Shown one piece after another: positions 1-64,000 of a stretch of 64,000 nt of DNA. This stretch comes from Lentzea sp. NBRC 102530 (lineage in GTDB: Bacteria; Actinomycetota; Actinomycetes; Mycobacteriales; Pseudonocardiaceae): the NCBI RefSeq assembly GCF_030269365.1, contig NZ_BSTF01000025.1, positions 1 to 64,000 on the forward strand. The letters are read 5' to 3'. The translations under genes and the position numbers were made by a program. How positions within the stretch are numbered: the stretch's first letter is position 1; the number at the start of each line of letters is the position of its first letter. A model generated the notes under the pieces. That model was given only the letters and a program-made list of their open reading frames with translations. It was not told where the DNA came from and did no database searches.

Positions 1-155
1 GCTGAGCGTACACGTTTGCGACAGGGGAGCACAACGGGAGAGGACGCCCTGAACAGGGGCGCTTGCACACACGAGTTTCCAACGGGTAGGTTGCCACTGG
101 TCGGACTCGCTGGTCTTGGTACGACTTCTTCATCTACGCGACAGCCGCGGCCCTG

Positions 156-1340
156 GTGTTCCCCAAGTTGTTCTTCCCGGAGGCGACGCCGATCGTGGCG
201 TTGCTGCTCAGCTTCAGCACGTTCTGGGCGGGCTTCATCGCGCGTCCCGTCGGCGGTCTGGTGTTCGGGCACGTCGGTGACAAGGTCGGCCGCAAGCCGG
301 CGCTCGTCATCTGCCTCGCGCTGATGGCCGGCGCGACGTTCCTCATCGGTCTGCTGCCCACGACGGCGACGCTCGGTGTGGGCGCGCCGTTGCTGCTCGT
401 GCTGCTGCGGTTCCTGCAGGGCATCGCGGTCGGCGGGCAGTGGGGTGGCGTGGTGCTGCTGCTGACCGAGTCCGCCGGGCCTCGCAAGCGCGGGTTCGCG
501 GGCACGTTCGGGCAGGCCGGTGTGCCGATCGGCGTGTTGCTGGGCAACGTCGCGTTCATCAGCGCGACGACGGCCCTCTCGCCGGAGGCGTTCGCGTCGT
601 GGGGCTGGCGGGTGCCGTTCCTGGCATCGGCCCTGCTCTTCCCGGTGGTGCTGTTCATCCAGCTCAAGGTCGAGGACAGCCCGGTGTTCAAGGAGATGCA
701 GGAACGCCGCCAGAACGCGCCCAAGGTCGTCCACGCGCCGTTGAAGGAGGCGCTCAGGACGCACCGCAAGCCGATCCTGTACGGCGCGGGGCTCATGTTC
801 GCGTCCAACGCCATCTTCTACGTGTCGATCGCGGGCGTGCTGTCGTACGCGACCGCGACGCTCGGGCTGAGCCGCGAGTCGGTGCTGGTCGTGACCCTGC
901 TGTCGTCGCTGGTGAGCATCCCGGTGATCCTCTACGCCGGACACCTCAGCGACCGGGTGGGACGGCGTCCGCTGATCATCGCGGGCACCGCCGGGCTGAT
1001 CGTGTGGGCGTTCCCGTACTTCCTGCTCGTGGACACGGGCTCGCTCTTGATGCTGTTCATCGCGTCCACGGTCGGGGGCATCGCGTCCTCTCTCGTGTAC
1101 GGGCCGATCGCCGCCTACCTGGGTGAACTGTTCGAACCGCACGTGCGCTACTCGGGCGCCTCGCTCGCCTACCAGCTGGCGTCGATCCTGGTCAGCGGCG
1201 GCACGCCGTTCGTGATGACGGCACTGCTCGGCGCGACCGGCACGTCGATGTCCGTGTCGGCGTTCCTGCTGGTCATGGGCCTGTGCACGCTCGTGTCGGT
1301 GATCAAGCTGCCGGAGACCCACCAGCCGGAACGGGCCTGA
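156..1340 (+). CDS. MFS transporter (MHS family), damaged 5' end
   Basis: Metabolite:proton symporter-type major facilitator. After residue 1 it reads about 11 hydrophobic segments, with the family motif FGHVGDKVGRK between segments 2 and 3 and LSDRVGRRPL in the middle. It resembles the second MFS of the window (17878-19170). That paralogue begins MIKKVVGASLIGTTVEWYDFF; here the in-frame sequence before residue 1 still reads WYDFFIYATAAAL, but a TAG at 87-89 closes the frame and no ATG, GTG or TTG lies between it and the GTG at 156. The frame one base away reads LPLVG just before, so one base lost or gained near 104 would restore a normal start. The GTG start is therefore only formal, and the gene may be frameshifted or a pseudogene. 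Substrate unknown. Confidence 0.7.
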   Translation: MFPKLFFPEATPIVALLLSFSTFWAGFIARPVGGLVFGHVGDKVGRKPALVICLALMAGATFLIGLLPTTATLGVGAPLLLVLLRFLQGIAVGGQWGGVVLLLTESAGPRKRGFAGTFGQAGVPIGVLLGNVAFISATTALSPEAFASWGWRVPFLASALLFPVVLFIQLKVEDSPVFKEMQERRQNAPKVVHAPLKEALRTHRKPILYGAGLMFASNAIFYVSIAGVLSYATATLGLSRESVLVVTLLSSLVSIPVILYAGHLSDRVGRRPLIIAGTAGLIVWAFPYFLLVDTGSLLMLFIASTVGGIASSLVYGPIAAYLGELFEPHVRYSGASLAYQLASILVSGGTPFVMTALLGATGTSMSVSAFLLVMGLCTLVSVIKLPETHQPERA

Positions 1341-1346
1341 TCAAAG

Positions 1347-1389
1347 GCTGTGAAGGCCCGGCCCGAGGCACAAATCGGGCCTTCACAGT
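1347..1389 (+). terminator. Intrinsic terminator after the MFS gene
   Basis: A perfect 13-base inverted repeat (CTGTGAAGGCCCG at 1348-1360, its complement at 1376-1388) encloses a 15-base loop and begins 7 bases after the MFS stop codon. There is no clear T-run, as is common in GC-rich actinomycetes. It separates the MFS gene from secA2. Confidence 0.75.
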
Positions 1390-1447
1390 CAAGACCTCTG
1401 CGGAACCTGGAGCCGATGCCGTACGTTGGCGCGTCGTGACCACTCTC

Positions 1448-3721
1448 ATGGCGCGCTTGAAGCAGCGGATGCGCAGGTTCGCGCAGAAACCGGGCTCTGT
1501 CGACCTCGCCCCGTTCCAGGCCTTGCTCTCGGACGTGGAGAAACACGCGGACGCCTTCAAGGCGTTCAGCGACGAGGAGCTGACGGCCCACGCGAAGAAG
1601 CTGCGCGAGGAGAGCACGGACACCGAGCTCGCCGCCCTGACCCGGGAGGCCGCGGAACGCGCCATCGGGCAGCGCCCGTTCGACGTGCAGGTGCTGGGCG
1701 CCCTGGGCATGCTGAGCGGCCTCGTGGTCGAGATGGCGACCGGTGAGGGCAAGACGCTCGCGGGCGCCATGGCCGCGGCCGGGTTCGCGATCAAGGGCAA
1801 GCGCGTCCACGTGGTCAGCGTCAACGACTACCTCGCCCAGCGCGACGCCGAGTGGATGGGGCCGCTGTACGCGCTCCTGGGCGTCAGCGTCGGCTGGATC
1901 AACGGCAGCTCGAAGGCCGAGGAACGCCGCGAGGCGTATCAGGCGGAGGTCACGTACGCGCCGGTCAGCGAGATCGGCTTCGACATCCTGCGCGACCGGA
2001 TCGTCACCCGCGAGGAAGACCTGATCGTCCCCGAGCCGCAGGTGGCGCTGATCGACGAGGCCGACTCGGTGCTCGTCGACGAGGCCCGCGTGCCGCTCGT
2101 GCTGGCCGGTTCGACCAGCGCGGAGGCGGCCGACCCCGTCATCGCCGACCTGGTCAAGCGGCTGCGGCAGAACCTGCACTACGAGATCGACGACGAGGAG
2201 CGCAACGTCTTCCTCACGGGCGCGGGCTCGGAGGCCGTCGAGCGGGCGCTCGGCGAGATCGACCTGTACTCGCAGGAGCACGTGACGTCGACGCTGTCGA
2301 AGGTCAACGTGGCGCTGCACGCGCAGGTGCTGCTGCACCGCGACGTCGACTACATCGTGCGCGACGGCAAGGTGCACCTGATCAACGACACGCGTGGCCG
2401 GGTCGCGAAGCTCCAGCGCTGGCCGGACGGCCTGCAGGCCGCGGTCGAGGCCAAGGAGAACGTCCAGACCACCGAGTCCGGCGAGATCCTCGACTCGATG
2501 ACGGTGCAGGCGCTGATCTCGCGCTACCCGACGCGCTGCGGCATGACCGGTACGGCCGTGGCCGTCGCCGAGACGCTGCGGGAGTTCTACGAGCTCGAGG
2601 TGCTCGTGATCCCGCCGAACAAGCAGAACATCCGCGAGGACGAGCACTTCCGCCTCTACGCGACGCTGGAGCAGAAGGAAGACGCGATCGTCGAGGAGAT
2701 CAAGAAGGTCCACGAGACGGGCCGCCCGATCCTCGTCGGCACGCTCGACGTCGCCGAGTCCGAGCGCATCTCCTCGAAGCTGCGCGCCGCGGACATCGAG
2801 TGCGTCGTGCTGAACGCGAAGAACGACGCCGAGGAAGCGTCGATCATCGCGGACGCGGGCTCGTACCAGCGCATCACGGTCTCCACGCAGATGGCCGGTC
2901 GCGGTACGGACATCCGCCTCGGCGGCCACGAGGGCGAGGACCACGACCGCATCGCCGAACTCGGCGGCCTGTACGTGATCGGCTCCGGCCGGCACTCGTC
3001 GTCGCGGCTGGACGACCAGCTGCGCGGCCGTGCCGGACGTCAGGGCGACCCCGGCGGTTCGGTGTTCTTCTCGTCCATGCAGGACGAACTGATCACGCAG
3101 TACGCGCCGGACGCCGAGGACCCGTCCGAAGTGGACGACGACGGCCGCGTGCACGACAAGGGCCTGCTGCACACCTTCGAGCACGCGCAGCGCGTGGCCG
3201 AGGGCGTGAACCTGGAGATCCACCGCAACACGTGGCGCTACAACAAGCTCATCGAGCACCAGCGCGACATCCTGCTCAAGCACCGCGACGTCGTGCTGAA
3301 GACGGACGCGGCGTTCGAGAAGGTCGGCGGGAAGGAGGGCGTGAGCGACGAGGTGGCGTCCGAAGCCGCCCGCAAGATCACGCTGTTCTTCCTCGACGAC
3401 CTGTGGACGCACCACCTGACGTTCCTGTCGGACCTGCGCGAGGGCATCCACCTGCGGGCGCTGGCGCGGCAGAACCCGCTGGACGAGTTCCACCGCGAGG
3501 CCATCCCGGCGTTCAACAAGATCGTGCCGGAGTCGTGGGAGCGCACCAAGGAGAAGTACGAGGCGGCCAAGATCACCGACGACGGCTACGACCTCGCCGA
3601 CGCCGGGGTGAAGCGCCCCAGCTCGACGTGGACGTACCTGGTGCACGACAACCCGTTCGGCTCCGGTCTCGAGGAGACGATGAAGGGTCTCGTGAAGATG
3701 GTGCGCGGACAGCGCCGCTGA
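1448..3721 (+). CDS. secA2: Accessory Sec translocase ATPase SecA2
   Basis: SecA-type preprotein translocase ATPase acting at the cytoplasmic face of the membrane. With the ATG at 1448 it has 757 residues, shorter than housekeeping SecA (about 900+). It has the Walker A segment MATGEGKT near residue 96, DEADSVLVDEA near 202, GRGTDIRLGG and QLRGRAGRQGDPG in motor domain 2, and a helical scaffold. The C-terminal linker and Cys-rich zinc domain of SecA1 are missing; it ends soon after GLVKMVRGQRR. These traits fit the SecA2 paralogue of mycobacteria and relatives, which exports a limited protein set. A GTG at 1436 is an alternative start; neither has a strong RBS. No substrate gene is adjacent. 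Confidence 0.9.
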   Translation: MARLKQRMRRFAQKPGSVDLAPFQALLSDVEKHADAFKAFSDEELTAHAKKLREESTDTELAALTREAAERAIGQRPFDVQVLGALGMLSGLVVEMATGEGKTLAGAMAAAGFAIKGKRVHVVSVNDYLAQRDAEWMGPLYALLGVSVGWINGSSKAEERREAYQAEVTYAPVSEIGFDILRDRIVTREEDLIVPEPQVALIDEADSVLVDEARVPLVLAGSTSAEAADPVIADLVKRLRQNLHYEIDDEERNVFLTGAGSEAVERALGEIDLYSQEHVTSTLSKVNVALHAQVLLHRDVDYIVRDGKVHLINDTRGRVAKLQRWPDGLQAAVEAKENVQTTESGEILDSMTVQALISRYPTRCGMTGTAVAVAETLREFYELEVLVIPPNKQNIREDEHFRLYATLEQKEDAIVEEIKKVHETGRPILVGTLDVAESERISSKLRAADIECVVLNAKNDAEEASIIADAGSYQRITVSTQMAGRGTDIRLGGHEGEDHDRIAELGGLYVIGSGRHSSSRLDDQLRGRAGRQGDPGGSVFFSSMQDELITQYAPDAEDPSEVDDDGRVHDKGLLHTFEHAQRVAEGVNLEIHRNTWRYNKLIEHQRDILLKHRDVVLKTDAAFEKVGGKEGVSDEVASEAARKITLFFLDDLWTHHLTFLSDLREGIHLRALARQNPLDEFHREAIPAFNKIVPESWERTKEKYEAAKITDDGYDLADAGVKRPSSTWTYLVHDNPFGSGLEETMKGLVKMVRGQRR

Positions 3722-3724
3722 CGG

Positions 3725-3997
3725 TTACATCTTCCCGGGGACGACGACGAGGTCGTCCGCCGGTCTGGCGGGCCGGGGCACAGCCTCGGCCCGTCTCACG
3801 TCCCCGGCCGACGCGGTGGTCATCTCCTCGGAGAGGGCTCTGATCTCGGCCAGGATGTCGAGGTGCTCCTGCGACGGCGGAGGCCCAACGAAGTTGGACC
3901 TGTTGTGCGCCGTCCGTTCCGCCCGCTCGGCCAGCAGCCTGATGCGGCGGAGGAGATCGTGCTCCCCTTCAGGGAGCAAGAAGTCGTTCTGCTCCAT
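3725..3997 (-). CDS. Small hypothetical protein
   Basis: A 90-residue charged soluble protein (begins MEQNDFLLPEGEHDLLRRI) with a helical N-terminal half and a Pro/Arg-rich C-terminus (RPARPADDLVVVPGKM). I recognise no domain. It lies 44 bases downstream of the Rieske oxygenase and converges on secA2. The ATG at 3997 sits at the edge of an inverted repeat; the frame stays open upstream to 4159, but that part is Arg-rich and looks non-coding. No clear RBS. Confidence 0.5.
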   Translation of the reverse strand: MEQNDFLLPEGEHDLLRRIRLLAERAERTAHNRSNFVGPPPSQEHLDILAEIRALSEEMTTASAGDVRRAEAVPRPARPADDLVVVPGKM

Positions 3998-4029
3998 CAC
4001 CCGTGCAAGCTTTCGCGTGCACGGGGTGA
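3998..4029 (-). terminator. Hairpin between the Rieske oxygenase gene and the small ORF
   Basis: CCCGTGCA (4000-4007) and TGCACGGG (4018-4025) form an 8-base stem with a 10-base loop; the outer bases can extend it with a bulge. It lies 13 bases past the stop of the oxygenase gene and just before the next start codon, so it could end the betaine operon or mask the start of the small gene. Confidence 0.45.
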
Positions 4030-4041
4030 CCCGTCGATCCC

Positions 4042-5150
4042 CTAGTCGGCTGATTCCAGTTTCTGGACGAGCCAGGCGTGGAATCCGCCGATGTGGTGCT
4101 CCGACGGCACCAGCACTCCGCCGTGCGCGTAGGCGCGCGAAGCCATGGCCGGCTGGCATCGCTCGCAGGCTTCGAAGTCCTGTTCGTTCACCCGGTGGAA
4201 CAGCTCGACCGAGCGAGAGACGTCACGGCCGGTGTCCACGACTTCCTTGGCGTAGAGCCAATCGCACTCGACGACCGTCCTGTCCGCGGCCATCGGGTAC
4301 ATCCGGTGGAGGATCACGTGGTCCGGCACGAGGTTGACGAACACCTGCGGTTTGATCGTGATCGCGTAGTACTTCCTGTCCCGTTCCTCTTCCAGGGCGG
4401 ACAGTTTCCCGAATCCCTCGCCGCCGTCGACGGTGAAGCCCTTGATCTCGTCGCCGAACTCGGCGCCGTGCCCGACGTAGTACTGGGCCGCGTAGCCGTC
4501 CGCGAACTCGGGCAGCACCTCGGTGAGCTCGGGGTGGATCGTCGCGCAGTGGTAGCACTCCATGAAGTTCTCGATGATGAGCTTCCAGTTGGCCTTGACG
4601 TCGTAGGTGATCCGGCGGCCCACGGACAGCTGGTCGATCTCGTAGCCGTCGATCGCGTCGAGCGTTCCCAAACGTTCGGTAACGGCGCTGAGGACGTCGT
4701 CCTCGAAGCTCGGAGGTTCGTCGGCGAGGTTCACCCACACGTACCCGAGCCACTCGCGCAGGTGCACCTTCGACAGTCCGTACTCAACGCGATCGACGTC
4801 CGGCATTGAGGTGAGATTGGGTGCGGCGATCAGGTTTCCGTCCAACGCGTACGTCCAGGCGTGGTAAGGGCACTGGAACGCGCGTTTGACGCTCCCGGCC
4901 TCCTCGACGCAGATGCGCGCGCCGCGGTGCCGGCAGACGTTCAGGAACGCGTTGAGGGCGCCCTTGCGGTCCCGCGCGATCAGCACGCTCTCCCGCCCGA
5001 CCTCCACCGTGCGGAAGTCGCCCGCGTTCGGCAGGTCGGACGACTTCACCGCGCAGAACCACATCTTCTCGAAGATGAAGGCCTGTTCCCGCGCGAAGAT
5101 CGCGGGGTCGGTGTAGTAGCGGCCCTCAAGGGTGGAGATCAGGCTGCCGG

Positions 5151-5154
<4 letters not shown>
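4042..5154 (-). CDS. gbcA: Rieske oxygenase, glycine-betaine demethylase type
   Basis: Aromatic-ring-hydroxylase-type oxygenase alpha subunit, 370 residues. The Rieske [2Fe-2S] ligands are C74/H76 (CRHRG) and C95/H98 (CPYHAW). The mononuclear iron site has the segment [16 protein letters not shown] with H202 and H207. Glycine-betaine monooxygenase (GbcA) and plant-type choline monooxygenase share this fold. Because the gene starts inside the stop of a sarcosine-oxidase-like gene (ATGA at 5151-5154), in an operon with a dimethylglycine-oxidase-like gene, glycine betaine to dimethylglycine plus formaldehyde is the best assignment. No GbcB-type reductase is adjacent; electrons probably come from the ferredoxin and reductase at 10470-11890. 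Choline monooxygenase remains an alternative. Confidence 0.8.
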
Positions 5155-8675
<3,521 letters not shown>

Positions 8676-8785
8676 GCCAGCGCGCCCGGCTGTCAATACC
8701 GCCGTTCGCGCGATCAGCGCCCTGTGGACCGGGAAACCGGATAAATGAGGAGGTTCGGCCGCGAACCGTGACGCATCATCGGCGG

Positions 8786-9595
8786 ATGGAGTCCACGACC
8801 CTGCACACGATGGCGCGCAGGTACCTGATGAGCCGCAACGAAAAGCTGCGCGCCGCCGGCGACGAACTCCCGAACGACGGTCGGCGCTTCTTCGGCTACA
8901 CGCAGGAGGCGCAGCGGATCTACCCCAGGTACAACGCGGTGACCGCGATCCTGCGGGAGGTCGAGCGTCTCGACCCGGACGACCTCCCGCCGCCCGACCG
9001 GCTCGCCTCGGCGCTCGCGACCGCTTCGGCCACGCGGTCGGTCTTCCGGCTCACCCGGGTCGAGGCGGAAGCGGACGCCGAGGAACGCGCGCTGTTCCGC
9101 GCCGCGGTGCGGAGCTGGCGCGCGGCCGAGGACCTCCTGGTCGAGCCGTTGCCCTACCGCCGCCTGTTCAGCGAGGAGGAGCACGAACGGTGGCGTGACG
9201 CCCTGGCTCGCCGCTGGGGCCTGGCGGGGTTCCTGTGGCATCCGCTGATCGCCGTGGACGTACCGGACGACGTGCTCGTGGTCGACGCCTCCGCTCTGGA
9301 GGACGGCCCGGGAACCGGCCTGGTCCGCGCGGCGCTGGCCGGTCTGGGCCTGAGCCGTGTCGTCGAGGTCCGGGAGCCCGGTGACCCCGGCGGGCGTGTG
9401 GACCTCGCCACGCTCGAGCCGTCGTACACCGGCGCGGAGGGCATCTGGACCGACGACACGCTCGATTGGATCCTCTACGCGTCGCACGAGAACTCGGTGG
9501 CGTTCGGCGGCACGCTCGCCGAACGCCTCCGCACCTCGTGGCCGGACCTCGCCGACTGGGGCTGGGCCCCGATCTGGGATCAGCCCGCGAAGTAG
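8786..9595 (+). CDS. Hypothetical protein
   Basis: A 269-residue soluble, acidic protein with no signal peptide or membrane segment. I recognise no family. It has MARRYLMSRNEKLRAAGDEL near the N-terminus and ends DLADWGWAPIWDQPAK. It is divergent from the DMGO-like operon across a 174-base gap and convergent with iclR, overlapping its 3' end by 16 bases. The ATG at 8786 is chosen because the next (8810) would remove conserved-looking residues; no strong RBS is present. Its link to betaine metabolism is by position only. Confidence 0.65.
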   Translation: MESTTLHTMARRYLMSRNEKLRAAGDELPNDGRRFFGYTQEAQRIYPRYNAVTAILREVERLDPDDLPPPDRLASALATASATRSVFRLTRVEAEADAEERALFRAAVRSWRAAEDLLVEPLPYRRLFSEEEHERWRDALARRWGLAGFLWHPLIAVDVPDDVLVVDASALEDGPGTGLVRAALAGLGLSRVVEVREPGDPGGRVDLATLEPSYTGAEGIWTDDTLDWILYASHENSVAFGGTLAERLRTSWPDLADWGWAPIWDQPAK

Positions 9596-10350
9596 CCGAG
9601 CTGCGCCGAGAGTTCCTGCGCGGCCGTCGACATCGCGGGCACGATCTCCTCGACCCGTTCCCGCGACAGCCGGTACGACGGACCGGACGCGCTCATCGCC
9701 GCCACCACCTCGCCGCGGTGCCCGCGCACCGGCACGGCCACCGCGTGCAGGCCGAGTTCGAGTTCCTCGAAGCACGCCGCGTAGCCCTTGGCCGCCACGT
9801 CGTCCAGTTCGGACAGCAGCCGTGCGGCTTCCACGACCGTGTTCTCGGTGTAGGCGTCCAGTGGCAGCGAGGCGAGGCGCGTGCGTTCAGACGTCGGCAG
9901 GTAGGCGAGCAGGACCTTGCCTGAGGAGGTGGCGTGCAACGGGGTGCGCTGGCCGATCCAGTTCACCGCCGAGACGGCCGCGGAGCCGCGGGCCTGGGTG
10001 ATGTTGATGGCGACGCCGGCGTCGTGCACGGCGATGTTGACGGTCTCGCCGAACGAGTCGGCGAGGGTCTGGCAGACGGGCTGGCCGAGCTTGGTCAGGT
10101 CCATCCGGCCGGTGGCGGCACCGGCCAGCCTGACCACGCCGAAGCCGATGGCGTACTTGCCTCTTTCGCCGAGCTGCTCCACCAGGCCGCGCGACTCCAG
10201 CACGGAGACGAGTCTGGACACCGTGGACTTGTGCACGCCGAGCTCACCAGCGATTTCGGTGATACCGGCCTCGCCTTGGGCCAGTAGCTCGAGCACGCTG
10301 ATGGCTCTGTCCACGGACTGCACCTGAGCTGCCGAGTCGGAGTTGCCCAT
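9580..10350 (-). CDS. IclR-family transcriptional regulator
   Basis: 256 residues. The N-terminal winged helix-turn-helix (VQSVDRAISVLELLAQGEAGITEIAGELGVHKSTVSRLV, given in part) is typical of IclR. The C-terminal effector domain has GQRTPLHATSSGKVLLAYL and YAACFEELELGLHAVAVPV. It sits between the minus-strand demethylation operon and the plus-strand choline-oxidation operon, which makes it the likely local regulator, with choline, betaine or a demethylated product as effector (inference). The start ATG at 10350 has a TACTGT box six bases upstream (leaderless type) and a GTTGCG half-site between box and start, suggesting autoregulation. IclR proteins can activate or repress; the sequence does not say which. 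Confidence 0.9.
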   Translation of the reverse strand: MGNSDSAAQVQSVDRAISVLELLAQGEAGITEIAGELGVHKSTVSRLVSVLESRGLVEQLGERGKYAIGFGVVRLAGAATGRMDLTKLGQPVCQTLADSFGETVNIAVHDAGVAINITQARGSAAVSAVNWIGQRTPLHATSSGKVLLAYLPTSERTRLASLPLDAYTENTVVEAARLLSELDDVAAKGYAACFEELELGLHAVAVPVRGHRGEVVAAMSASGPSYRLSRERVEEIVPAMSTAAQELSAQLGYFAG

Positions 10351-10362
10351 CGCGCAACAGTA
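10351..10362 (-). promoter_or_regulatory. Leaderless-type promoter of iclR with GTTGCG half-site
   Basis: On the minus strand TACTGT (10362-10357) stands exactly six bases before the ATG at 10350, and GTTGCG lies across the join. A -10 box at this distance implies that the transcript begins at or next to the start codon. A bound regulator would cover the start. Confidence 0.45.
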
Positions 10363-10422
10363 ATCGACAGGCAAAACAACCGGCTGGACTCTTGACGGCG
10401 GGTCGCGCGGGGCTCACATTGT

Positions 10423-10458
10423 GTTGCGTCATTCGGAACGTGTGCCGTGTTACGCAAC
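10423..10458 (+). promoter_or_regulatory. Putative IclR operator of the choline-oxidation operon
   Basis: GTTGCG (10423-10428), GGAACG (10435-10440) and CGCAAC (10453-10458) form nested inverted half-sites 12-47 bases before the ferredoxin start. The 10435-10458 block matches the minus-strand block at 8655-8632 in both half-sites and in two internal GT positions. A shared operator would co-regulate both betaine operons. Confidence 0.55.
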
Positions 10459-10469
10459 GGAGGCCGACG

Positions 10470-10790
10470 ATGATCCGCGCCTGCGCTCTCGTGGACCTGC
10501 CCCCAGGGGAGGCGGTTCGCATCGTCGGCCCTCACGCGCCGATAGCCCTCTTCAACGTCGATGGCGTCCTCTACGCCATCGACGACACGTGCACCCACCA
10601 GGACGCCTCGTTGAGCGAGGGGTGGCTGGAGGGGTGCTTCGTCGAGTGCCCGCTGCACGCGGCGAGCTTCGACCTGCGCACCGGCGCGCCGACGTGCCTG
10701 CCCGCCAAGAGACCCGTGAAGACCTACGCGGTTCTTGTGGAGGATGGAGTGGTCTGTGTCGATGTCGAAGTGAACAAGGACGTGGCGTGA
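10470..10790 (+). CDS. Rieske-type [2Fe-2S] ferredoxin
   Basis: A 106-residue soluble Rieske ferredoxin. The cluster ligands are in CTHQDASLSEGW and CPLHAASF (C-x-H, about 17 residues, C-x2-H), as in ferredoxins of ring-hydroxylating dioxygenase systems. The ATG at 10470 follows GGAGG with seven bases of spacing. Its stop overlaps the reductase start by three bases, so the pair is made together. With no oxygenase beside it on this strand, the Rieske oxygenase at 4042-5154 is the likely acceptor. Confidence 0.9.
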   Translation: MIRACALVDLPPGEAVRIVGPHAPIALFNVDGVLYAIDDTCTHQDASLSEGWLEGCFVECPLHAASFDLRTGAPTCLPAKRPVKTYAVLVEDGVVCVDVEVNKDVA

Positions 10791-11890
10791 AGACGATCGC
10801 GATCATCGGTGCCTCCCTCGCCGGCCTCAGGTCGGCTCAGGCACTGCGCCAGCAGGGGTTCGACGGACGGATCGTCGTCGTCGGCGACGAGGTCCACCTC
10901 CCCTACGACCGGCCACCGCTGTCGAAGGACTTCCTCCTCGGCAAGGTCGAGGCCGTGCCGCTCGCCGACCAGGAGGACCTCGACGCCGTCAACGCCGAGT
11001 GGCGCCTCGGCGTGAAGGCGACCGGGCTGCTGTCGACCCAGGAGGTCGCGCTCAGCGACGACACCACGCTCGCGGCCGACGGCATCGTCATCGCGACCGG
11101 CGGCCTGCCGCGCACGATCCCCGGCACGCACGTCCTGCGCACGCTCGACGACGCCGTCAAGCTCCGCGAGGCGTTCGGCACCGCGCAGCACATCGGCGTC
11201 ATCGGCGCCGGGTTCATCGGCGCGGAGATCGCGTCCAGCGCGCGTGCGCTGGGCAAGGACGTCACCGTCGTCGAGGCGTTGCCCACACCTCTCACCCGTG
11301 TACTGGGTGCACAGATGGGCACTGCATGTGGACATCTGCACGGCGACCACGGATCAACGTTGATTACCGGAATCAATGTTGATTCAGTCAACGTTGACGG
11401 CGGAATCAACCTCGCCGATGGACGTGTCGTCAACGCTGACGTGGTCGTCGCGGGCATCGGCACGCGCCCGGCGACCGACTGGTTGGCTGGAGGACCGGTC
11501 AACCTCGGCAACGGTGTCGTGTGCGACGCGGGTGGCGTGACGAACGTGAAGAACATCGTCGCGGTCGGCGATGTCGCCAACTGCGGCGGACATCGGGCCG
11601 AGCACTGGACGTCCGCGACCGAACAGGCGCAAGTTGCGACGCGCAACTTGCTGGCGGGCGAGACGGTCGCGACGCACACCGCGGGCGGCTACGTGTGGTC
11701 CGACCAGTACGGCGTGCGCATCCAGTTCATCGGACGGGCGACGGACGACGTTCGCGTCGAAGATGGGTCCGTTGAAGACAGGAAGTTCGTAGCGACCTAT
11801 CGAGACGGTGAGAACCCGGACGACATTGTTGGCATCGTGGCCATGAGCAACGCCCGACTCTTCACCCGGCTCCGCCGGAACCTGAAGTAA
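10787..11890 (+). CDS. NAD(P)H:ferredoxin reductase (FAD)
   Basis: A 367-residue class of pyridine nucleotide-disulphide-type reductase used with Rieske ferredoxins. It has an FAD-binding GASLAGLRSAQAL motif, LPYDRPPLSKDFL typical of rubredoxin/ferredoxin reductases, an NAD-binding GVIGAGFIGAEIA motif and a C-terminal FAD contact VAVGDVANC. It is somewhat short: the family is usually near 400. It starts with a GTG inside the ferredoxin stop. Likely role: NAD(P)H to FAD to Rieske ferredoxin to the betaine demethylase. Three AT-richer palindromes lie inside the gene at 11353-11398. Confidence 0.88.
   Translation: MKTIAIIGASLAGLRSAQALRQQGFDGRIVVVGDEVHLPYDRPPLSKDFLLGKVEAVPLADQEDLDAVNAEWRLGVKATGLLSTQEVALSDDTTLAADGIVIATGGLPRTIPGTHVLRTLDDAVKLREAFGTAQHIGVIGAGFIGAEIASSARALGKDVTVVEALPTPLTRVLGAQMGTACGHLHGDHGSTLITGINVDSVNVDGGINLADGRVVNADVVVAGIGTRPATDWLAGGPVNLGNGVVCDAGGVTNVKNIVAVGDVANCGGHRAEHWTSATEQAQVATRNLLAGETVATHTAGGYVWSDQYGVRIQFIGRATDDVRVEDGSVEDRKFVATYRDGENPDDIVGIVAMSNARLFTRLRRNLK
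11353..11398. repeat. Three tandem 12-base palindromes inside the reductase gene
   Basis: ATCAACGTTGAT (11353-11364), ATCAATGTTGAT (11372-11383) and GTCAACGTTGAC (11387-11398) are each perfect or near-perfect palindromes, and visibly AT-richer than the surroundings. They encode repeated (I/V)NVD. Such spacing could be an intragenic operator cluster, or a recently duplicated codon pattern. Confidence 0.6.
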
Positions 11891-11971
11891 CGGTCGTCAC
11901 GGTTTGACGCCGCCGGCGACCGGATACACCCCAGTGTCCTTCGTGGACACATGATTCCAGGGAGGCAGTCC

Positions 11972-13411
11972 GTGTCGCCGGTGCGGCAGATCATCAACCC
12001 CTTCGACCAGAGCGTCATCACCGAGGTCGAGGAGCAGACCCGAGACCAGGCCCTCGCCGCGATCTCGAAGGCGCGCCACGCCTTCGACCACGGCGACTGG
12101 CAGCACTCGAGCCCCGAGCACCGCGCCGCCGTGCTGAACCACGTGGCGGACCTCCTGGAGCGCGACAAGGAGGACATCGCCCGCACCGAGACGCTCGACA
12201 CCGGCAAGACGCTGGTCGAGAGCCGCATCGACGTGGACGACGTCGCCGCCGTGTTCCGCTACTACGGCAACCTCGCCGGACTGCTGCACCCCAAGATCGT
12301 GCAGGGCGTGCCGGAGAACGTCATCAGCCGCATCGACTACGAACCGGTCGGCGTGTGCGGCATGATCGCCCCCTGGAACTACCCGCTGCTGCAGATCTCC
12401 TGGAAGATCGCACCGGCCCTGCTCGCGGGCAACACGCTGGTGGCCAAGCCCAGCGAGATCACCCCGCTCAGCACCATCAGGCTGTTTGAGCTCATGAAGG
12501 AGGCCGGGCTGCCCGACGGCGTCGCGAACCTCGTCCTCGGCACCGGCCCCGAGGTCGGCGCGCCGCTGTCCGAGCACCCCGACGTCGACCTGATCTCGTT
12601 CACCGGCAGCCTCGCGACCGGTCAGCGGATCATGGCGTCGGCCGCGGGAACGGTGAAGAAGGTCGCGCTCGAACTCGGCGGCAAGAATCCGAACATCGTC
12701 TTCGCGGACGCCGACATCGACACGGCCGTCGACTACGCGCTCACCGCCGCGTTCTTCCACGCGGGCCAGGTGTGCTCGTCGGGTACGCGGCTGATCGTGC
12801 ACACCGACGTCTACGACGACTTCGTGGACGAGGTCGCGCGCCGGACCGATCTCATCAAGCTGGGCAACGGTTTCGACGAGGACACCGAGTCCGGGCCGCT
12901 CGTCTCCGCCGAGCACCGCGCGAAGGTCGAGAGCTACGTCGAGGTCGCGAAGCAGGAGGGCGCGACCCTCAAGGCCGGTGGCAGGCGGCCGGACGAACCC
13001 GAGCTGCAGAACGGTTTCTTCTTCCGTCCCACCGTCTACGCGGACTGCACCAGGGACATGAAGCTGGTCCAGGACGAGACGTTCGGCCCGATCATCACCG
13101 CCGAGCGGTTCAGCACCGAGGACGAGGCGGTCATGCTCGGCAACGACACCGAGTACGGCCTCGCCGGCGGCGTCTGGAGCCAGGACCTGGAGAAGGCGCA
13201 GCGCGTCGCGAAGAAGCTGCGGCACGGCACGGTCTGGGTCAACGAGTTCGGCGCCTACCTGCCGCAGGCCGAGTGGGGCGGCTTCAAGCGCTCCGGGGTC
13301 GGCCGCGAGCTCGGCACCGCCGGTCTGCACGAGTACACCGAGCCCAAGCACGTGTACCAGAACCTCAAGCCCCAGGCCCAGAACTGGTTCGCGCGGAAGG
13401 ACTCCCAGTGA
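11972..13411 (+). CDS. betB: Betaine-aldehyde dehydrogenase
   Basis: NAD(P)-dependent aldehyde dehydrogenase, 479 residues. It has PWNYPLLQISWKIAPAL, the cofactor loop SFTGSLATGQRI, the general-base segment ELGGKNPNIVF and catalytic Cys268 in GQVCSSG. The GTG at 11972 is preferred over the ATG at 11951 because GGGAGG precedes it by seven bases. The stop overlaps the next gene, a choline-dehydrogenase-like enzyme (GTGA, 13408-13411). Predicted reaction: betaine aldehyde to glycine betaine, linking choline oxidation to the demethylation operon on the other strand. Confidence 0.88.
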   Translation: MSPVRQIINPFDQSVITEVEEQTRDQALAAISKARHAFDHGDWQHSSPEHRAAVLNHVADLLERDKEDIARTETLDTGKTLVESRIDVDDVAAVFRYYGNLAGLLHPKIVQGVPENVISRIDYEPVGVCGMIAPWNYPLLQISWKIAPALLAGNTLVAKPSEITPLSTIRLFELMKEAGLPDGVANLVLGTGPEVGAPLSEHPDVDLISFTGSLATGQRIMASAAGTVKKVALELGGKNPNIVFADADIDTAVDYALTAAFFHAGQVCSSGTRLIVHTDVYDDFVDEVARRTDLIKLGNGFDEDTESGPLVSAEHRAKVESYVEVAKQEGATLKAGGRRPDEPELQNGFFFRPTVYADCTRDMKLVQDETFGPIITAERFSTEDEAVMLGNDTEYGLAGGVWSQDLEKAQRVAKKLRHGTVWVNEFGAYLPQAEWGGFKRSGVGRELGTAGLHEYTEPKHVYQNLKPQAQNWFARKDSQ

Positions 13412-14877
13412 CCGCATACGACTACGTGATCGTCGGTGGCGGAACGGCGGGCTGCGTGCTCGCGGCAAGGCTCACCGAAGACGAGAACGTGACGGTCGCG
13501 GTCATCGAGGGCGGCCCGTCCGACGTGGGCGACGAGAAGATCCTGAACCTGCGCAACTGGATCAACCTGCTCGAGACCGAGTACGACTACGACTACCCGA
13601 CGGTCGAGCAGCCGCGCGGCAACTCGCACATCCGGCACAGCCGCGCGAAGGTGCTCGGCGGGTGTTCCAGCCACAACACGCTGATCTGCTTCCAGCCGCT
13701 GCCGCAGGACCTCGACGACTGGGGTCACGGCTGGACGTGGGACGCGCTCGGCCCGTACTGGGACAAGGTCCAGCTCAACATCATCCCGGTGGTGGAGAAG
13801 GACAGGAACCCGATCGCGAAGGACTTCGTGGCGGCCGCGCGGCAGGCCACCGGCGTCCCGGAGATCGAGAACTTCAACGCGAAGCCGTTCCAGGACGGCG
13901 TGGGCTTCTTCTCCATCGCGTACCACCCGGAGAAGGACAACCAACGTTCCAGCGCCTCGACCGCCTACGTGCACCCGATCCTGGAGCGCAAGAACCTCAC
14001 GCTGCTGCTGAACACCTGGACCAGCAGGATCGAGTTCGACGGCACCCGCGCGATCGGCGTGCACACCGACAAGGGCTACGTCGAGGCGAACAAGGAGGTC
14101 CTGCTCTGCGCGGGCGCGATCGACACGCCCCGGCTGCTGATGCTCTCGGGCGTCGGCGACGCCGAGCACCTGAGCAGCATCGGCATCGAGCCCAAGCACG
14201 ACCTGCCGGGCGTCGGCGAGAACCTGCTCGACCACCCGGAGTCGGTGATCGTGTGGGAGACCACGAAGCCGTTGCCGGAGAACTCGGTGATGGACTCGGA
14301 CGCCGGGCTGTTCATCCGGCGCGACGAGTCCGACCCGCGGCCGGACCTGATGTTCCACTTCTACCAGATCCCGTTCACCACCAACACGGAGCGCCTCGGC
14401 TACCCGGCGGTGGAGCACGGGGTCTGCATGACGCCGAACATCCCTCGCCCGCACAGCAAGGGCAGGCTCTGGCTCAAGTCCAGCGACCCCGCCGAGAAGC
14501 CGGCGCTCGACTTCGGTTACTTCATGAACCCCGACGGCTACGACGAGCAGACCCTCGTCGACGGGTTCAGGATCGCGCGCGAGATCGCCCAGCAGGAGCC
14601 GCTCAGGTCGTGGCTCAAGCGGGAGATCGCGCCCGGCCCGGACGTCACCAGCGACGAGGCCCTGTCGGAGTACGGCCGCAGGGCCGCCCACACCGTCTAC
14701 CACCCCGCCGGCACGTGCGCCATCGGGTCCGTTGTGGACGGTGACCTGAAAGTCATCGGACTCGAAGGTCTTCGGGTCGTCGACGCGTCCGTGTTCCCGA
14801 CCATGCCCACCGTGAACCCGATGGTCACGGTGCTCATGATTGGAGAACGCGCCGCGGACCTGATCAAGGAGGCGTGA
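13408..14877 (+). CDS. betA: GMC oxidoreductase, choline dehydrogenase-like
   Basis: Glucose-methanol-choline flavoprotein of 489 residues. It has the N-terminal FAD fold DYVIVGGGTAGCVLAARL, the GMC signature GAIDTPRLLMLSGVG, and His432 in HTVYHPAGTCAIG near the C-terminus as catalytic base. It converts an alcohol, most likely choline, to the aldehyde; the partner BADH directly upstream supports this. Translation is coupled to BADH by a GTGA overlap and to the permease by a one-base gap. Other GMC alcohol oxidases are possible on family grounds alone. Confidence 0.85.
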   Translation: MTAYDYVIVGGGTAGCVLAARLTEDENVTVAVIEGGPSDVGDEKILNLRNWINLLETEYDYDYPTVEQPRGNSHIRHSRAKVLGGCSSHNTLICFQPLPQDLDDWGHGWTWDALGPYWDKVQLNIIPVVEKDRNPIAKDFVAAARQATGVPEIENFNAKPFQDGVGFFSIAYHPEKDNQRSSASTAYVHPILERKNLTLLLNTWTSRIEFDGTRAIGVHTDKGYVEANKEVLLCAGAIDTPRLLMLSGVGDAEHLSSIGIEPKHDLPGVGENLLDHPESVIVWETTKPLPENSVMDSDAGLFIRRDESDPRPDLMFHFYQIPFTTNTERLGYPAVEHGVCMTPNIPRPHSKGRLWLKSSDPAEKPALDFGYFMNPDGYDEQTLVDGFRIAREIAQQEPLRSWLKREIAPGPDVTSDEALSEYGRRAAHTVYHPAGTCAIGSVVDGDLKVIGLEGLRVVDASVFPTMPTVNPMVTVLMIGERAADLIKEA

Positions 14878-14878
14878 G

Positions 14879-16354
14879 TTGACAGCCACAGCGGAAGACA
14901 GGCTCAAGGATCTCGGCTACACCTCGGAGTTCAAGCGGGACATGAGTCCCTGGGCGAACTTCTCGCTGGGCTTCACCTACCTCTCCCCCGTGGTCAGCAC
15001 GTACACGCTGTTCGGTGTCGCGCTGGCCCTCGGCGGTCCGCCGATGATCTGGAGCTTCGTCGTCGCGGGCGTCGGCCAGTTCCTGGTCGCGCTCGTGTTC
15101 GGCGAACTCGTGGCGCAGTACCCGGTGGCGGGCGGCGTGTACCCGTGGGCACGCCGTCTCTGGGGCAAGCGCTGGGCGTGGATGACCGGCTGGGTGTACA
15201 TGCTCGCCCTGCTGGTCACCATCGCCTCCGTCAGCTACGGCGCGGGTCCCTATCTCGCGACACTGCTCGGGTACACGGCGAACGTCGGCAACACCGTGCT
15301 GTGCGCGATCGCGATCATCGCGGTGTCGACGCTCATCAACTACGCGGGCACCAAGGTGCTCAGCTGGGCCGCGATCTTCGGGTTCGCCGCGGAGATCATC
15401 GGCGCGCTGGTCGTCGGCATCTGGCTGCTCGTCGACAACCGCGTGCACGGCCTGGGCGTGCTGTTCGACAGCTTTGGCGCGGAGGGCTCCGGCAGCTACC
15501 TGCCGGCGTTCTTCGCGGCCGGCATCATCGGCCTCTACCAGTACTACGGCTTCGAGGCGTGCGGGGACACCGCGGAAGAGGTCAAGGACCCCGGCCGCGT
15601 CATCCCGAAGGCCATGCGCCGCACCATCTACATCGGCGGCGCGGCGGCCACGTTCGCGTGCCTGTCGCTGCTGCTGGCGGTGCCGGACTTCGGCAAGGTC
15701 ATCTCCGGCGAGGACGCCGACCCGGTCACGAACATCCTGACGAACGCGTTCGGCCCGGTCGGCTACAAGATCGTGATCGGGGTCGTGCTGATCTCGTTCC
15801 TGTCCTGCACGATGTCGCTGCAGGCGGCCGCGTCCCGCCTGACCTACTCCTACGCCCGTGACAAGATGCTGTTCGGGCACAAGGCACTCGCGCGGTTCGA
15901 CAAGAAGCGCCACATCCCGCCGTACGCGCTGGCGCTCGCGGGGATCATCCCGGCGGTGATCGTGGTCGCGTCGATGCTGTCCACCAACGCGCTGGACAAG
16001 ATCGTGTCGTTCGCGACGCTCGGCATCTACCTGGGTTTCCAGATGGTGGTGTTCGCGGCGCTGCGGGCGAGGCTCAAGGGCTGGCAGCCGTCCGGCGAGT
16101 TCACGCTCGGCCGGTGGGGCCTGGTCGTCAACGTGCTGGCGCTCGCGTACGGCGTGGCGGCGATGGTGAACATGGTGTGGCCGCGCACCCCGGACGCACC
16201 CTGGTACGACAACTACATCGTGATCCTCAGCGGTGTGCTGGTCGTCGGCATCGGCCTGGTGTACATGCTGGTCGCCAAGCCGTTCGGCAACTCCGACGCG
16301 GCCGCCGGCGACGCGATCCCTCGAAGGGAAGCTTCAGCCCTGCAGGCGAAGTAG
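14879..16354 (+). CDS. APC-family amine/amino-acid permease
   Basis: A 491-residue integral membrane protein with about 12 transmembrane segments. The N-terminus has SLGFTYLSPVVSTYTLFG and GELVAQYPVAGGVYPWARRL, and there is the loop GFEACGDTAEEVKDPGRVIPKAM, all typical of the amino acid-polyamine-choline superfamily. The TTG start at 14879 follows AAGGAGG by six bases and lies one base after the GMC stop. As last gene of the choline-oxidation operon it probably imports choline or betaine (inference from context). Its 3' end overlaps the convergent PucR-type gene by 21 bases. Confidence 0.85.
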   Translation: MTATAEDRLKDLGYTSEFKRDMSPWANFSLGFTYLSPVVSTYTLFGVALALGGPPMIWSFVVAGVGQFLVALVFGELVAQYPVAGGVYPWARRLWGKRWAWMTGWVYMLALLVTIASVSYGAGPYLATLLGYTANVGNTVLCAIAIIAVSTLINYAGTKVLSWAAIFGFAAEIIGALVVGIWLLVDNRVHGLGVLFDSFGAEGSGSYLPAFFAAGIIGLYQYYGFEACGDTAEEVKDPGRVIPKAMRRTIYIGGAAATFACLSLLLAVPDFGKVISGEDADPVTNILTNAFGPVGYKIVIGVVLISFLSCTMSLQAAASRLTYSYARDKMLFGHKALARFDKKRHIPPYALALAGIIPAVIVVASMLSTNALDKIVSFATLGIYLGFQMVVFAALRARLKGWQPSGEFTLGRWGLVVNVLALAYGVAAMVNMVWPRTPDAPWYDNYIVILSGVLVVGIGLVYMLVAKPFGNSDAAAGDAIPRREASALQAK

Positions 16355-17881
16355 CCGCAACGCGAGCTGCACCTCCAGCACGCGGTCCGGCGACTGCCAG
16401 TCGCCGAGCAACGACGTGACCCGGTCGAGTCGTTGCGTGACCGTGTTGACGTGGAGGTGCAGCTCCGCCTTGGCCCGGCTCAGGTTCGCGCCGCAGCGGA
16501 AGTAGACCTCCAGCGTGTGCACGAGTTCCGTGCCGCGTTCGGTGTCGTAGTCGAGCACCGGCCCGAGCACCGACCGCACGTACCCGGACACGTCCGCGCG
16601 GTCGCCCAGCAGCACGCCGACGAACCCGAGATCGTCCATCGTCGCCGCGTCCTTCTCCCGCCCCAGCTGCCGCAACGCCTTCAGGCACCGCCGCGCCTCC
16701 TCGTAGGCCGCCGCGATCGCCACCGGCCCGGCCACGGGCCCGCAGGCCCCGACCGTCGCGTCCAGTGCCTTCGCGACCTCACGGGCCACGTGCGTCGACA
16801 CCGACGGCAACGCCAGCACGACGTCCCGCCCGCGCGACCCGGCCAGTCCCCTGTGGACGGACGCGTAGTGCGTCGCCCCGGACAGGTTCCCGTCCGCCAC
16901 CAGCACCACGTGCGGATCCGACAGCTCGACCCCCACCCGCCGGGCACGGGCGACCAGCCCGGTCGCGTCCCGCCCGTCCAGGATGTCCGTGATCAGCTCA
17001 CCGCGGACCTTGTTCTCCGCCTCGGCCACGGTCCGCCGCAGCAGCAGCAACAACGCCGTCACCGCCGCCGACCGTTCGAACAACCGCCGGTCCGCGTCGT
17101 TCAGATCAGGACGGCCCGCCAGCGCGATCCCGCCCAGCAGCTCCGACCCCGCGAGCACCGCACACACCCACTCCTCGCCCAGCAGCACGGCCCGCCCGTT
17201 GGCCCGCACCGCGTTGGGCGGCACGGCGTCGAGCACCTCGACCGGCCCGCCGAGCAGCTCCCCCACCGCCGCCGCGACCTCCGCCGACGACCCGCCGCGC
17301 AGCACCAGGTCGGTCAGCCGGTCGTGCGCCTCCTCGGCCCGTTTCATGGCCTCGTTGTGCGACTGGATGGTCGCGAACAACGACGCCGTGTCGATCGCGA
17401 TCGCCGCGTGGTCCGCGAGCGACTGCAACAGCGCCACTTCCTCGGCTGGGAACTCGCGCGTGGTCCGGTCCGCCGCGTACAGCACGCCGATGACCTTCGA
17501 GTCGAGCTTCAGCGGCACGCCCAGGATCGCGGTGAGGCCCTCGTCGTGCACGGCCGAGTCGATCGGGTTGGTGTGGTTGAACCGGGCGTCCGCGAAGTAG
17601 TCGGACGTCGCGTACGGGCGCGCGGTCTGCGCGACCAGCCCGCCGAGCCCTTCGCCGAGCCCGAGCCTGACCTTCTGGAACAACGGCGAGAACGACCCGT
17701 CCGTCACCCTCATGTAGGTGCCGGCCGGGTCGTTCATCGACAGGTACGAGACGTCCGTCCCGAGCAGCGTCCGGGCTCTGCGCACGATCGAGCGGAGCAC
17801 CGCGTCCGGGTCTCGCATGCCCGCGAGCTCGGACGCGGTCTCGAACAACGCCGCCAGTTCGGCCTCACGCCGTCGTGTCAC
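16334..17881 (-). CDS. GAF-domain PucR/CdaR-type transcriptional regulator
   Basis: 515 residues. An N-terminal GAF sensor domain (about residues 15-165, with LGLGEGLGGLVAQTARPY and LQSLADHAAIAID) is followed by a middle region and a C-terminal PucR-type helix-turn-helix (VYFRCGANLSRAKAELHLHVNTVTQRLDRV in part). The GTG start at 17881 overlaps the stop of the MFS gene (GTGA), so the regulator is made from the operon it probably controls (SDR - MFS - regulator). The ligand is unknown; a C4 hydroxy acid is a guess from the SDR. Confidence 0.85.
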   Translation of the reverse strand: MTRRREAELAALFETASELAGMRDPDAVLRSIVRRARTLLGTDVSYLSMNDPAGTYMRVTDGSFSPLFQKVRLGLGEGLGGLVAQTARPYATSDYFADARFNHTNPIDSAVHDEGLTAILGVPLKLDSKVIGVLYAADRTTREFPAEEVALLQSLADHAAIAIDTASLFATIQSHNEAMKRAEEAHDRLTDLVLRGGSSAEVAAAVGELLGGPVEVLDAVPPNAVRANGRAVLLGEEWVCAVLAGSELLGGIALAGRPDLNDADRRLFERSAAVTALLLLLRRTVAEAENKVRGELITDILDGRDATGLVARARRVGVELSDPHVVLVADGNLSGATHYASVHRGLAGSRGRDVVLALPSVSTHVAREVAKALDATVGACGPVAGPVAIAAAYEEARRCLKALRQLGREKDAATMDDLGFVGVLLGDRADVSGYVRSVLGPVLDYDTERGTELVHTLEVYFRCGANLSRAKAELHLHVNTVTQRLDRVTSLLGDWQSPDRVLEVQLALRLLRLQG

Positions 17882-19170
17882 ACCCCAACCCTGTCACGTT
17901 CCTCCAGATCCGCACCACGGGTCTCGCGCGCCAGCAGCACCGACACGAACGTGATCACGCAGGTGATCACCACGTACACCGCGATGGGGGCCGACGACCC
18001 GTAGGCCTGCAGCAACGCGGTCGCGATCAGCGGGGCGAGCGCACCGGCCGCGATCGAGGCGAGCTGGTAGCCGACCGACGCGCCCGAGTAGCGCACCCGC
18101 GTGCCGAACAGTTCCGAGAAGAACGCGGCCTGCGGACCGTACATCGCGCCGTGCAGCACCAGGCCGACGGTCGTGGCGAGGGTGATCAGCACGGGGTCCC
18201 TGGTGTCGAGCAGCGCGAAGAACACGAAGATCCACACCGCCATGCCGGCCGTCCCCAGCAGGTAGATCGGCTTGCGCCCGAACCTGTCGGAGAGATGGCC
18301 CCACACCGGGATCGTCACGAGGTGCACCGCCGAGGCGATGAGCACCGCGTTGAGCCCCACCGACTTCGACAGCCCGAGTCCCGTCACGACGTAGACGAGG
18401 ATGAACGCCGTGATCACGTAGTAGGACACGTTCTCGGCGAACCGCGCGCCCATCGCGATCAGCACCTCGCGCCAGTTGTGCTTCAGCAGCTCCAGCGCGG
18501 GCGCCTTCTCCTGCACGGGCTCCTGGGCGCGCTTCTCCTGCGCGGCCAGGAAGATCGGCGACTCGGACACCGACAGCCGGATCCACAGGCCGATCACGAC
18601 CAGCACGCCCGAGAGCAGGAACGGGATCCGCCAGCCCCACGCGAGGAAGTCGGCGTCCGACTGCACGGCCGCGAGCACCGCCAGCACACCCGTCGCGAGC
18701 AGGTTCCCGCACGGCACCCCGGCCTGCGGCCACGACGCCCAGAACCCGCGGCGCTTCGGGTCACCGTGCTCCGACACGATCAGCACGGCCCCGCCCCACT
18801 CGCCGCCCAGCGCGAAGCCCTGGACGAGCCGCAGGAACGTCAGCAGCAACGGTGCCAGCACGCCGACCGACGCGTACGTCGGCAGCACGCCCATCAGCAT
18901 CGTCGCGCCACCCATCAGCAGCAACGACAGCACGAGCAACTTCTTGCGCCCCAGGCGATCCCCGTAGTGGCCGAAGACGAGGCCACCCAACGGCCGTGCC
19001 AGGAAACCGATCGCGTACGTGGTGAACGCGAGCAGCGTGCCGGTCAACGGGTCCGCGGTCGGGAAGAACAGCTTGTTGAACACCAGCGCGGCGGCAGACC
19101 CGTAGAGGAAGAAGTCGTACCACTCGACAGTTGTCCCGATGAGCGAGGCGCCTACCACTTTTTTGATCAT
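17878..19170 (-). CDS. MFS transporter, MHS family
   Basis: 430 residues, 12 transmembrane segments, metabolite:H+ symporter family. It has GTTVEWYDFFLYGSAAALVF at the N-terminus, FGHYGDRLGRKKLL after segment 2 and LSDRFGRKPIYLLG in the middle. The ATG at 19170 has GAGGAG eight bases upstream and lies ten bases after the SDR stop. Because it sits between a 3-hydroxybutyrate-dehydrogenase-like gene and a regulator, uptake of a small hydroxy or keto acid is likely. Paralogue of the damaged gene at 156-1340. Confidence 0.88.
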   Translation of the reverse strand: MIKKVVGASLIGTTVEWYDFFLYGSAAALVFNKLFFPTADPLTGTLLAFTTYAIGFLARPLGGLVFGHYGDRLGRKKLLVLSLLLMGGATMLMGVLPTYASVGVLAPLLLTFLRLVQGFALGGEWGGAVLIVSEHGDPKRRGFWASWPQAGVPCGNLLATGVLAVLAAVQSDADFLAWGWRIPFLLSGVLVVIGLWIRLSVSESPIFLAAQEKRAQEPVQEKAPALELLKHNWREVLIAMGARFAENVSYYVITAFILVYVVTGLGLSKSVGLNAVLIASAVHLVTIPVWGHLSDRFGRKPIYLLGTAGMAVWIFVFFALLDTRDPVLITLATTVGLVLHGAMYGPQAAFFSELFGTRVRYSGASVGYQLASIAAGALAPLIATALLQAYGSSAPIAVYVVITCVITFVSVLLARETRGADLEERDRVGV

Positions 19171-19180
19171 CGACAACTCC

Positions 19181-19912
19181 TCATTGAGCTGACCAGCCGC
19201 CGTCGACGGCCACTGACGTTCCGGTGACAAAACTGTTGCCGCACAACCACAGCACGGCGTCGGCGACCTCGGAGGGTTCGATCAGCCGCTTCACCGCGCT
19301 GCGCTGCAGGAAGATCTGCTCGGTCACGTCCTCCGGCGCGATGCCGTGCACCTTCGCCTGGTCCGCGATCTGCTTCTCCACCAACGGCGTGCGCACGTAC
19401 CCGGGCTGCACGCAGTTGGACGTGACGCCGTGCGGGGCGCCCTCGAGCGCGGCGACCTTGGAGAAGCCCTCCAGGCCGTGCTTCGCGGCGACGTAGGCGG
19501 ACTTGAACGCGGACGCGCGGATGCCGTGGACGCTGGAGATGTGCACGAGCCGGCCCCAGCCGCGTTCGTACATGTGCGGGAGGACGTGCCGGGTGAGCCG
19601 GAACGCCGCGCCGAGCATGAGCTCGACCATCGCCGAGAAGCGCTCGGCGGGGAACTCGTGGATGGGCGCGACGTGCTGCACGCCGGCGTTGTTGACCAGG
19701 ACGTCGATCTCGTCCGGCAACGCGGCGACGGACCCGGTCAGGTCGACGACGTGCCCGACACCACCCAGTTCCTCGGCCAGGGGGAGGACCTGGGGATCCC
19801 GGTCCACCAGGTGGACCTTGGCGCCGGAGGAGGCCAGTGCGCGGGCGCAGGCCAGGCCGATGCCGCTCGCGGCTCCGGTGACCAGCGCGCTGTGACCCGT
19901 GACACTCGACAT
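19181..19912 (-). CDS. SDR, 3-hydroxybutyrate dehydrogenase-like
   Basis: A classical short-chain dehydrogenase of 243 residues. NAD-binding TGAASGIG is at residues 12-19, NNAG follows, then Ser and the YVAAKHGLEGFSK active-site Tyr/Lys. FNC/QPGYVRTPLVEKQI-like sequence (NCVQPGYVRTPLV) is characteristic of D-3-hydroxybutyrate dehydrogenases. Predicted reaction: 3-hydroxybutyrate + NAD to acetoacetate. First gene of the SDR - MFS - PucR operon. No strong RBS precedes the ATG; a TACCGT box eight bases upstream could make it leaderless. Confidence 0.82.
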   Translation of the reverse strand: MSSVTGHSALVTGAASGIGLACARALASSGAKVHLVDRDPQVLPLAEELGGVGHVVDLTGSVAALPDEIDVLVNNAGVQHVAPIHEFPAERFSAMVELMLGAAFRLTRHVLPHMYERGWGRLVHISSVHGIRASAFKSAYVAAKHGLEGFSKVAALEGAPHGVTSNCVQPGYVRTPLVEKQIADQAKVHGIAPEDVTEQIFLQRSAVKRLIEPSEVADAVLWLCGNSFVTGTSVAVDGGWSAQ

Positions 19913-19948
19913 GTCCGGAAACGGTAGGCGTCACCCGGCGTGATGGAC

Positions 19949-19965
19949 ATGTGGTGCCCTCACAT
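19949..19965. promoter_or_regulatory. Inverted repeat upstream of the SDR operon
   Basis: ATGTG (19949-19953) and CACAT (19961-19965) are separated by seven bases, 37 bases before the SDR start. The rest of the 182-base gap (19913-20094) also serves the 35-residue ORF on the other strand; I see no gene in it. Confidence 0.3.
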
Positions 19966-20094
19966 AAAGGCAGGTCACCAGGTGGCTTTAGCCGACATTT
20001 AGCGTCTCAACCGCATATCTGGCGAACAGACGGGGTACAGGGGCGTAAGCTCCCGTCACCTGAACGGGGGAAGATCCGCAACTGAGGGGGACCC

Positions 20095-20202
20095 ATGTCC
20101 ACAACACCTATTTACGACGACCTCCTGCGCGAGCTCGAAGGCATCGCGCAGGAGGCCGGTTTGACCAGCTCGGAGCCCACTCCCGAGCCCGTCAAGCAGT
20201 GA
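20095..20202 (+). CDS. Small ORF, 35 residues
   Basis: ATG at 20095 preceded by GAGGGGG about five bases upstream. The peptide starts MSTTPIYDDLLRELEGIAQE and ends with a Ser/Thr/Pro/Glu-rich tail (TSSEPTPEPVKQ). An acidic amphipathic helix is likely in the first half. The stop codon lies directly against the stop of the convergent LCP gene, leaving no spare base, as expected of a genuine gene boundary. No family recognised. Confidence 0.55.
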   Translation: MSTTPIYDDLLRELEGIAQEAGLTSSEPTPEPVKQ

Positions 20203-21222
20203 CTACCGCGGAGGAGCGATCAGCTCCGCGGGGACCGGCTGGTCCTTGCTGATCAGGTCGAAGAGCTGAGAAGCCTTCTCCTTGTTCCACTGCACGACCG
20301 AGCCCGCACCGGGCACCGTCGGCGTGCCGCCCACCGGCACCGTCCCGCTCGTCGCGTCGCTCATGTTCAGAGCCACGCTGAGCAGGTGCCAGATGTGGTC
20401 GTCCTCGTTGACGGAGACCGACCCGGACGCCGCGTTCATCAGCGGGATGGCGCGGAACGGGTTCGCGAGCGTCGCCGGGCTCTTCACCTTCTCGAAGAGC
20501 GCGTTGAGGAACTTGCGCTGGTTCTGCACGCGCTGCAGGTCTGCGGTCGCGAACGCACGGGTCCGCACGAACCCGAGCGCCTTCGGCCCGTCCAGTTCCT
20601 GGCAGCCCGCGGGCAGGTCGATGCCGGCCAGCGGGTCCTTGATCGGCTCGTCGATGCAGATGTCCACGCCACCGACCGCGTCGACCATGTCGGAGAACCC
20701 GCCGAAGCCGATCTCCATGTAGTGGTCGATCCGCACGCCGGTCGCACCCTCGACGGTCCGCACGAGCAGCTGCGGCCCGCCGAACGCGTACGCGGCGTTG
20801 ACCTTGTTGCGGCCGTTGTCCGGGATCGTGACGTAGGAGTCACGCGGAATCGACAGCAGCACCGGCTTGGCCGCGCTGTTGTCCGGCAGGTGCAACATCA
20901 TGATGGTGTCCGTGCGCCGACCGGCCGCGTCACCGGTGGCCAGCGCGTCCTTCTGCTCCTGCGAGAGACCCTCCCGCGCGTCCGAGCCGACGAGCAGCCA
21001 GGTCGTGCCCGGCGTCTCCTCGGGACGGCCCTCGTACTCCGGCAGCGCGTTGATCCTCGTCAGCGTCGAGTCCACGTAGAACCCGAACCCGACGGTGCCC
21101 AGAACCAGGACGAGCAGCAGCACCAGAATGACGCGTCCCGGACGCCTCTTCTTCTTCATCGGCCGCTGCGGCGGCATGGGACGCCGCGGCTGCTGGTAGC
21201 CGTGGTGATACCCAGCGCTCAT
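20203..21222 (-). CDS. LytR-CpsA-Psr (LCP) family protein
   Basis: 339 residues. A Lys/Arg-rich cytoplasmic N-terminus (PMKKKRRPGR) is followed by one transmembrane helix (residues about 30-50) and an extracytoplasmic LCP domain. That domain has LLVGSDAREGL, GRRTDTIMMLHL, VLLSIPRDSYV, a KVNAAYAFGGPQL motif and LGFVRTR. LCP proteins attach teichoic acids, arabinogalactan or other glycopolymers to peptidoglycan from undecaprenyl carriers. Last gene of a minus-strand run from the SGNH hydrolase; 76 bases separate it from the DUF3037 gene. Confidence 0.92.
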   Translation of the reverse strand: MSAGYHHGYQQPRRPMPPQRPMKKKRRPGRVILVLLLVLVLGTVGFGFYVDSTLTRINALPEYEGRPEETPGTTWLLVGSDAREGLSQEQKDALATGDAAGRRTDTIMMLHLPDNSAAKPVLLSIPRDSYVTIPDNGRNKVNAAYAFGGPQLLVRTVEGATGVRIDHYMEIGFGGFSDMVDAVGGVDICIDEPIKDPLAGIDLPAGCQELDGPKALGFVRTRAFATADLQRVQNQRKFLNALFEKVKSPATLANPFRAIPLMNAASGSVSVNEDDHIWHLLSVALNMSDATSGTVPVGGTPTVPGAGSVVQWNKEKASQLFDLISKDQPVPAELIAPPR

Positions 21223-21298
21223 GTGTCGCCAACCCCGATCGCTTCAGTTTCGCTTTGCAAGTGAGGACGTCGTTCGCCGCCTCAGGTTGCGAGGAAAC

Positions 21299-21685
21299 CT
21301 ACCGGGGCGGCAGCACCAACGCCTCGAAAAGGCGCGTGACCTCCGCCGACGGGTCGTCGGTCCAGCCCGTGTGCGCCGGTGACGTCTGCACGATCGTGCT
21401 CCGGGGCGCGGTGAGCCAGCGGAACCGCTGCCCGGCCGTGGTCCCGCTCACCGGACCGGCCTCGGCCGACCCGGCGCACGAGTTGGTCAGGTGCTTCAGG
21501 CTGCTCTCGAGCACCTCGACGTCGAGGTGCGGGTCCAGCACCCGCAGCCGCTCACCGTCCACATGGGTCTTGGCGCACAGGAAGTCCAGCGGCGCGCAGT
21601 AGACGATCACGCCGACGTTCATGAACTCGCCCCGCTCCTGCCGCGGTACCGCCCGCAGCAGCGCGTACTCAAACACGTGCGGCAC
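21299..21685 (-). CDS. DUF3037 protein
   Basis: A 128-residue soluble protein with FEYALLRAVPRQERGEFMNVGVIVYCAPLDFL, in part the DUF3037 signature. Its start lies inside the 3' end of the HipA-like kinase gene (17-base overlap). HipA-like kinase plus DUF3037 is a recurrent gene pair in actinobacteria, which suggests a joint function, but the biochemistry is not known to me. It carries Arg/Trp-rich segments, no membrane helix. Confidence 0.85.
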   Translation of the reverse strand: MPHVFEYALLRAVPRQERGEFMNVGVIVYCAPLDFLCAKTHVDGERLRVLDPHLDVEVLESSLKHLTNSCAGSAEAGPVSGTTAGQRFRWLTAPRSTIVQTSPAHTGWTDDPSAEVTRLFEALVLPPR

Positions 21686-22448
21686 GCGCGGCCTCCAGCG
21701 AGTCGACCCAGCCGCGGTTGTGCAGGCGATGGGTGAAGAAGTCCTTGTAGCGCTGCCGGAGTTCGGCTGGATCGCCTTCGAGCCACTCGTCCGGAACGAG
21801 CGCGAGCACCTCGTCGAGCAGTTCCGGGGTGATCTTCGCCGTCATCTCGGCGTCCACTTCGGACACCGACGTCGCGTTGGGCAGCATCGCGTGGTCCGAG
21901 GCGTCGTAGCGGAAATCCTTGGTAGCCGGGCGCTCTTCACTCCACGAGTAGTGGAAGTACAGCGCGGCGCCGTGGTCGATCAGCCACGGTTCGCGGTGCC
22001 ACAGCAACATGTTCGGGTTGCGCCAGCTGCGGTCCACGTTCAGCACGAGGGCATCGAACCACAGCAGCCTCGTGGCGAGGTCGGCGCCGGGGTCGCGCAC
22101 GACCGGGTTGAAGTCGAACGAGCCGGGCAGGTAGTCGAGGCCGAGGTTGAGGCCGCCGCTGGCGCGCAGGAGTTCCTGGACCTCCTGGTCGGGTTCCGCG
22201 CGGGCGAGTTCCCCGTCGAGGTGCACCAGGACGATCTCGGGTATCCGGAAGCCCAGCCGCCGCGCCAGTTCGCCGACGACGACCTCGGCGACCAGGACCT
22301 TCACGCCCTGCCCCGCGCCGCGGAACTTCACCACGTACATGCCGAGGTCATCGGCCTCGACCAGGCCCGGCATCGACCCGCCCTCGCGGAACGGGGTGAC
22401 GTACCGGGTGGCCGTGACCTCCCTCAGAGAACTCCCTGCCACATTCAC
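21669..22448 (-). CDS. HipA-like kinase domain protein
   Basis: 259 residues. TATRYVTPFREGGSMPGLVE and MYVVKFRGAGQG (with a candidate ATP-binding Lys) are followed by the catalytic-loop-like segment FDALVLNVDRSWRNPNMLL and the metal-binding LIDHGAAL. It thus has the phosphatidylinositol-kinase-like core of HipA, but not its full length (about 440) and no HipB-type HTH neighbour. GTG at 22448 or 22442 is chosen because the TATRYV segment is conserved in the family; no RBS decides. Target unknown; protein kinase activity is an inference. Confidence 0.78.
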   Translation of the reverse strand: MNVAGSSLREVTATRYVTPFREGGSMPGLVEADDLGMYVVKFRGAGQGVKVLVAEVVVGELARRLGFRIPEIVLVHLDGELARAEPDQEVQELLRASGGLNLGLDYLPGSFDFNPVVRDPGADLATRLLWFDALVLNVDRSWRNPNMLLWHREPWLIDHGAALYFHYSWSEERPATKDFRYDASDHAMLPNATSVSEVDAEMTAKITPELLDEVLALVPDEWLEGDPAELRQRYKDFFTHRLHNRGWVDSLEAARAARV

Positions 22449-22458
22449 TGGCGCATGA

Positions 22459-22914
22459 TCACACGAAGGCGCCCCGGAAGCCGAGCAGGATTCCGCCCCA
22501 GCCGCCCTCCCCGCCGACGCCGTCGCGGACCCGTTCCGGCTTGACGAAGTGCCGTTCGAAGTCGCGGTGCACCAGCTCAACGCGGGTGCCGTCACCCTCG
22601 GCGGTGAAGGTGATCTCCACTTCGGACGCCCGCGCGGGATCCGGGTCGTAATCCCAGTCACCGTCGAGGTGCCAGGCGAGCAGCAGCCGCGACGGTGGCT
22701 CCCAGGCCTTCACCCGGCCCCAGTCGCACTCGGCGCCGTTCTGGTCGACCTCGTACCAGCGGCCGCCCGCCCTCGGTTCGACGACGACGTCCTCCAACGC
22801 CGCGTCGCTGATGTGGTGCGCGGCCGGCCACCACGTCACGAACTTCTCCGTGAACACCTTGAAAGCGTGGTCGGCACCGGCGTTCACCAGCACGGACCTG
22901 CGGACCTCCGTCAT
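22459..22914 (-). CDS. SRPBCC (AHSA1-like) domain protein
   Basis: A 151-residue START/SRPBCC fold protein: VRRSVLVNAGADHAFKVFTEKFVTWWP at the start (in part), RAGGRWYEVDQNG and a C-terminal helix with GGWGGILLGF. Such proteins bind small hydrophobic ligands or act as cochaperone-like factors. The ATG at 22914 overlaps the stop of the ArsR gene (ATGA), the usual ArsR/SRPBCC pairing, in which the regulator controls its partner. Confidence 0.87.
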   Translation of the reverse strand: MTEVRRSVLVNAGADHAFKVFTEKFVTWWPAAHHISDAALEDVVVEPRAGGRWYEVDQNGAECDWGRVKAWEPPSRLLLAWHLDGDWDYDPDPARASEVEITFTAEGDGTRVELVHRDFERHFVKPERVRDGVGGEGGWGGILLGFRGAFV

Positions 22915-23213
22915 GATTCCTCCACCACCGCAGCGAAGTTCGCGAGAGCCCGGCCCCACACGTCGTCGAGGTAGTCGCGCATCGCCGCGACCCCGGCGTG
23001 GTCGACGGAGTACCTCCGCCGGGTGCCCAGAGCCTCGACGCGGACCAGCCGCGCCTCCTTGAGCACCTTGAGGTGCTGGGACACGGCCGGCCGCGACACG
23101 GGCAGCACGGCGGCGATCTCCCCCACCGCCCGCGGCCCGGCCACGAGCAGCGTGAAGATCTCGCGGCGGGTCGGATCGCCGAGCGCCGCGAACGCCGTTT
23201 GGTAAGTCTCCAC
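22911..23213 (-). CDS. ArsR-family transcriptional regulator
   Basis: 100 residues, one winged helix-turn-helix: ALGDPTRREIFTLLVAGPRAVGEIAAVL and VSRPAVSQHLKVLKEARLVRVE (each in part), then RRRYSVDHAGVAAMRDYL. No CxC metal-binding motif is present, so this belongs to the SRPBCC-coupled, probably ligand- or non-metal-responsive group. The GTG at 23213 is the natural start, 18 bases after the SGNH stop; direct and inverted copies of GGTAAGTCT surround it (23201-23234). Confidence 0.87.
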   Translation of the reverse strand: METYQTAFAALGDPTRREIFTLLVAGPRAVGEIAAVLPVSRPAVSQHLKVLKEARLVRVEALGTRRRYSVDHAGVAAMRDYLDDVWGRALANFAAVVEES

Positions 23214-23234
23214 GAACGGTAAGTCTGAACTTAC
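23201..23234. promoter_or_regulatory. Putative ArsR operator
   Basis: GGTAAGTCT occurs at 23201-23209 and again at 23218-23226. The second copy starts inside a palindrome, GTAAGT-CTGA-ACTTAC (23219-23234). The cluster brackets the ArsR GTG start at 23213, where binding would block transcription or start-codon access. Confidence 0.55.
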
Positions 23235-23971
23235 GCTTGGGTGGCTGTCAACGCCCGGAAGTACGCGGCCTGCCCGGCCCTGTTCGGGTGGTAGGAGTCC
23301 TTGGTGGGGCTGACCAGCGCGTTGATCCACGGGTCGGAGGCGCACACACCGTGGTCCGCAAACGCTTCCCTCACGTCGACGTACCGCGCCCCGGCCCGTG
23401 CGGCGGCCTGCGCGACCTGGTCCGAGAGCCGGTCGGCGGCCTCGTTGAGGGCCGCACGCTTGACGACCGACAACGTGCGGCAGTCGTCGTCGGGCGTGAA
23501 CAGCCGCGGGTAGCCGACGACCACGAGCTGCGCGTGCGGCGCCGCTTCCTTGATCGTCGCGTAGGTGGCGTCGAGCCGGGCGGGCAGCTGGGAGCCGATG
23601 AAGTCGACGGCGGCGGCGACGCGTTTCGAGCACGCCGCGTCGCCGTTGAGCGTGCAGGTGGTCAGCACGTCGACGAACCCGAGGTCGTTGCCGCCGATGG
23701 TGATCGTGACCAACGTGGTGTTCGGGGTGAGCGCGCGGAACTGCGTCCGCAGCGACTTCGTCGTCGCCCCGCTGCACGCCACGAACCGGAAGGACGGGAA
23801 CGCCGCGCCCCGCAACGCCGGGTAGGCGTTCGAGCTGCGCCGGCACGAGCCGTCCACATAGGAACCGGCGCCCGCACCGGACGCGTAGGAGTCGCCGAGT
23901 GCGACGTACTCCGGAGCGATCGGCGCGGGCGCCGTCAACGCGACTGCGAGTACTCCTGCCACAAGACCCAT
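23231..23971 (-). CDS. Secreted SGNH-family lipase/esterase
   Basis: 246 residues with a short N-terminal signal peptide (MGLVAGVLAVALTAPAPIAP). SGNH blocks: GDSYASGAG with nucleophile Ser, ACSGATT, GGNDLGF and the C-terminal DSYHPN with catalytic Asp/His. Six cysteines suggest disulphide bonds, consistent with export. Similar to Streptomyces scoe-type extracellular lipases. It is the first gene of the minus-strand run that continues into arsR, and its TAA lies in the arsR operator. Confidence 0.9.
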   Translation of the reverse strand: MGLVAGVLAVALTAPAPIAPEYVALGDSYASGAGAGSYVDGSCRRSSNAYPALRGAAFPSFRFVACSGATTKSLRTQFRALTPNTTLVTITIGGNDLGFVDVLTTCTLNGDAACSKRVAAAVDFIGSQLPARLDATYATIKEAAPHAQLVVVGYPRLFTPDDDCRTLSVVKRAALNEAADRLSDQVAQAAARAGARYVDVREAFADHGVCASDPWINALVSPTKDSYHPNRAGQAAYFRALTATQA

Positions 23972-24013
23972 ACAGCTCGGAGTACCACTGTGGACGGTGC
24001 TTCCAGAAGGTGC

Positions 24014-25126
24014 TTAACCCAGTCGGGTGGGCAGCACGCAGACCGGGATCGCGGTCTGCAGAGCCGTCCCGGACGGGGTGAGCCCGCCCGTGGCCTTGTC
24101 GACCTTGAACGACGTGACGTTGTTCGAGTTCTGGTTGGCCGCGAACAACAACGACCCGGTCGGGTCGAACGTGATGTGCCGCGGGTACTTGCCGCCGACC
24201 GCCGTCGTGCTGACCAGCGAGAGCCCGGACCCGGTCACCGCGAAGAGCGCGATGCTGTCGTGACCGCGGTTCGACAGGTACACGAACCTGCCGTCCGCGG
24301 ACACCAGCACCTCGGCCGGGTAGTTCGTCGGGCTGCCCGACGGCACGGTCTTGAGCACCTGCCCCGGCGTGAGGATCCCGTTCGCGTACGAGCAGGTCAC
24401 GATGGTCGAGTCGAGCTCGTTCGCCACGTACGCGGTCTTGCCGTCCGGCGCGAACGCGATGTGCCGCGGCCCGGCGCCCGGCTTCACCTTCGCCTGCGAG
24501 ACCTGCACGAGCTTCCCGCCGGTGAACGAGTAGACGAACACCGAGTCGGCGCCGAGGTCGACGGCCGCCGCGTACCGGCCGGCCCGGTCGAACACGATGT
24601 GGTGCGCGTGCGGGCCTTCCTGGCGCTCCTTGTTCGGCCCGGACCCCTTGTGCTGCACCTTCTGCGTGCGCGCACCCAGGCTGCCGTCCGCGCCGACCGG
24701 GAACACGCTGAGCGAGCCGGACGAGTAGTCGGCCGTGATCAGGAACTTCCCGGACGGGTCGAGCGTGAGGTGGCACGGGTCCGCGCCACCGGTCGCCTGC
24801 TTGTTGATGACCTTGAGCGTGGCCGCGTCGATCGCGGTGACCTCGCCCTTGGTGTTCTCGTTGACGGCGTAGAGGAACCTGCCGTCGGCCGACTCGATCA
24901 CGAACGACGGGTTCACCACGCCGCTGATCACGCCGGTCGTCTTCAGCTGCCCCGACACGGAGTCGTAGGTGCCGATGCCGATGCCCTTCGCGCCACCGCT
25001 CCACGTGGTGTAGGCGCCGAAGAACACTCTCCGGGTCGCAGCGGCCGCCTCAGCGGTTCCTCCGGTCATCAGCAGTCCAGCTCCTACGCCCATGGCTCCG
25101 AGAAAACGTCGCCGATCTACACCCAC
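24014..25126 (-). CDS. Tat-exported lactonase-family beta-propeller protein
   Basis: 370 residues. The N-terminus VGVDRRRFLGAMGVGAGLL is a twin-arginine (RRxFL) signal. The rest is a seven-bladed beta-propeller with repeated GxxPxHxxxxPxGKFL-type blades (ADPCHLTLDPSGKFL, GPHAHHIVFDRAG, GPRHIAFAPDG, YPRHITFDPTGSLLF). This matches the lactonase / 6-phosphogluconolactonase (Pgl) family. As an exported protein it is unlikely to be the pentose-phosphate enzyme; it may hydrolyse extracellular lactones. GTG at 25126 is preceded by GGAGG nine bases upstream. Confidence 0.85.
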   Translation of the reverse strand: MGVDRRRFLGAMGVGAGLLMTGGTAEAAAATRRVFFGAYTTWSGGAKGIGIGTYDSVSGQLKTTGVISGVVNPSFVIESADGRFLYAVNENTKGEVTAIDAATLKVINKQATGGADPCHLTLDPSGKFLITADYSSGSLSVFPVGADGSLGARTQKVQHKGSGPNKERQEGPHAHHIVFDRAGRYAAAVDLGADSVFVYSFTGGKLVQVSQAKVKPGAGPRHIAFAPDGKTAYVANELDSTIVTCSYANGILTPGQVLKTVPSGSPTNYPAEVLVSADGRFVYLSNRGHDSIALFAVTGSGLSLVSTTAVGGKYPRHITFDPTGSLLFAANQNSNNVTSFKVDKATGGLTPSGTALQTAIPVCVLPTRLG

Positions 25127-25245
25127 GGCTGCACACCTCCGGTCTGGCTCCTGCGGCGGCGGCACAGCCCACACTGGCCTAGACCACTACGGCCAGGCAA
25201 TAGGTGCAATCAAGATTGCGTTCAGTGCAACGGGCGGTGCGGCGG

Positions 25246-26076
25246 CTACCGGAGCGGATCAGCGGAGATCAGGCGGGCCTTCTCCGCCTCGAGGTCGTAG
25301 GCGGGCGGCGGGAACTTCGGGTCCATCTCGCGCAGCGTCTCCAGCAGCAACCGGCTGATCGCCCAGTTCCGGTACCACTTCCGGTCCGACGGCACGGCGT
25401 ACCAGGGCGTCTCGCGGCAGTTCCGCAACGCCTGCGTGTACGCGTCCTGGTACTTCGACCACTTCGACCGGACGTCGATGTCGGCCGGGTTGTACTTCCA
25501 GTTCTTCCTCGGGTCGTCCAGGCGCGCGAGCAGCCGTTCCTTCTGGACCTCGGGCGAGATGTGCAGGAAGCACTTGACCACCGTCGTGCCGGAGTCGGCG
25601 AGTTCCTTCTCGAACGCGTTGATCTCCTTGTAACGCCCGCGAATCTCGGCGGCCGTGAGCAGGCGTTCTACTTTGGGCACGAGGACGTCCTCGTAGTGGG
25701 AGCGGTCGAACGCCCCCAGCCGGCCCTTCTCCGGCAGGACCTTCCTGATGCGGGTGAGGAAGTGCTGGCGGCGTTCGGCGGCCGTGGGCTTCTTGAACGA
25801 CGCGATCCGCACGCCCTGCGGGTTCACCAGGCCCATGACGTGCCTGACCACGCCGCCCTTGCCGGAGGTGTCCATGCCCTGCAGCACGAGCAGGACCGAG
25901 CGGGAATCCTCCGCGTAGAGCGCTTCCTGCAGGGCGTCCAGCTCGACCCCGGTGGCGGCGATGTCCTCGGCCGCCTCCTTCTTGTTCTTGGGACCGGTGG
26001 GCCGGCCCGCCGGGTCGAGAGTGGAGAGATCCACCTCTTCGAGTCGCAGGGCGTCACGAACCGACTTCTTAGCCAT
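25246..26076 (-). CDS. ppk2: Polyphosphate kinase 2 family protein
   Basis: 276 residues, full length for single-domain PPK2. It has Walker A GMDTSGKGG, the lid segment FKKPTAAERRQHFLTRI, Walker B FDRSHYEDVLVP and the conserved DDPRKNWKYNPADIDVR. It transfers phosphate between polyphosphate and nucleoside phosphates; the sequence alone does not fix whether mono- or diphosphates are used. Start ATG 26076 has GGGGG just upstream. It is divergent from the ornithine aminotransferase gene across 140 bases. Confidence 0.9.
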   Translation of the reverse strand: MAKKSVRDALRLEEVDLSTLDPAGRPTGPKNKKEAAEDIAATGVELDALQEALYAEDSRSVLLVLQGMDTSGKGGVVRHVMGLVNPQGVRIASFKKPTAAERRQHFLTRIRKVLPEKGRLGAFDRSHYEDVLVPKVERLLTAAEIRGRYKEINAFEKELADSGTTVVKCFLHISPEVQKERLLARLDDPRKNWKYNPADIDVRSKWSKYQDAYTQALRNCRETPWYAVPSDRKWYRNWAISRLLLETLREMDPKFPPPAYDLEAEKARLISADPLR

Positions 26077-26204
26077 CCCCCGACCGTAGCGATTCACCGC
26101 CGAGTCCGCCCGCTGTGCAACAAACCGCCACGCTTTGGTGAATGTCTGCAACGAACTGAGGCAGTGCGCAATAGTTCACGGTCGAAATCGCTTGTTCAGG
26201 CCCC

Positions 26205-26210
26205 TAACCT
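26205..26210 (+). promoter_or_regulatory. Leaderless-type -10 box of the aminotransferase gene
   Basis: TAACCT stands exactly six bases before the ATG at 26217. The GGGAGG between them touches the start codon and is too close to act as an RBS, so the transcript probably starts at the ATG. No clear -35 hexamer. Confidence 0.45.
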
Positions 26211-26216
26211 GGGAGG

Positions 26217-27461
26217 ATGACCGCCATCGCTGAGCACCACACCGCGGGGACCACTGATTTGGCTAGCGCTGACTACGTCGGACTCGACGAAGAGTGGAGC
26301 ACGCACAACTACCACCCGCTTCCGGTGGTGATCTCACACGGCGAAGGTGCGTGGGTCACCGACGTCGAGGGGCGTCGCTACCTGGACTTCCTGTCCGGGT
26401 ACTCCTCGCTCAACTTCGGCCACCGCCACCCCGCCCTGGTGGCCGCCGCCGTCGAGCAGCTCGGCCGCGTCACGCTGACGAGCCGCGCGTTCCACCACGA
26501 CCAGTTCGGCCTCTTCTGCCGCGAGCTCGCCCAGCTCACCGGCACCGAGATGGTCCTCGCGATGAACTCCGGCGCCGAGGCCGTCGAGTCCGCGATCAAG
26601 GTCGCGCGCAAGTGGGCCTACCAGGTCAAGGGCGTGCCGGAGGGCACCGCCGAGATCATCGTCGCCGGATCCAACTTCCACGGCCGCACCACGACGATCG
26701 TGTCGTTCTCGACCGACGACACCGCCCGCAACGACTTCGGTCCGTTCACGCCGGGCTTCAAGGTCGTGAAGTACGGGGCGCTGGACGAGATCGAGTCCGC
26801 GATCTCCCCGCGCACCGCCGCCGTCCTCCTGGAGCCGATCCAGGGCGAGGCCGGCGTCGTCGTGCCGCCCGCCGGGTACCTCGCGGGCATCCGCCGCCTG
26901 TGCGACGAGAACGACGTGCTGATGATCGCCGACGAGATCCAGTCGGGCCTCGGGCGCACCGGTGAGCTGTTCGCGCTCGACCACGAGGGCGTGCGCGCCG
27001 ACCTCTACACGCTGGGCAAGGCGCTGGGCGGTGGCATCCTGCCGGTGTCCGCGGTCGTCGGGTCCCGCGCGGTGCTGGGCGTGCTCAAGCCCGGCGAGCA
27101 CGGGTCGACCTTCGGCGGCAACCCGCTCGCCTGCGCGGTCGGCCGCGCGGTCGTGCGGCTGCTCGCGACCGGCGAGTTCCAGGAGCGCTCGCGGGAGATG
27201 GGGGCTTACCTGCACGCGGAACTCGGCAAGCTGGTCGGCTCCGGCGTGGCCGAGGTGCGCGGGCGCGGGCTGTGGGCCGGTGTCGAGATCGCGCCGGGCG
27301 GACCCGTCGGCCGCACCGCCTCCGAGGCGCTGGCCGCCCGCGGGGTGCTGTGCAAGGAGACGCACGCGTCGACGTTGCGCGTCGCGCCGCCGCTGGTGAT
27401 CACCCGCGACGAGATCGACCTCGGCGTGCGGGCGATCGCGGAGGTCGTTCGTCCCGTTTAG
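26217..27461 (+). CDS. rocD: Ornithine aminotransferase
   Basis: Class III PLP aminotransferase, 414 residues. It has NYHPLPVVISHGEGAWVTD, characteristic of ornithine--oxo-acid transaminase, MNSGAEAVESAIK, the PLP-contact ADEIQSGLGRTG and the Schiff-base lysine in LYTLGKALGGG. Reaction: ornithine + 2-oxoglutarate to glutamate-5-semialdehyde + glutamate. It stands alone with its own promoter and a strong terminator (27491-27526); no arginase or proline gene is next to it. Confidence 0.92.
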   Translation: MTAIAEHHTAGTTDLASADYVGLDEEWSTHNYHPLPVVISHGEGAWVTDVEGRRYLDFLSGYSSLNFGHRHPALVAAAVEQLGRVTLTSRAFHHDQFGLFCRELAQLTGTEMVLAMNSGAEAVESAIKVARKWAYQVKGVPEGTAEIIVAGSNFHGRTTTIVSFSTDDTARNDFGPFTPGFKVVKYGALDEIESAISPRTAAVLLEPIQGEAGVVVPPAGYLAGIRRLCDENDVLMIADEIQSGLGRTGELFALDHEGVRADLYTLGKALGGGILPVSAVVGSRAVLGVLKPGEHGSTFGGNPLACAVGRAVVRLLATGEFQERSREMGAYLHAELGKLVGSGVAEVRGRGLWAGVEIAPGGPVGRTASEALAARGVLCKETHASTLRVAPPLVITRDEIDLGVRAIAEVVRPV

Positions 27462-27490
27462 GGGGATTTTCCCTCGTGGCAAGGTCACAA

Positions 27491-27526
27491 ATGCGGCGGA
27501 CGGGCCACGTTGCCCGTCCGCCGCAT
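27491..27526 (+). terminator. Terminator of rocD
   Basis: A perfect 15-base stem (ATGCGGCGGACGGGC, 27491-27505, and its complement 27512-27526) with a 6-base loop, 29 bases past the rocD stop and just before the DUF2252 start. No T-run. Confidence 0.85.
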
Positions 27527-27531
27527 GCATC

Positions 27532-28920
27532 ATGGCTCGTATGGGTGAACGCGTGCGTGCTGAGGCCGCTGCCGCTTTGGGCAGATGGGTTGAGCCGGAA
27601 GAGGTCTACGCGGAGGGACGCGCGCTGCGGTCCTCAGTGGACTTCAAGGCGCACCGCGCGATGTCGCTCGCGTCCGGCCGCCCGTCCGTGCTGGAGTTCA
27701 TGCGCGCCAGCAACGAGGGCCGGCTCGAGCACCTGATCCCGTTGCGGGTCGGGCGGATGCTCGAGAACCCGTTCGCGTTCTTCCGCGGCTCGGCGGGCCT
27801 GCAGGCGGGCGATCTGGCCGCCGGGTGCTCGACCGGACTTCACGCTCAGTTGTGCGGTGATGCACACGCAGCGAACTTCGGCCTCTACGGCACGCCCGAG
27901 GGCCAGATCGTCATGGACATCAACGACTTCGACGAGACGCTGCCCGGCCCGTGGGAGTGGGACCTCAAGCGCCTCGCCGCCTCGCTGGTACTGGCGGGCC
28001 GCGTCGGGGGCGTGTCGGACAAGGGCTGCCGCGACGCCGCCGAGGACGCCGTGCGCGCGTACCGGGGCGCGATCCGGCACCTCGCGGAGATCCCGTTCAT
28101 GGACTCGTGGAGCGCGCTGGGCGACGAGTCGACGCTGTCGAAGGTCAAGGCTGACGACCTGATCAACGACTTCTCCAAGGCCGCCGAGAAGTCGCGCAAG
28201 AACACCAGCGCCCGGTTCGCCGCGAAGTGGACCGCGCACGACGGCGAGAAGTGGCGGTTCGTGACGAACCCGCCGACGTTCACCGAGGCCACTCCCCCGA
28301 CCAAGGCGGCCGTGATCGCCGCGCTGCCGTCCTACGTGGACACCCTGCGCGAGTCGCGGACGAACCTGATCATGCGCTACGGCGTGTCGGACGTGGCGTT
28401 CCGCGTCGTCGGCACCGGCAGCGTCGGCCTGCGCAACTACCTGATCCTGTTGCACGGCAACGGCTCCGAGGCGTTGGTGCTGCAGGCCAAGGAAGCCCGG
28501 CCGTCGGCGTTGCAGCCGTTCCTCGACGTGCCGGCGTCCAAGCACGAGGGCAAGCGGATCGTGCACGGCGCGCGGCTCGTGCAGGCCGAGACGGACATCC
28601 TGCTGGGCTGGACGACGATCGAGGGCCGGCACTTCATCGTGCGGCAGTTCCGCAACCGCAAGGGCGAGATCGACGCGACGACCTTGAAGCGCGACGACCT
28701 CGACGACTACGGCCGGTTCGCGGGCGCGCTGCTGGCCCGTGCGCACACCCGTTCGCTCGACCCGCGGCTGCTCGCCGGGTACTTCCAGAACGGGGACGGC
28801 GACGACGTCGACGAGGCGTTCGCGAAGTACGCGTTCGACTACGCCGACCAGACCGAGGCCGACCACGACGACCTGACGAAGCTGGTCAAGAACGGGAAGC
28901 TGCCCGCGCACGTCGAATGA
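27532..28920 (+). CDS. DUF2252 protein
   Basis: 462 residues, soluble. The kinase-like DUF2252 core is visible: MLENPFAFFRGSAGLQAGDL, CGDAHAANFGLYGTPEG, MDINDFDETLPGPWEWDLKRLAASL, and later RQFRNRKGEID. The HxxN...DxxDFD pattern resembles aminoglycoside-phosphotransferase-type kinases, but no substrate is established. The ATG at 27532 starts six bases after the rocD terminator, so it must have a promoter inside or just before that hairpin, or be leaderless. ATG at 27541 is an alternative. Confidence 0.88.
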   Translation: MARMGERVRAEAAAALGRWVEPEEVYAEGRALRSSVDFKAHRAMSLASGRPSVLEFMRASNEGRLEHLIPLRVGRMLENPFAFFRGSAGLQAGDLAAGCSTGLHAQLCGDAHAANFGLYGTPEGQIVMDINDFDETLPGPWEWDLKRLAASLVLAGRVGGVSDKGCRDAAEDAVRAYRGAIRHLAEIPFMDSWSALGDESTLSKVKADDLINDFSKAAEKSRKNTSARFAAKWTAHDGEKWRFVTNPPTFTEATPPTKAAVIAALPSYVDTLRESRTNLIMRYGVSDVAFRVVGTGSVGLRNYLILLHGNGSEALVLQAKEARPSALQPFLDVPASKHEGKRIVHGARLVQAETDILLGWTTIEGRHFIVRQFRNRKGEIDATTLKRDDLDDYGRFAGALLARAHTRSLDPRLLAGYFQNGDGDDVDEAFAKYAFDYADQTEADHDDLTKLVKNGKLPAHVE

Positions 28921-28984
28921 CCGCCTCGGGGGCCGGTCGACACGCCAGCGGTTCCGCCACCCGGAGATGAACACCGGGATTGCA

Positions 28985-28990
28985 TAGCCT
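28985..28990 (+). promoter_or_regulatory. Leaderless-type -10 box of the GNAT gene
   Basis: TAGCCT lies six bases before the ATG at 28997, the same spacing as before rocD. No separate Shine-Dalgarno sequence is present. Confidence 0.45.
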
Positions 28991-28996
28991 GGCGGT

Positions 28997-29401
28997 ATGA
29001 AGATCCGCCGCGCCGCCTCCTCCGACGACGTGTTCGCCGCCGCGCACCTGTTCGACGCGCAGCCGTTGCCGGACGCGACCGCGCGGTTCCTGGCGCAGGA
29101 TCACCACCACCTGCTGATCGCGTACGTCGGCGAGGAGCCGGCCGGGTTCGTGTCCGGGATCGAGACCACGCACCCGGACAAGGGCACCGAGATGTTCCTC
29201 TACGAGCTCGGGGTGGACGACGCGTTCCTGCGCCGCGGCATCGGAACGGCGCTGGTCGAGGCGTTGAAGGCGGTTGCGGTGGAACGGGGTTGCTACGCGA
29301 TGTGGACCGGCACCGCCGCGGGTGACGCGGCGGCGCAGGGCACCTACGCGAAGGCCGGCGGAACCGTCGGCGAGGGCGCGTTCGTGTCCTGGGAGCTCTA
29401 G
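28997..29401 (+). CDS. GNAT acetyltransferase, AAC(3)-I-like
   Basis: 134 residues with one GNAT domain. The acetyl-CoA pyrophosphate loop is LRRGIGTALVEAL; the strand before it (FLYELGVDDAFL) and the HHLLIAYVGEEPAGFV region resemble aminoglycoside 3-N-acetyltransferases of type I. Resistance function is possible but unproven, since many actinomycete GNATs of this type act on other amines. It ends seven bases from the convergent ABC-F gene. Confidence 0.8.
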   Translation: MKIRRAASSDDVFAAAHLFDAQPLPDATARFLAQDHHHLLIAYVGEEPAGFVSGIETTHPDKGTEMFLYELGVDDAFLRRGIGTALVEALKAVAVERGCYAMWTGTAAGDAAAQGTYAKAGGTVGEGAFVSWEL

Positions 29402-29408
29402 GTCGTGT

Positions 29409-31004
29409 CTAGGTCCAGACCGGCTCGTCCACTTCGGACACCTGGCCGTCCGCCCGGAAGTGCAGGAACCGGTCGAACGACTTGGCGAACCACCGGTCGT
29501 GCGTGACGGCGACGACCGTGCCCTCGAAGTCGTTCAGCGCGTTCTGCAACGCCTCCGCCGACGCGAGGTCGAGGTTGTCGGTCGGCTCGTCGAGCAGCAG
29601 CAACGTCGCCCCGGACAGCTCCAGCAGCAGGATCTGGAACCGCGCCTGCTGGCCGCCGGAGAGGTTCTCGAACCGCTGGTCGCCCGCGTGGTGCAGGCCG
29701 TAGCGCTGCAACACCGACATGGCCGCGCCCCGGTCCTTGCCCGCGCGCCGGCCCTCGCCGTGCCAGAGGATGTCCACGAGCGTGCGGCCGAGCCACTCCG
29801 GGTGTTCGTGCGTCTGCGCGAACAGGCCGGGCACGACCCGTGCGCCGAGCTTCCAGTCGCCGGTGGTCCTGACGGTGTCCCCGCCGAGCAGCCGCAGGAA
29901 GTGGCTCTTGCCGGAGCCGTTCGAGCCCAGCACCGCCACCCGGTCGCCGAAGAAGATCTCCTGCGAGAACGGTTGCATGAGCCCGGTCAGTTCCAGCTGC
30001 TCGCACGTGATCGCGCGCACGCCCGTACGGCCGCCCTTGAGCCGTGGGCTGACCTTCTCGTCCGTGGGGATCTCCGGCGGCGGACCCGCTTCTTCGAAGC
30101 GTTGCAGCCGTGCGGCCATCACCCGGTACTTGGGTGCCATCGACTCGTAGTACTTCGCCTGCTGCTGGAGGGTCCGCACGAGTTCCTTGAGGCGTTCGTG
30201 CTCCTCGTTCCAGCGGCGGTGGTCTTCCTTGAGCTTGTCGATGCGTTTGGTGCGCGCGTCGTGCCACGTGCCGAACGAGCCGGGGTGCGTCCACGCGGAG
30301 TGCGCCTCGACCGTGACGACGTGCGTGGCGGCGTTGGCGAGCAGCTCCCGGTCGTGGCTGATGACGAACACGGCCTTGTCGGTGGCTTTGAGGCGTTCTT
30401 CGAGCCAGCGCTTGCCGGGCACGTCCAGGTAGTTGTCGGGCTCGTCGAGCAGCAGCACCTGCTCGTGGCCGCGCAGCAACGTCTCCAGCACCAGCCGCTT
30501 CTGCTCGCCGCCGGAGAGCGTCCGCACCTCGCGGAACCGGGCCCGGTCGTACGGCAGCCCGAGCGCGGCGACGGTCACGGTGTCCCAGAGGACCTCGACG
30601 TCGTACCCGCCGGCCTCGCCGTAGCCGGTCAGGGCGTTGGCGTAGCGCATCTGGGCGGCTTCGTCGTCGGTGTCCATCAACGCCAGTTCGGCGTCGTCGA
30701 GTTCGCGCGCCGCGTTCCGGAGTGCTTCGGGCGCCACGGACAGCAACAGGTCCCGCACCAGGCTCTCGTCCCGCACCGAACCGATGAACTGCGGCATCAC
30801 CGCCAGCCCGCCCTGCACGTGCACGCTGCCCTGCTTCGGGGTGAGCTCGCCCGACAGGATCCGCTGCAACGTCGTCTTGCCGACGCCGTTCGCGCCGACG
30901 AGCGCGACCACGGTCCCGCCGCTCACCTTGAACGAGACGTCGCGGAACAGCTCCCTGCCATCGGGCAGGGCGTACGCGAGCCCGTTCGCCTCCAGATACC
31001 CCAC
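29409..31004 (-). CDS. ABC-F family ATPase
   Basis: 531 residues, two ABC domains and no membrane segment. Domain 1: Walker A GANGVGKTT, signature LSGGEQKRL, Walker B LLLDEPDNYLD. Linker about residues 240-310 rich in charge (the ribosome-contacting P-site interaction region). Domain 2: Walker A GSNGSGKS, signature LSGGQQAR, Walker B LLLDEPTDNLD. ABC-F proteins act on the ribosome as translation factors or antibiotic-protection factors; subfamily cannot be assigned from sequence reading. GTG start at 31004. Confidence 0.9.
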   Translation of the reverse strand: MGYLEANGLAYALPDGRELFRDVSFKVSGGTVVALVGANGVGKTTLQRILSGELTPKQGSVHVQGGLAVMPQFIGSVRDESLVRDLLLSVAPEALRNAARELDDAELALMDTDDEAAQMRYANALTGYGEAGGYDVEVLWDTVTVAALGLPYDRARFREVRTLSGGEQKRLVLETLLRGHEQVLLLDEPDNYLDVPGKRWLEERLKATDKAVFVISHDRELLANAATHVVTVEAHSAWTHPGSFGTWHDARTKRIDKLKEDHRRWNEEHERLKELVRTLQQQAKYYESMAPKYRVMAARLQRFEEAGPPPEIPTDEKVSPRLKGGRTGVRAITCEQLELTGLMQPFSQEIFFGDRVAVLGSNGSGKSHFLRLLGGDTVRTTGDWKLGARVVPGLFAQTHEHPEWLGRTLVDILWHGEGRRAGKDRGAAMSVLQRYGLHHAGDQRFENLSGGQQARFQILLLELSGATLLLLDEPTDNLDLASAEALQNALNDFEGTVVAVTHDRWFAKSFDRFLHFRADGQVSEVDEPVWT

Positions 31005-31053
31005 GCCGGAGATGGTCGGGGAACCGCGGGCCCCGGCGCCAGCGAGTTTCCGG

Positions 31054-31299
31054 CTACCTCAGGCGCAGCGGGTACCTGCGGAACACCAGCACGCCGGCGG
31101 TCACCAGCAGGCACTGGAAGGCGGGGCCGAACGCGCCGATCACGGTGAGCAACACCGTCAGGCCGCCGAAGACGAGCAGGAGGGAGTAGAACAACCACGG
31201 CCGCACCTGGCGGTTCATGGTGCGGGCGAGTCTGGGCTCGTCCGCCAGCAACCGCTGCTCGATCTCCTCGAGGGAGCGGCGTTCGGCTTCACTCAGCAT
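31054..31299 (-). CDS. DUF3040 small membrane protein
   Basis: 81 residues. The N-terminal MLSEAERRSLEEIEQRLLADEP is the DUF3040 signature of actinobacterial small membrane proteins; two hydrophobic helices follow (LFYSLLLVFGGLTVLL and AFQCLLVTAGVLVF). GGAGG lies five bases before the ATG. 49 bases upstream of the ABC-F gene on the same strand. Function unknown. Confidence 0.87.
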   Translation of the reverse strand: MLSEAERRSLEEIEQRLLADEPRLARTMNRQVRPWLFYSLLLVFGGLTVLLTVIGAFGPAFQCLLVTAGVLVFRRYPLRLR

Positions 31300-31423
31300 G
31301 GATGCCTCCGGAAGACGTCGGGACGTCATCATTCCCGCCCGCCACACAGTGGATACTCGAACGCCGCCGGAGTCAAACTCGCCTTTTCCCCACCTCACAC
31401 CACCGGAGCAGGCCGAAGATCGC

Positions 31424-32416
31424 TCACTGACGGCTCAGCGCCACCAGCCGCGACACCGCCCGCAGGTACTTCTTGCGGTAGCCGCCGCGCAACATCTCCT
31501 CGGTGAACAGCTCCGACAGCGGCTGCCCCGACACCGCGACCGGGATGTCGCGGTCGTAGAGGCGGTCGCCGAACGCCACGAGCCGCAGGCCGACGTTCTG
31601 GTCGGGCGCGGGCTTGACGTCCTTGAGGTGCACGGCCGTGACGCCGTCGAGCAGCCTGCCGTACTTCGACGGGTGGATGCGGGCCAGTGCCGTGCACAGC
31701 TCGTCGAAGTCGTCGAGCGTCGAGCCGTCCGTGGTGGAGGCCCTCACCATCAATTCACCCTCTGACATCGGTGAGGGGGCGTCAGGCAGGCCGCGGTGGC
31801 GGTAGTCGGGGCCGTCGACGCGGACGACGTCGAACCTCGACGACATCGACTGGATCTCGCGCAGGAAGTCGGCGGCGGCGAAGCGGCCCTCGCCGAGCTT
31901 GTCCGGCAGGGTGTTGGAGGTGGCGGCGACGTGCACGCCGTGCGCCGTCAGTTCCTTGATCAGGCGGGTGACGAGCATGGTGTCGCCGGGGTCGTCGAGT
32001 TCGAACTCGTCGATGGCGAGCAGCTTGTGCGCGGACAGGCGCTTCACGGCCTCGGGGAACGTGAGGACGCCGACGAGGTTCGTCAGCTCGACGAACGTGC
32101 CGTACGCCTTGGGACCCGGCACGGCGTGCCAGAGCGAGGCGAGCAGGTGGGTCTTGCCGACGCCGAACCCGCCGTCGAGGTAGAGGCCGAGCTTGCCGGG
32201 TTCGTCGTCGCGGGAGCCGAACAGCGACCACTTCCTGCGCTTCACGCTGACCCGCGCGGCGAACAGGCGGCCGGCCTCGACGGCGGCGGCCTGCGACGGC
32301 TCGTCCGGGTTCGGGATGTACGTGTCGAAGCTGACGGAGCCGAACCTCGGCGGCGGTACCAGGTTCTCGATCAGTTCGTCGGGGCTGACCTGGGGATCCC
32401 GGTCGGACAAGCGCAT
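31424..32416 (-). CDS. zapE: AFG1/ZapE-like ATPase
   Basis: 330 residues. Walker A is GGFGVGKTHLLASLWH, Walker B LLAIDEFELDDPGD, sensor segment ATSNTLPDKLGEGRF, and the C-terminal segment HPSKYGRLLDGVTAVHLKDV, matching the ZapE (cell division) / AFG1 family. Bacterial ZapE acts at the Z-ring under stress. The start ATG 32416 has TAAGCT six bases upstream and no RBS, so it is probably leaderless. Divergent from the reductase gene across 39 bases. Confidence 0.88.
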   Translation of the reverse strand: MRLSDRDPQVSPDELIENLVPPPRFGSVSFDTYIPNPDEPSQAAAVEAGRLFAARVSVKRRKWSLFGSRDDEPGKLGLYLDGGFGVGKTHLLASLWHAVPGPKAYGTFVELTNLVGVLTFPEAVKRLSAHKLLAIDEFELDDPGDTMLVTRLIKELTAHGVHVAATSNTLPDKLGEGRFAAADFLREIQSMSSRFDVVRVDGPDYRHRGLPDAPSPMSEGELMVRASTTDGSTLDDFDELCTALARIHPSKYGRLLDGVTAVHLKDVKPAPDQNVGLRLVAFGDRLYDRDIPVAVSGQPLSELFTEEMLRGGYRKKYLRAVSRLVALSRQ

Positions 32417-32422
32417 GCCGGG

Positions 32423-32428
32423 AGCTTA
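32423..32428 (-). promoter_or_regulatory. Leaderless-type -10 box of zapE
   Basis: On the minus strand TAAGCT ends six bases before the ATG at 32416 and nothing resembling a Shine-Dalgarno sequence lies between. Confidence 0.4.
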
Positions 32429-32455
32429 TCGGCGTGGTGGGATGGCTCGGTGGAG

Positions 32456-33136
32456 ATGTTGTGGCCCTCACCGGGCGTTGAGATGACCGACACAGCCCTG
32501 GCGTCGCTGTACGACTACCCGCCGGACCGGACGTGGGTGATCGCGAACTTCGTGTCCAGCGTGGACGGCGCGGTCTCCGTCGACGGCCGGTCGGCCGGGC
32601 TGGGGTCGGCCGCGGACCGGCAGGTCTACCTGCTCGGGCGGGAACTCGCCGACGTCGTGCTGGTCGGCGCCACGACCGTGCTGGTCGAGGGCTACCGGGG
32701 CGCCAGGCGGGACCGGCCGCTGCCGATCGCCGTCGTCACGTCGCGCGGGTCGCTGACGCCGGACCTGCCGCTGTTCACCGACACCGCCGTGCCGCCGATC
32801 GTGATCACCACCGAGGCCGCGGACGTGCCGGACCTGCCCGCCGACGTGATCATCGCCGGCGAGACCGAGGTGGACCTGGAGGTGGCGGTGGACGCCCTCG
32901 CGGCGCGCGGCCTGCACAAGATCAACCTTGAAGGCGGTCCCAGGCTGTTCGGGTCGATGGTGGCCGAGGGCCTGGTCGACGCGCTGAACCTGACGGTGGC
33001 GCCGGTGCTCGCGGTCGGGGACTCCGCGCGGATCGCACACGGCGCCGTGGTCCCGCCGGTGGACCTCGCGCTGGCTTCGGTGCTGCGCGCGGACGACGTG
33101 TTGTTGTTGCGGTACCAGCGGCGGAATTCCAGCTGA
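32456..33136 (+). CDS. Pyrimidine reductase-like protein (RibD C-terminal domain)
   Basis: 226 residues. The dihydrofolate-reductase-like RibD_C fold is seen in WVIANFVSSVDGAVSVDGRSAGLG, VLVGATTVLVEGY and INLEGGPRLFGSMVAEGLVDAL. RibD_C enzymes reduce the pyrimidine intermediate of riboflavin synthesis, but no deaminase domain or rib gene is close, so it may reduce another substrate. LWP after the start is common in this actinobacterial group; a GTG at 32450 is an alternative start. Confidence 0.85.
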   Translation: MLWPSPGVEMTDTALASLYDYPPDRTWVIANFVSSVDGAVSVDGRSAGLGSAADRQVYLLGRELADVVLVGATTVLVEGYRGARRDRPLPIAVVTSRGSLTPDLPLFTDTAVPPIVITTEAADVPDLPADVIIAGETEVDLEVAVDALAARGLHKINLEGGPRLFGSMVAEGLVDALNLTVAPVLAVGDSARIAHGAVVPPVDLALASVLRADDVLLLRYQRRNSS

Positions 33137-33147
33137 AGAGGCAGGAT

Positions 33148-34218
33148 GTGCGCGTGGACCTACCGCTGACACCGCCGCTGCAGCCGATGCTCGCCACCGC
33201 GGTGGACGGGATCCCGGACGACGCGAACCTGTTCTTCGAACCGAAGTGGGACGGGTTCCGGTGCGTGGTGTTCCGCGCGGGCGACGAAGTGTTGTTGCAG
33301 TCGCGCAGCGGCAAGCCGCTCAACCGCTACTTCCCCGAGGTCGTCGCGTCCATGCTGGACGTGCTGCCCGACCGCGTCGTCGTCGACGGCGAACTCGTGG
33401 TGGCGAAGAACGAGGAGCTGGACTTCGACGCGTTGTCCGAGCGGATCCACCCGGCGGCCTCGCGGGTGGCGTTGCTGTCCGAGTCGACGCCGGCCACGTT
33501 CGTCGCGTTCGACCTGCTGGCCCTCGGGTCCGACGTGCTGCTGGAGACGCCGACGGTCGCGCGGCGCGAGAAACTGCTCGGGTTGCCGGGGCTCAGCATC
33601 ACGCCCGCGACGACGTCGGTCGAGACGGCGCGGCAGTGGTTCACGCTGTTCGAGGGCGCCGGGCTCGACGGCGTGATGGGCAAGCCGTCGGACGGGCCGT
33701 ACACGCCGGGCAAGCGGTCGATGATCAAGGTGAAGCACGCGCGCACCGCCGACGTCGTGCTCGCGGGACTGCGCTGGCACAAGGACACCGAGCCCGGCAC
33801 GGCGGTCGGTTCGTTGCTGCTCGGCGTCTACGACTCGAACGACGTGCTGCACCACATCGGCGTGTGCGGGTCGTTCAAGGCGGCCGAACGCCGTGAGCTG
33901 GCCGCCGAACTGGCGCCGCTGATCACCACCGGCGACGACCACCCGTGGGCGAACCCCCAGCAGGGGCAACGGATTCCCGGCGAGATCAACCGGTGGCGCG
34001 GCAAGCAGGCCGAGTACGTGGCGTTGCGTCCCGAACGGGTGCTGGAGATCCACTACACCCAGACCGAGGGCGAACAGCCGGTGCGGTTGCGGCACAACGG
34101 CCAGTTCGCGCGGTGGCGGCCGGACCGCGAACCGCTGTCGTGCCGCTACGACCAGCTGGAGATCCCGGCTCGTTACGACGTGGCGTCCGTGCTGAAGGGC
34201 GAGCTGCGGGCCCGTTAG
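33148..34218 (+). CDS. ligC: ATP-dependent DNA ligase (LigC type)
   Basis: 356 residues. The nucleotidyltransferase motif I lysine is in EPKWDGFRC, motif Ia SRSGKPLNRYF, motif III FVAFDLLAL, motif IV GLDGVMGKPSDGPY and motif V SMIKVKHAR; an OB-fold follows. This is the size of stand-alone LigC in mycobacteria, which assists repair when the multidomain LigD is absent. No Ku gene is in the window; a LigD-type polymerase domain is at 41520-42521. Start GTG 33148, 11 bases after the RibD-like stop, so probably cotranscribed. Its stop overlaps the convergent EamA gene by four bases. Confidence 0.9.
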   Translation: MRVDLPLTPPLQPMLATAVDGIPDDANLFFEPKWDGFRCVVFRAGDEVLLQSRSGKPLNRYFPEVVASMLDVLPDRVVVDGELVVAKNEELDFDALSERIHPAASRVALLSESTPATFVAFDLLALGSDVLLETPTVARREKLLGLPGLSITPATTSVETARQWFTLFEGAGLDGVMGKPSDGPYTPGKRSMIKVKHARTADVVLAGLRWHKDTEPGTAVGSLLLGVYDSNDVLHHIGVCGSFKAAERRELAAELAPLITTGDDHPWANPQQGQRIPGEINRWRGKQAEYVALRPERVLEIHYTQTEGEQPVRLRHNGQFARWRPDREPLSCRYDQLEIPARYDVASVLKGELRAR

Positions 34219-35081
34219 ACGTCGGGCTTGGCCGTGCGCGTCGACCCGATCGACGCGATCACCACGCAGCACACGGCGACCCATTGCGCCGGTTTGAGCT
34301 GCTCGCCGAGCAGCAGCAGTCCGGCGACCGCGGCGACGACCGGTTCCATCGACATCAGGATGCCGAACACGCGCGGTGGCATGCGCCGCAACGCCTCCAG
34401 CTCCAGCGAGTACGGGATCACCGACGACATCAACGCGACCGCGAACCCGGCCGCGAGGATCAGCGGGTCGAGCATCGCCGTCCCCGCCGAGGTGATCCCG
34501 AACGGCAGCGCGATCACCGCCCCGACCACCATCGCGAGCGCGAGGCCCTGGCCGTCGCTCGTCTGGCTGCCGAGCTTGGCCGTCACGAGGATGTACCCGG
34601 CCCAGCACGCGCCCGCCGCGAGCGCGAACAGCACGCCCGTCCACAACAGACCGCCCTGGAACCCGGTCAGCAGCACCACTCCCGCGCCCGCGAGCACCAC
34701 CCACAGGCCGTCGAGCCAGCGCCGTGACCCCGCGACGGCCACCGCGAGCGGTCCGAGGAACTCGATCGTGACGGCGGCGCCCAGCGGGATGCGGGCCAGC
34801 GCGGCGTAGAAGCAGAGGTTCATCGCGGCGAGCACCACGCCGTAGACGGCGACGGTGATCAGCGTGCGGTCGAACCTGATCTTCGGACGCCAGAGCGCGA
34901 CGAGGATCAACGCGGCCATGACCAGGCGCAACGTGACGGTGCCCGCCGAGCCGGCGACGGTGAAGAGCTGCTTCGCGAACGCCGCGCCGACCTGCACGCT
35001 GACGATGCCGAGCAGCACCAGCGCCGTCGGCGGGACGCCGCCCAAGAGGCGTGCGGCGGGGAGCCGATCAGCGTGAGCCAT
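34215..35081 (-). CDS. EamA (DMT) family exporter
   Basis: 288 residues with ten transmembrane segments, two EamA repeats (first ALVLLGIVSVQVGAAFAKQLF, second SVIPYSLELEALRRMPPRVFGILMSMEPVVAA, both in part). LMSMEPVVAALAGLLLLGE-like sequence is typical of RhtA-type exporters of threonine/homoserine. The substrate is not defined. ATG at 35081, divergent from the TAP-like lipoprotein across 130 bases. Confidence 0.88.
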   Translation of the reverse strand: MAHADRLPAARLLGGVPPTALVLLGIVSVQVGAAFAKQLFTVAGSAGTVTLRLVMAALILVALWRPKIRFDRTLITVAVYGVVLAAMNLCFYAALARIPLGAAVTIEFLGPLAVAVAGSRRWLDGLWVVLAGAGVVLLTGFQGGLLWTGVLFALAAGACWAGYILVTAKLGSQTSDGQGLALAMVVGAVIALPFGITSAGTAMLDPLILAAGFAVALMSSVIPYSLELEALRRMPPRVFGILMSMEPVVAAVAGLLLLGEQLKPAQWVAVCCVVIASIGSTRTAKPDV

Positions 35082-35125
35082 GCGTCCATCCTGTCTCACC
35101 GTGTCCAGTCGAAAAGGACGGGTCG

Positions 35126-35180
35126 TGAAGGTGAGCGGAGGCGCGAAGGGCACTTCTCGACTCACCTTCAGTTCACCTTC
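35126..35180. promoter_or_regulatory. Inverted and direct repeats before the TAP-like lipoprotein
   Basis: TGAAGGTGAG (35126-35135) is matched by its exact complement CTCACCTTCA (35161-35170), and TTCACCTTC follows at 35172-35180. The 10-base arms could form a hairpin with a 25-base loop, or be sites for a dimeric regulator. They lie 32-86 bases before the start at 35212. Confidence 0.5.
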
Positions 35181-35211
35181 CGCGTGCGAGGCTCGGCATC
35201 TCGGAGTGTGG

Positions 35212-36762
35212 ATGAGAGTGAGGAAATCTGTGCGTCGCGCTGCCTTGGCCCTACTGGCAGTGAGCATGCTGAGCGCGTGCACCGCGGGTCCGTCGATCCG
35301 GCCGGTGATCGCGGTCAAGGGCGAGGAGAACCAGCCCGTCGACCAGAGCGCGCTCGCCGGGCCGCAGCCCGTGCCCCCGCTGGGCGAGTACAAGGCCAGT
35401 TCGCTGCCTTGGACCCAGTGCAACGAGCAGATGAAGGACCGCTTCGGTGACACCGCTCCCCAGGGTGACCTGAAGTACGAGTGCGCGCGCATGACGACCG
35501 TGCTCGACCCGCCCGGACGTCCCGGCCGCGGCACGCTCGGCCTCGCGCTGACCCGCGTCGGCACGGGCAAGAGCGCGCTGGTCGTCGTCACCGACCCCGG
35601 CGGTGAGCCCGGCACGCTGAAGGCCGCGCGGCTCGCGGCGTCGTTGCCGAAGGAACTCCTCACCACCTACACGATCATCGGCGTGGACCGGCGCGGCACG
35701 GGCCGTTCGGACGGCATGTCGTGCGTGCCGAACGCCACCCGCGCGCAACTCGTCGAGTACGACCCGGCCGAGCCCGAGCAGTCGAACCTCGTGGTCGCCG
35801 CGGGCGAGGCGTCGCAGGAGTGCGTGCTCGACCTCGAAGGCAGGCTGACGGCGTTCGACTCGTGGCGCGCGGCCGCCGACCTCGAACGACTGCGCGAGAT
35901 GCTCGGCACCGAACGCCTCAACGCGATCGGCGTCGGCGAGGGCTCGCGGGTGATCACGACCTACGCGCAGCGCTACCCGGCCCGCATCGGCCGCACCATC
36001 CTCGACGGCGCCCCCGACCCCGCGCTGGACCAGGTCGGCGTGCTGGAGTCGCGCGCGATCGCGGCCGAGGCGACGTTCGACGCGTTCGCCCGGGACTGCA
36101 AGACCCGCGGCTGCGCGCTGGCCAACCCGCGTGAGGACGTCGCCGCCCTGCTCACGCAGCTGCGGACCAACCGGGTGCGCGGCGAGTACGTCGACCTCAC
36201 GCCCGGTTCGGCGTTGAACGCGATCGTCGAGGGCCTGTCCGACCGCGGCCGCTGGCCCGCGCTCGCCGACGCCGTCGTGAAGGCGCGCGGCGGTGACGCC
36301 GCCGGGCTGTTCGCGTTCCTCGACCCGGTGGTCAACGACCTCGACGAGAACCCGCCGCGCTTCGACGCCGGTCTGATCATCGGCTGCAACGACACGGCCA
36401 CCCGCATCCCACCGGACCGGGTGAAGGCGCTCACCGCCGACTGGGCGACGAAGCACGCGATGTTCGGTGCGCTGTTCGCCCGTCAGCTGCTGCACTGCAA
36501 CCCGTTCGTGCCGCCCAAGGCGGAGAAGGTCGACCCGTTGAAGAGCGCGCCGCCGGTCGTCGTGCTGAGCACGGCCAACGACGCGACGACCCCCGCGCCG
36601 GGCACCGAGCACGCGGCGCAGCGGCTGCCGGGGGCGGCACTGGTGGCGTGGCAGGGCAGCGGGCACGGCGCGCTGGGGACGTCCGGGTGCGCCACGACGG
36701 CGGCGCGGGACTACCTGATCGACGCGAAGGTGCCGTCGAACGGCACCGTCTGCCCGCCCTGA
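35212..36762 (+). CDS. TAP-like secreted alpha/beta-hydrolase lipoprotein, nucleophile missing
   Basis: 516 residues. Lipoprotein signal with lipobox LSAC (Cys23). The fold and C-terminal TAP domain are those of Streptomyces tripeptidyl-aminopeptidase-like hydrolases: IIGVDRRGTGRSDG, DGAPDPALDQVG, the Asp region LSTANDATTP and the His region GSGHGALG. The nucleophile elbow, normally GxSxG, reads GVGEG at residues 240-244, with Gly242 where Ser is expected. The oxyanion loop, usually NPGGPG, is TDPGGEPG. It is therefore probably a pseudoenzyme or uses another residue (Ser245). ATG 35212; GTG 35206 is an alternative. Confidence 0.85.
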   Translation: MRVRKSVRRAALALLAVSMLSACTAGPSIRPVIAVKGEENQPVDQSALAGPQPVPPLGEYKASSLPWTQCNEQMKDRFGDTAPQGDLKYECARMTTVLDPPGRPGRGTLGLALTRVGTGKSALVVVTDPGGEPGTLKAARLAASLPKELLTTYTIIGVDRRGTGRSDGMSCVPNATRAQLVEYDPAEPEQSNLVVAAGEASQECVLDLEGRLTAFDSWRAAADLERLREMLGTERLNAIGVGEGSRVITTYAQRYPARIGRTILDGAPDPALDQVGVLESRAIAAEATFDAFARDCKTRGCALANPREDVAALLTQLRTNRVRGEYVDLTPGSALNAIVEGLSDRGRWPALADAVVKARGGDAAGLFAFLDPVVNDLDENPPRFDAGLIIGCNDTATRIPPDRVKALTADWATKHAMFGALFARQLLHCNPFVPPKAEKVDPLKSAPPVVVLSTANDATTPAPGTEHAAQRLPGAALVAWQGSGHGALGTSGCATTAARDYLIDAKVPSNGTVCPP

Positions 36763-36893
36763 TCGGGGTCTGCGGCGTCCGGCTCTCGCGGGTCGGGCAC
36801 CGCTTCGGGCTGTTCGTGCCGGAAGTCGCGGTTGTCCCGGTAAACGATCTTCATGTCTGGAAGGTCGTCCCACGGCCGGGTTTGGTTACGAAA

Positions 36894-36922
36894 GGGCGGG
36901 GAGCCCGCCTGGCTCCCCGCCC
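36894..36922 (-). terminator. Terminator of the Cys-rich peptide gene
   Basis: Perfect 12-base stem (GGGCGGGGAGCC, 36894-36905, and its complement 36911-36922) with a 5-base loop. On the minus strand it begins 11 bases after the stop of the peptide and is followed by TTTCGT. It could also end the plus-strand lipoprotein transcript. Between 36763 and 36893 I see no gene. Confidence 0.8.
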
Positions 36923-36933
36923 GAAAAACCGTG

Positions 36934-36999
36934 TCAGCAGCCGGAACAGCAGCCGCAGCCGGGACCCGTGCACCCGGAACAGCACCCACACGTACCCAT
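36934..36999 (-). CDS. Cys-rich 21-residue peptide
   Basis: ATG at 36999, stop TGA at 36936-36934. The peptide is MGT, then CGCCSGC, then TGPG, then CGCCSGC again: eight cysteines in 21 residues and an exact internal repeat of seven. GGGGAGG ends five bases before the ATG, one of the best Shine-Dalgarno sequences in the window, and a perfect hairpin terminator lies 11 bases after the stop. Both support real translation. The content suggests metal binding (metallothionein-like) or a modified peptide, but I know of no matching family. It is the only gene in the 36763-37137 gap. Confidence 0.7.
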   Translation of the reverse strand: MGTCGCCSGCTGPGCGCCSGC

Positions 37000-37137
37000 C
37001 AGGGCCTCCCCGTACTCCAAGCCGGACCTGCGCGGGACCTCCGCACGTTCCACGGTCCGCCCCGCCACAACCCCTGGGAACCCCTCTCACCCGAACGCGT
37101 GGGGACAACCACCGGGGCGTCGCAGCCCGTGATGCCG

Positions 37138-37839
37138 CTACGCGCCCAGCTCCTCCAGAGCCTTCTGCGCGGCCTCCAGTTCGGCCCGCAACTGCTCCAC
37201 CCGGGCGAGCTGCTGAGCACGCGCCGCGTTCAGCACGCCCTCGACGATCTCCGCGACCTCGGGCGCGAGCAACTTCGACGCCTGCGCCACGGCGGCGGGC
37301 GGCACCGGCGTCGGCTTGACCGTCCGGCGGGTGCCTTGGAGCACCTCCACGGCCCACTCGCCCTCGCCGGTCGTCACGAGCGTGATCGTGACCTCGGGGA
37401 AGGTGGCCTTCGCCTGCTGCTTGCGCGCGGGCTTCGGCGCGGGCGCGGGCGCCTGCTCGGCGGGAGCGGCCGCGGGTGCGGGTTTCGGCTTGGGGGCCGC
37501 GGGCTTCACCGGCGCCTCCGGAACGTAGGGGTGGATGATCTCAGTCTCTCGCGGCGCCTCCACCGGCGCAGGCGGCGGGGTCGCCGGCTTCTTCCGGGGC
37601 GGCGGCTTGTCCAGCGTCAACTCGGTCGGGGACAGGAACATCTCGTCCTTCGAGCCCGTCGGCCGGACCTGGATGAAATCGCCCTCGGGAGGATCGGTGA
37701 CGGCCAGCAGCTTGGCCGACCTGCCCTCCTCCATGCCGACCGCGGCCGCCGTGAACCACACCATCGGCTGACTGCCTTCGTCCAACTGCGAGCGCAGGTT
37801 GACGACGTCCTCCGCCGACAGCCCGCTCTTCTTCGCCAT
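37138..37839 (-). CDS. Conserved-looking actinobacterial hypothetical protein
   Basis: 233 residues in three parts. An N-terminal domain (residues 1-75) with LSAEDVVNLRSQLDEG, MVWFTAAAVGMEEG and GDFIQVRPTGSKDEMFLSP. A Pro/Ala/Lys linker (about 80-145). A C-terminal segment with VTITLVTTGEGEWAVEVLQGTRR and a coiled coil ending ELEAAQKALEELGA. No signal peptide. I cannot name a function. A LacI-type palindrome (37934-37947) lies about 95 bases upstream. Confidence 0.75.
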   Translation of the reverse strand: MAKKSGLSAEDVVNLRSQLDEGSQPMVWFTAAAVGMEEGRSAKLLAVTDPPEGDFIQVRPTGSKDEMFLSPTELTLDKPPPRKKPATPPPAPVEAPRETEIIHPYVPEAPVKPAAPKPKPAPAAAPAEQAPAPAPKPARKQQAKATFPEVTITLVTTGEGEWAVEVLQGTRRTVKPTPVPPAAVAQASKLLAPEVAEIVEGVLNAARAQQLARVEQLRAELEAAQKALEELGA

Positions 37840-37933
37840 CGCGCTGCCTCCCCGTTCGAACACCTGTGCCCCAGCATGCCCTACACCCCCGACAATTCCG
37901 ATGACAGGGTGGGCAGCAAGATCATCTAGGGCG

Positions 37934-37947
37934 TGGGAGCGCTCTCA
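37934..37947. promoter_or_regulatory. LacI/CebR-like operator palindrome
   Basis: TGGGAGCGCTCTCA is one mismatch from the perfect palindrome TGGGAGCGCTCCCA, which is the operator type of CebR and related LacI-family sugar regulators in actinomycetes. It lies between the 3' end of the 37962 gene and the start (37839) of the next minus-strand gene. No sugar gene is close. Confidence 0.4.
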
Positions 37948-37961
37948 CGACTCCTCGGCTG

Positions 37962-38180
37962 TCACGACTCTTCGGCGCGCTCGACCTCTTCGGCCCGCAG
38001 GCGGTACTCACACCCGTACTCGACCGCGTACGACAGGTCGTACACGTGCACGATCTTGGGCCCGCCGTGCAGGTGCACGTACGTCACCGTCTGCTTGGGG
38101 TCCTCCGGCGTGGACGGCAGCGAATCCACCCTGCCGTCGAGGGGACCGCCGACGTACCGCACCACGTAAGGCTGCGTCAT
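37962..38180 (-). CDS. Small hypothetical protein
   Basis: 72 residues: MTQPYVVRYVGGPLDGRVDSLP, in part, then HLHGGPKIVHVYDLSYAVEYGCEYRLRAEEVE. It looks like a compact beta-rich domain without membrane segment. AGGAGG lies seven bases before the ATG at 38180. Same strand as the phosphotransferase upstream, 78 bases away. No function recognised. Confidence 0.7.
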   Translation of the reverse strand: MTQPYVVRYVGGPLDGRVDSLPSTPEDPKQTVTYVHLHGGPKIVHVYDLSYAVEYGCEYRLRAEEVERAEES

Positions 38181-38258
38181 GAGCGACCTCCTCTCGCGTT
38201 TCGTCCATTCTACGGAGTGGCCCGCCAGATCCATCACCGATACAACCGGTTGGCTCAC

Positions 38259-39068
38259 TCACCCTCCGAACCACCGCTCCGCGAGTTCCTCGAACGTGTC
38301 GCCTTCCGGCATCTTCCGCAGGTAGACCGGCATGTTCGAGTAAACGTGCAACAGCGCGTACGCCATCACCCTCCGCGGGTCCGGCACCCGCCCGTACCCC
38401 TCGACCAACGCCCGCCAGCACGCGCGGTCGCCTTTCGTCACGAACAGCCCGGCACTCGCGAACTCGTACTCGAACGCCCCGCGCATGGCCGGCTCGAAGT
38501 CGAACAATCCGCTGATTTTCCCGTTCCGCCACAACAGATGCGCGCTCATCACCTCGGTGTGCAACAACACCGGCTGCGCGTCCCCGAACTCCACCCCGTC
38601 CAGGAACTGCGGAATCCGCTCCAGCCACTCGTCTTGCAGCCCACGCTTCCGTTGCAACTCAACACATCCGGCCCGCTGCCTCCGCACGAACGCCGCCCAG
38701 TCCCCCGGCCCGAGGACGTGCGGCGCCTTGACGGCGTGGAGTGTTCTGAGCATCTCTCCGACCTGCCGGCTGACCTCGACGTCCGGCGTTTCGGGCTCTT
38801 CCCCGTGCAGCCGCGACATCAGCACGTACGCCCAGTCGTCCAGCAACCCGGTGGCGTGCAGTTCCGGAGTCGGCAACTTGCCTTGCAACGCCTCCATCAC
38901 CGCGGCTTCCACAGGTGCCTCGTCGTGGTACTCCGGCGGGAACAGCTTCAGCACCAACTCGTCCCCGATGGCGAAGACGGGCAACGAGCCGTCCTCGAAC
39001 CGGCGCACGTCGCCGCGCAGCCCCAACCTGTCGCGGTACGACTCGGCGTCCTGAAGCGTTGGATCCAC
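38259..39068 (-). CDS. Aminoglycoside-phosphotransferase-like kinase
   Basis: 269 residues of the APH / choline-kinase fold. VLKLFPPEYHDEAPVEAAVMEAL holds the N-lobe Lys and Glu. The catalytic loop reads LLHTEVMSAHLLW, where the usual HxD Asp is Glu. The metal-binding segment is GLFDFEPAMRGAFEYEFAS. This variant occurs as a group in actinobacteria; the substrate is unknown, and an antibiotic or a cell metabolite is possible. GTG at 39068 follows GAGGA and lies 11 bases after the NACHT gene stop, so the two are probably cotranscribed. Confidence 0.8.
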   Translation of the reverse strand: MDPTLQDAESYRDRLGLRGDVRRFEDGSLPVFAIGDELVLKLFPPEYHDEAPVEAAVMEALQGKLPTPELHATGLLDDWAYVLMSRLHGEEPETPDVEVSRQVGEMLRTLHAVKAPHVLGPGDWAAFVRRQRAGCVELQRKRGLQDEWLERIPQFLDGVEFGDAQPVLLHTEVMSAHLLWRNGKISGLFDFEPAMRGAFEYEFASAGLFVTKGDRACWRALVEGYGRVPDPRRVMAYALLHVYSNMPVYLRKMPEGDTFEELAERWFGG

Positions 39069-39079
39069 GCCGCCGATCC

Positions 39080-41488
39080 TCACCGATCGGGGTCGACGAA
39101 CGCCACCTCTCCCCGTCCCCACCTCTCCAGCAGTTCCCGAACGGGCTGAACCTCTTCGGAGTCGCCACACCGTTCGGCGAGGCGCGAGGCCAACTCAGGA
39201 CTGGGATCGGCCGGAATCGCCTCGATCATGGCCCCGAACGCGACGATCTCGGGCTCGAACCAGTCGGTCGGGACACCTCTGAGCCGCACGATCTCGGGCA
39301 CCACGGAGGCAGGAATCGGCAGCACGTCCTCCCACCTCTCCAGCAGGTAGCTGAACACCAAGAACTTCGTCGCCCCGTCAGCCCACGCCTTGACCGCTGG
39401 TCCTGGCAGGTAGCCCGGAAGCGGCGGCAGCCGGGTGTACATCAGCGACTTGGTCCCGTATTGTTTGGCGAACGCCGAGAGCGTCACGTTTCCATGCCGC
39501 ACGTCTCCCAACGCCACCTCGTACGCGACGAACGGATCCGCGACCATCTTCCCGGCACCCCAGCGGAGATCGGTTCCCGGTTCGGCCGCGGTGCGGGCCA
39601 GCACAGCACGTGCCACCCGCTCGACCCGCTCTTCCTTCACCAGGAGAACCTCCCGCAGCGCACGGTGGAGACCCGCGTCGCCGGTCCGGCCCAGCACCGC
39701 GAACGCGGCCTCCAGCAAAGCCTCCGTCGTGCTCCGGAGCAGGTTGTTGTGCGCCGTGAAGGTGGTCAGGAAAGTGGTGACCGTGAGCATCTCGTGCCCG
39801 TGCTCCAAGAACAACCGGACACATGTGTCAGCACCGTCCACCTGATGCATGTCGTAGAGCTGCAAAGCGATCTGGGGCACGACCTGGCTCTGGAAGGTCA
39901 AGATCATCGGCAGCAGCCGGTCGACGATCTTCTCCGGGGTCGAACAGGTCCGAAGCACGTAACAAGCCGTGTAGTACTCCATGAACGTCCGGTGCGTGAA
40001 TCCGAATCGCCGCTCCCCGTCCATCGACGTGTCGACCTGTGTCAGCACCCAAGCCCGTTCGGCGCAGTAGTCCAGGAACTCCTGTGCCTGCTGGTGATAA
40101 GACTGCGCGCCTTCCTCCTCGCGCTCCCGCAGGTGAGCGACCACGAGGCGTTCCAACGTCTTCTCGCCCTCGTCGCCGCGCCCGTCCAGGTCGAAGAAGA
40201 AGTGCTGGGCCAGTTCCTGCACCAGGAACTTCGCCAGCTTCACCGAGCGGATCACCGAAGGCACCTGGCTGATGGCGTCCCACCGCACCAGCATCAGCTC
40301 AGAGCATTCGCGGTAGACGTCAGCGGTGTTCTCCGGGATGTACCCCTCGCTCTGGTACAGCATGCACAGCAGCGACAGCATCAACGGGTTGGACCGCAGA
40401 TCGCGCAAGTGCTCGCTGTCGTAGAGGAATCCCTGGATCCGGCTCTCCGCGTGCACCAGCGCGAACCAGGTCCGGACGTAATGGACGACCTGCACCGGGT
40501 TGAAGTCCGGCAATCGGTAGGCCGGAAACCTCGTGGCGTCGAGCGGTGCGACCGGATAGCTCTCCTGCCGACAGGTCACCACGATCCGCGCCAGCGGGAA
40601 CCGTGCCGCGAACGCCTCGATCGCCGTCACCGCCGAGCGCCGCGCCTCGATGTCACCGACCTCGTCCAGGCCGTCGAAGACCACCAACGCCTCACCCGCG
40701 TCCAACAGGTCGGCGATGTGTTGTCGCGACTCGACGCGCTGTGTCACCGGCCCCAGTTCCCTGGCGATGATCGTGACGAAGTCGTCCGCCAGCTTCTGGT
40801 GTTGCTTGAGCTGCACCAGCAACGGCACGGGCTCCGCCAGGCGCAGGAGCCGGCGGATGAACGTGCTCTTGCCCGCGCCGGGGTTGCCCACCACCGCGAA
40901 CCGGCGGTCGCGCACCTCGTCCTCCGCGGCCGGGTCGTCCCCGAGCAGCAGCGTGCGCGGGACGTAGATCTGGTCGATGCGGAACCGGAAGTCCGCCTTC
41001 GAGTGCGGCATGACCATGCGGTCGTACTTGGCCGCCATGGCCGCCCGGATCACCTCGCCCGCCGCCCGTGACTCGGCACGCCGCCCCAGGTCGACCGCGA
41101 GGCCCAGGCGTTCGGTGATCGGGCGGTCCGGGCCCGTCACCTTGATGCGGATGCGGTCGCGGGCGTCGACCGTGCGGAACGGCGCGTTCCGGGAAATCAC
41201 GTCCCACAGGGAGGCAGCGAAGTCGGCGGACTGCGGGGTCTCGCGGCGCACGGCTCGTTGGAACTCGCGGCGGAAGGCCTCGGCCAGCTCCGCGCGCTCG
41301 GCGGTCTGGTGGAACTTGCCTTCCTCGGTGTGTTCGAGCTGGCAGAGCAGTTCGAGCAGGGACGCGCAGTCGCGCCCGCGCAGGTAACCCTCGATCCGAC
41401 GGCGGAGCACCGAGGACATCGGTGTGTGGGAAGCCCAGGACAGAGCGGTCTCGGCCAGGTCCGCCACGACGGTCGCGATCGCTGTCAC
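39080..41488 (-). CDS. NACHT-domain NTPase (STAND), possible phage-defence sensor
   Basis: 802 residues. An N-terminal helical domain (about 1-190), then a NACHT NTPase with Walker A GNPGAGKST (201-209), Walker B ALVVFDGLDEV (267-277), sensor VVTCRQESY and the winged-helix region NPLMLSLLCMLY, then a long helical C-terminal part (FTHRTFMEYYTACYVL onwards) without recognisable TPR or WD repeats. Bacterial NACHT proteins of this size include anti-phage sensors; others are regulators. It begins with GTG 41488, 31 bases after the LigD-like gene and before the phosphotransferase. No toxic N-terminal effector domain (nuclease, TIR) is recognised. Confidence 0.8.
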   Translation of the reverse strand: MTAIATVVADLAETALSWASHTPMSSVLRRRIEGYLRGRDCASLLELLCQLEHTEEGKFHQTAERAELAEAFRREFQRAVRRETPQSADFAASLWDVISRNAPFRTVDARDRIRIKVTGPDRPITERLGLAVDLGRRAESRAAGEVIRAAMAAKYDRMVMPHSKADFRFRIDQIYVPRTLLLGDDPAAEDEVRDRRFAVVGNPGAGKSTFIRRLLRLAEPVPLLVQLKQHQKLADDFVTIIARELGPVTQRVESRQHIADLLDAGEALVVFDGLDEVGDIEARRSAVTAIEAFAARFPLARIVVTCRQESYPVAPLDATRFPAYRLPDFNPVQVVHYVRTWFALVHAESRIQGFLYDSEHLRDLRSNPLMLSLLCMLYQSEGYIPENTADVYRECSELMLVRWDAISQVPSVIRSVKLAKFLVQELAQHFFFDLDGRGDEGEKTLERLVVAHLREREEEGAQSYHQQAQEFLDYCAERAWVLTQVDTSMDGERRFGFTHRTFMEYYTACYVLRTCSTPEKIVDRLLPMILTFQSQVVPQIALQLYDMHQVDGADTCVRLFLEHGHEMLTVTTFLTTFTAHNNLLRSTTEALLEAAFAVLGRTGDAGLHRALREVLLVKEERVERVARAVLARTAAEPGTDLRWGAGKMVADPFVAYEVALGDVRHGNVTLSAFAKQYGTKSLMYTRLPPLPGYLPGPAVKAWADGATKFLVFSYLLERWEDVLPIPASVVPEIVRLRGVPTDWFEPEIVAFGAMIEAIPADPSPELASRLAERCGDSEEVQPVRELLERWGRGEVAFVDPDR

Positions 41489-41519
41489 GCAGACAGGATC
41501 GGCCCCGAACGGTCGGCTG

Positions 41520-42521
41520 TTACTCCTGCTTGCGGGCCCGGGAGGGCTGCACGCGCAGCGGCTCGCCCGGCATCTTCGGGTAGTCGGGCGGGTACGGCAT
41601 CTCGCCGCGCGGGTCCGCCGCGTACCACTCCAGCAGGGTCTCCAGGCCGAACGCCTCCGAGTCCAGCCCCGAGTGCAGGGTGCCGCGTTCCTCCAGCATC
41701 TTCGGCACGGTCAGGACGTCGAAGTCGTCGGGGTCCACAGAGGACAGTTCGTCCCAGGTGACCGGCGTGGAGACGGTGGCGCGCGGGGTGCCGCGGACCG
41801 ACCAGGCCGAGGCGATGGTGCGGTCGCGGGCCGCCTGGTTGAAGTCGATGAAGACGCGTTCCCCGCGTTCTTCCTTCCACCAGGCCGAAGTGGCGAGGGA
41901 AGGTGCGCGGTTCTCGACCTCGCGGGCCAGGGCGATCACGGCGTGGCGGACGTCGATGAAGTCCCAGTCCGGGCGGATCCGGACGGCCACGTGGATGCCT
42001 CGGCCACCGGAGGTCTTCGGGTAACCGGTCAGGCCGGCATCCGCAAGCACCTCGCGCAGGACGAGAGCGACACGGGCGGCGTCGGAGAAGTCGGTGCCCG
42101 GTTGCGGGTCCAGGTCGATGCGGAGCTCGTCCGGGTGGTCGACGTCGGGACGGCGGACCGGCCACGGGTGGAAGTCGAAGGTGCCCAGGTTGGCCGCCCA
42201 CACGATGACGGCCTCGGAGGTCGGGCAGATCTCGTCGGCCGGGCGGCCCGACGGGAACTTCACCTGCACCGTCTCGACGTAGGAAGGGGCGCCCTTGGGG
42301 ACGCGCTTCTGGTAGAACGCCTCGCCCTCGACGCCGTCGACGTAGCGCTTGAGCACCACCGGGCGGTCGCGCAGCACGGCCAGCAGGTGAGGCGCCACGG
42401 TGCGGTAGTACTCGACCACCTGGCCCTTGGTGATGCCGCGCGCGGGGAAGTACGGCTTGTCCGGGTTGGACACCCGCACCAGCTGGTCACCGACCTCTAG
42501 CTCGATCGCCTTGGAAGCCAC
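41520..42521 (-). CDS. ligD: LigD-type DNA polymerase/primase domain protein
   Basis: 333 residues, stand-alone polymerase domain of the LigD / archaeo-eukaryotic primase superfamily. It has VSNPDKPYFPARGITKGQVVEYY, RIDLDPQPGTDF with the metal Asp residues, TSGGRGIHVAVRI and ERVFIDFNQAARDRTIASAWSVRG. In bacterial end joining this domain fills gaps and adds ribonucleotides. Ligase and phosphoesterase domains are absent; the LigC-type ligase at 33148 could cooperate. Nine bases downstream of the TetR gene. Confidence 0.88.
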   Translation of the reverse strand: MASKAIELEVGDQLVRVSNPDKPYFPARGITKGQVVEYYRTVAPHLLAVLRDRPVVLKRYVDGVEGEAFYQKRVPKGAPSYVETVQVKFPSGRPADEICPTSEAVIVWAANLGTFDFHPWPVRRPDVDHPDELRIDLDPQPGTDFSDAARVALVLREVLADAGLTGYPKTSGGRGIHVAVRIRPDWDFIDVRHAVIALAREVENRAPSLATSAWWKEERGERVFIDFNQAARDRTIASAWSVRGTPRATVSTPVTWDELSSVDPDDFDVLTVPKMLEERGTLHSGLDSEAFGLETLLEWYAADPRGEMPYPPDYPKMPGEPLRVQPSRARKQE

Positions 42522-42530
42522 GCCAGCACA

Positions 42531-43130
42531 CTAAAGGCCCCGCACGAACGCCGCGAGCGCCAGTTCGAAGCTGTCGCGGTCGAGTTCGCGGGCGACGCCC
42601 GGCAGGAGGTGGGCGCGGTCGAGGTGCGGGTAGCGGTCCGAGTAGTCGGCGGGGTCCGAGGAGAAGCCGCTGGAGAACGAGCTCAGGGCCGAGCCGAACA
42701 CGATGTACATCAGGCCCGCGGCGATCATCGTGGCCTCGCGGCGGGACCAGCCGGCGTCGACCAGCGCGCCGTGGAGCAGGTCCAAGCGTTGCAACGACTC
42801 GGCCCGGCCGGCCGGGCCGTAGGCGAGGAAGGGCACGATGTTCGGGTGTGAGGAGAGCGCCGCACGGTACGAGCGCGCGCACCGCAGCAGGCCTTCCCGC
42901 CAGTCGACGGCGAAACCGGACACGTCGACGGTCGAGAGCACCGACGAGGCGATGTCGTTCAGCAGCTGGTCCTTGGTGCGGACGTGGCCGTACAGGGACG
43001 CCGCCTGCACGCCCAGCTCGGCGGCGAGCTTGCGCATCGACAGGCCGTCGAGACCGTCGCGGTCGATGATGGCCAGAGCCACCGACCTGATCCGATCGGG
43101 GCTCAGCAAAGGGGTGCTCGGCCGGGGCAT
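42531..43130 (-). CDS. TetR-family regulator
   Basis: 199 residues. HTH at the N-terminus: IRSVALAIIDRDGLDGLSMRKLAAELGVQAASLYGHVRTKDQLL (in part), then a TetR C-terminal ligand domain. It is divergent from the first acyl-CoA dehydrogenase across a 40-base gap that holds a near-perfect palindrome, so it probably represses the acyl-CoA operon and itself. The ligand is likely an acyl-CoA or related acid (inference). Confidence 0.9.
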   Translation of the reverse strand: MPRPSTPLLSPDRIRSVALAIIDRDGLDGLSMRKLAAELGVQAASLYGHVRTKDQLLNDIASSVLSTVDVSGFAVDWREGLLRCARSYRAALSSHPNIVPFLAYGPAGRAESLQRLDLLHGALVDAGWSRREATMIAAGLMYIVFGSALSSFSSGFSSDPADYSDRYPHLDRAHLLPGVARELDRDSFELALAAFVRGL

Positions 43131-43136
43131 GTGAGT

Positions 43137-43157
43137 TAACCTAACACTGTTCGGTTA
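43137..43157. promoter_or_regulatory. TetR operator palindrome
   Basis: TAACCTAACA, one central C, then TGTTCGGTTA: a 21-base palindrome with one mismatch in ten pairs, centred between the TetR start (43130) and the acyl-CoA dehydrogenase start (43171). It would cover both promoters. Confidence 0.75.
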
Positions 43158-43170
43158 GTCGGGAGGGCCT

Positions 43171-44316
43171 GTGGATCTAACGCTTTCGGACGAACACCGG
43201 CAGCTCAGGGAGCTGGCCCGGCGGTTCACCGACGACCGCATCGTGCCGCACGCGACGCGCTGGGACCGCGAGGAGGCCATCGACAGGGACTTGCCGGAGA
43301 AGCTCGGCGAGGTCGGTTTCCTGGGCCTGGGCGTCGACGAGCGCTACGGCGGCAGCGGCGGTGACAACCTCGCCTACTGCCTGGTCCTGGAGGAGATCGC
43401 GAGAGGCGACAGCGCGGTCAGGGGCATCATCTCGGTCTCGCTGGGGCTGGTCGCGATGTCGATCGCGAAGCACGGCACCGAGGAGCAGAAGCAGCGCTGG
43501 CTCCCCGGACTCACGGCAGGTACGCAGGTCGGCTGCTTCGCCCTCACCGAACCCGGCACCGGCAGCGACGCGGGCAACCTCACCACCAAGGCCACCAGAA
43601 CGGCCACCGGCTACCGCATCAACGGCCGCAAGGTCTTCATCACCAACGGCACGTGGGCCGACGTGGCGCTGGTGTTCGCCCGCACCGGCGGTCCCGGCCC
43701 GCGCGGCATCTCCGCGTTCCTGGTCCCCACGGACGTGCAGGGCTTCCAGGCCACCGAGATCAAGGGCAAGCTCGGCATGCGCGGCCAGGCCACCGCCGAG
43801 ATCACCCTCGAGGACGTCGAGGTCGGCGAAGACGCCCTGCTCAGCGAGCAAGGCTTCAGACTCGCGATGGGCGCCCTCGACAAGGGCCGCATGTCCGTCG
43901 CGGCGGGGTGCGTCGGAGCGGCGAGAGGCGCTCTCGAAGCAGCGCTCCACTACGCCAAGGAACGCGAGCAGTTCGGCAAGCCCATCGCGGGCTTCCAGCT
44001 CGTCCAGGAACTCCTCGCCGACATGGCCGTGGAGACCGACGCCGCCCGTCTCCTGACGTGGCGCGTCGCCGACCTGGCCGACCGCGGCGAACCCTTCGGC
44101 ACCGAGGCCAGCATGGCCAAGCTGTTCGCCAGCGAGGCCGCCGTCAAGGCCGCGAACAGCGCCATCCAGGTCTTCGGCGGTTACGGCTACATCGACGAGT
44201 ACCCGGTCGGCAAGTACCTGCGGGACGCCCGCGTCACCACCCTCTACGAGGGCACCAGCCAGATTCAGAAACTGCTCATCGGTCGCGCGCTCACGGGCGT
44301 GAACGCGTTCGCCTGA
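43171..44316 (+). CDS. Acyl-CoA dehydrogenase
   Basis: 381 residues, complete. FAD/substrate segments GCFALTEPGTGSDAGNL and VFITNGTWAD; C-terminal IQVFGGYGYIDEYPVGKYLRDARV and the catalytic Glu in TTLYEGTSQIQ. Short- to medium-chain acyl-CoA oxidation is typical; chain length is not readable. GTG 43171 with GGGAGG six bases upstream. First gene of the TetR-controlled operon; next gene 10 bases on. Confidence 0.92.
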   Translation: MDLTLSDEHRQLRELARRFTDDRIVPHATRWDREEAIDRDLPEKLGEVGFLGLGVDERYGGSGGDNLAYCLVLEEIARGDSAVRGIISVSLGLVAMSIAKHGTEEQKQRWLPGLTAGTQVGCFALTEPGTGSDAGNLTTKATRTATGYRINGRKVFITNGTWADVALVFARTGGPGPRGISAFLVPTDVQGFQATEIKGKLGMRGQATAEITLEDVEVGEDALLSEQGFRLAMGALDKGRMSVAAGCVGAARGALEAALHYAKEREQFGKPIAGFQLVQELLADMAVETDAARLLTWRVADLADRGEPFGTEASMAKLFASEAAVKAANSAIQVFGGYGYIDEYPVGKYLRDARVTTLYEGTSQIQKLLIGRALTGVNAFA

Positions 44317-44326
44317 AAGGAAAGCA

Positions 44327-45496
44327 ATGGACTTCACGCTCGACGCCGAGCAGAAGGAGATCCGCGACTGGGTGCGGACCTTCGTGCGCAAGGAGATCGT
44401 CCCGCTGGAGCCCGAGGTGCTGCGCCGCGAACGCGCCGGCCAGCCGGGCCTGAGCCGAGACGAGCTGAAGGCGTTGCAGGACAAGGCCAAGCAGGCCGGG
44501 TTCTTCGGCGTCCTCACGCCGCAGGAGTACGGCGGCATGGGCCTCGGCGCGATGATGACCGCCCTCATCGAGGCCGAGCTGGGCCGCAGTTTCGTCCCGT
44601 TCCGCTTCGGCGGCTACGCGGACAACATCCTGTTCCACGGCAACGAGGAGCAGAAGCAGCGCTACCTGCTGCCGACGATCTCCGGCGAACGCGTCTCCTG
44701 CTTCGCGATCACCGAACCGGGTGCCGGCAGCGACGCCAAGGCCATCCGCACGTCCGCGGTCCGCGACGGCGACGAGTGGGTCATCAACGGCGAGAAGACG
44801 TTCATCACGCAGGGCAACGAGGCCGACTTCGTCATGGTGTTCGCCGTGACGGACAAGGAGAAGGGCGCCGACGGCGGCGTCACCTGCTTCCTCGTCGACC
44901 GCGACATGGGCTGGAAGTCCGAGCCCATCCCGACCATGGGCCAGTGGGGCCCGGCGGCGCTGGTGTTCGACAACGTCCGCGTGCCGCACGAGAACATCCT
45001 CGGCGAGGAGGGCAAGGGCTTCCACCTCGCCATGCAGTGGATCGGCCAGGGCCGCTACCTGCTGCCCGCCCGCGCGCTCGGCAGCGTCGAGCGGCTGGTC
45101 GAGATGTCCATCGAGCAGGCCAAGAACCGCGTCACGTTCGGCCAGCCCATCGCCGAGTACCAGGCCATCCAGTGGATGATCGCCGACTCCGCGGTCGAGA
45201 TCGAGGCGTTGCGCTGGCTCGTGCTGCACGCCGCGTGGCTCGTCGACCAGAAGCAGGACTCGCGGCAGGCGCAGTCGATCGCGAAGCTCTACGGCGGCAT
45301 CAAGGCCAACGAGATCGTCGACCGCGTGCTGCAGATCCACGGCGGCATGGGCTACACCCGTGAGCTGCCGATCGAGCGCTGGTACCGCGAACTGCGGCTG
45401 CTGCGCATCTACGAGGGCACCGACGAGATCCAGCGCCGCACGATCGCCCGCAACCTGCTCAAGGGCCACGCGAACGTGCGCGGCACGCTCGGCTAG
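44327..45496 (+). CDS. Acyl-CoA dehydrogenase
   Basis: 389 residues. CFAITEPGAGSDAKAI, EKTFITQGNEADFVMVFAV, and the C-terminal IHGGMGYTRELPIERWYREL with catalytic Glu in LRIYEGTDEIQRRTI. It differs clearly from the upstream paralogue, so the two may act on different substrates or as a pair in one pathway. AAAGGAAA precedes the ATG. Together with the hydratase downstream this suggests a beta-oxidation-like branch. Confidence 0.92.
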   Translation: MDFTLDAEQKEIRDWVRTFVRKEIVPLEPEVLRRERAGQPGLSRDELKALQDKAKQAGFFGVLTPQEYGGMGLGAMMTALIEAELGRSFVPFRFGGYADNILFHGNEEQKQRYLLPTISGERVSCFAITEPGAGSDAKAIRTSAVRDGDEWVINGEKTFITQGNEADFVMVFAVTDKEKGADGGVTCFLVDRDMGWKSEPIPTMGQWGPAALVFDNVRVPHENILGEEGKGFHLAMQWIGQGRYLLPARALGSVERLVEMSIEQAKNRVTFGQPIAEYQAIQWMIADSAVEIEALRWLVLHAAWLVDQKQDSRQAQSIAKLYGGIKANEIVDRVLQIHGGMGYTRELPIERWYRELRLLRIYEGTDEIQRRTIARNLLKGHANVRGTLG

Positions 45497-45499
45497 TCC

Positions 45500-45505
45500 T
45501 ATCTT
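45500..45505 (+). promoter_or_regulatory. Leaderless-type -10 box before the hydratase gene
   Basis: TATCTT lies six bases before the GTG at 45512. The intervening GGGGAA is too close for a usual RBS, although readthrough from the acyl-CoA dehydrogenase gene is also possible. Confidence 0.35.
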
Positions 45506-45511
45506 GGGGAA

Positions 45512-46252
45512 GTGCTCGATCACGGAATCCTCGGCGTCGTCGAACGACAGGTCCGCACCTGGTCGGAGGACGACGCCGAGGTGTACGCGGAGGCCGTCGG
45601 CGGCTACTCTCCCGCGTTCGCGATCCCGTTGCTGCAGCACGGCGGCCCGCAGCTCGGCCTGACCGGCGCCGACATGACCCGGGTCCTGCACGCCGAACAG
45701 TCGTTGTGGCTGCACGGCGAACTCCCGCGGCACGGCTCCACCGAGGTCACGAAGACCGTCACCGCGATCCACGACAAGGGCTCCGGCGCGCTCGTCGTCA
45801 GCGAATGGGCGTCTCGGCACGCCACCACCAGGTCGTCGTGCTTCGTCAAGGGAGAAGGCGGTTTCGGCGGCGACCGGGGCGAGACGCGCAGGTTCACCGT
45901 GCCGGACACCCGCCCGGAGACGAGCTTCTTCCCGACGACCCCGGACCAGGCAACCCGGTACAGCAGGACCGGCGACGTCAACCCGATGCACCACGACGAG
46001 GCGTTCGCGCGGAGAGCCGGGTTCGCCGAACCCATCCTGCACGGCCTGTGCACGCTCGGGATCACCGTGGCGTTCCTGGAGTTCACCGAGCTGCACGCCC
46101 GTTTCACCGCCCCCGTCACGCCCGGCGACGAACTGCGGATCGAACGCTGGCCCACCGGGGAGTTCCGCACGTCGGTCGGCCGGACCCAGGTGCTGATCGG
46201 TTCGGTTTTCCGAAGTGGACCTCCGGGAAAAGCTCGCACGATCGGGGCATGA
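45512..46252 (+). CDS. MaoC-type enoyl-CoA hydratase, double hotdog
   Basis: 246 residues. A degenerate N-terminal hotdog half is followed by a C-terminal half with the hydratase-2 motif YSRTGDVNPMHHDEAFARRAGF and PILHGLCTLGITVAF. It probably hydrates the enoyl-CoA made by the acyl-CoA dehydrogenases upstream. GTG start. Its stop overlaps the LuxR-type gene (ATGA). Confidence 0.85.
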   Translation: MLDHGILGVVERQVRTWSEDDAEVYAEAVGGYSPAFAIPLLQHGGPQLGLTGADMTRVLHAEQSLWLHGELPRHGSTEVTKTVTAIHDKGSGALVVSEWASRHATTRSSCFVKGEGGFGGDRGETRRFTVPDTRPETSFFPTTPDQATRYSRTGDVNPMHHDEAFARRAGFAEPILHGLCTLGITVAFLEFTELHARFTAPVTPGDELRIERWPTGEFRTSVGRTQVLIGSVFRSGPPGKARTIGA

Positions 46253-46809
46253 GTAGTGCCCTGGCAGCCGTGGACGCCGGAATCGAACCGGTGCGCGTGG
46301 CGGTGGAGTCCCGTGACCTGATCAGCGCGGCCGGTGTGACGCACCTGCTGAAGACCTCGCCACGGGTGCGGGTGGTGCAGGACCGCTCGGACGCGCACGT
46401 GCTGCTGGCCCTGGTGAACGAGCTGTGCGCGCAGCAGGCCGCCCGGCTGCGCGCGTCGGGGTCGGCGAGGATCGTGGTGATCGCGGCCCGCGTGCACGAC
46501 CTCACCCCGTCGATCGCGGCCCAGGCCGGGCTCGCGATCCCGTTGCGGCGCGCGGACGTCAACGCCGAACGGCTGGTCAAACTCCTCGTCGGCGGCCAGG
46601 CCGTGCAGGACCGCGCGGCCGTGCTGAACGACCGCGACCTCCAGCTGCTCAAGCTCCTCGCCGACGGCGCGACGATCGCCGAGGTGGCGGCCCGGCTGTT
46701 CTGCTCGGAACGCACCGTCAAGTACGCGCTGCACCAGCTGCTGGAACGGTTCGGGCTGCGCAACCGGGTGCACGCCGTCGCGTGGGCGTTGCGGTCGGGC
46801 CTGCTCTAA
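46249..46809 (+). CDS. LuxR-type HTH protein with degenerate receiver domain
   Basis: 186 residues. The first 110 resemble a response-regulator receiver (VRVAVESRDLISAAGVTHLLKTSP) but the phosphoacceptor Asp pocket is not convincing. The C-terminal LuxR HTH is LNDRDLQLLKLLADGATIAEVAARLFCSERTVKYALHQLLERF, in part. Translationally coupled to the hydratase, so possibly a regulator of the acyl-CoA operon. It converges on the LuxR-ATPase gene with a 4-base overlap. Confidence 0.8.
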   Translation: MSSALAAVDAGIEPVRVAVESRDLISAAGVTHLLKTSPRVRVVQDRSDAHVLLALVNELCAQQAARLRASGSARIVVIAARVHDLTPSIAAQAGLAIPLRRADVNAERLVKLLVGGQAVQDRAAVLNDRDLQLLKLLADGATIAEVAARLFCSERTVKYALHQLLERFGLRNRVHAVAWALRSGLL

Positions 46810-48743
46810 CGGCCGAAGACGGAGGAGAGCTGCACCCGCCTGCTGATCCCGACCTTGCGGTAGACCCGGGTGAGGTGCAGTTCGACGGCGCGCTGGGTGA
46901 CGCCGAACCGTTCCGCGATCACCCGGTTCGTCTCGCCTTCGAGCACCAGCGAGACGATGCGCGACTCGTGCGGCGTCAGCTTCTCCCACGCCGCCGAACG
47001 CAACGGCCGTCGCGGTGCCACGAGCGCCGCCCGCGCCCGGTCCACCAGCTCCGCCACGCCCGCCCGTTCGGCGTCGGCCAAAGCGGACCGCGCGGCGCCG
47101 AGCGCGAGGTGCATGCGAGCCCGTTGGTGCAGCAGCACCGTGCACGCCCACGCCGGTGGCAGGTCTCCCGTGTAACCGAGGCGCACCAACATCTCCCGCG
47201 CCTCGCCCGGCCGTCCGTCGTCCACACAGGACGCCACGAACGCGGCCGCCCCCAACGCCACGCAGCCCCGTGCGGGCGACGCCTGGGCGAGATCGCGCAT
47301 CAGCCGCGCCACCACGGCGTGCTCGTCGAGCCGGGCCCACATCTCCCACGCCGTCAGCCAGTCCTGCTCCGCGCCGACGAGCCGGGCCCGCAGCCGCGGC
47401 AGGAACTCGAGCAGCACCCGCGCCGAACCCCGGTGCAGCAGCGCGAGTCCGGCCAGCGCGAGCGCCGGCACCACGCGGGGGCCGTCCGCGGGCAGGTCCC
47501 GCAACGCCTGTTCCGGGTCCGCGGGCACCTCCGGCGGAGCCCCGACGCCCAGCACGTCCTCGTCGCACTGCCAGTCGAGGACCACGGCGGCGACCCAGTC
47601 CCCCGCGACGCCCTGCTGCCGGGCCAGCTCGCCGGCCCGCGGCGGGATGCCGCAGCGCAGGTGGAGGTCCGCCATCCCCACCGCCACCCGCGCCGCGATC
47701 TCGGCGCTCTGCGGCTCGCGCAGGGCGGCCCGCAGGCACCGGGCGGCCAGCTCGGCCCGTCCGGCGGCCCGGTGCAGCCGTGCGGCGTCGTGCAGCACAG
47801 GTGCCACCCAGTGCGCGCCCACGGGTTCCGCGCACGCCACCACGTGCTCCGCGACGGCGGCCGGTGGGTCACAGCGCCGGTGCAGCACCTCCGACGCCGC
47901 GCGGTGCAGCCGGTCGCGCGCCTCGGGCGTCATCTCGTGCCGGATCGCGTGTCCGAGCGCCGGTGACTGGACCCGCATCGGCTCTCCCACGGCCAGACGG
48001 GTGTCCACGAGCCGTTCGAACGCGGCGAGCGCACGCAACGACGCGAGCCCCGCGACCTCACCCAGCACGTCCAGCGACGCGGTACCCAGCACAGCCAGCG
48101 CCCGTGCGACGGCCACGGCGTCCGCGTCCAGCACCTCCCAGCTGCGCCGCACGGCCCGCAACAGCCGCGGCAGCCGCAGTCCCGGCAACGCCCCCGGCAA
48201 CGCCGCCACGTCTTGGACGGCCTCCAAGACGTCGCTGAGCACGCCGGGCGCGCCCCCGCTGTACTCCAGGCACGCGGCCGCGAGCTCCGGCGAGACCTCG
48301 GCGTCGAACCGCCGCCGGATCATCTCCGCCACGTCCTGCGCGCCGATCGGCCGCAACGGCACCCGCACGGCGCCCACGACCGCCAGTTCGTCGGGATCGC
48401 AGTCCCCCGCGAGCACGACCGCGCCCCGGAAACGCGCGAGCCGGTCGGTCTCCTCCGCGCTGAGCCGCTCGGCGTCGTCCACCACGAGCACGGTGTGCCT
48501 GTCGGCCCCGCTCAACGCCCGCACACCGCGCACCGGCCGCAACCCGCTGCGCACCGCGATAGAAGATGCAACGGAAAGCAATGCGCTCTTCCCCATACCA
48601 GTTGCACCATGCACAACGCACGAGCGAGCGCCAGCGCCGATCGCGTCCGTCAGGGCGGTGATCTCCCGCTCGCGGCCCACGAGCAGGTCACCGGCCCTGC
48701 GCACGGCGGTCCCGACGAGGCCGGGGCGAAGTGGGGCAACCAT
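46806..48743 (-). CDS. LAL-like regulator: ATPase + LuxR HTH
   Basis: 645 residues from the ATG at 48743 (the frame is open to 48902, but the upstream part is unlike the family). LVGREREITAL introduces a STAND-type ATPase with Walker A GATGMGKS (46-53) and Walker B TVLVVDDAERL; a TPR-like helical region follows; the C-terminal LuxR HTH is LTPHESRIVSLVLEGETNRVIAERFGVTQRAVELHL, in part. Smaller than typical LAL proteins (about 900). The target is unknown. The divergent neighbour is the SsgA-like gene. Confidence 0.82.
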   Translation of the reverse strand: MVAPLRPGLVGTAVRRAGDLLVGREREITALTDAIGAGARSCVVHGATGMGKSALLSVASSIAVRSGLRPVRGVRALSGADRHTVLVVDDAERLSAEETDRLARFRGAVVLAGDCDPDELAVVGAVRVPLRPIGAQDVAEMIRRRFDAEVSPELAAACLEYSGGAPGVLSDVLEAVQDVAALPGALPGLRLPRLLRAVRRSWEVLDADAVAVARALAVLGTASLDVLGEVAGLASLRALAAFERLVDTRLAVGEPMRVQSPALGHAIRHEMTPEARDRLHRAASEVLHRRCDPPAAVAEHVVACAEPVGAHWVAPVLHDAARLHRAAGRAELAARCLRAALREPQSAEIAARVAVGMADLHLRCGIPPRAGELARQQGVAGDWVAAVVLDWQCDEDVLGVGAPPEVPADPEQALRDLPADGPRVVPALALAGLALLHRGSARVLLEFLPRLRARLVGAEQDWLTAWEMWARLDEHAVVARLMRDLAQASPARGCVALGAAAFVASCVDDGRPGEAREMLVRLGYTGDLPPAWACTVLLHQRARMHLALGAARSALADAERAGVAELVDRARAALVAPRRPLRSAAWEKLTPHESRIVSLVLEGETNRVIAERFGVTQRAVELHLTRVYRKVGISRRVQLSSVFGR

Positions 48744-48868
48744 GTCTCCCAGCAAATCGCGCGCGGACCGGCAGGACCACGCAGAAGCACCGGCAGAAGT
48801 TCCGCAGGTCTGCCCAAACGCACAGCGCGGCGGCACGAACCGAGACACGAGAACGCGAAAACCATTCG

Positions 48869-48882
48869 ACCAATCAATTGGT
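48869..48882. promoter_or_regulatory. Palindrome in the LAL / SsgA-like intergenic region
   Basis: ACCAAT-CA-ATTGGT, perfect 6-base arms, in an unusually AT-rich patch of the 223-base gap 48744-48966. It could be the site of one of the flanking regulators. I see no gene in this gap. Confidence 0.4.
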
Positions 48883-48966
48883 AATCGACAGCTCGGATCC
48901 ATGAACCATTTCGGCGCTCATTACGTGATTCCTTGAGTACACCGGCGAACACTTCAGGGAGTCCCG

Positions 48967-49350
48967 ATGCGGGTCGCGTCACGCACCGTCTTCGACTTCG
49001 TCCGGCCCGACGGTTCCACCGCCCCGGTCGAGACCGAACTGATCTACCAGGCAGAAGACCCGTTCGCGGTCACCATGCGGTTCCACGCGGGCGGCACGGT
49101 CGCCACCTGGGTCATGGGCAGGGACCTGGTCACGGAGGGCATGAGCATGAGAGCCGGCGACGGGGACGTGCGGCTGTGGCCGGTGTCGAGCCGGGTGCTG
49201 CGGCTCGAACTCGTCTCCGACCGGCACGTCACGGTGTTCCGGCTGCCGTCGGTGACGCTGCGGAAGTTCCTCGACGCGGCCTACCGGCTGGTGCCGCCGG
49301 GCACGGAGCGGTTCGACGCCGACGCGTTCCTGAGCACCGTTTTGCGCTGA
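48967..49350 (+). CDS. SsgA-family sporulation/cell-division protein
   Basis: 127 residues, the usual size for SsgA-like proteins. ELIYQAEDPFAVTMRF, ATWVMGRDLVTEGM, GDGDVRLWP and the C-terminal LPSVTLRKFLDAAYRLVPPG match the family, which occurs only in morphologically complex actinomycetes and guides septum placement and spore-wall synthesis. GGGAG lies six bases before the ATG. Stands between a LAL-like regulator (divergent) and an XRE/NB-ARC regulator (convergent). Confidence 0.87.
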   Translation: MRVASRTVFDFVRPDGSTAPVETELIYQAEDPFAVTMRFHAGGTVATWVMGRDLVTEGMSMRAGDGDVRLWPVSSRVLRLELVSDRHVTVFRLPSVTLRKFLDAAYRLVPPGTERFDADAFLSTVLR

Positions 49351-49360
49351 CCGCGTTCCC

Positions 49361-51616
49361 TCACGCCCCGGCGAGCCGCTCCCGCACGTCGGCGGCGATG
49401 TCCCGGGTGACGTCGGTGTCCCACCGTTCGCAGGCGGCGAGCGCGTCGCGCAGGTGCCGTTGGCGCGCGGTGCGGTCGTGGCGTGCCTCGGCGTTGGCGG
49501 CGAGTTCGCGCAGGATCTCGATCTCGGCGAGGCCGTCGCCGATCACCCGGAACTCCGCGAGCGCGTGGCCGAGGTCCTCGTCGGACGCGTCGAGCCGGTC
49601 CGCCGCGCGGTGGGCGAGGCCGCGGTGCCAGCGGGTGCGGGCGAGCCACGACGCCATCCGGGCGCGCCGGTAGACGTCCTCGGCCTCCGTCAGCGCCGCG
49701 ACGGCGTCGTCCGGCCTGTCGACGTCTATCAGCGCGAGGCCGAGCCATCCGAGCGTGCGGCCCAGTGCGGAGAGTTCGTAGATGGAGCCGGCGTAAGCAC
49801 GTTGGTGCTCGGCGACCTGCTCGTGCGCGGTCACGGCCGCGATCGGGCGGTTCATCAGGCGCCACAACACCCCGAGCACCGAACGCGCGTAGTGCTCGTC
49901 CTTCGGTTCGCGCATCGAGTCGACGGCCTTGAGGCACACGCGTTCGGCGTCGTCGAAGTGGCCGAGGCCGCTGTGCGCGGCGGACGCGATCAGCCAGATC
50001 CAGCCGAGGTGCCCCGTCTCGCCCGAGGTCTCGGCGATCCGGGCCGCGCGGGTGAGCACCTCCAGTGCCGGGCCGGGGGCGTGGGCGACGTCGAACAGCG
50101 CCCAGCCGAGCTGGCCCAGCACGACGACCTCCTGCCACGGCTCGCGGGCGGACGCGAGGGCGAGGCGGTAGACGCGTTCCCAGACCAGGCCCGGTTCGAT
50201 GGCGGAGTAGTGCGAGAGGGCGATCACCGCGCCGGTCACGTCGTCGTGCAGGCCGCGGGCCTGGGCCCGTTCGACGATCTCGGGCAGCAGGTCGCGGTGG
50301 TCGTCCAGCCAGCGCCGGCCCGTCGCCACGTCGGGGAAGGGCTGGTCCCCGGCGGTGACGCGGCGTGCGTCGCCCGTCTGTCCGAAGAGGACTCCCGCCG
50401 CGGTCGTCCGCCGCAGCAGCCAGGCGAGCATCCTGCGGTCGGCGTCGTCGTCGGTGGTGTCGATCAGGCCGTGGGCGAACGTCCGCACCAGGCCGTGCAT
50501 CGCGTACCCGCGGTCGTCGGGGTCGAGCAGGCTGACGTCGGCGAGCTCCTCCAGCGCCCGTTCGGCCTCGGCCGCCGGGATCGCGGCCAGTTCGGCGGCG
50601 AGGCCGGGGGTGACGTGCGCACCGACGAGCAGGCCGAGGCGCCGGAACACCAGCCGCGCGGTCTCGGGCAGGTGGGCGAGCGACACCTCGAACGCGCCGC
50701 GCACGTCCAGGTCACCCGCGGTGAGCGCGGCCAGCCTGCGTTCTCGGATCTGTTCCAAGAGGTGGCGCAGCGGCCAGCCCGGGCGGCTGGCGAGGCGGTT
50801 GCCCGCGATCCGCAGCGCGAGCGGCGACATCCCGCACAGCCGCACGAGGTCCAGCGCGGCACCGGGGTCGGCCGCCACCCGCTCCGCGCCGACGATGGAC
50901 GCGAGCAGCTCGGTCGCGCACGATTCGGTGAGGCCGCCGAGCCGCACCCGGGTCGCCCCGGCCAGTCCGGCCAGGCGCCGCCGGGACGTCACGATCGTGA
51001 GGCAGCCCGAGTCCGCTTGAAGCGCGCGGACCTCCTCCTCTGTGCTCGCACCGTCCAGCACGAGCAGCAAGCGTTTGCCAGCCACCAACGACCGGTAGAG
51101 GCGCATCTGGCCGTGTGCGTCCTCCGGCACGTGTTCCGCCGGTACTCCGAGGTCCTTGAGCAACCGCTGCAACGGCCGTGCGGACCCCTCGACGTCGATG
51201 AACAACTGACCGTCCGGAAAGCGCCCCTCCAACAGATGCGCAGCCCTCACGGCGAGGCTCGTCTTACCGGTGCCGGCAACCCCATGGACGACCACGAGCC
51301 CATGCGGCGTCTTCGCGATGGCGTCGAGTTCGGCGTCACGCCCGATGAGGTCCGCGACGTACATCGGCACCGACCAGACCGGACTGGCCTGCGTGACCCG
51401 TCCCGTCCGGGCGAGCCGGCGCAACTCGGCCCGGTCGCCCTCGTCGAGCCCCAACGCGTCCAGCAACGCCTCGGTGGTGCGGCGCTGCGGCGACCGCGCC
51501 CGCCCGCGTTCCATGTCGCTGATCGCGCGCACGCTCACGCCGGACCGATCGCTGAGCTCCTCCTGGCTGAGCCCGGCGTTCCTGCGGTGCTGCACGAGCC
51601 GGGCGCCGAACATCAT
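49361..51616 (-). CDS. XRE-HTH / NB-ARC / TPR regulator
   Basis: 751 residues. An N-terminal XRE-type HTH (RLVQHRRNAGLSQEELSDRSGVSVRAISDMERGR in part, residues 5-40), an NB-ARC ATPase with Walker A HGVAGTGKT (111-119) and Walker B LLLVLDGAS, then TPR-like helices. This SARP-less AfsR-like layout is typical of actinomycete STAND regulators. Upstream TAACTT lies seven bases before an ATG at 51613, pointing to a leaderless start. Function unknown; neighbour of the SsgA-like gene. Confidence 0.83.
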   Translation of the reverse strand: MMFGARLVQHRRNAGLSQEELSDRSGVSVRAISDMERGRARSPQRRTTEALLDALGLDEGDRAELRRLARTGRVTQASPVWSVPMYVADLIGRDAELDAIAKTPHGLVVVHGVAGTGKTSLAVRAAHLLEGRFPDGQLFIDVEGSARPLQRLLKDLGVPAEHVPEDAHGQMRLYRSLVAGKRLLLVLDGASTEEEVRALQADSGCLTIVTSRRRLAGLAGATRVRLGGLTESCATELLASIVGAERVAADPGAALDLVRLCGMSPLALRIAGNRLASRPGWPLRHLLEQIRERRLAALTAGDLDVRGAFEVSLAHLPETARLVFRRLGLLVGAHVTPGLAAELAAIPAAEAERALEELADVSLLDPDDRGYAMHGLVRTFAHGLIDTTDDDADRRMLAWLLRRTTAAGVLFGQTGDARRVTAGDQPFPDVATGRRWLDDHRDLLPEIVERAQARGLHDDVTGAVIALSHYSAIEPGLVWERVYRLALASAREPWQEVVVLGQLGWALFDVAHAPGPALEVLTRAARIAETSGETGHLGWIWLIASAAHSGLGHFDDAERVCLKAVDSMREPKDEHYARSVLGVLWRLMNRPIAAVTAHEQVAEHQRAYAGSIYELSALGRTLGWLGLALIDVDRPDDAVAALTEAEDVYRRARMASWLARTRWHRGLAHRAADRLDASDEDLGHALAEFRVIGDGLAEIEILRELAANAEARHDRTARQRHLRDALAACERWDTDVTRDIAADVRERLAGA

Positions 51617-51626
51617 GCGACAGAAG

Positions 51627-52280
51627 TTAGTGGGTCAAACTGGTGAGCATCTGCGCGCACACGCGGGAGAGGTGCCGGCGCATCACGGCCCCCGCCTTGG
51701 CCGCGTCCCCGTCCGCGATCGCCCGCACGAGTTCGTCGTGGTCGTCCATCGACGCGTGCTGGTGCGGCGGATCGTCCTCCAGCGAACTGCGCAACAGCAC
51801 CACCCGCTGCTGCACGAGCCGAACCTGCTCGGCGATGTACGGGCTGCGCGCCGCGTCCAGCAACGTCTGGTGGAACGCGAGGTCCAGCCGGTACGGGAAC
51901 GGCTGCCCCGCCCGGTAGTTGCGCCTGCTCTCCGCGCACACGTCCTGCAGCCGCACGAGGTCGACATCGGTCCGCCGCGACGCCGCGTGCTCGGCCGCCG
52001 CGCACTCCAGGGCCGTCCGCAACTCGAACAACGCCTTCACGTCCTCGGGCGTCGCGTCCGGCACGAACGCACCCCGGTGCGGCACCAGCGTCAACAGCCC
52101 TTCGGACGCGAGGTGCCGGATCGCCTCGCGCAACGGCCCGCGGCTGATGCCGAGCTGCTGCGCGACCTCGACCTCGTTGACCCGGGAGCCAGGAGGGATC
52201 TCCCCGGTCAGCACCTGCTCTCGCAGCACGTCCACGGCCTGCCCGGCCAGACTGAGGTGCAGAGGGGTCGGGGGTGTCAC
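51627..52280 (-). CDS. GntR-family (FCD) regulator
   Basis: 217 residues. N-terminal winged HTH (LREQVLTGEIPPGSRVNEVEVAQQLGISRGPLREAIRHLASEGLL in part) and a C-terminal FCD domain with FELRTALECAAAEHAA and LDLAFHQTLLDAARSP, where the Asp/His residues bind a metal-coordinated carboxylate. It is divergent from the asparaginase gene with a perfect 16-base palindrome between them, so asparagine/aspartate-related control is likely. GTG start at 52280. Confidence 0.9.
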   Translation of the reverse strand: MTPPTPLHLSLAGQAVDVLREQVLTGEIPPGSRVNEVEVAQQLGISRGPLREAIRHLASEGLLTLVPHRGAFVPDATPEDVKALFELRTALECAAAEHAASRRTDVDLVRLQDVCAESRRNYRAGQPFPYRLDLAFHQTLLDAARSPYIAEQVRLVQQRVVLLRSSLEDDPPHQHASMDDHDELVRAIADGDAAKAGAVMRRHLSRVCAQMLTSLTH

Positions 52281-52337
52281 CTTCGTCTCCTGATCTGGAC
52301 GGCACCGGCCGTCCTCCCGCTAAACTAGCGAACGTGT

Positions 52338-52353
52338 CAACTGTCGACAGTTG
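52338..52353. promoter_or_regulatory. Operator palindrome between GntR and asparaginase genes
   Basis: CAACTGTCGACAGTTG, perfect over 16 bases, 28 bases before the asparaginase ATG. A TAAACT box (52321-52326) just before it could be a -10 element. Probably the GntR binding site. Confidence 0.7.
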
Positions 52354-52380
52354 GCAGATTTCGGACTCGGGAGGGGCGGC

Positions 52381-53334
52381 ATGGGACACGAAGTCGTGGC
52401 GGAGGTCTGGCGGGGCGACTTCCTGGAGTCCGTGCACCACGGCACCGTCGTGGCCACCGACGCGTCCGGCTGGCCCGTGGTGTCGGTCGGCCGGCCCGGC
52501 GACGTGGCGTTCCCCCGGTCGTCCAACAAGCCGTTGCAGGCACTCGCGATGCTGCGTTCCGGCCTCGAGTTGGACGGGTCGCTGCTGGCCCTCGCCTGCG
52601 CTTCGCACTCCGGCGAGGACTTCCACGTTCGCGGGGCTCTGCAGATCCTGGCCTCGGCCGGGTTGAGCGAGGACGCGCTGCAGTGCACGCCCGACCTGCC
52701 GCTGGGCGAGGAAGCCCGCGCTCAGCACCTCGCCTCGGGGCGGTCGGCCGCTCCGAAGTACATGAACTGCTCCGGGAAGCACGCGGCGATGCTGGCCACC
52801 TGCGTGGTGAACGGGTGGTCGACCGATGACTACCTCGACCCTTCGCACCCGTTGCAGGTCGCCACGCGGGCGACCATCGAGGACGTGGCCGGCGAGCCCG
52901 TCGCCCAGGTCGGGGTGGACGGGTGCGGGGCGCCGATCTTCGCCATCTCCCTCACCGGGCTGGCGCGGGCGTTCGGACGGCTCGCGGCTGCCGCGCCGGG
53001 GACGCTGGAGCACCGGGTCGCCGCGGCCATGAACGCCCACCCGGAGTGGGTGGGCGGGACCGGCCGGGACGTCACCGAGCTCATGTCGGCACTGCCTGGC
53101 GTCATCGCCAAGGACGGGGCCGAAGGGGTGTACGCGGTCGGGCTGCCCTCCGGGGAGGGGGTGGCGCTGAAGATCGCCGACGGGTCGTCCCGGGCTCGGG
53201 CCGTGGTCGTGGTGGCCGTGTTGCGACGGCTCGGGGTGGACGTGTCTTCGGTGGAGGGGCTGGCCACCGTTCCCGTGCTGGGGCACGGACGTGCTGTGGG
53301 GGCGGTTCGGCCGTCGCTGGCCATCGCCAGTTGA
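52381..53334 (+). CDS. Asparaginase (type-II thermolabile family)
   Basis: 317 residues, the Rhizobium-type asparaginase family unrelated to the E. coli enzymes. Motifs: PRSSNKPLQALAML, ACASHSGEDFHV, MNCSGKHAAML and the Asp/Cys segment VDGCGAPIFA. Predicted reaction: asparagine to aspartate + ammonia in the cytoplasm. GGGAGGGG precedes the ATG at 52381. Likely controlled by the divergent GntR protein. Confidence 0.92.
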   Translation: MGHEVVAEVWRGDFLESVHHGTVVATDASGWPVVSVGRPGDVAFPRSSNKPLQALAMLRSGLELDGSLLALACASHSGEDFHVRGALQILASAGLSEDALQCTPDLPLGEEARAQHLASGRSAAPKYMNCSGKHAAMLATCVVNGWSTDDYLDPSHPLQVATRATIEDVAGEPVAQVGVDGCGAPIFAISLTGLARAFGRLAAAAPGTLEHRVAAAMNAHPEWVGGTGRDVTELMSALPGVIAKDGAEGVYAVGLPSGEGVALKIADGSSRARAVVVVAVLRRLGVDVSSVEGLATVPVLGHGRAVGAVRPSLAIAS

Positions 53335-53342
53335 CGCGGCGG

Positions 53343-53762
53343 TCAGCTGAGCCGATCCAGTGACCGGTGGTACCCGCGGAAGTCGAAGAAGGTCAGGCCT
53401 TCGCACCGCGCGCCGGACCGGATCTCGTCCGCCGTCCACGCGTGGTCGCTGTAGTCGTCCGTGGCGACCCCACCCGCGTCGAGCAGGGCCAGGACGAGGC
53501 GGCGCACCTGCTCGGTGCCGTCGACCCGGCCGGACACGTCGATCTGCACCGCCCAGGAGGGCCGGCCACCGAACGCCGCGGTCAGCTGCTCGACGGCCTC
53601 GGGCTCCCAGTCCTGGTAGAGGCAGCCCTCGGCTTCGGAGTCCAGGTCGACGTACAGCGCGTCGTCGACGAACCACGGTGTGTTCTGGCGCGGTGAGAGC
53701 GCGTCGAGCACGGCGGCGACGCCGGCCCGGTCCAGCCGCGGGAACACGAACACCGAGCGCAT
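53343..53762 (-). CDS. Hypothetical protein
   Basis: 139 residues: MRSVFVFPRLDRAGVAAVLDAL, in part, with WFVDDALYVDLDSEAEG and a C-terminal GLTFFDFRGYHRSLDRLS. Soluble, acidic. No family recognised. It converges on the asparaginase gene at 8 bases distance. The start could also be the GTG at 53825 (63 bases longer), where the palindrome CGTTGAC-C-GTCAACG (53813-53827) lies. Confidence 0.65.
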   Translation of the reverse strand: MRSVFVFPRLDRAGVAAVLDALSPRQNTPWFVDDALYVDLDSEAEGCLYQDWEPEAVEQLTAAFGGRPSWAVQIDVSGRVDGTEQVRRLVLALLDAGGVATDDYSDHAWTADEIRSGARCEGLTFFDFRGYHRSLDRLS

Positions 53763-53859
53763 GCGGCGAGGATGCCAGACGCAGACAGCCGGATCACGCC
53801 GGTTTTCGCGTGCGTTGACCGTCAACGGCTGTCACACCGGAATGTTCACCCTCTGCCAC

Positions 53860-53865
53860 TAGGCT
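53860..53865 (+). promoter_or_regulatory. Leaderless-type -10 box
   Basis: TAGGCT stands seven bases before the ATG at 53873, with no Shine-Dalgarno sequence in between. Confidence 0.4.
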
Positions 53866-53872
53866 GGTGGTT

Positions 53873-54163
53873 ATGGGCGATTCGAAGGACGAGAACGAGA
53901 GACTCCAGGAGGAGCTCATCGGCCTCGACCCCCACGACCCCGAGACGAAGGCGTTCGCCGACCATCTCGACAAGATGCGGCGGCAGCGGCCCGGGTACAC
54001 GGTCGAGGGGTATCTGGACGGCGTGCAGGACTTCGCGGACTCCGCCAACCGCACGACCGGGCACCAGCGTCTCGTCGCCGTGCTCGTGGTGGGGCTGATC
54101 CTGCTCGGGGTGCTCCTCACGATCTGGTTCGCCCTCGGCGACATCCTCGCCATCATCTTCTGA
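53873..54163 (+). CDS. Small single-span membrane protein
   Basis: 96 residues. An acidic N-terminal region (DENERLQEELIGLDPHDPETKAF) is followed by one transmembrane helix (LVAVLVVGLILLGVLLTIWF) close to the C-terminus, so it is probably tail-anchored with a cytoplasmic N-terminus. No family recognised. A GTG six bases earlier is possible. Next gene msrB is 96 bases on. Confidence 0.72.
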   Translation: MGDSKDENERLQEELIGLDPHDPETKAFADHLDKMRRQRPGYTVEGYLDGVQDFADSANRTTGHQRLVAVLVVGLILLGVLLTIWFALGDILAIIF

Positions 54164-54259
54164 CCCCGAACGAGAACGAGTCCTTAACGGGGCCTTACGG
54201 CGGGGCAGCTCGCCAGGAGCTCGGGAAGCCTCATGGGTGTGGCCGCGTTATAAAGGGAC

Positions 54260-54682
54260 ATGGAACCTGTTGTCGGCGCCACCCCCAAAGTCGTGCGTTC
54301 CGAAGAGGAATGGCGCGCCGTACTGAACCCCGCCGAGTTCGCGGTGCTGCGGCAGGCGGGCACCGAGCGTCCGTGGACCGGCGAGTACACCGAGACCAAG
54401 ACCGAGGGCGTCTACGAGTGTCGTGCTTGTGGGGCCGAACTCTTCCGCAGTGACACCAAGTTCGACTCGCACTGCGGGTGGCCCTCGTTCTTCTCGCCGC
54501 TGGCCGGGGAGTCGGTGATCCTGCGGGAGGACCGGACTCTCGGCATGAAGCGCGTGGAGGTGCTCTGCGCCACGTGTCACAGCCACCTCGGGCATGTTTT
54601 CGAGGGCGAGGGGTATCCCACCCCGACGGATCAGCGCTACTGCATCAACTCCGTCTCCTTGAAACTCGTTCCGTCCGAATAG
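54260..54682 (+). CDS. msrB: Peptide-methionine (R)-S-oxide reductase
   Basis: 140 residues. MsrB family: structural zinc sites in CRACG and CATCH, the segment FDSHCGWPSFFSPL, and the catalytic RYCINSVSLKL near the C-terminus. It reduces methionine-R-sulfoxide in proteins. A TATAAA sequence five bases before the ATG may be its -10 box. It ends with a hairpin (54697-54718), so it is a transcription unit separate from the TIGR04222 cluster. Confidence 0.95.
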   Translation: MEPVVGATPKVVRSEEEWRAVLNPAEFAVLRQAGTERPWTGEYTETKTEGVYECRACGAELFRSDTKFDSHCGWPSFFSPLAGESVILREDRTLGMKRVEVLCATCHSHLGHVFEGEGYPTPTDQRYCINSVSLKLVPSE

Positions 54683-54696
54683 GAGACTGAGCCCGC

Positions 54697-54718
54697 TCCG
54701 GCCCACCCGCGGGCCGGA
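54697..54718 (+). terminator. Terminator of msrB
   Basis: TCCGGCCC (54697-54704) and GGGCCGGA (54711-54718), perfect 8-base stem, 6-base loop, 14 bases past the msrB stop. Confidence 0.75.
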
Positions 54719-54736
54719 CAGACCTGGGAGGCAGAA

Positions 54737-54799
54737 ATGATCTTCTTCGGTACTGACGGTGAAGGCTCCGGCGGAGTCGATGGCGGCTCGTCGAGCTAG
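54737..54799 (+). CDS. 20-residue Gly/Ser/Asp-rich peptide
   Basis: ATG at 54737 with GGGAGG ending five bases upstream. MIFFGTDGEGSGG is followed by VDGG and a Ser triplet. It lies between two hairpins (54697-54718 and 54810-54837), so it has its own small transcription unit or is the distal cistron behind msrB. No Cys. Composition resembles the low-complexity tails of the TIGR04222 proteins that follow. No known family. Confidence 0.5.
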   Translation: MIFFGTDGEGSGGVDGGSSS

Positions 54800-54809
54800 T
54801 GGCGTGACC

Positions 54810-54837
54810 GTGGAACGTCGCCGTGACGACGTTCCAC
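54810..54837 (+). terminator. Terminator after the 20-residue ORF
   Basis: GTGGAACGTCG (54810-54820) and CGACGTTCCAC (54827-54837): perfect 11-base stem, 6-base loop, 11 bases past the small ORF stop. Confidence 0.75.
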
Positions 54838-54867
54838 CCCGGAGCATGACGGAAGACGGGCAACCCT

Positions 54868-54888
54868 AAGGCTTCGTCAACAAGCCTT
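54868..54888. promoter_or_regulatory. Inverted repeat upstream of the TIGR04222 cluster
   Basis: AAGGCTT (54868-54874) and AAGCCTT (54882-54888) with seven bases between, 72 bases before the first TIGR04222 gene. It may be an operator or part of the leader. Confidence 0.4.
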
Positions 54889-54959
54889 GCCGGGCTGTGG
54901 CCCGGACCACACCATGAGTGCACCGAAGCACATTCGGGGCAGGTCAGGGGGTGGGGCAG

Positions 54960-55841
54960 ATGGCTTGGGGGTTGTCAGGACCGGAGTTCCTCCGGCTGTA
55001 CTGGATCGGGCTGGCGCTGGCGGTGCTGGTCGCGATCGTCGTTCGGGTACGCGTGCGGGCGGGTCGGAGCACCCAGCCCGTGCGCTCCCTCGACATGGAC
55101 GAGCTCGCGTTCCTCGCGGGCGGTCCGAGGCGCGTGGTCGAGACGTCCGTGGCGCGTCTGCTCACCGCGGGTGAGCTCAGGACTTCACGGCGTGGCACCG
55201 TTCAGGCCACGGCCGACACGAAGTCCGTCAACGCCGTGGACCGCGCCGTCATCACCGACGCGCAGCGCTACACCAACCGCACGGTCAACCTCATGATCCC
55301 CGCGGTCGCCCAGGACCGCGTGGTCACGTCGATCGGCGAGCGGCTGCGCGAGATGGGTCTGGTCGTCGACCCGGACGTGGCGAAAAGCGCGCTGCGCAAG
55401 GGAACCGTCGGTCTCTGGCTGCTGCTCGCGGTCGGGCTGGCCCGCTGGGTGAACGGCATCGTCATCGGCGCGAGCATCGGCTGGCTGACGCTGCAGGTCG
55501 TCCTCACGGGTCTGCTGATCCTGGTGCTGACGAGGCGCGGCAAGCACGTGCGCACCAGCAGGGGCACCGACGCGCTGGCGTCGGCGCGGGGCACGAGCGT
55601 GCGCACGACCGGCGGCGACGAAGGCCTGTACGCGGGGGCGGCGGGCATGGTGCTGTTCGGCGGTCTCGCCACCTATCCGGATCTGGCGGTGCGCAGTTCG
55701 CTGCTCGCCTCGTCGGGTTCCGGCTCGTACACGTCGACCACCGGCTACAGCGGGTGTTCGAGCAGTTCTTCCTCGTGTTCAAGCGGAAGCAGTTGTGGCG
55801 GTGGCGGCGGCTGCGGTGGTGGCTGCGGCGGCGGCAGCTGA
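54960..55841 (+). CDS. TIGR04222-type membrane protein with Cys-rich tail (paralogue A)
   Basis: 293 residues. One N-terminal membrane helix (residues about 13-31), a TIGR04222-like cytoplasmic domain (MDELAFLAGGPRRVVETSVARLL), two further helices (about 151-191) and a short hydrophobic segment (223-236). The tail (251-293) is almost only Ser/Gly with Cys at 266, 273, 279, 285 and 289. It is the most diverged of the four paralogues and the only one with the extra N-terminal helix; it lacks the VHQNGHGAT motif. It lies 85 bases before paralogue B. TIGR04222 proteins carry such low-complexity tails as a family trait; the function is unknown. Confidence 0.85.
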   Translation: MAWGLSGPEFLRLYWIGLALAVLVAIVVRVRVRAGRSTQPVRSLDMDELAFLAGGPRRVVETSVARLLTAGELRTSRRGTVQATADTKSVNAVDRAVITDAQRYTNRTVNLMIPAVAQDRVVTSIGERLREMGLVVDPDVAKSALRKGTVGLWLLLAVGLARWVNGIVIGASIGWLTLQVVLTGLLILVLTRRGKHVRTSRGTDALASARGTSVRTTGGDEGLYAGAAGMVLFGGLATYPDLAVRSSLLASSGSGSYTSTTGYSGCSSSSSSCSSGSSCGGGGGCGGGCGGGS

Positions 55842-55926
55842 TCGTTCGGTCCTTTTCAGGTAACACCGGGAACCCAGGGGTAGATCTCACGTCGAAGATG
55901 CACCGGCACCAGTGAGGGGAGTGCTG

Positions 55927-56724
55927 ATGTCAACGTCCTCGACACCGCACCGGACGACGTGGTCCGCGGAGGAGATCGGGTTCCTGGCAGGGGGACCGGG
56001 AAGGGCGGCGGAGGCCGTTCTCGCCCGGTTGCTGGACGGCGGTCTCGTGCGCATCTCCCGCGAGGGCCTCGTGACCGCCGTCCACCAGAACACCTACGGC
56101 GCCACGAGCGCGTTGGAGGCGTACGTCCTCGCCGGACTGCACGGCACCGCCCGCCCGATCCAGCAGGTCGTGCAGGTGGCGATGGCGAGCCACGAGATGG
56201 CCGCGCTGCACCAGAGCCTCGTCTCGCGGGGGATGGTGCACCAGCAGTGGGGACGGCCTCGCGGCGGCAAGTCGGCGTTGCGCGTGATCCTGTTCCTGCT
56301 GGCGTTCGTGTCTGTGTTCGTGGCGTTCGCGATCGACCCGCGGCTGTTCCTGGTGACGGCGCTGCTGGTGTTCGCCGCGATCCTGTTGCGCAAGAAGGGG
56401 AGGCTCACGCGCAACGGCAAGTCGGTGTGGCTGTACGCGTTGCGCAACCCGCGCAGCAGTGCGGACTCCGTGGCGTTGTTCGGGTTGCGGCGGGGCAAAC
56501 AGCGGACGAACACCGGTACGTCCACTTCGTACGTAGCGAGCAGCTGCAGTTCGTACGACTGGAACCACCACAGCTGCGGCGGCACTTCGAGTTGTTCGAG
56601 CAACAGCTGCAACAGTTCGAGCAGTTGCAACAGTTCCAGTAGCAGCTGCTCGAGCAGCAGTAGCAGCTGCAGCAGTTCGAGTTGCAGCAGCAGTAGCAGC
56701 AGCTGCAGCAGTTCCAGCAGTTAG
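55927..56724 (+). CDS. TIGR04222-type membrane protein with Ser/Cys tail (paralogue B)
   Basis: 265 residues. N-terminal TIGR04222 domain with WSAEEIGFLAGGPGRAAEAVLARL and LVRISREGLVTAVHQNTYGAT. Membrane helices at about 118-136 and 139-154 put both ends on the same, probably cytoplasmic, side. The tail (201-265) is Ser-rich with nine Cys (207, 217, 223, 228, 234, 241, 248, 253, 260), spaced five to ten residues apart. The DNA there is a degenerate triplet repeat. ATG 55927 with AGGGGAG upstream. Confidence 0.87.
   Translation: MSTSSTPHRTTWSAEEIGFLAGGPGRAAEAVLARLLDGGLVRISREGLVTAVHQNTYGATSALEAYVLAGLHGTARPIQQVVQVAMASHEMAALHQSLVSRGMVHQQWGRPRGGKSALRVILFLLAFVSVFVAFAIDPRLFLVTALLVFAAILLRKKGRLTRNGKSVWLYALRNPRSSADSVALFGLRRGKQRTNTGTSTSYVASSCSSYDWNHHSCGGTSSCSSNSCNSSSSCNSSSSSCSSSSSSCSSSSCSSSSSSCSSSSS
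56578..56724 (+). repeat. Low-complexity triplet repeat coding the Ser/Cys tail
   Basis: A run of AGC, AGT, TCG and TGC codons, in which AGCAGTAGCAGCTGC-like units recur. It encodes Cys every five to seven Ser/Asn residues. Triplet repeats of this sort can lengthen or shorten by slippage without frameshift. Confidence 0.8.
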
Positions 56725-56734
56725 GGGGAAACTG

Positions 56735-57535
56735 ATGGGAACACCCACCACGCAGGGGACGTGGTTGTCGGCCGAGGAGGCCGGCTACCTGAAGGCGGGA
56801 CCGCGGCGGGCGGCGGAAACCGTGCTGGCCCGGCTGATCGACAACGACCTGGTGCGGGTGTCGCGCGAGGGCCTCGTCTCCTCGGTTCACCAGAACGGCC
56901 ACGGCGCCACCACGTCCGTCGAGGCGCGGATGCTGAGCTCTGCGCGGACGCCGGTCCCGTTCGAGCAGATCCTGCCGTCGACGGCGACCAGCACCGAGAT
57001 GGTCCAGCTGCACCAGCACCTGCTGGGCCGCGGGCTGATGCGGCGGGGGCGGCACCGGCACGAGGGCTGGTGGTTCTCGCTGGCGATCGCGATCCTGCTG
57101 TTCGTGCTCGGGTTCTCCGCGCCGGGGTGCTTCTACGGCGTGCCGATCGCGCTGGGGTTCTTCTTCTGGCAGTACGGCCGCAGTCCCGTCACCACCGCAG
57201 GCAAGGCGGCGCTGCAGCAGGTGACCGCGCACGACCGGGTGCACGCGGTGGCGTTGCACGGGTTCGACGGCCGGATCGCCACCCAGAGCGTCCGGGCGCT
57301 GTTCGGCCTGCCGGAGCAGCTCGTGGTGACGCGGGAGCCGGTCAGGAGGCGCAGGTCCCGGGGCTCCTCTTCGGACGGTGCCGGGTACGCCGCCTACAGT
57401 GCGTGCGGCAGCGCCTCCGGGTGCGGCGGCTCCAGCTGTTCGGGCGGTTCCAGCTGTTCTGGCGGTTCCAGCTGCGGTGGCGGATCGAGCTGCGGTGGCG
57501 GCGGCGGTGGTTGTGGTGGCGGAGGAGGAAGCTGA
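56735..57535 (+). CDS. TIGR04222-type membrane protein with Gly/Ser/Cys tail (paralogue C)
   Basis: 266 residues with the same plan as B: LSAEEAGYLKAGPRRAAETVLARL, LVRVSREGLVSSVHQNGHGAT, two helices (about 112-146) and the segment HAVALHGFDGRIATQSVRALFGLPEQ before the tail. The tail (211-266) has Cys at 224, 230, 235, 241, 247, 253 and 260, mostly in SSC or GGC context. RBS AGGGGG. The stop overlaps the next start (TGATG), so C and D are coupled. Two further Cys-free segments separate it from B, 10 bases apart. Confidence 0.87.
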   Translation: MGTPTTQGTWLSAEEAGYLKAGPRRAAETVLARLIDNDLVRVSREGLVSSVHQNGHGATTSVEARMLSSARTPVPFEQILPSTATSTEMVQLHQHLLGRGLMRRGRHRHEGWWFSLAIAILLFVLGFSAPGCFYGVPIALGFFFWQYGRSPVTTAGKAALQQVTAHDRVHAVALHGFDGRIATQSVRALFGLPEQLVVTREPVRRRRSRGSSSDGAGYAAYSACGSASGCGGSSCSGGSSCSGGSSCGGGSSCGGGGGGCGGGGGS

Positions 57536-58332
57536 TGGCGGTTCCCACGGCGGCACGACGCACGGACGTGTCCGCGGAGGAGATCGGATTCCTCACGGCG
57601 GGGCCGGGCCGGGCGGCGGAGACCGCGCTGGCCAGGCTGATCGACGGCGGAGTCGTGCGGGTGTCGCGCGACGGCCTGGTGTCCGCGGTGCACCAGAACG
57701 GCCACGGCGCCACGACCGACGTCGAGACGCACATCCACAACCAGGTGCGCAGCAAGTCGGTGCGAATCGGTCAGGTGGTGCAGCGCGCCGCGAACAGCGT
57801 GAAGATGGACGCGCTGCAACGGGATCTGCGCTCGCGCCGGTTGACGCGCTCTCCCCGGCCACGGCTCGGGGCGTGGTGGGTCTTCCTGGTGATCGGCCTC
57901 TTCCTGGCCCTCGCCGCGATCACGGAGCCGTGGCTGCTCATCGGCACGGCCGGGTTCCTCGGGACCGCCTGGTACTCGTTCGGCGCGAAGCCCCTGACGA
58001 GAGCGGGCAGGGCGGCGCTCGCCGGGGTGACCGCGAGCGACCGGGTCCTCGCGGTGGCGCTGGAAGGCTTCCGCGGCCGGGTCGGCAACCAGGCGGTCGG
58101 TGATCTCTTCGGGCTGTCCCAGGCCGTGGTGAAGATGATCCCGCGCAAGAAGAAGGCGCGGAGGATGGCCCGTGGCGGCGGGGCGTCGGGCTCGGCGGCG
58201 GCGTGCGGCAGTTGCGGCAGCGGGTGTGGCAGCAGCAGCTGTTCGTCGAGCAGCAGCAGCTGCGGCAGTTCGAGTGGCAGCAGTTGCTCTTCCGGTGGCA
58301 GCAGCTGCGGTGGTGGCGGAGGGGGCGACTGA
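57535..58332 (+). CDS. TIGR04222-type membrane protein with Ser/Gly/Cys tail (paralogue D)
   Basis: 265 residues. VSAEEIGFLTAGPGRAAETALARL, VVRVSRDGLVSAVHQNGHGAT, two helices (about 112-148), then VLAVALEGFRGRVGNQAVGDLFGL and a basic stretch (IPRKKKARRMARG). The tail (217-265) has Cys at 224, 227, 231, 236, 243, 251 and 258 and ends in polyglycine-Asp. Translationally coupled on both sides: TGATG overlaps with C and with the MNIO gene. GGAGGAGG precedes the start. Confidence 0.87.
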   Translation: MAVPTAARRTDVSAEEIGFLTAGPGRAAETALARLIDGGVVRVSRDGLVSAVHQNGHGATTDVETHIHNQVRSKSVRIGQVVQRAANSVKMDALQRDLRSRRLTRSPRPRLGAWWVFLVIGLFLALAAITEPWLLIGTAGFLGTAWYSFGAKPLTRAGRAALAGVTASDRVLAVALEGFRGRVGNQAVGDLFGLSQAVVKMIPRKKKARRMARGGGASGSAAACGSCGSGCGSSSCSSSSSSCGSSSGSSCSSGGSSCGGGGGGD

Positions 58333-59150
58333 TGGCGGGCATCAAGGACCTGGGCGTCGGCATCGGCTGGCGGTCGGAGATCGACCTGACGGTGGAACGG
58401 CTGCCCGGCGTGGACTTCGTCGAGGTCGTCGCCGAGAACCTCCACGTCGGGCACCTGCCGGAGTCGGTGACGCTGCTGCTGGAACGCGGCGTCCCGGTGC
58501 TCCCCCACGCCGTGTCGCTGTCGCTGGGCGGCGCCGACCCCGTGGACCTGCACCGGGTCGAGCACCTGGGCGCGGTCGCGGAGGCCGTCGGCGCGCCGAT
58601 GGTCAGCGACCACGTCTGCTTCGTGCGGGCGGGCGGCCTCGACTCCGGCCACCTGATGCCGGTGCCGCGCACCAGGGACTCGCTGGACGTGCTCGTCGCG
58701 AACGTCAAGCTCGCGCAGGCGAACCTGCCGGTGCCGCTCGCGCTGGAGAACGTCGCCGCGCTGCTGGAGTGGCCGGACGGCGAGCTGTCCGAGGGCCAGT
58801 TCCTCGCCGAACTCGTCGAGCGCACGGACTGCTGGCTGCTCGTGGACGTCGCGAACCTCTACGCGAACGCCCGCAACATCGGCACCGACCCGGAACGCTT
58901 CCTGGACGAGATCCCGCTCGAACGCCTCGCCTACGTGCACGTGGCCGGCGGCGAGCAGCACGGCGACATCTACCACGACACGCACGCGCACGCGGTTCTT
59001 CCGGAAGTTCTCGAAGTGCTCGACGAACTGTGCTCGCGCGTCGCACCGCCGGGTGTTCTCCTGGAACGCGACGACAACTACCCGTCCGACACCGAAATCG
59101 CGAGCGAACTGGCCGCGATCCGCGCGGTGGTGGACAAACATCGTGCCTGA
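58332..59150 (+). CDS. DUF692 / MNIO-family iron-dependent oxidase
   Basis: 272 residues, TIM-barrel. The metal-site residues of the multinuclear non-haem iron oxidative enzymes (MbnB, TglH) appear in order: E35/N36, H59 in PHAVSLSLG, D93/H94 in SDHVCF, E139/N140 in LENVAALL, D172/N175 in VDVANLYANARN, H203 in YVHVAGG, D216 and H218 in YHDTHAH, E245/D247 in LERDDN. Known members oxidise cysteines of ribosomal peptides, with 2-3 Fe ions. It overlaps paralogue D (TGATG) and the downstream ORF by 8 bases. Best inference: it modifies the Cys-rich tails encoded directly upstream. Confidence 0.9.
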   Translation: MAGIKDLGVGIGWRSEIDLTVERLPGVDFVEVVAENLHVGHLPESVTLLLERGVPVLPHAVSLSLGGADPVDLHRVEHLGAVAEAVGAPMVSDHVCFVRAGGLDSGHLMPVPRTRDSLDVLVANVKLAQANLPVPLALENVAALLEWPDGELSEGQFLAELVERTDCWLLVDVANLYANARNIGTDPERFLDEIPLERLAYVHVAGGEQHGDIYHDTHAHAVLPEVLEVLDELCSRVAPPGVLLERDDNYPSDTEIASELAAIRAVVDKHRA

Positions 59151-59514
59151 AAACGGGAACGAGAATAGCCTTTCGTCAGCACGCGAAAGGCTTGCGAATC
59201 AACAGGCCGAGCTGCTAAATGCATTGCTCGCGAACGGCCCCGCACCCGCGGGATTCGACGAACAACGCCTGAACGTCGAACGCCGCGCACTGCTGTCGAA
59301 ACGCCGCGGCATCGTCCGCATGCTCGGCCCGGCCGTCGCCGACGAGCTGGGCGACCGGTTCCGGCGGCTCTTCGACGCCTATGCCGTCGAACACCCACGT
59401 CGTGCGGGCTCACGCGCGCGCGAGGATGCCGCATCTTTTGCGGATTGGTGCCGCGAACGCGGCGAACTGTCAGTCAATCGCAAGGCACGCTGGAAGTTCT
59501 GGCAGTCGAACTGA
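59143..59514 (+). CDS. Putative MNIO partner protein
   Basis: 123 residues: starts (GTG) VPENGNENSLSSARERLANQQ, then LLNALLANGPAPAGFDEQRLNVERRALLSKRRGIVRMLGPAV, in part, then WCRERGELSVNRKARWKFWQSN. Mainly helical, basic, soluble. The GTG at 59143 lies inside the MNIO gene. MNIO enzymes usually need a small partner encoded next to them (MbnC, TglI) that binds the precursor; size, position and overlap fit such a role. The start is chosen because it gives the whole protein without the MNIO frame; no strong RBS. Confidence 0.75.
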   Translation: MPENGNENSLSSARERLANQQAELLNALLANGPAPAGFDEQRLNVERRALLSKRRGIVRMLGPAVADELGDRFRRLFDAYAVEHPRRAGSRAREDAASFADWCRERGELSVNRKARWKFWQSN

Positions 59515-59526
59515 CGGGCGAACAAC

Positions 59527-59547
59527 ACGGGGGCCAGAATCCCCCGT
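59527..59547 (+). terminator. Terminator of the TIGR04222/MNIO operon
   Basis: ACGGGGG (59527-59533) and CCCCCGT (59541-59547), 7-base loop, 12 bases past the last stop. It separates the operon from the protease gene. The rest of the gap to 59694 holds no ORF that I recognise. Confidence 0.65.
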
Positions 59548-59694
59548 TCGGGCCTGTGTGCCCACAACGACCGTCGTTACGTTCGAAAGGGTCGGGGGAC
59601 CTTTGTGGACGCATTGCTGTCGCTTTGCCGCGAATGGCCTTCCCGGCCTGCGCGAACCACAGCGCGCAGTTATTCGAAGCATGAGGGGATTCGA

Positions 59695-62600
59695 ATGCGC
59701 GGAAAATTCACAGCGCTCGGCGCCGTAGTGGCGCTGGCCCTGACGGCGTTGCCGGCCGGGGTGGCCGGCGCCGCACCACCGGTGCTCGATCACGCCCCAC
59801 GTCCGGGGCAGGCCCTCGACGAGGTCACCCTCGTCACCGGCGACAGGGTCGTCCTGGGCGGGGACGACCAGGTGCTCGCGATCCGGCCAGGTGCGGGTCG
59901 CGAGAAGATGGCCTTCAAGACCGCGCGTACCGCGGACGGCCACGTGGTGGTGGTGCCTCAGGACGCCTTCGGGCCGCTGGCGGCGGGCCGCCTCGACCGC
60001 AGGCTCTTCGACGTCACCACGTTGCTGGACTTCGGTTACCGCGACCGCATGCCGCTGATCGTCGACGGCCGGGCCAGGGTGGGAGCGCGCTCGGCGAACG
60101 ACTGGGCGGCGCTCAAGGCCGAGACCGACAGCGGTGACAAGGTCTGGCTCGACGGCATCCGCAAGCCGAGCCTCGACCGGTCGGTCGCCCAGATCGGCGC
60201 GCCGGCCGCCCATCAGAAGGGCATCACCGGCAAGGGGGTCAAGGTCGCGATCGTCGACACCGGTGTCGACGAGAAGCACCCCGACCTCGCCGGTCAGCAG
60301 ATCGCGGAGAAGAACTTCACGACCGACCCCGACAACACCGACAACGTCGGACACGGCACGCACGTCGGGGCCACGGTCGCGAGCAGGGACGCGAAGTACG
60401 GCGGCGTCGCGCCGGGCGCGCAGATCCTCGACGCGAAGGTGTGCGTCGAGTTCGGCTGCCAGGAGTCCTGGATCCTCGACGGCATGCGCTGGGCGGCGGA
60501 GCAGGGCGCCCAGGTCGTCAACATGAGCCTCGGCGGCGGTGACACGCCGGACGTCGACCCGCTCGAGCAGGCCGTCAACGACCTGACGGCCCAGTACGGC
60601 ACGTTGTTCGTCATCGCGGCGGGCAACTCGGGTTCGCCGGGTTCGGTGAGCTCGCCCAGCACGGCCGAGGCCGCGCTGTCGGTCGGCGCCGTCGACCGCG
60701 ACGACAAGATCGCCAACTTCTCCAGCAAAGGCCCTCGCACCGGAGACAGCGGCCTCAAGCCCGAGGTGACCGCACCCGGCGTCGACATCGTCGCCGCCAA
60801 GGCGGGCACCAGCGGCGAGCACGTCGCGTTCAGCGGCACGTCGATGGCGACCCCGCACGTCGCGGGCGCCGCGGCCCTGCTGCGCCAGCAGCACCCGGAG
60901 TGGACGCCCGCGCAGGTCAAGTCGGTGCTCGCGACCACGGCCAAGCCCACCGAGGGCGTCAGCGCGTTCGACCAGGGCGCCGGACGCGTCGACGTGGCCA
61001 AGGCGATCGGCCAGGTGCTGACCGCCGACACCACGGTCAACCTCGGCCTGCACGAGTGGCCGCACGCCGACGACGTGCCGGTGACCAAGCCGATCACCTA
61101 CGCGAACCCGACGGACGCGCCGCTCACGCTCGACCTGGCGCTGAAGACGACCGCACCCGCGGGCATGTTCGCGCTCGCCGCCACCAAGGTCACGGTGCCC
61201 GCCGGGGGAACCGCGTCCGTGAACATCACCGGCGACACCCGCGTCGGCACGAAGGACGCGGCGTACTCGGCCGAGGTCGTGGCGACGTCCGGCCCGCACA
61301 CCGTCCGCACGCTCGCCGGCGTCGACCGCGAGGTGGAGAGCTACGACCTCAAGATCGACCTGACGACCCGCGACGGCAAGGACCCGGCCAGCTCGTTCAC
61401 CTTCGTCGTGGGCCTGGACAACACGGTGTTCACGCCGGTGGCTGGCGCGGGCGACCTGAAGGTGCGGCTGCCCAAGGGCACCTACATCCTCGACACCTCG
61501 CTCTCCAGCGGTCCGGAGGAGTCGGACCTGCTCGTCCAGCCGACGGTGGAGCTGACCGGGCACACGACGGTCCAGCAGGACGCCCGGCTCGCGAAGCCGG
61601 TGTCGGTGACGGCCCCGGAACCGACCGGTGACTTCACCCTCGGCGTCGTCAGCTACCGGCGCACGCTCGGCGAGACCGGCGGCCTGCAGGCGACGTTCTT
61701 CATGTTCGGTGGCTTCGGGGGTCTGCGGGTCGCCCAGGGCGGCGGGCAGCTCCCGCCGGAGGAGTTCTCGTCGATCGCGTCGTTGCAGGCCAACACCACG
61801 GCCGACCCGCACACGTTCTACCGGCTCTCCTACGGGATCCCGGGCGGCCTGCCGGGCGGGCTGACCAAGGCGCCGGCCAAGAAGGACCTGGCCGAGGTCA
61901 GGACCACGATCGGCGGGACCAGGCCGGACAGCCAGGTGTCCAAGGGCGAGATGCCGTTGACGCCGCAGGGGATCAGCGGTGGCGCCGCGCTCTACCCGGT
62001 GGCGCACGGCGCGACCGCGGTCGAGTATCTGTCGACCCAGGACCTGCGCTGGGAGTCCATGGTGATGTCGCGGCACGCCAACGGTTCCCAGGAGCGCCAC
62101 TCCTCCCCGTTGCGCGACTACCGGGCGGGCAGGTCCTACCAGGAGCGCGAGGTCCGACCGGTGTTCTCGCCGGGTCTGCCCGAGTCGCAGTACGGCTACC
62201 TCCAGCAGTACGGCTCGACGTTCTACGTCGGCGCGCCGCTGTTCAGCGACGGCAACCACGGCGCAGGTGACTCCACTGTGGACAGCGCGCGGGTCGCGTT
62301 GTACCGCAACGGGGTGCTGCTCGGCGAGACCGACGGCAGCGGCACGTTCACCGGCGTTCCGCTGGCGCGGGGCGACTTCCGCGCCGAGGTGAGCGTCGAC
62401 CGGGGCAAGCAGTTCGAGTTCAGCACGCAGGTGTCCGCGGCGTGGAACTTCAAGTCCCAGGGCGTCGAGGGCAAGAGCACGGTCCCGTCGCTGCCCGTGG
62501 TCCGGTTCGAGCCGAAGCTCGACGGCGACGGCGCGGTGCCGGCGGGGTCGTTGCAGCGCGTCGGGCTGCTCACGCAGTCGCAGGGTGACGCGGGCAACGT

Positions 62601-62793
62601 GCGCGTCACCGGCGTCGAGTACTCGCACGACGACGGCAAGACGTGGCGCCGTGCGGGCGTGGTGGGCGACAGCGCGTTGATCTACCACCCCGGCAACGCC
62701 CAGTGGACCTCGTTGAAGGCCACGGCGAAGGACAGCAAGGGCAGCACCGTCGAACTGACGGTCATCCGCGCCTACAAGGTCGCGACCAAGTAA
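59695..62793 (+). CDS. Secreted S8 serine protease (subtilase)
   Basis: 1032 residues with a Sec signal peptide (MRGKFTALGAVVALALTALP, cleavage near AGA-APP). Pro-region to about 165. The catalytic domain has Asp188 (IVDTGVD), His220 (GHGTHVG), the oxyanion Asn in IAAGNSG and Ser383 in SGTSMATPHVAG. About 600 further residues form beta-rich domains, with a C-terminal module (VRFEPKLDGDG, GVEYSHDDGKTWR). Typical of large actinomycete extracellular subtilases. ATG 59695 is preceded by GAGGGG. No sortase or membrane anchor is seen. Confidence 0.92.
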   Translation: MRGKFTALGAVVALALTALPAGVAGAAPPVLDHAPRPGQALDEVTLVTGDRVVLGGDDQVLAIRPGAGREKMAFKTARTADGHVVVVPQDAFGPLAAGRLDRRLFDVTTLLDFGYRDRMPLIVDGRARVGARSANDWAALKAETDSGDKVWLDGIRKPSLDRSVAQIGAPAAHQKGITGKGVKVAIVDTGVDEKHPDLAGQQIAEKNFTTDPDNTDNVGHGTHVGATVASRDAKYGGVAPGAQILDAKVCVEFGCQESWILDGMRWAAEQGAQVVNMSLGGGDTPDVDPLEQAVNDLTAQYGTLFVIAAGNSGSPGSVSSPSTAEAALSVGAVDRDDKIANFSSKGPRTGDSGLKPEVTAPGVDIVAAKAGTSGEHVAFSGTSMATPHVAGAAALLRQQHPEWTPAQVKSVLATTAKPTEGVSAFDQGAGRVDVAKAIGQVLTADTTVNLGLHEWPHADDVPVTKPITYANPTDAPLTLDLALKTTAPAGMFALAATKVTVPAGGTASVNITGDTRVGTKDAAYSAEVVATSGPHTVRTLAGVDREVESYDLKIDLTTRDGKDPASSFTFVVGLDNTVFTPVAGAGDLKVRLPKGTYILDTSLSSGPEESDLLVQPTVELTGHTTVQQDARLAKPVSVTAPEPTGDFTLGVVSYRRTLGETGGLQATFFMFGGFGGLRVAQGGGQLPPEEFSSIASLQANTTADPHTFYRLSYGIPGGLPGGLTKAPAKKDLAEVRTTIGGTRPDSQVSKGEMPLTPQGISGGAALYPVAHGATAVEYLSTQDLRWESMVMSRHANGSQERHSSPLRDYRAGRSYQEREVRPVFSPGLPESQYGYLQQYGSTFYVGAPLFSDGNHGAGDSTVDSARVALYRNGVLLGETDGSGTFTGVPLARGDFRAEVSVDRGKQFEFSTQVSAAWNFKSQGVEGKSTVPSLPVVRFEPKLDGDGAVPAGSLQRVGLLTQSQGDAGNVRVTGVEYSHDDGKTWRRAGVVGDSALIYHPGNAQWTSLKATAKDSKGSTVELTVIRAYKVATK

Positions 62794-62801
62794 GTGCGGT
62801 G

Positions 62802-62825
62802 GAGGGGCCCGGGACCGGGCCCCTC
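62802..62825. terminator. Bidirectional terminator
   Basis: GAGGGGCCC (62802-62810) and GGGCCCCTC (62817-62825), 6-base loop, between the convergent protease and hemQ genes. Confidence 0.8.
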
Positions 62826-62828
62826 TGC

Positions 62829-63521
62829 TCACGGCAGGTTGAGGACGAGCTCGGCCGCCGGGACGCGGGTGCCCGTGTAGAAGGGGATCTCCTCACGCAC
62901 GTGCAGCCGCGCCTCGGTGCCGCGCAGGTGCCGCATGAGGTCGACGATGCGGTGCAGTTCGTCGGCTTCGAACGCGAGCAGCCACTCGTAGTCGCCCAGC
63001 GCGAACGACGCGACGGTGTTCGCGCGCACGTCCGGGAAGTCGCGGGCCTCCTTGCCGTGGTCCGCCAGCATCTTGCGACGCTCGCCCTCCTCCAGCAGGT
63101 ACCACTCGTAGGACCGCACGAACGGGTAGACGCAGACGTACTTGCGCGCCTCCTCGCCCGCGAGGAACGCGGGGATGTGGCTGCGGTTGAACTCCGCGGG
63201 GCGGTGCAGGGCGACCTGCGACCAGACCGGCGTCGAGACCTTGCCGAGCGGCGTGCGGCGGAAGCCCGTGTAGGCCGCCTGCACCTGCTCGATCTCCTCG
63301 GCGTGCCACCAGATCATGAAGTCCGCGTCGGCGCGCAGACCGGCCACGTCGTAGACGCCGCGCACGACGACGCCCTTGCCCTCCAACGCGTCCAGGTAGT
63401 CCTGGGTCTCGCTGGCCGCCGCCGAACGGTCGTCCGGCAGCTTGCCGGGTTCGACCCGGAACACCGACCACATCGTGTAGCGGATGGTGTCGTTGAGCTC
63501 GTTGTAGTTCAGGCGCGCCAT
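62829..63521 (-). CDS. hemQ: Coproheme decarboxylase (HemQ/ChdC)
   Basis: 230 residues of the chlorite-dismutase fold. [46 protein letters not shown], the catalytic-region [16 protein letters not shown] (with the Tyr that forms the radical), and the haem-binding His region [24 protein letters not shown]. It converts coproheme to haem b in the coproporphyrin-dependent pathway of Gram-positives. Just downstream of hemY. The ATG at 63521 has CAAGAT six bases upstream. Confidence 0.93.
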
Positions 63522-63544
63522 AGGTCCATCTTGGCACGCGCCCC

Positions 63545-64000
63545 TCAACGCCGGACGCGGCCCAGCAGGTGTGCTGCGACACGGGCGGCGGCCGCGTCGG
63601 CGGTGGCGATGCAGGCGGGCACCCCCACGCCGTGCAGGGTCGCGCCCGCGACGGCGAGGCCCGGCACGTCCGCGATGCCGCGTTCGATGGTGTCCACGAG
63701 GTCGACGTGGCCGACGCCGTACTGCGGCAGCCCGCCGCCCCAGCGCTGCACCACGGAGTCGATCGGCGTGGCGGTGATGCCGGTCAGCTCGCGCAGGTCG
63801 TTGCGCACGGCCTTGACGAGGTCGGCGTCGCTGCGCTGCAACAGCGCCGTCTCGCCGTGCCGGCCGACCGAGCCGCGCAGGATCACCGGTTCGCCGTAGT
63901 GCGCCCACTTGCGGGTGGAGAACGTGAACGCCTTGGCGGTGAACGGGGTGATGCGGTCGGAGTACCGCTCCCCCTCCGCGATCAGCGTGCCGGAGCGCTG
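63545..64000 (-). CDS. hemY: Protoporphyrinogen/coproporphyrinogen oxidase, 3' part
   Basis: C-terminal 151 residues of a HemY/CgoX-type FAD oxidase; the gene runs off the right edge at 64000. Reading from the edge, [24 protein letters not shown] (in part) is followed by [33 protein letters not shown] and the C-terminal FAD-binding [26 protein letters not shown]. It makes coproporphyrin III from coproporphyrinogen III (or protoporphyrin IX), two steps before the hemQ product. 23 bases separate it from hemQ on the same strand. Confidence 0.9.

Follow-up and report, generated by a model that had tools for sequence, protein, structure and literature searches.

Cysteine-tailed TIGR04222 membrane proteins as candidate substrates of an MNIO enzyme in a conserved actinobacterial gene cassette

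Introduction

Methanobactin, the small copper peptide of the MbnB-MbnC system, and the bufferins of the BufA-BufB-BufC system are two points of reference for the locus considered here. A third and closer one comes from Antoine et al. (2025, Microb Genom; PMC12452194), who proposed Cys-tailed TIGR04222 proteins as MNIO substrates. According to the parts of that paper on which we draw, TIGR04222-MNIO clusters occur mostly in Actinomycetota, their partners are short and DUF2063-like, the tails are placed in the periplasm, and genes of PME-type 2 are present in at least 10% of the TIGR04222 clusters, many of which seem to be partner-less. The sequence-only reading of the present DNA had regarded the combination of TIGR04222 proteins, an MNIO, and a short partner as an undescribed system, a view that the published proposal rules out.

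Organization of the cassette

The cassette lies in the window, i.e., the whole 64-kb stretch of Lentzea DNA that was analysed, and consists of four TIGR04222 genes (A-D), followed by an MNIO gene and by the gene for a 123-residue partner, with a conserved micro-ORF located upstream:

54737..54799, + strand: conserved micro-ORF, 20 aa, with a GGGAGG site, between msrB and gene A
54960..55841, + strand: gene A, TIGR04222 protein, 293 aa, with N-terminal TM, domain, TM hairpin, and tail
55755-55838, + strand: gene A tail, first tail Cys to end, 5 Cys
55927..56724, + strand: gene B, TIGR04222 protein, 265 aa, without N-terminal TM, with hairpin and tail
56545-56721, + strand: gene B tail, first tail Cys to end, 9 Cys
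56735..57535, + strand: gene C, TIGR04222 protein, 266 aa, with hairpin and tail
57404-57532, + strand: gene C tail, first tail Cys to end, 7 Cys
57535..58332, + strand: gene D, TIGR04222 protein, 265 aa, with hairpin and tail; its start overlaps the stop of C
58204-58329, + strand: gene D tail, first tail Cys to end, 7 Cys
58332..59150, + strand: MNIO (PF05114), 272 aa, with an invariant set of metal-site residues
59143..59514, + strand: partner, DUF2063-like (PME-type 2), 123 aa, GTG start, predicted all-helical

Genes A-D span 54960-58332, with gaps of 85 bases from A to B and 10 bases from B to C; one-base overlaps (TGATG) join C to D and D to MNIO, and the MNIO and partner genes overlap by 8 bases. 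All six genes, from A to the partner, were confirmed as open frames, and the earlier statement that C, D, MNIO, and partner overlap or touch is correct. A scan for promoters and terminators gave no signal above expectation.

All four proteins belong to TIGR04222, with scores of 127.8, 70.3, 65.6, and 64.8 bits for A-D against a curated cut-off of 43 bits, and three of them (B, C, and D) are without the N-terminal TM. Their tails hold 28 Cys in total (5 + 9 + 7 + 7), and a single Cys, in C, is found elsewhere. From its first Cys to its end, the tail measures 28, 59, 43, and 42 residues in A-D, respectively; the 43-65 residues given previously reflect another choice of tail start. The earlier count of 5-9 Cys per tail stands; the Cys follow one another at semi-regular distances (3 to 10, mostly 5-7) with no strict periodicity.

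Regarding the fold of these proteins, a PDB search with the gene D product yielded no significant match. The TIGR04222 core, once the hairpin was removed, gave six PDB matches, none of them significant; five were MarR regulators, at least three of which look like variants of one protein, and in one the MarR wing aligns where the hairpin was removed. These non-significant matches hint that the domain is possibly winged-helix-like. The idea of an RRE within the TIGR04222 domain was rejected, since profile comparison with the RRE-type half of four DUF2063 partners gave 0.1%, i.e., no likeness. The role of leader that the sequence-only reading gave to the domain and the two helices is putative.

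The MNIO enzyme and its partner

The MNIO belongs to the PF05114 superfamily (279.9 bits, gathering score 25, E = 2.4e-83) and is 68-98% identical to the 24 other MNIOs with which it was aligned. Residues H59, H94, E139, D172, N175, H203, D216, H218, and E245 are invariant in 25/25 aligned MNIOs, the window's included; H59, H94, E139, D172, H203, D216, H218, and E245, which we take to be the metal ligands, align with 3bww. The metal-site set, called complete in the sequence-only reading, is conserved.

The match of the partner to PF09836 (E 9e-4, 19.9 bits) is below the 27.2-bit cut-off, and among its relatives PF09836 matches at E<=0.01 in 12/63, while hhalign against four bona fide DUF2063 partners gave 76% (E 2.3e-5), compared with 0.1% for the control MsrB. 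Direct PDB sequence searches with the partner returned no significant match. Being DUF2063-like, short, below the Pfam cut-off, and encoded after the MNIO, it is of PME-type 2; PME-type 1 combines a DUF2063 score over the cut-off with an RRE-type domain in about 260 aa, and the partner, with 123 aa and a sub-threshold score, is not of this type. Among the 396 genomes of a phylum sample, an MNIO scoring more than 300 bits and the partner occur in an identical set of 17, and in 10 of these the two matches share one open-frame length, an apparent fusion that was seen as a single ORF in 2/2 of those retrieved. Because of this shared distribution and these apparent fusions, the partner looks obligatory for this MNIO class.

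Co-occurrence of the three families

In the host family, TIGR04222 and any PF05114 protein are both present in 177 of 297 genomes (TIGR04222 only in 27, PF05114 only in 3, and neither in 90), yet no characterised product of a TIGR04222-MNIO cluster was found in the literature searched, as far as the sources consulted in part go. The co-occurrence that had been suggested as a check proved strong: regions around the window's MNIO class contain TIGR04222 in 79/80 and the partner in 80/80, the single exception stopping at a contig end, versus 0/7 for both families around other MNIO classes. In the 80 regions, TIGR04222 lies within 600 bases of the MNIO in 78, and the partner within 300 bases in all 80; in the 80 named loci, the two families are found in 76 and 79, respectively. 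Nonomuraea and Streptosporangium keep all three families linked, as do Streptomyces and Kitasatospora, where TIGR04222 is downstream of the partner. On this sequence evidence, the TIGR04222-MNIO-partner unit is conserved over many actinobacterial genera.

Membrane topology of the tails

The topology reading is based on the helix-charge rule and on biological-scale values. It was applied to 86 aligned TIGR04222 proteins (86/86 match the TIGR04222 model at E<=0.01), of which 78 have two clear hairpin helices, 7 have one, and 1 has none, both hairpin 17-mers being required to be hydrophobic for a protein to count. In the 78 proteins, the two 12-residue flanks of the hairpin hold on average 3.47 and 3.49 K/R residues and its 6.3-residue loop 0.56, and the flanks exceed the loop in every case (78/78). 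In 105 A-type proteins, the K/R content per residue is 0.03 before the N-terminal TM and 0.31 after it, being higher after in 99/105 and equal in 4. With a cruder first segmentation, the flanks exceeded the loop in only 122/147, and three segments followed the motif in 57/204 proteins. Finally, a Lentzea pudingi paralog within the operon (L171:5590-6225) is without the hairpin and keeps 4 tail Cys. Because of the charge pattern and this natural paralog, cytosolic tails, which the sequence-only reading had also assumed, are favoured over the published periplasmic ones and are probable, although the sequence evidence is not uniform.

The published reading likewise takes the TIGR04222 proteins to be modified by the MNIO, but with tails that end in the periplasm, as with bufferins. 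For this placement Antoine et al. (2025; PMC12452194, as far as drawn on here) rely on TM predictions for selected models, and in its favour there is also an extra hydrophobic stretch ahead of the tail in 12/86 relatives (Kyte-Doolittle, >=1.6), which could put those tails outside, as published. However, this stretch is absent in 36/36 Lentzea rows, none of 86 proteins has a 19-mer after the hairpin with a negative biological-scale value (57/85 do within the hairpin), and both the charges around the two membrane elements and the hairpin-less paralog point the other way, so that a periplasmic location seems unlikely.

Substrate of the enzyme

Among 278 non-identical TIGR04222 proteins encoded beside an MNIO and partner, the tail has at least three Cys in 218, none in 41, one in 3, and two in 16; the Cys tails are for this reason unlikely to be due to chance. 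In TIGR04222 tails remote from the cassette, at least three Cys are present in 9/10 from genomes that encode an MNIO at another place and in 3/13 from genomes in which none was found, a count that leaves out one split-contig locus (L119). Against the association, two genomes (G096 and G104) have Cys tails with no MNIO found. The earlier suggestion that the tails are MNIO substrates is supported and is probably right.

Alternatively, the target of the MNIO may be a small peptide, e.g., that of the 20-residue micro-ORF, or else the domain of the TIGR04222 proteins; the Cys tails would then go unmodified and bind metals or thiols. MNIO and partner occur with no TIGR04222 found in G319, G489, and Antrihabitans L248, and G031 has an MNIO with TIGR04222 absent; because MNIO occurs without TIGR04222 in some relatives, the tails are not the sole possible substrate. 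Moreover, the micro-ORF (peptide motif GTDGEGSxGVDGxSSS), just upstream of A, has a strong coding signature, with 14/16 codon columns varying synonymously only, and some MNIOs modify non-Cys residues, as stated in the part of PMC12452194 used here. Nevertheless, a strict pattern finds the micro-ORF in loci of Lentzea, Saccharothrix, and Umezawaea only, whereas the cassette is wider, and the remote tail Cys track the presence of an MNIO, which leaves this alternative a small chance.

Genomic setting

The cassette has msrB on one side and hemQ-hemY on the other, and in most of the cassette-less genomes examined these flanking genes lie next to each other. In the 80 named loci, msrB is present in 54, a hemQ-like gene (PF06778, assigned through the L171 copy, with 6 neighbour frames annotated) in 49, and a hemY-like gene (PF01593) in 42. 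These recurrent neighbours lend no functional support, and are not supported as functional members of the cassette, because they stay together without it. An S8 peptidase was likewise rejected as a tail-cleaving maturase, being found in only 31/80 named loci.

That the tail Cys are a by-product of drift in low-complexity sequence, where single steps separate the codons AGC (Ser), GGC (Gly), and TGC (Cys), and that the linkage is old synteny with no function in common, would fit the stability of this landmark (small TM gene and msrB together in 17/17 genomes tested, 15 of them cassette-less; hemQ within 1.5 kb of msrB in 13/15 of the latter), but is very improbable in view of the bimodal tail Cys counts, the linkage of the three families kept in Nonomuraea and Streptosporangium and, with TIGR04222 after the partner, in Streptomyces and Kitasatospora, the apparent MNIO-partner fusion, and the level of MNIO identity.

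Proposed mechanism

We infer that a complex of MNIO and partner is active within the cytosol and targets the C-terminal tails, which are flexible and which the TIGR04222 domain and its inserted TM hairpin would tether to the inner membrane face. Cys after Ser or Gly would be oxidised, most likely to a thiooxazole or related heterocycle, as in bufferins; by analogy, thiooxazole-type chemistry is a tentative assignment, somewhat more apt to fail than to hold, and thioamide chemistry is conceivable on the same kind of argument. For bufferins, PMC12452194 gives an absorbance near 305 nm. The product would stay attached, as a membrane-bound multi-dentate ligand for soft metals (copper first) or as a redox ligand, and several paralogs would provide more ligand sites. 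Metal binding by the modified tails is tentative to a similar degree.

As a whole, the explanation that the cassette modifies, in situ, the Cys in protein tails tethered to the membrane falls only just below an even chance. Rather doubtful is its fullest version, i.e., a RiPP-like system with a product neither excised nor exported, an obligatory partner with which the MNIO would convert the Cys of tails kept at the inner membrane face, and a winged-helix-like domain that carries the hairpin in its wing and supplies the recognition that the short partner lacks.

Significance and comparison with known systems

New here are the obligatory-looking partner, the MNIO-class-specific linkage to TIGR04222, the evidence for cytosolic tails, and the msrB/hemQ-hemY setting. 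If the tails are cytosolic, the chemistry, substrate access, and biology would be expected to differ from those of bufferins: instead of a copper binder that is exported, the tails would form an array of ligands fixed inside the cell at the membrane. Convenient test objects are offered by relatives with apparently fused MNIO-partner enzymes, by the hairpin-less paralog, and by the compact cassette of Lentzea.

Like the clusters of Antoine et al. (PMC12452194, in the parts used here), the cassette combines the same three families, with Ser/Gly/Cys C-terminal tails and a DUF2063-like partner. Unlike in those clusters, the partner accompanies the window's MNIO class in 17/17 phylum-sample genomes and 80/80 regions, and there are four paralogs, three without the N-terminal TM. 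With bufferins it shares an MNIO and a DUF2063-type partner, with Cys as the target, which is putative here; bufferin precursors are, however, Sec-exported and have PME-type 1 partners (PMC12452194, same parts), and the window's MNIO, although BufB (NF050167) is its best NCBIfam match, scores 198.3 bits against the curated cut-off of 310 and is thus outside BufB. The likeness to MbnB-MbnC lies in the sequence relation of the MNIO and in MbnC being the top PDB hit for the partner model, a hit that is not significant (E 1.1), whereas the MNIO reaches only 54 bits against the MbnB model, with a cut-off of 325.

Genes and genomic place of the cassette

The sequence-only reading had described four paralogous TIGR04222 membrane proteins (A-D) with 28 tail cysteines in all, an MNIO enzyme and a small partner. 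These genes are all present on the forward strand, A-D exceed the TIGR04222 cut-off of 43 bits, and their tails contain 5, 9, 7 and 7 Cys residues, respectively. The cassette is a linked set of genes with conserved content and conserved active-site residues. Its MNIO shares 98% identity with the Lentzea pudingi enzyme, which places the window within or close to the genus Lentzea.

Table. The cassette and its surroundings (window coordinates)
53867-54682, small transmembrane (TM) gene and msrB, upstream side of the cassette
54737-54799, +, 20-aa micro-ORF (MIFFGTDGEGSGGVDGGSSS), GGGAGG site, between msrB and A
54811-54836, inverted repeat TGGAACGTCG-CCGTGA-CGACGTTCCA, upstream of A
54960-55841, +, gene A, TIGR04222, 127.8 bits, 5 tail Cys
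55927-56724, +, gene B, TIGR04222, 70.3 bits, 9 tail Cys
56735-57535, +, gene C, TIGR04222, 65.6 bits, 7 tail Cys and one Cys outside the tail
57535-58332, +, gene D, TIGR04222, 64.8 bits, 7 tail Cys
58332-59150, +, MNIO, PF05114, 279.9 bits
59143-59514, +, partner, DUF2063, 19.9 bits against a threshold of 27.2, E 9e-4, match nearly full-length
62829-63908, -, hemQ-like frame, by likeness to L171 (the Lentzea pudingi locus)

The gene order is the small TM gene, msrB, the cassette, often an S8 peptidase gene, and then convergent hemQ-like and hemY-like genes. Within flanks of up to 7 kb, the 80 named loci (L171-L250) hold msrB in 54 cases, the small TM gene in 49, S8 in 31, hemQ in 49 and hemY in 42. 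In all 15 cassette-less genomes examined the small TM gene and msrB stand together, and in 13 hemQ lies at most 1.5 kb from msrB. These genes are thus landmarks of the site, occupied or empty, and they say little about cassette function.

Upstream of A, the micro-ORF core occurs in 21 of 24 sequences (the window and L171-L193); each of its 16 codon columns varies, and in 14 the changes are exclusively synonymous. A micro-ORF variant in locus L049 contains Cys. The inverted repeat was not seen in 10 aligned Lentzea loci.

Co-occurrence of the three families

Among 297 genomes of the family, 177 encode TIGR04222 together with any PF05114 protein, 27 only TIGR04222 (12 with a match over the cut-off, 15 with weak matches only), 3 only PF05114 and 90 neither (Fisher p 3e-47, kinship ignored). 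In the 80 regions round the window's MNIO class (the window, L041-L100 without L088, and L151-L170), TIGR04222 is found in 79, the exception being L151, which stops at a contig end, and the partner in all 80; measured from match coordinates, 78 of these regions have TIGR04222 no more than 600 bases from the MNIO, and all 80 have the partner no more than 300 bases away. Both are missing from all seven regions round other MNIO classes (L088, L101-L106). The named loci give 76 of 80 for TIGR04222 (74 within 600 bases of MNIO) and 79 for the partner (78 within 300 bases). Among the misses, L187, L224 and L250 are at contig ends, and L248 of Antrihabitans, which has this MNIO class with its partner, lacks TIGR04222 in the stretch examined.

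In a phylum sample of 396 genomes, the MNIO profile matched 20, 17 of them above 300 bits, and the partner (E<=0.001, 12 candidates scored per genome) occurred in exactly those 17 and in none of the other 379. TIGR04222 passed its cut-off in 16 genomes, 15 of them within the 17 and one, G324, outside. G319 (locus L270) and G489 (L271) have MNIO and partner with no TIGR04222 among all candidates scored, and no Ser/Gly/Cys-tailed substitute was seen among coding-strand frames near their MNIO. Ten of these 17 genomes, which belong to a single genus (G319, G489, G403, G424, G457, G478, G542, G630, G648 and G665), show equal open-frame lengths for MNIO and partner, an apparent fusion; in L270 and L271, the two loci inspected, both matches share one ORF. 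Equal lengths were not found among L171-L250 or L041-L170.

Cysteine tails

Among 278 non-identical TIGR04222 proteins adjoining MNIO and partner, 218 have at least three tail Cys and 41 have none. The residue before Cys is Ser 712 times and Gly 463 times, the residue after it Gly 851 times and Ser 342 times, and the spacing peaks at 6. Off-cassette genes have at least three tail Cys in 9 of 10 cases, chosen by hand, where the genome has MNIO elsewhere, versus 3 of 13 in genomes where no MNIO was detected (p 0.003, inflated by related genomes); L119, a cluster split between contigs, and matches below 60 bits were excluded. The three exceptions come from the fragmented assemblies G096 (480 contigs) and G104 (370 contigs). 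The window's own genome has a fifth, Cys-tailed TIGR04222 gene outside the cassette (G000:C4:207921-208562, locus L120), with one TAA within the match and no MNIO within the 14 kb examined.

Topology and fold

An N-terminal TM helix is present in A and absent from B, C and D. The two-helix hairpin inserted in the domain is clear in 78 of 86 aligned proteins, with one helix in 7 and none in 1. Its 12-residue flanks average 3.47 and 3.49 K/R, versus 0.56 in the loop of 6.3 residues, and summed flank K/R exceeds loop K/R in 78 of 78 two-helix proteins; the flanks are longer than the loop, yet per residue their K/R content is still roughly three times higher. Across the N-terminal TM helix of 105 A-type proteins, K/R per residue rises from 0.03 to 0.31, with the higher value on the C-terminal side in 99 and equal values in 4. 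Under the positive-inside rule, this pattern suggests a cytosolic domain and, after two further crossings, a cytosolic tail. The cytoplasmic tail proposed earlier is favored. On the biological scale no post-hairpin 19-mer sums below 0 in 86 proteins (57 of 85 do within the hairpin), but a post-hairpin stretch reaches 1.6 on the Kyte-Doolittle scale in 12 of 86 (0 of 36 from Lentzea), and in 57 of 204 proteins a cruder segmentation places three segments downstream of the motif. In some genera the tail may lie outside the cell.

A paralog within the Lentzea pudingi operon (L171:5590-6225, the same gene as L054:7945-8595) has no hairpin and four tail Cys; a second gene of this hairpin-less type, which has a single Cys, is present in L086. 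For D, the AF2 model (mean pLDDT 81) shows high confidence on both sides of the hairpin and a disordered tail. Helix/strand order, two nearly invariant residues that follow the hairpin (T155 and G158) and weak MarR matches lead us to hypothesize a winged-helix fold whose wing carries the hairpin. DUF2207_C is matched by 4 of 86 proteins, so the two families may be related. Loci L133-L147, L149 and L150 hold sub-cut-off TIGR04222 matches, which in many cases fall within frames of roughly 550 aa and cover profile positions 50-209.

The partner and a proposed mechanism

The AF2 model of the partner is all helical (pLDDT 86); its best Foldseek match among 350,542 chains, MbnC of 7dz9, is not significant (E 1.1). 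Its profile compared with four same-family DUF2063 partners gives 76% (E 2.3e-5), with controls at 0.1% (MsrB) and 24% (the gene following the divergent MNIO of L088). By sequence, the partner is DUF2063-like, and its length leaves no room for an RRE-type half.

We favor a mechanism in which the MNIO-partner complex would oxidize the tail Cys in place, at the cytosolic face, the oxidized tail staying tethered and acting as a metal or redox ligand; substrate, side, chemistry and function are what we infer here.

Comparison with described systems

The system had been taken as a candidate undescribed one, a view that no longer holds. In Antoine et al. 2025 (PMC12452194), TIGR04222 proteins account for 40% of a set of over 1,000 Cys proteins that lack a signal peptide and whose genes precede an MNIO gene, and subsets of these TIGR04222 proteins are proposed as MNIO substrates; no further description of such clusters was found among open-licence papers. 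The same work defines PME-type 2 partners, such as a protein of 115 residues from Saccharothrix sp. NRRL B-16314, by strain name the source of the cassette-carrying locus L189. On this published account, the window cassette belongs to a kind already described.
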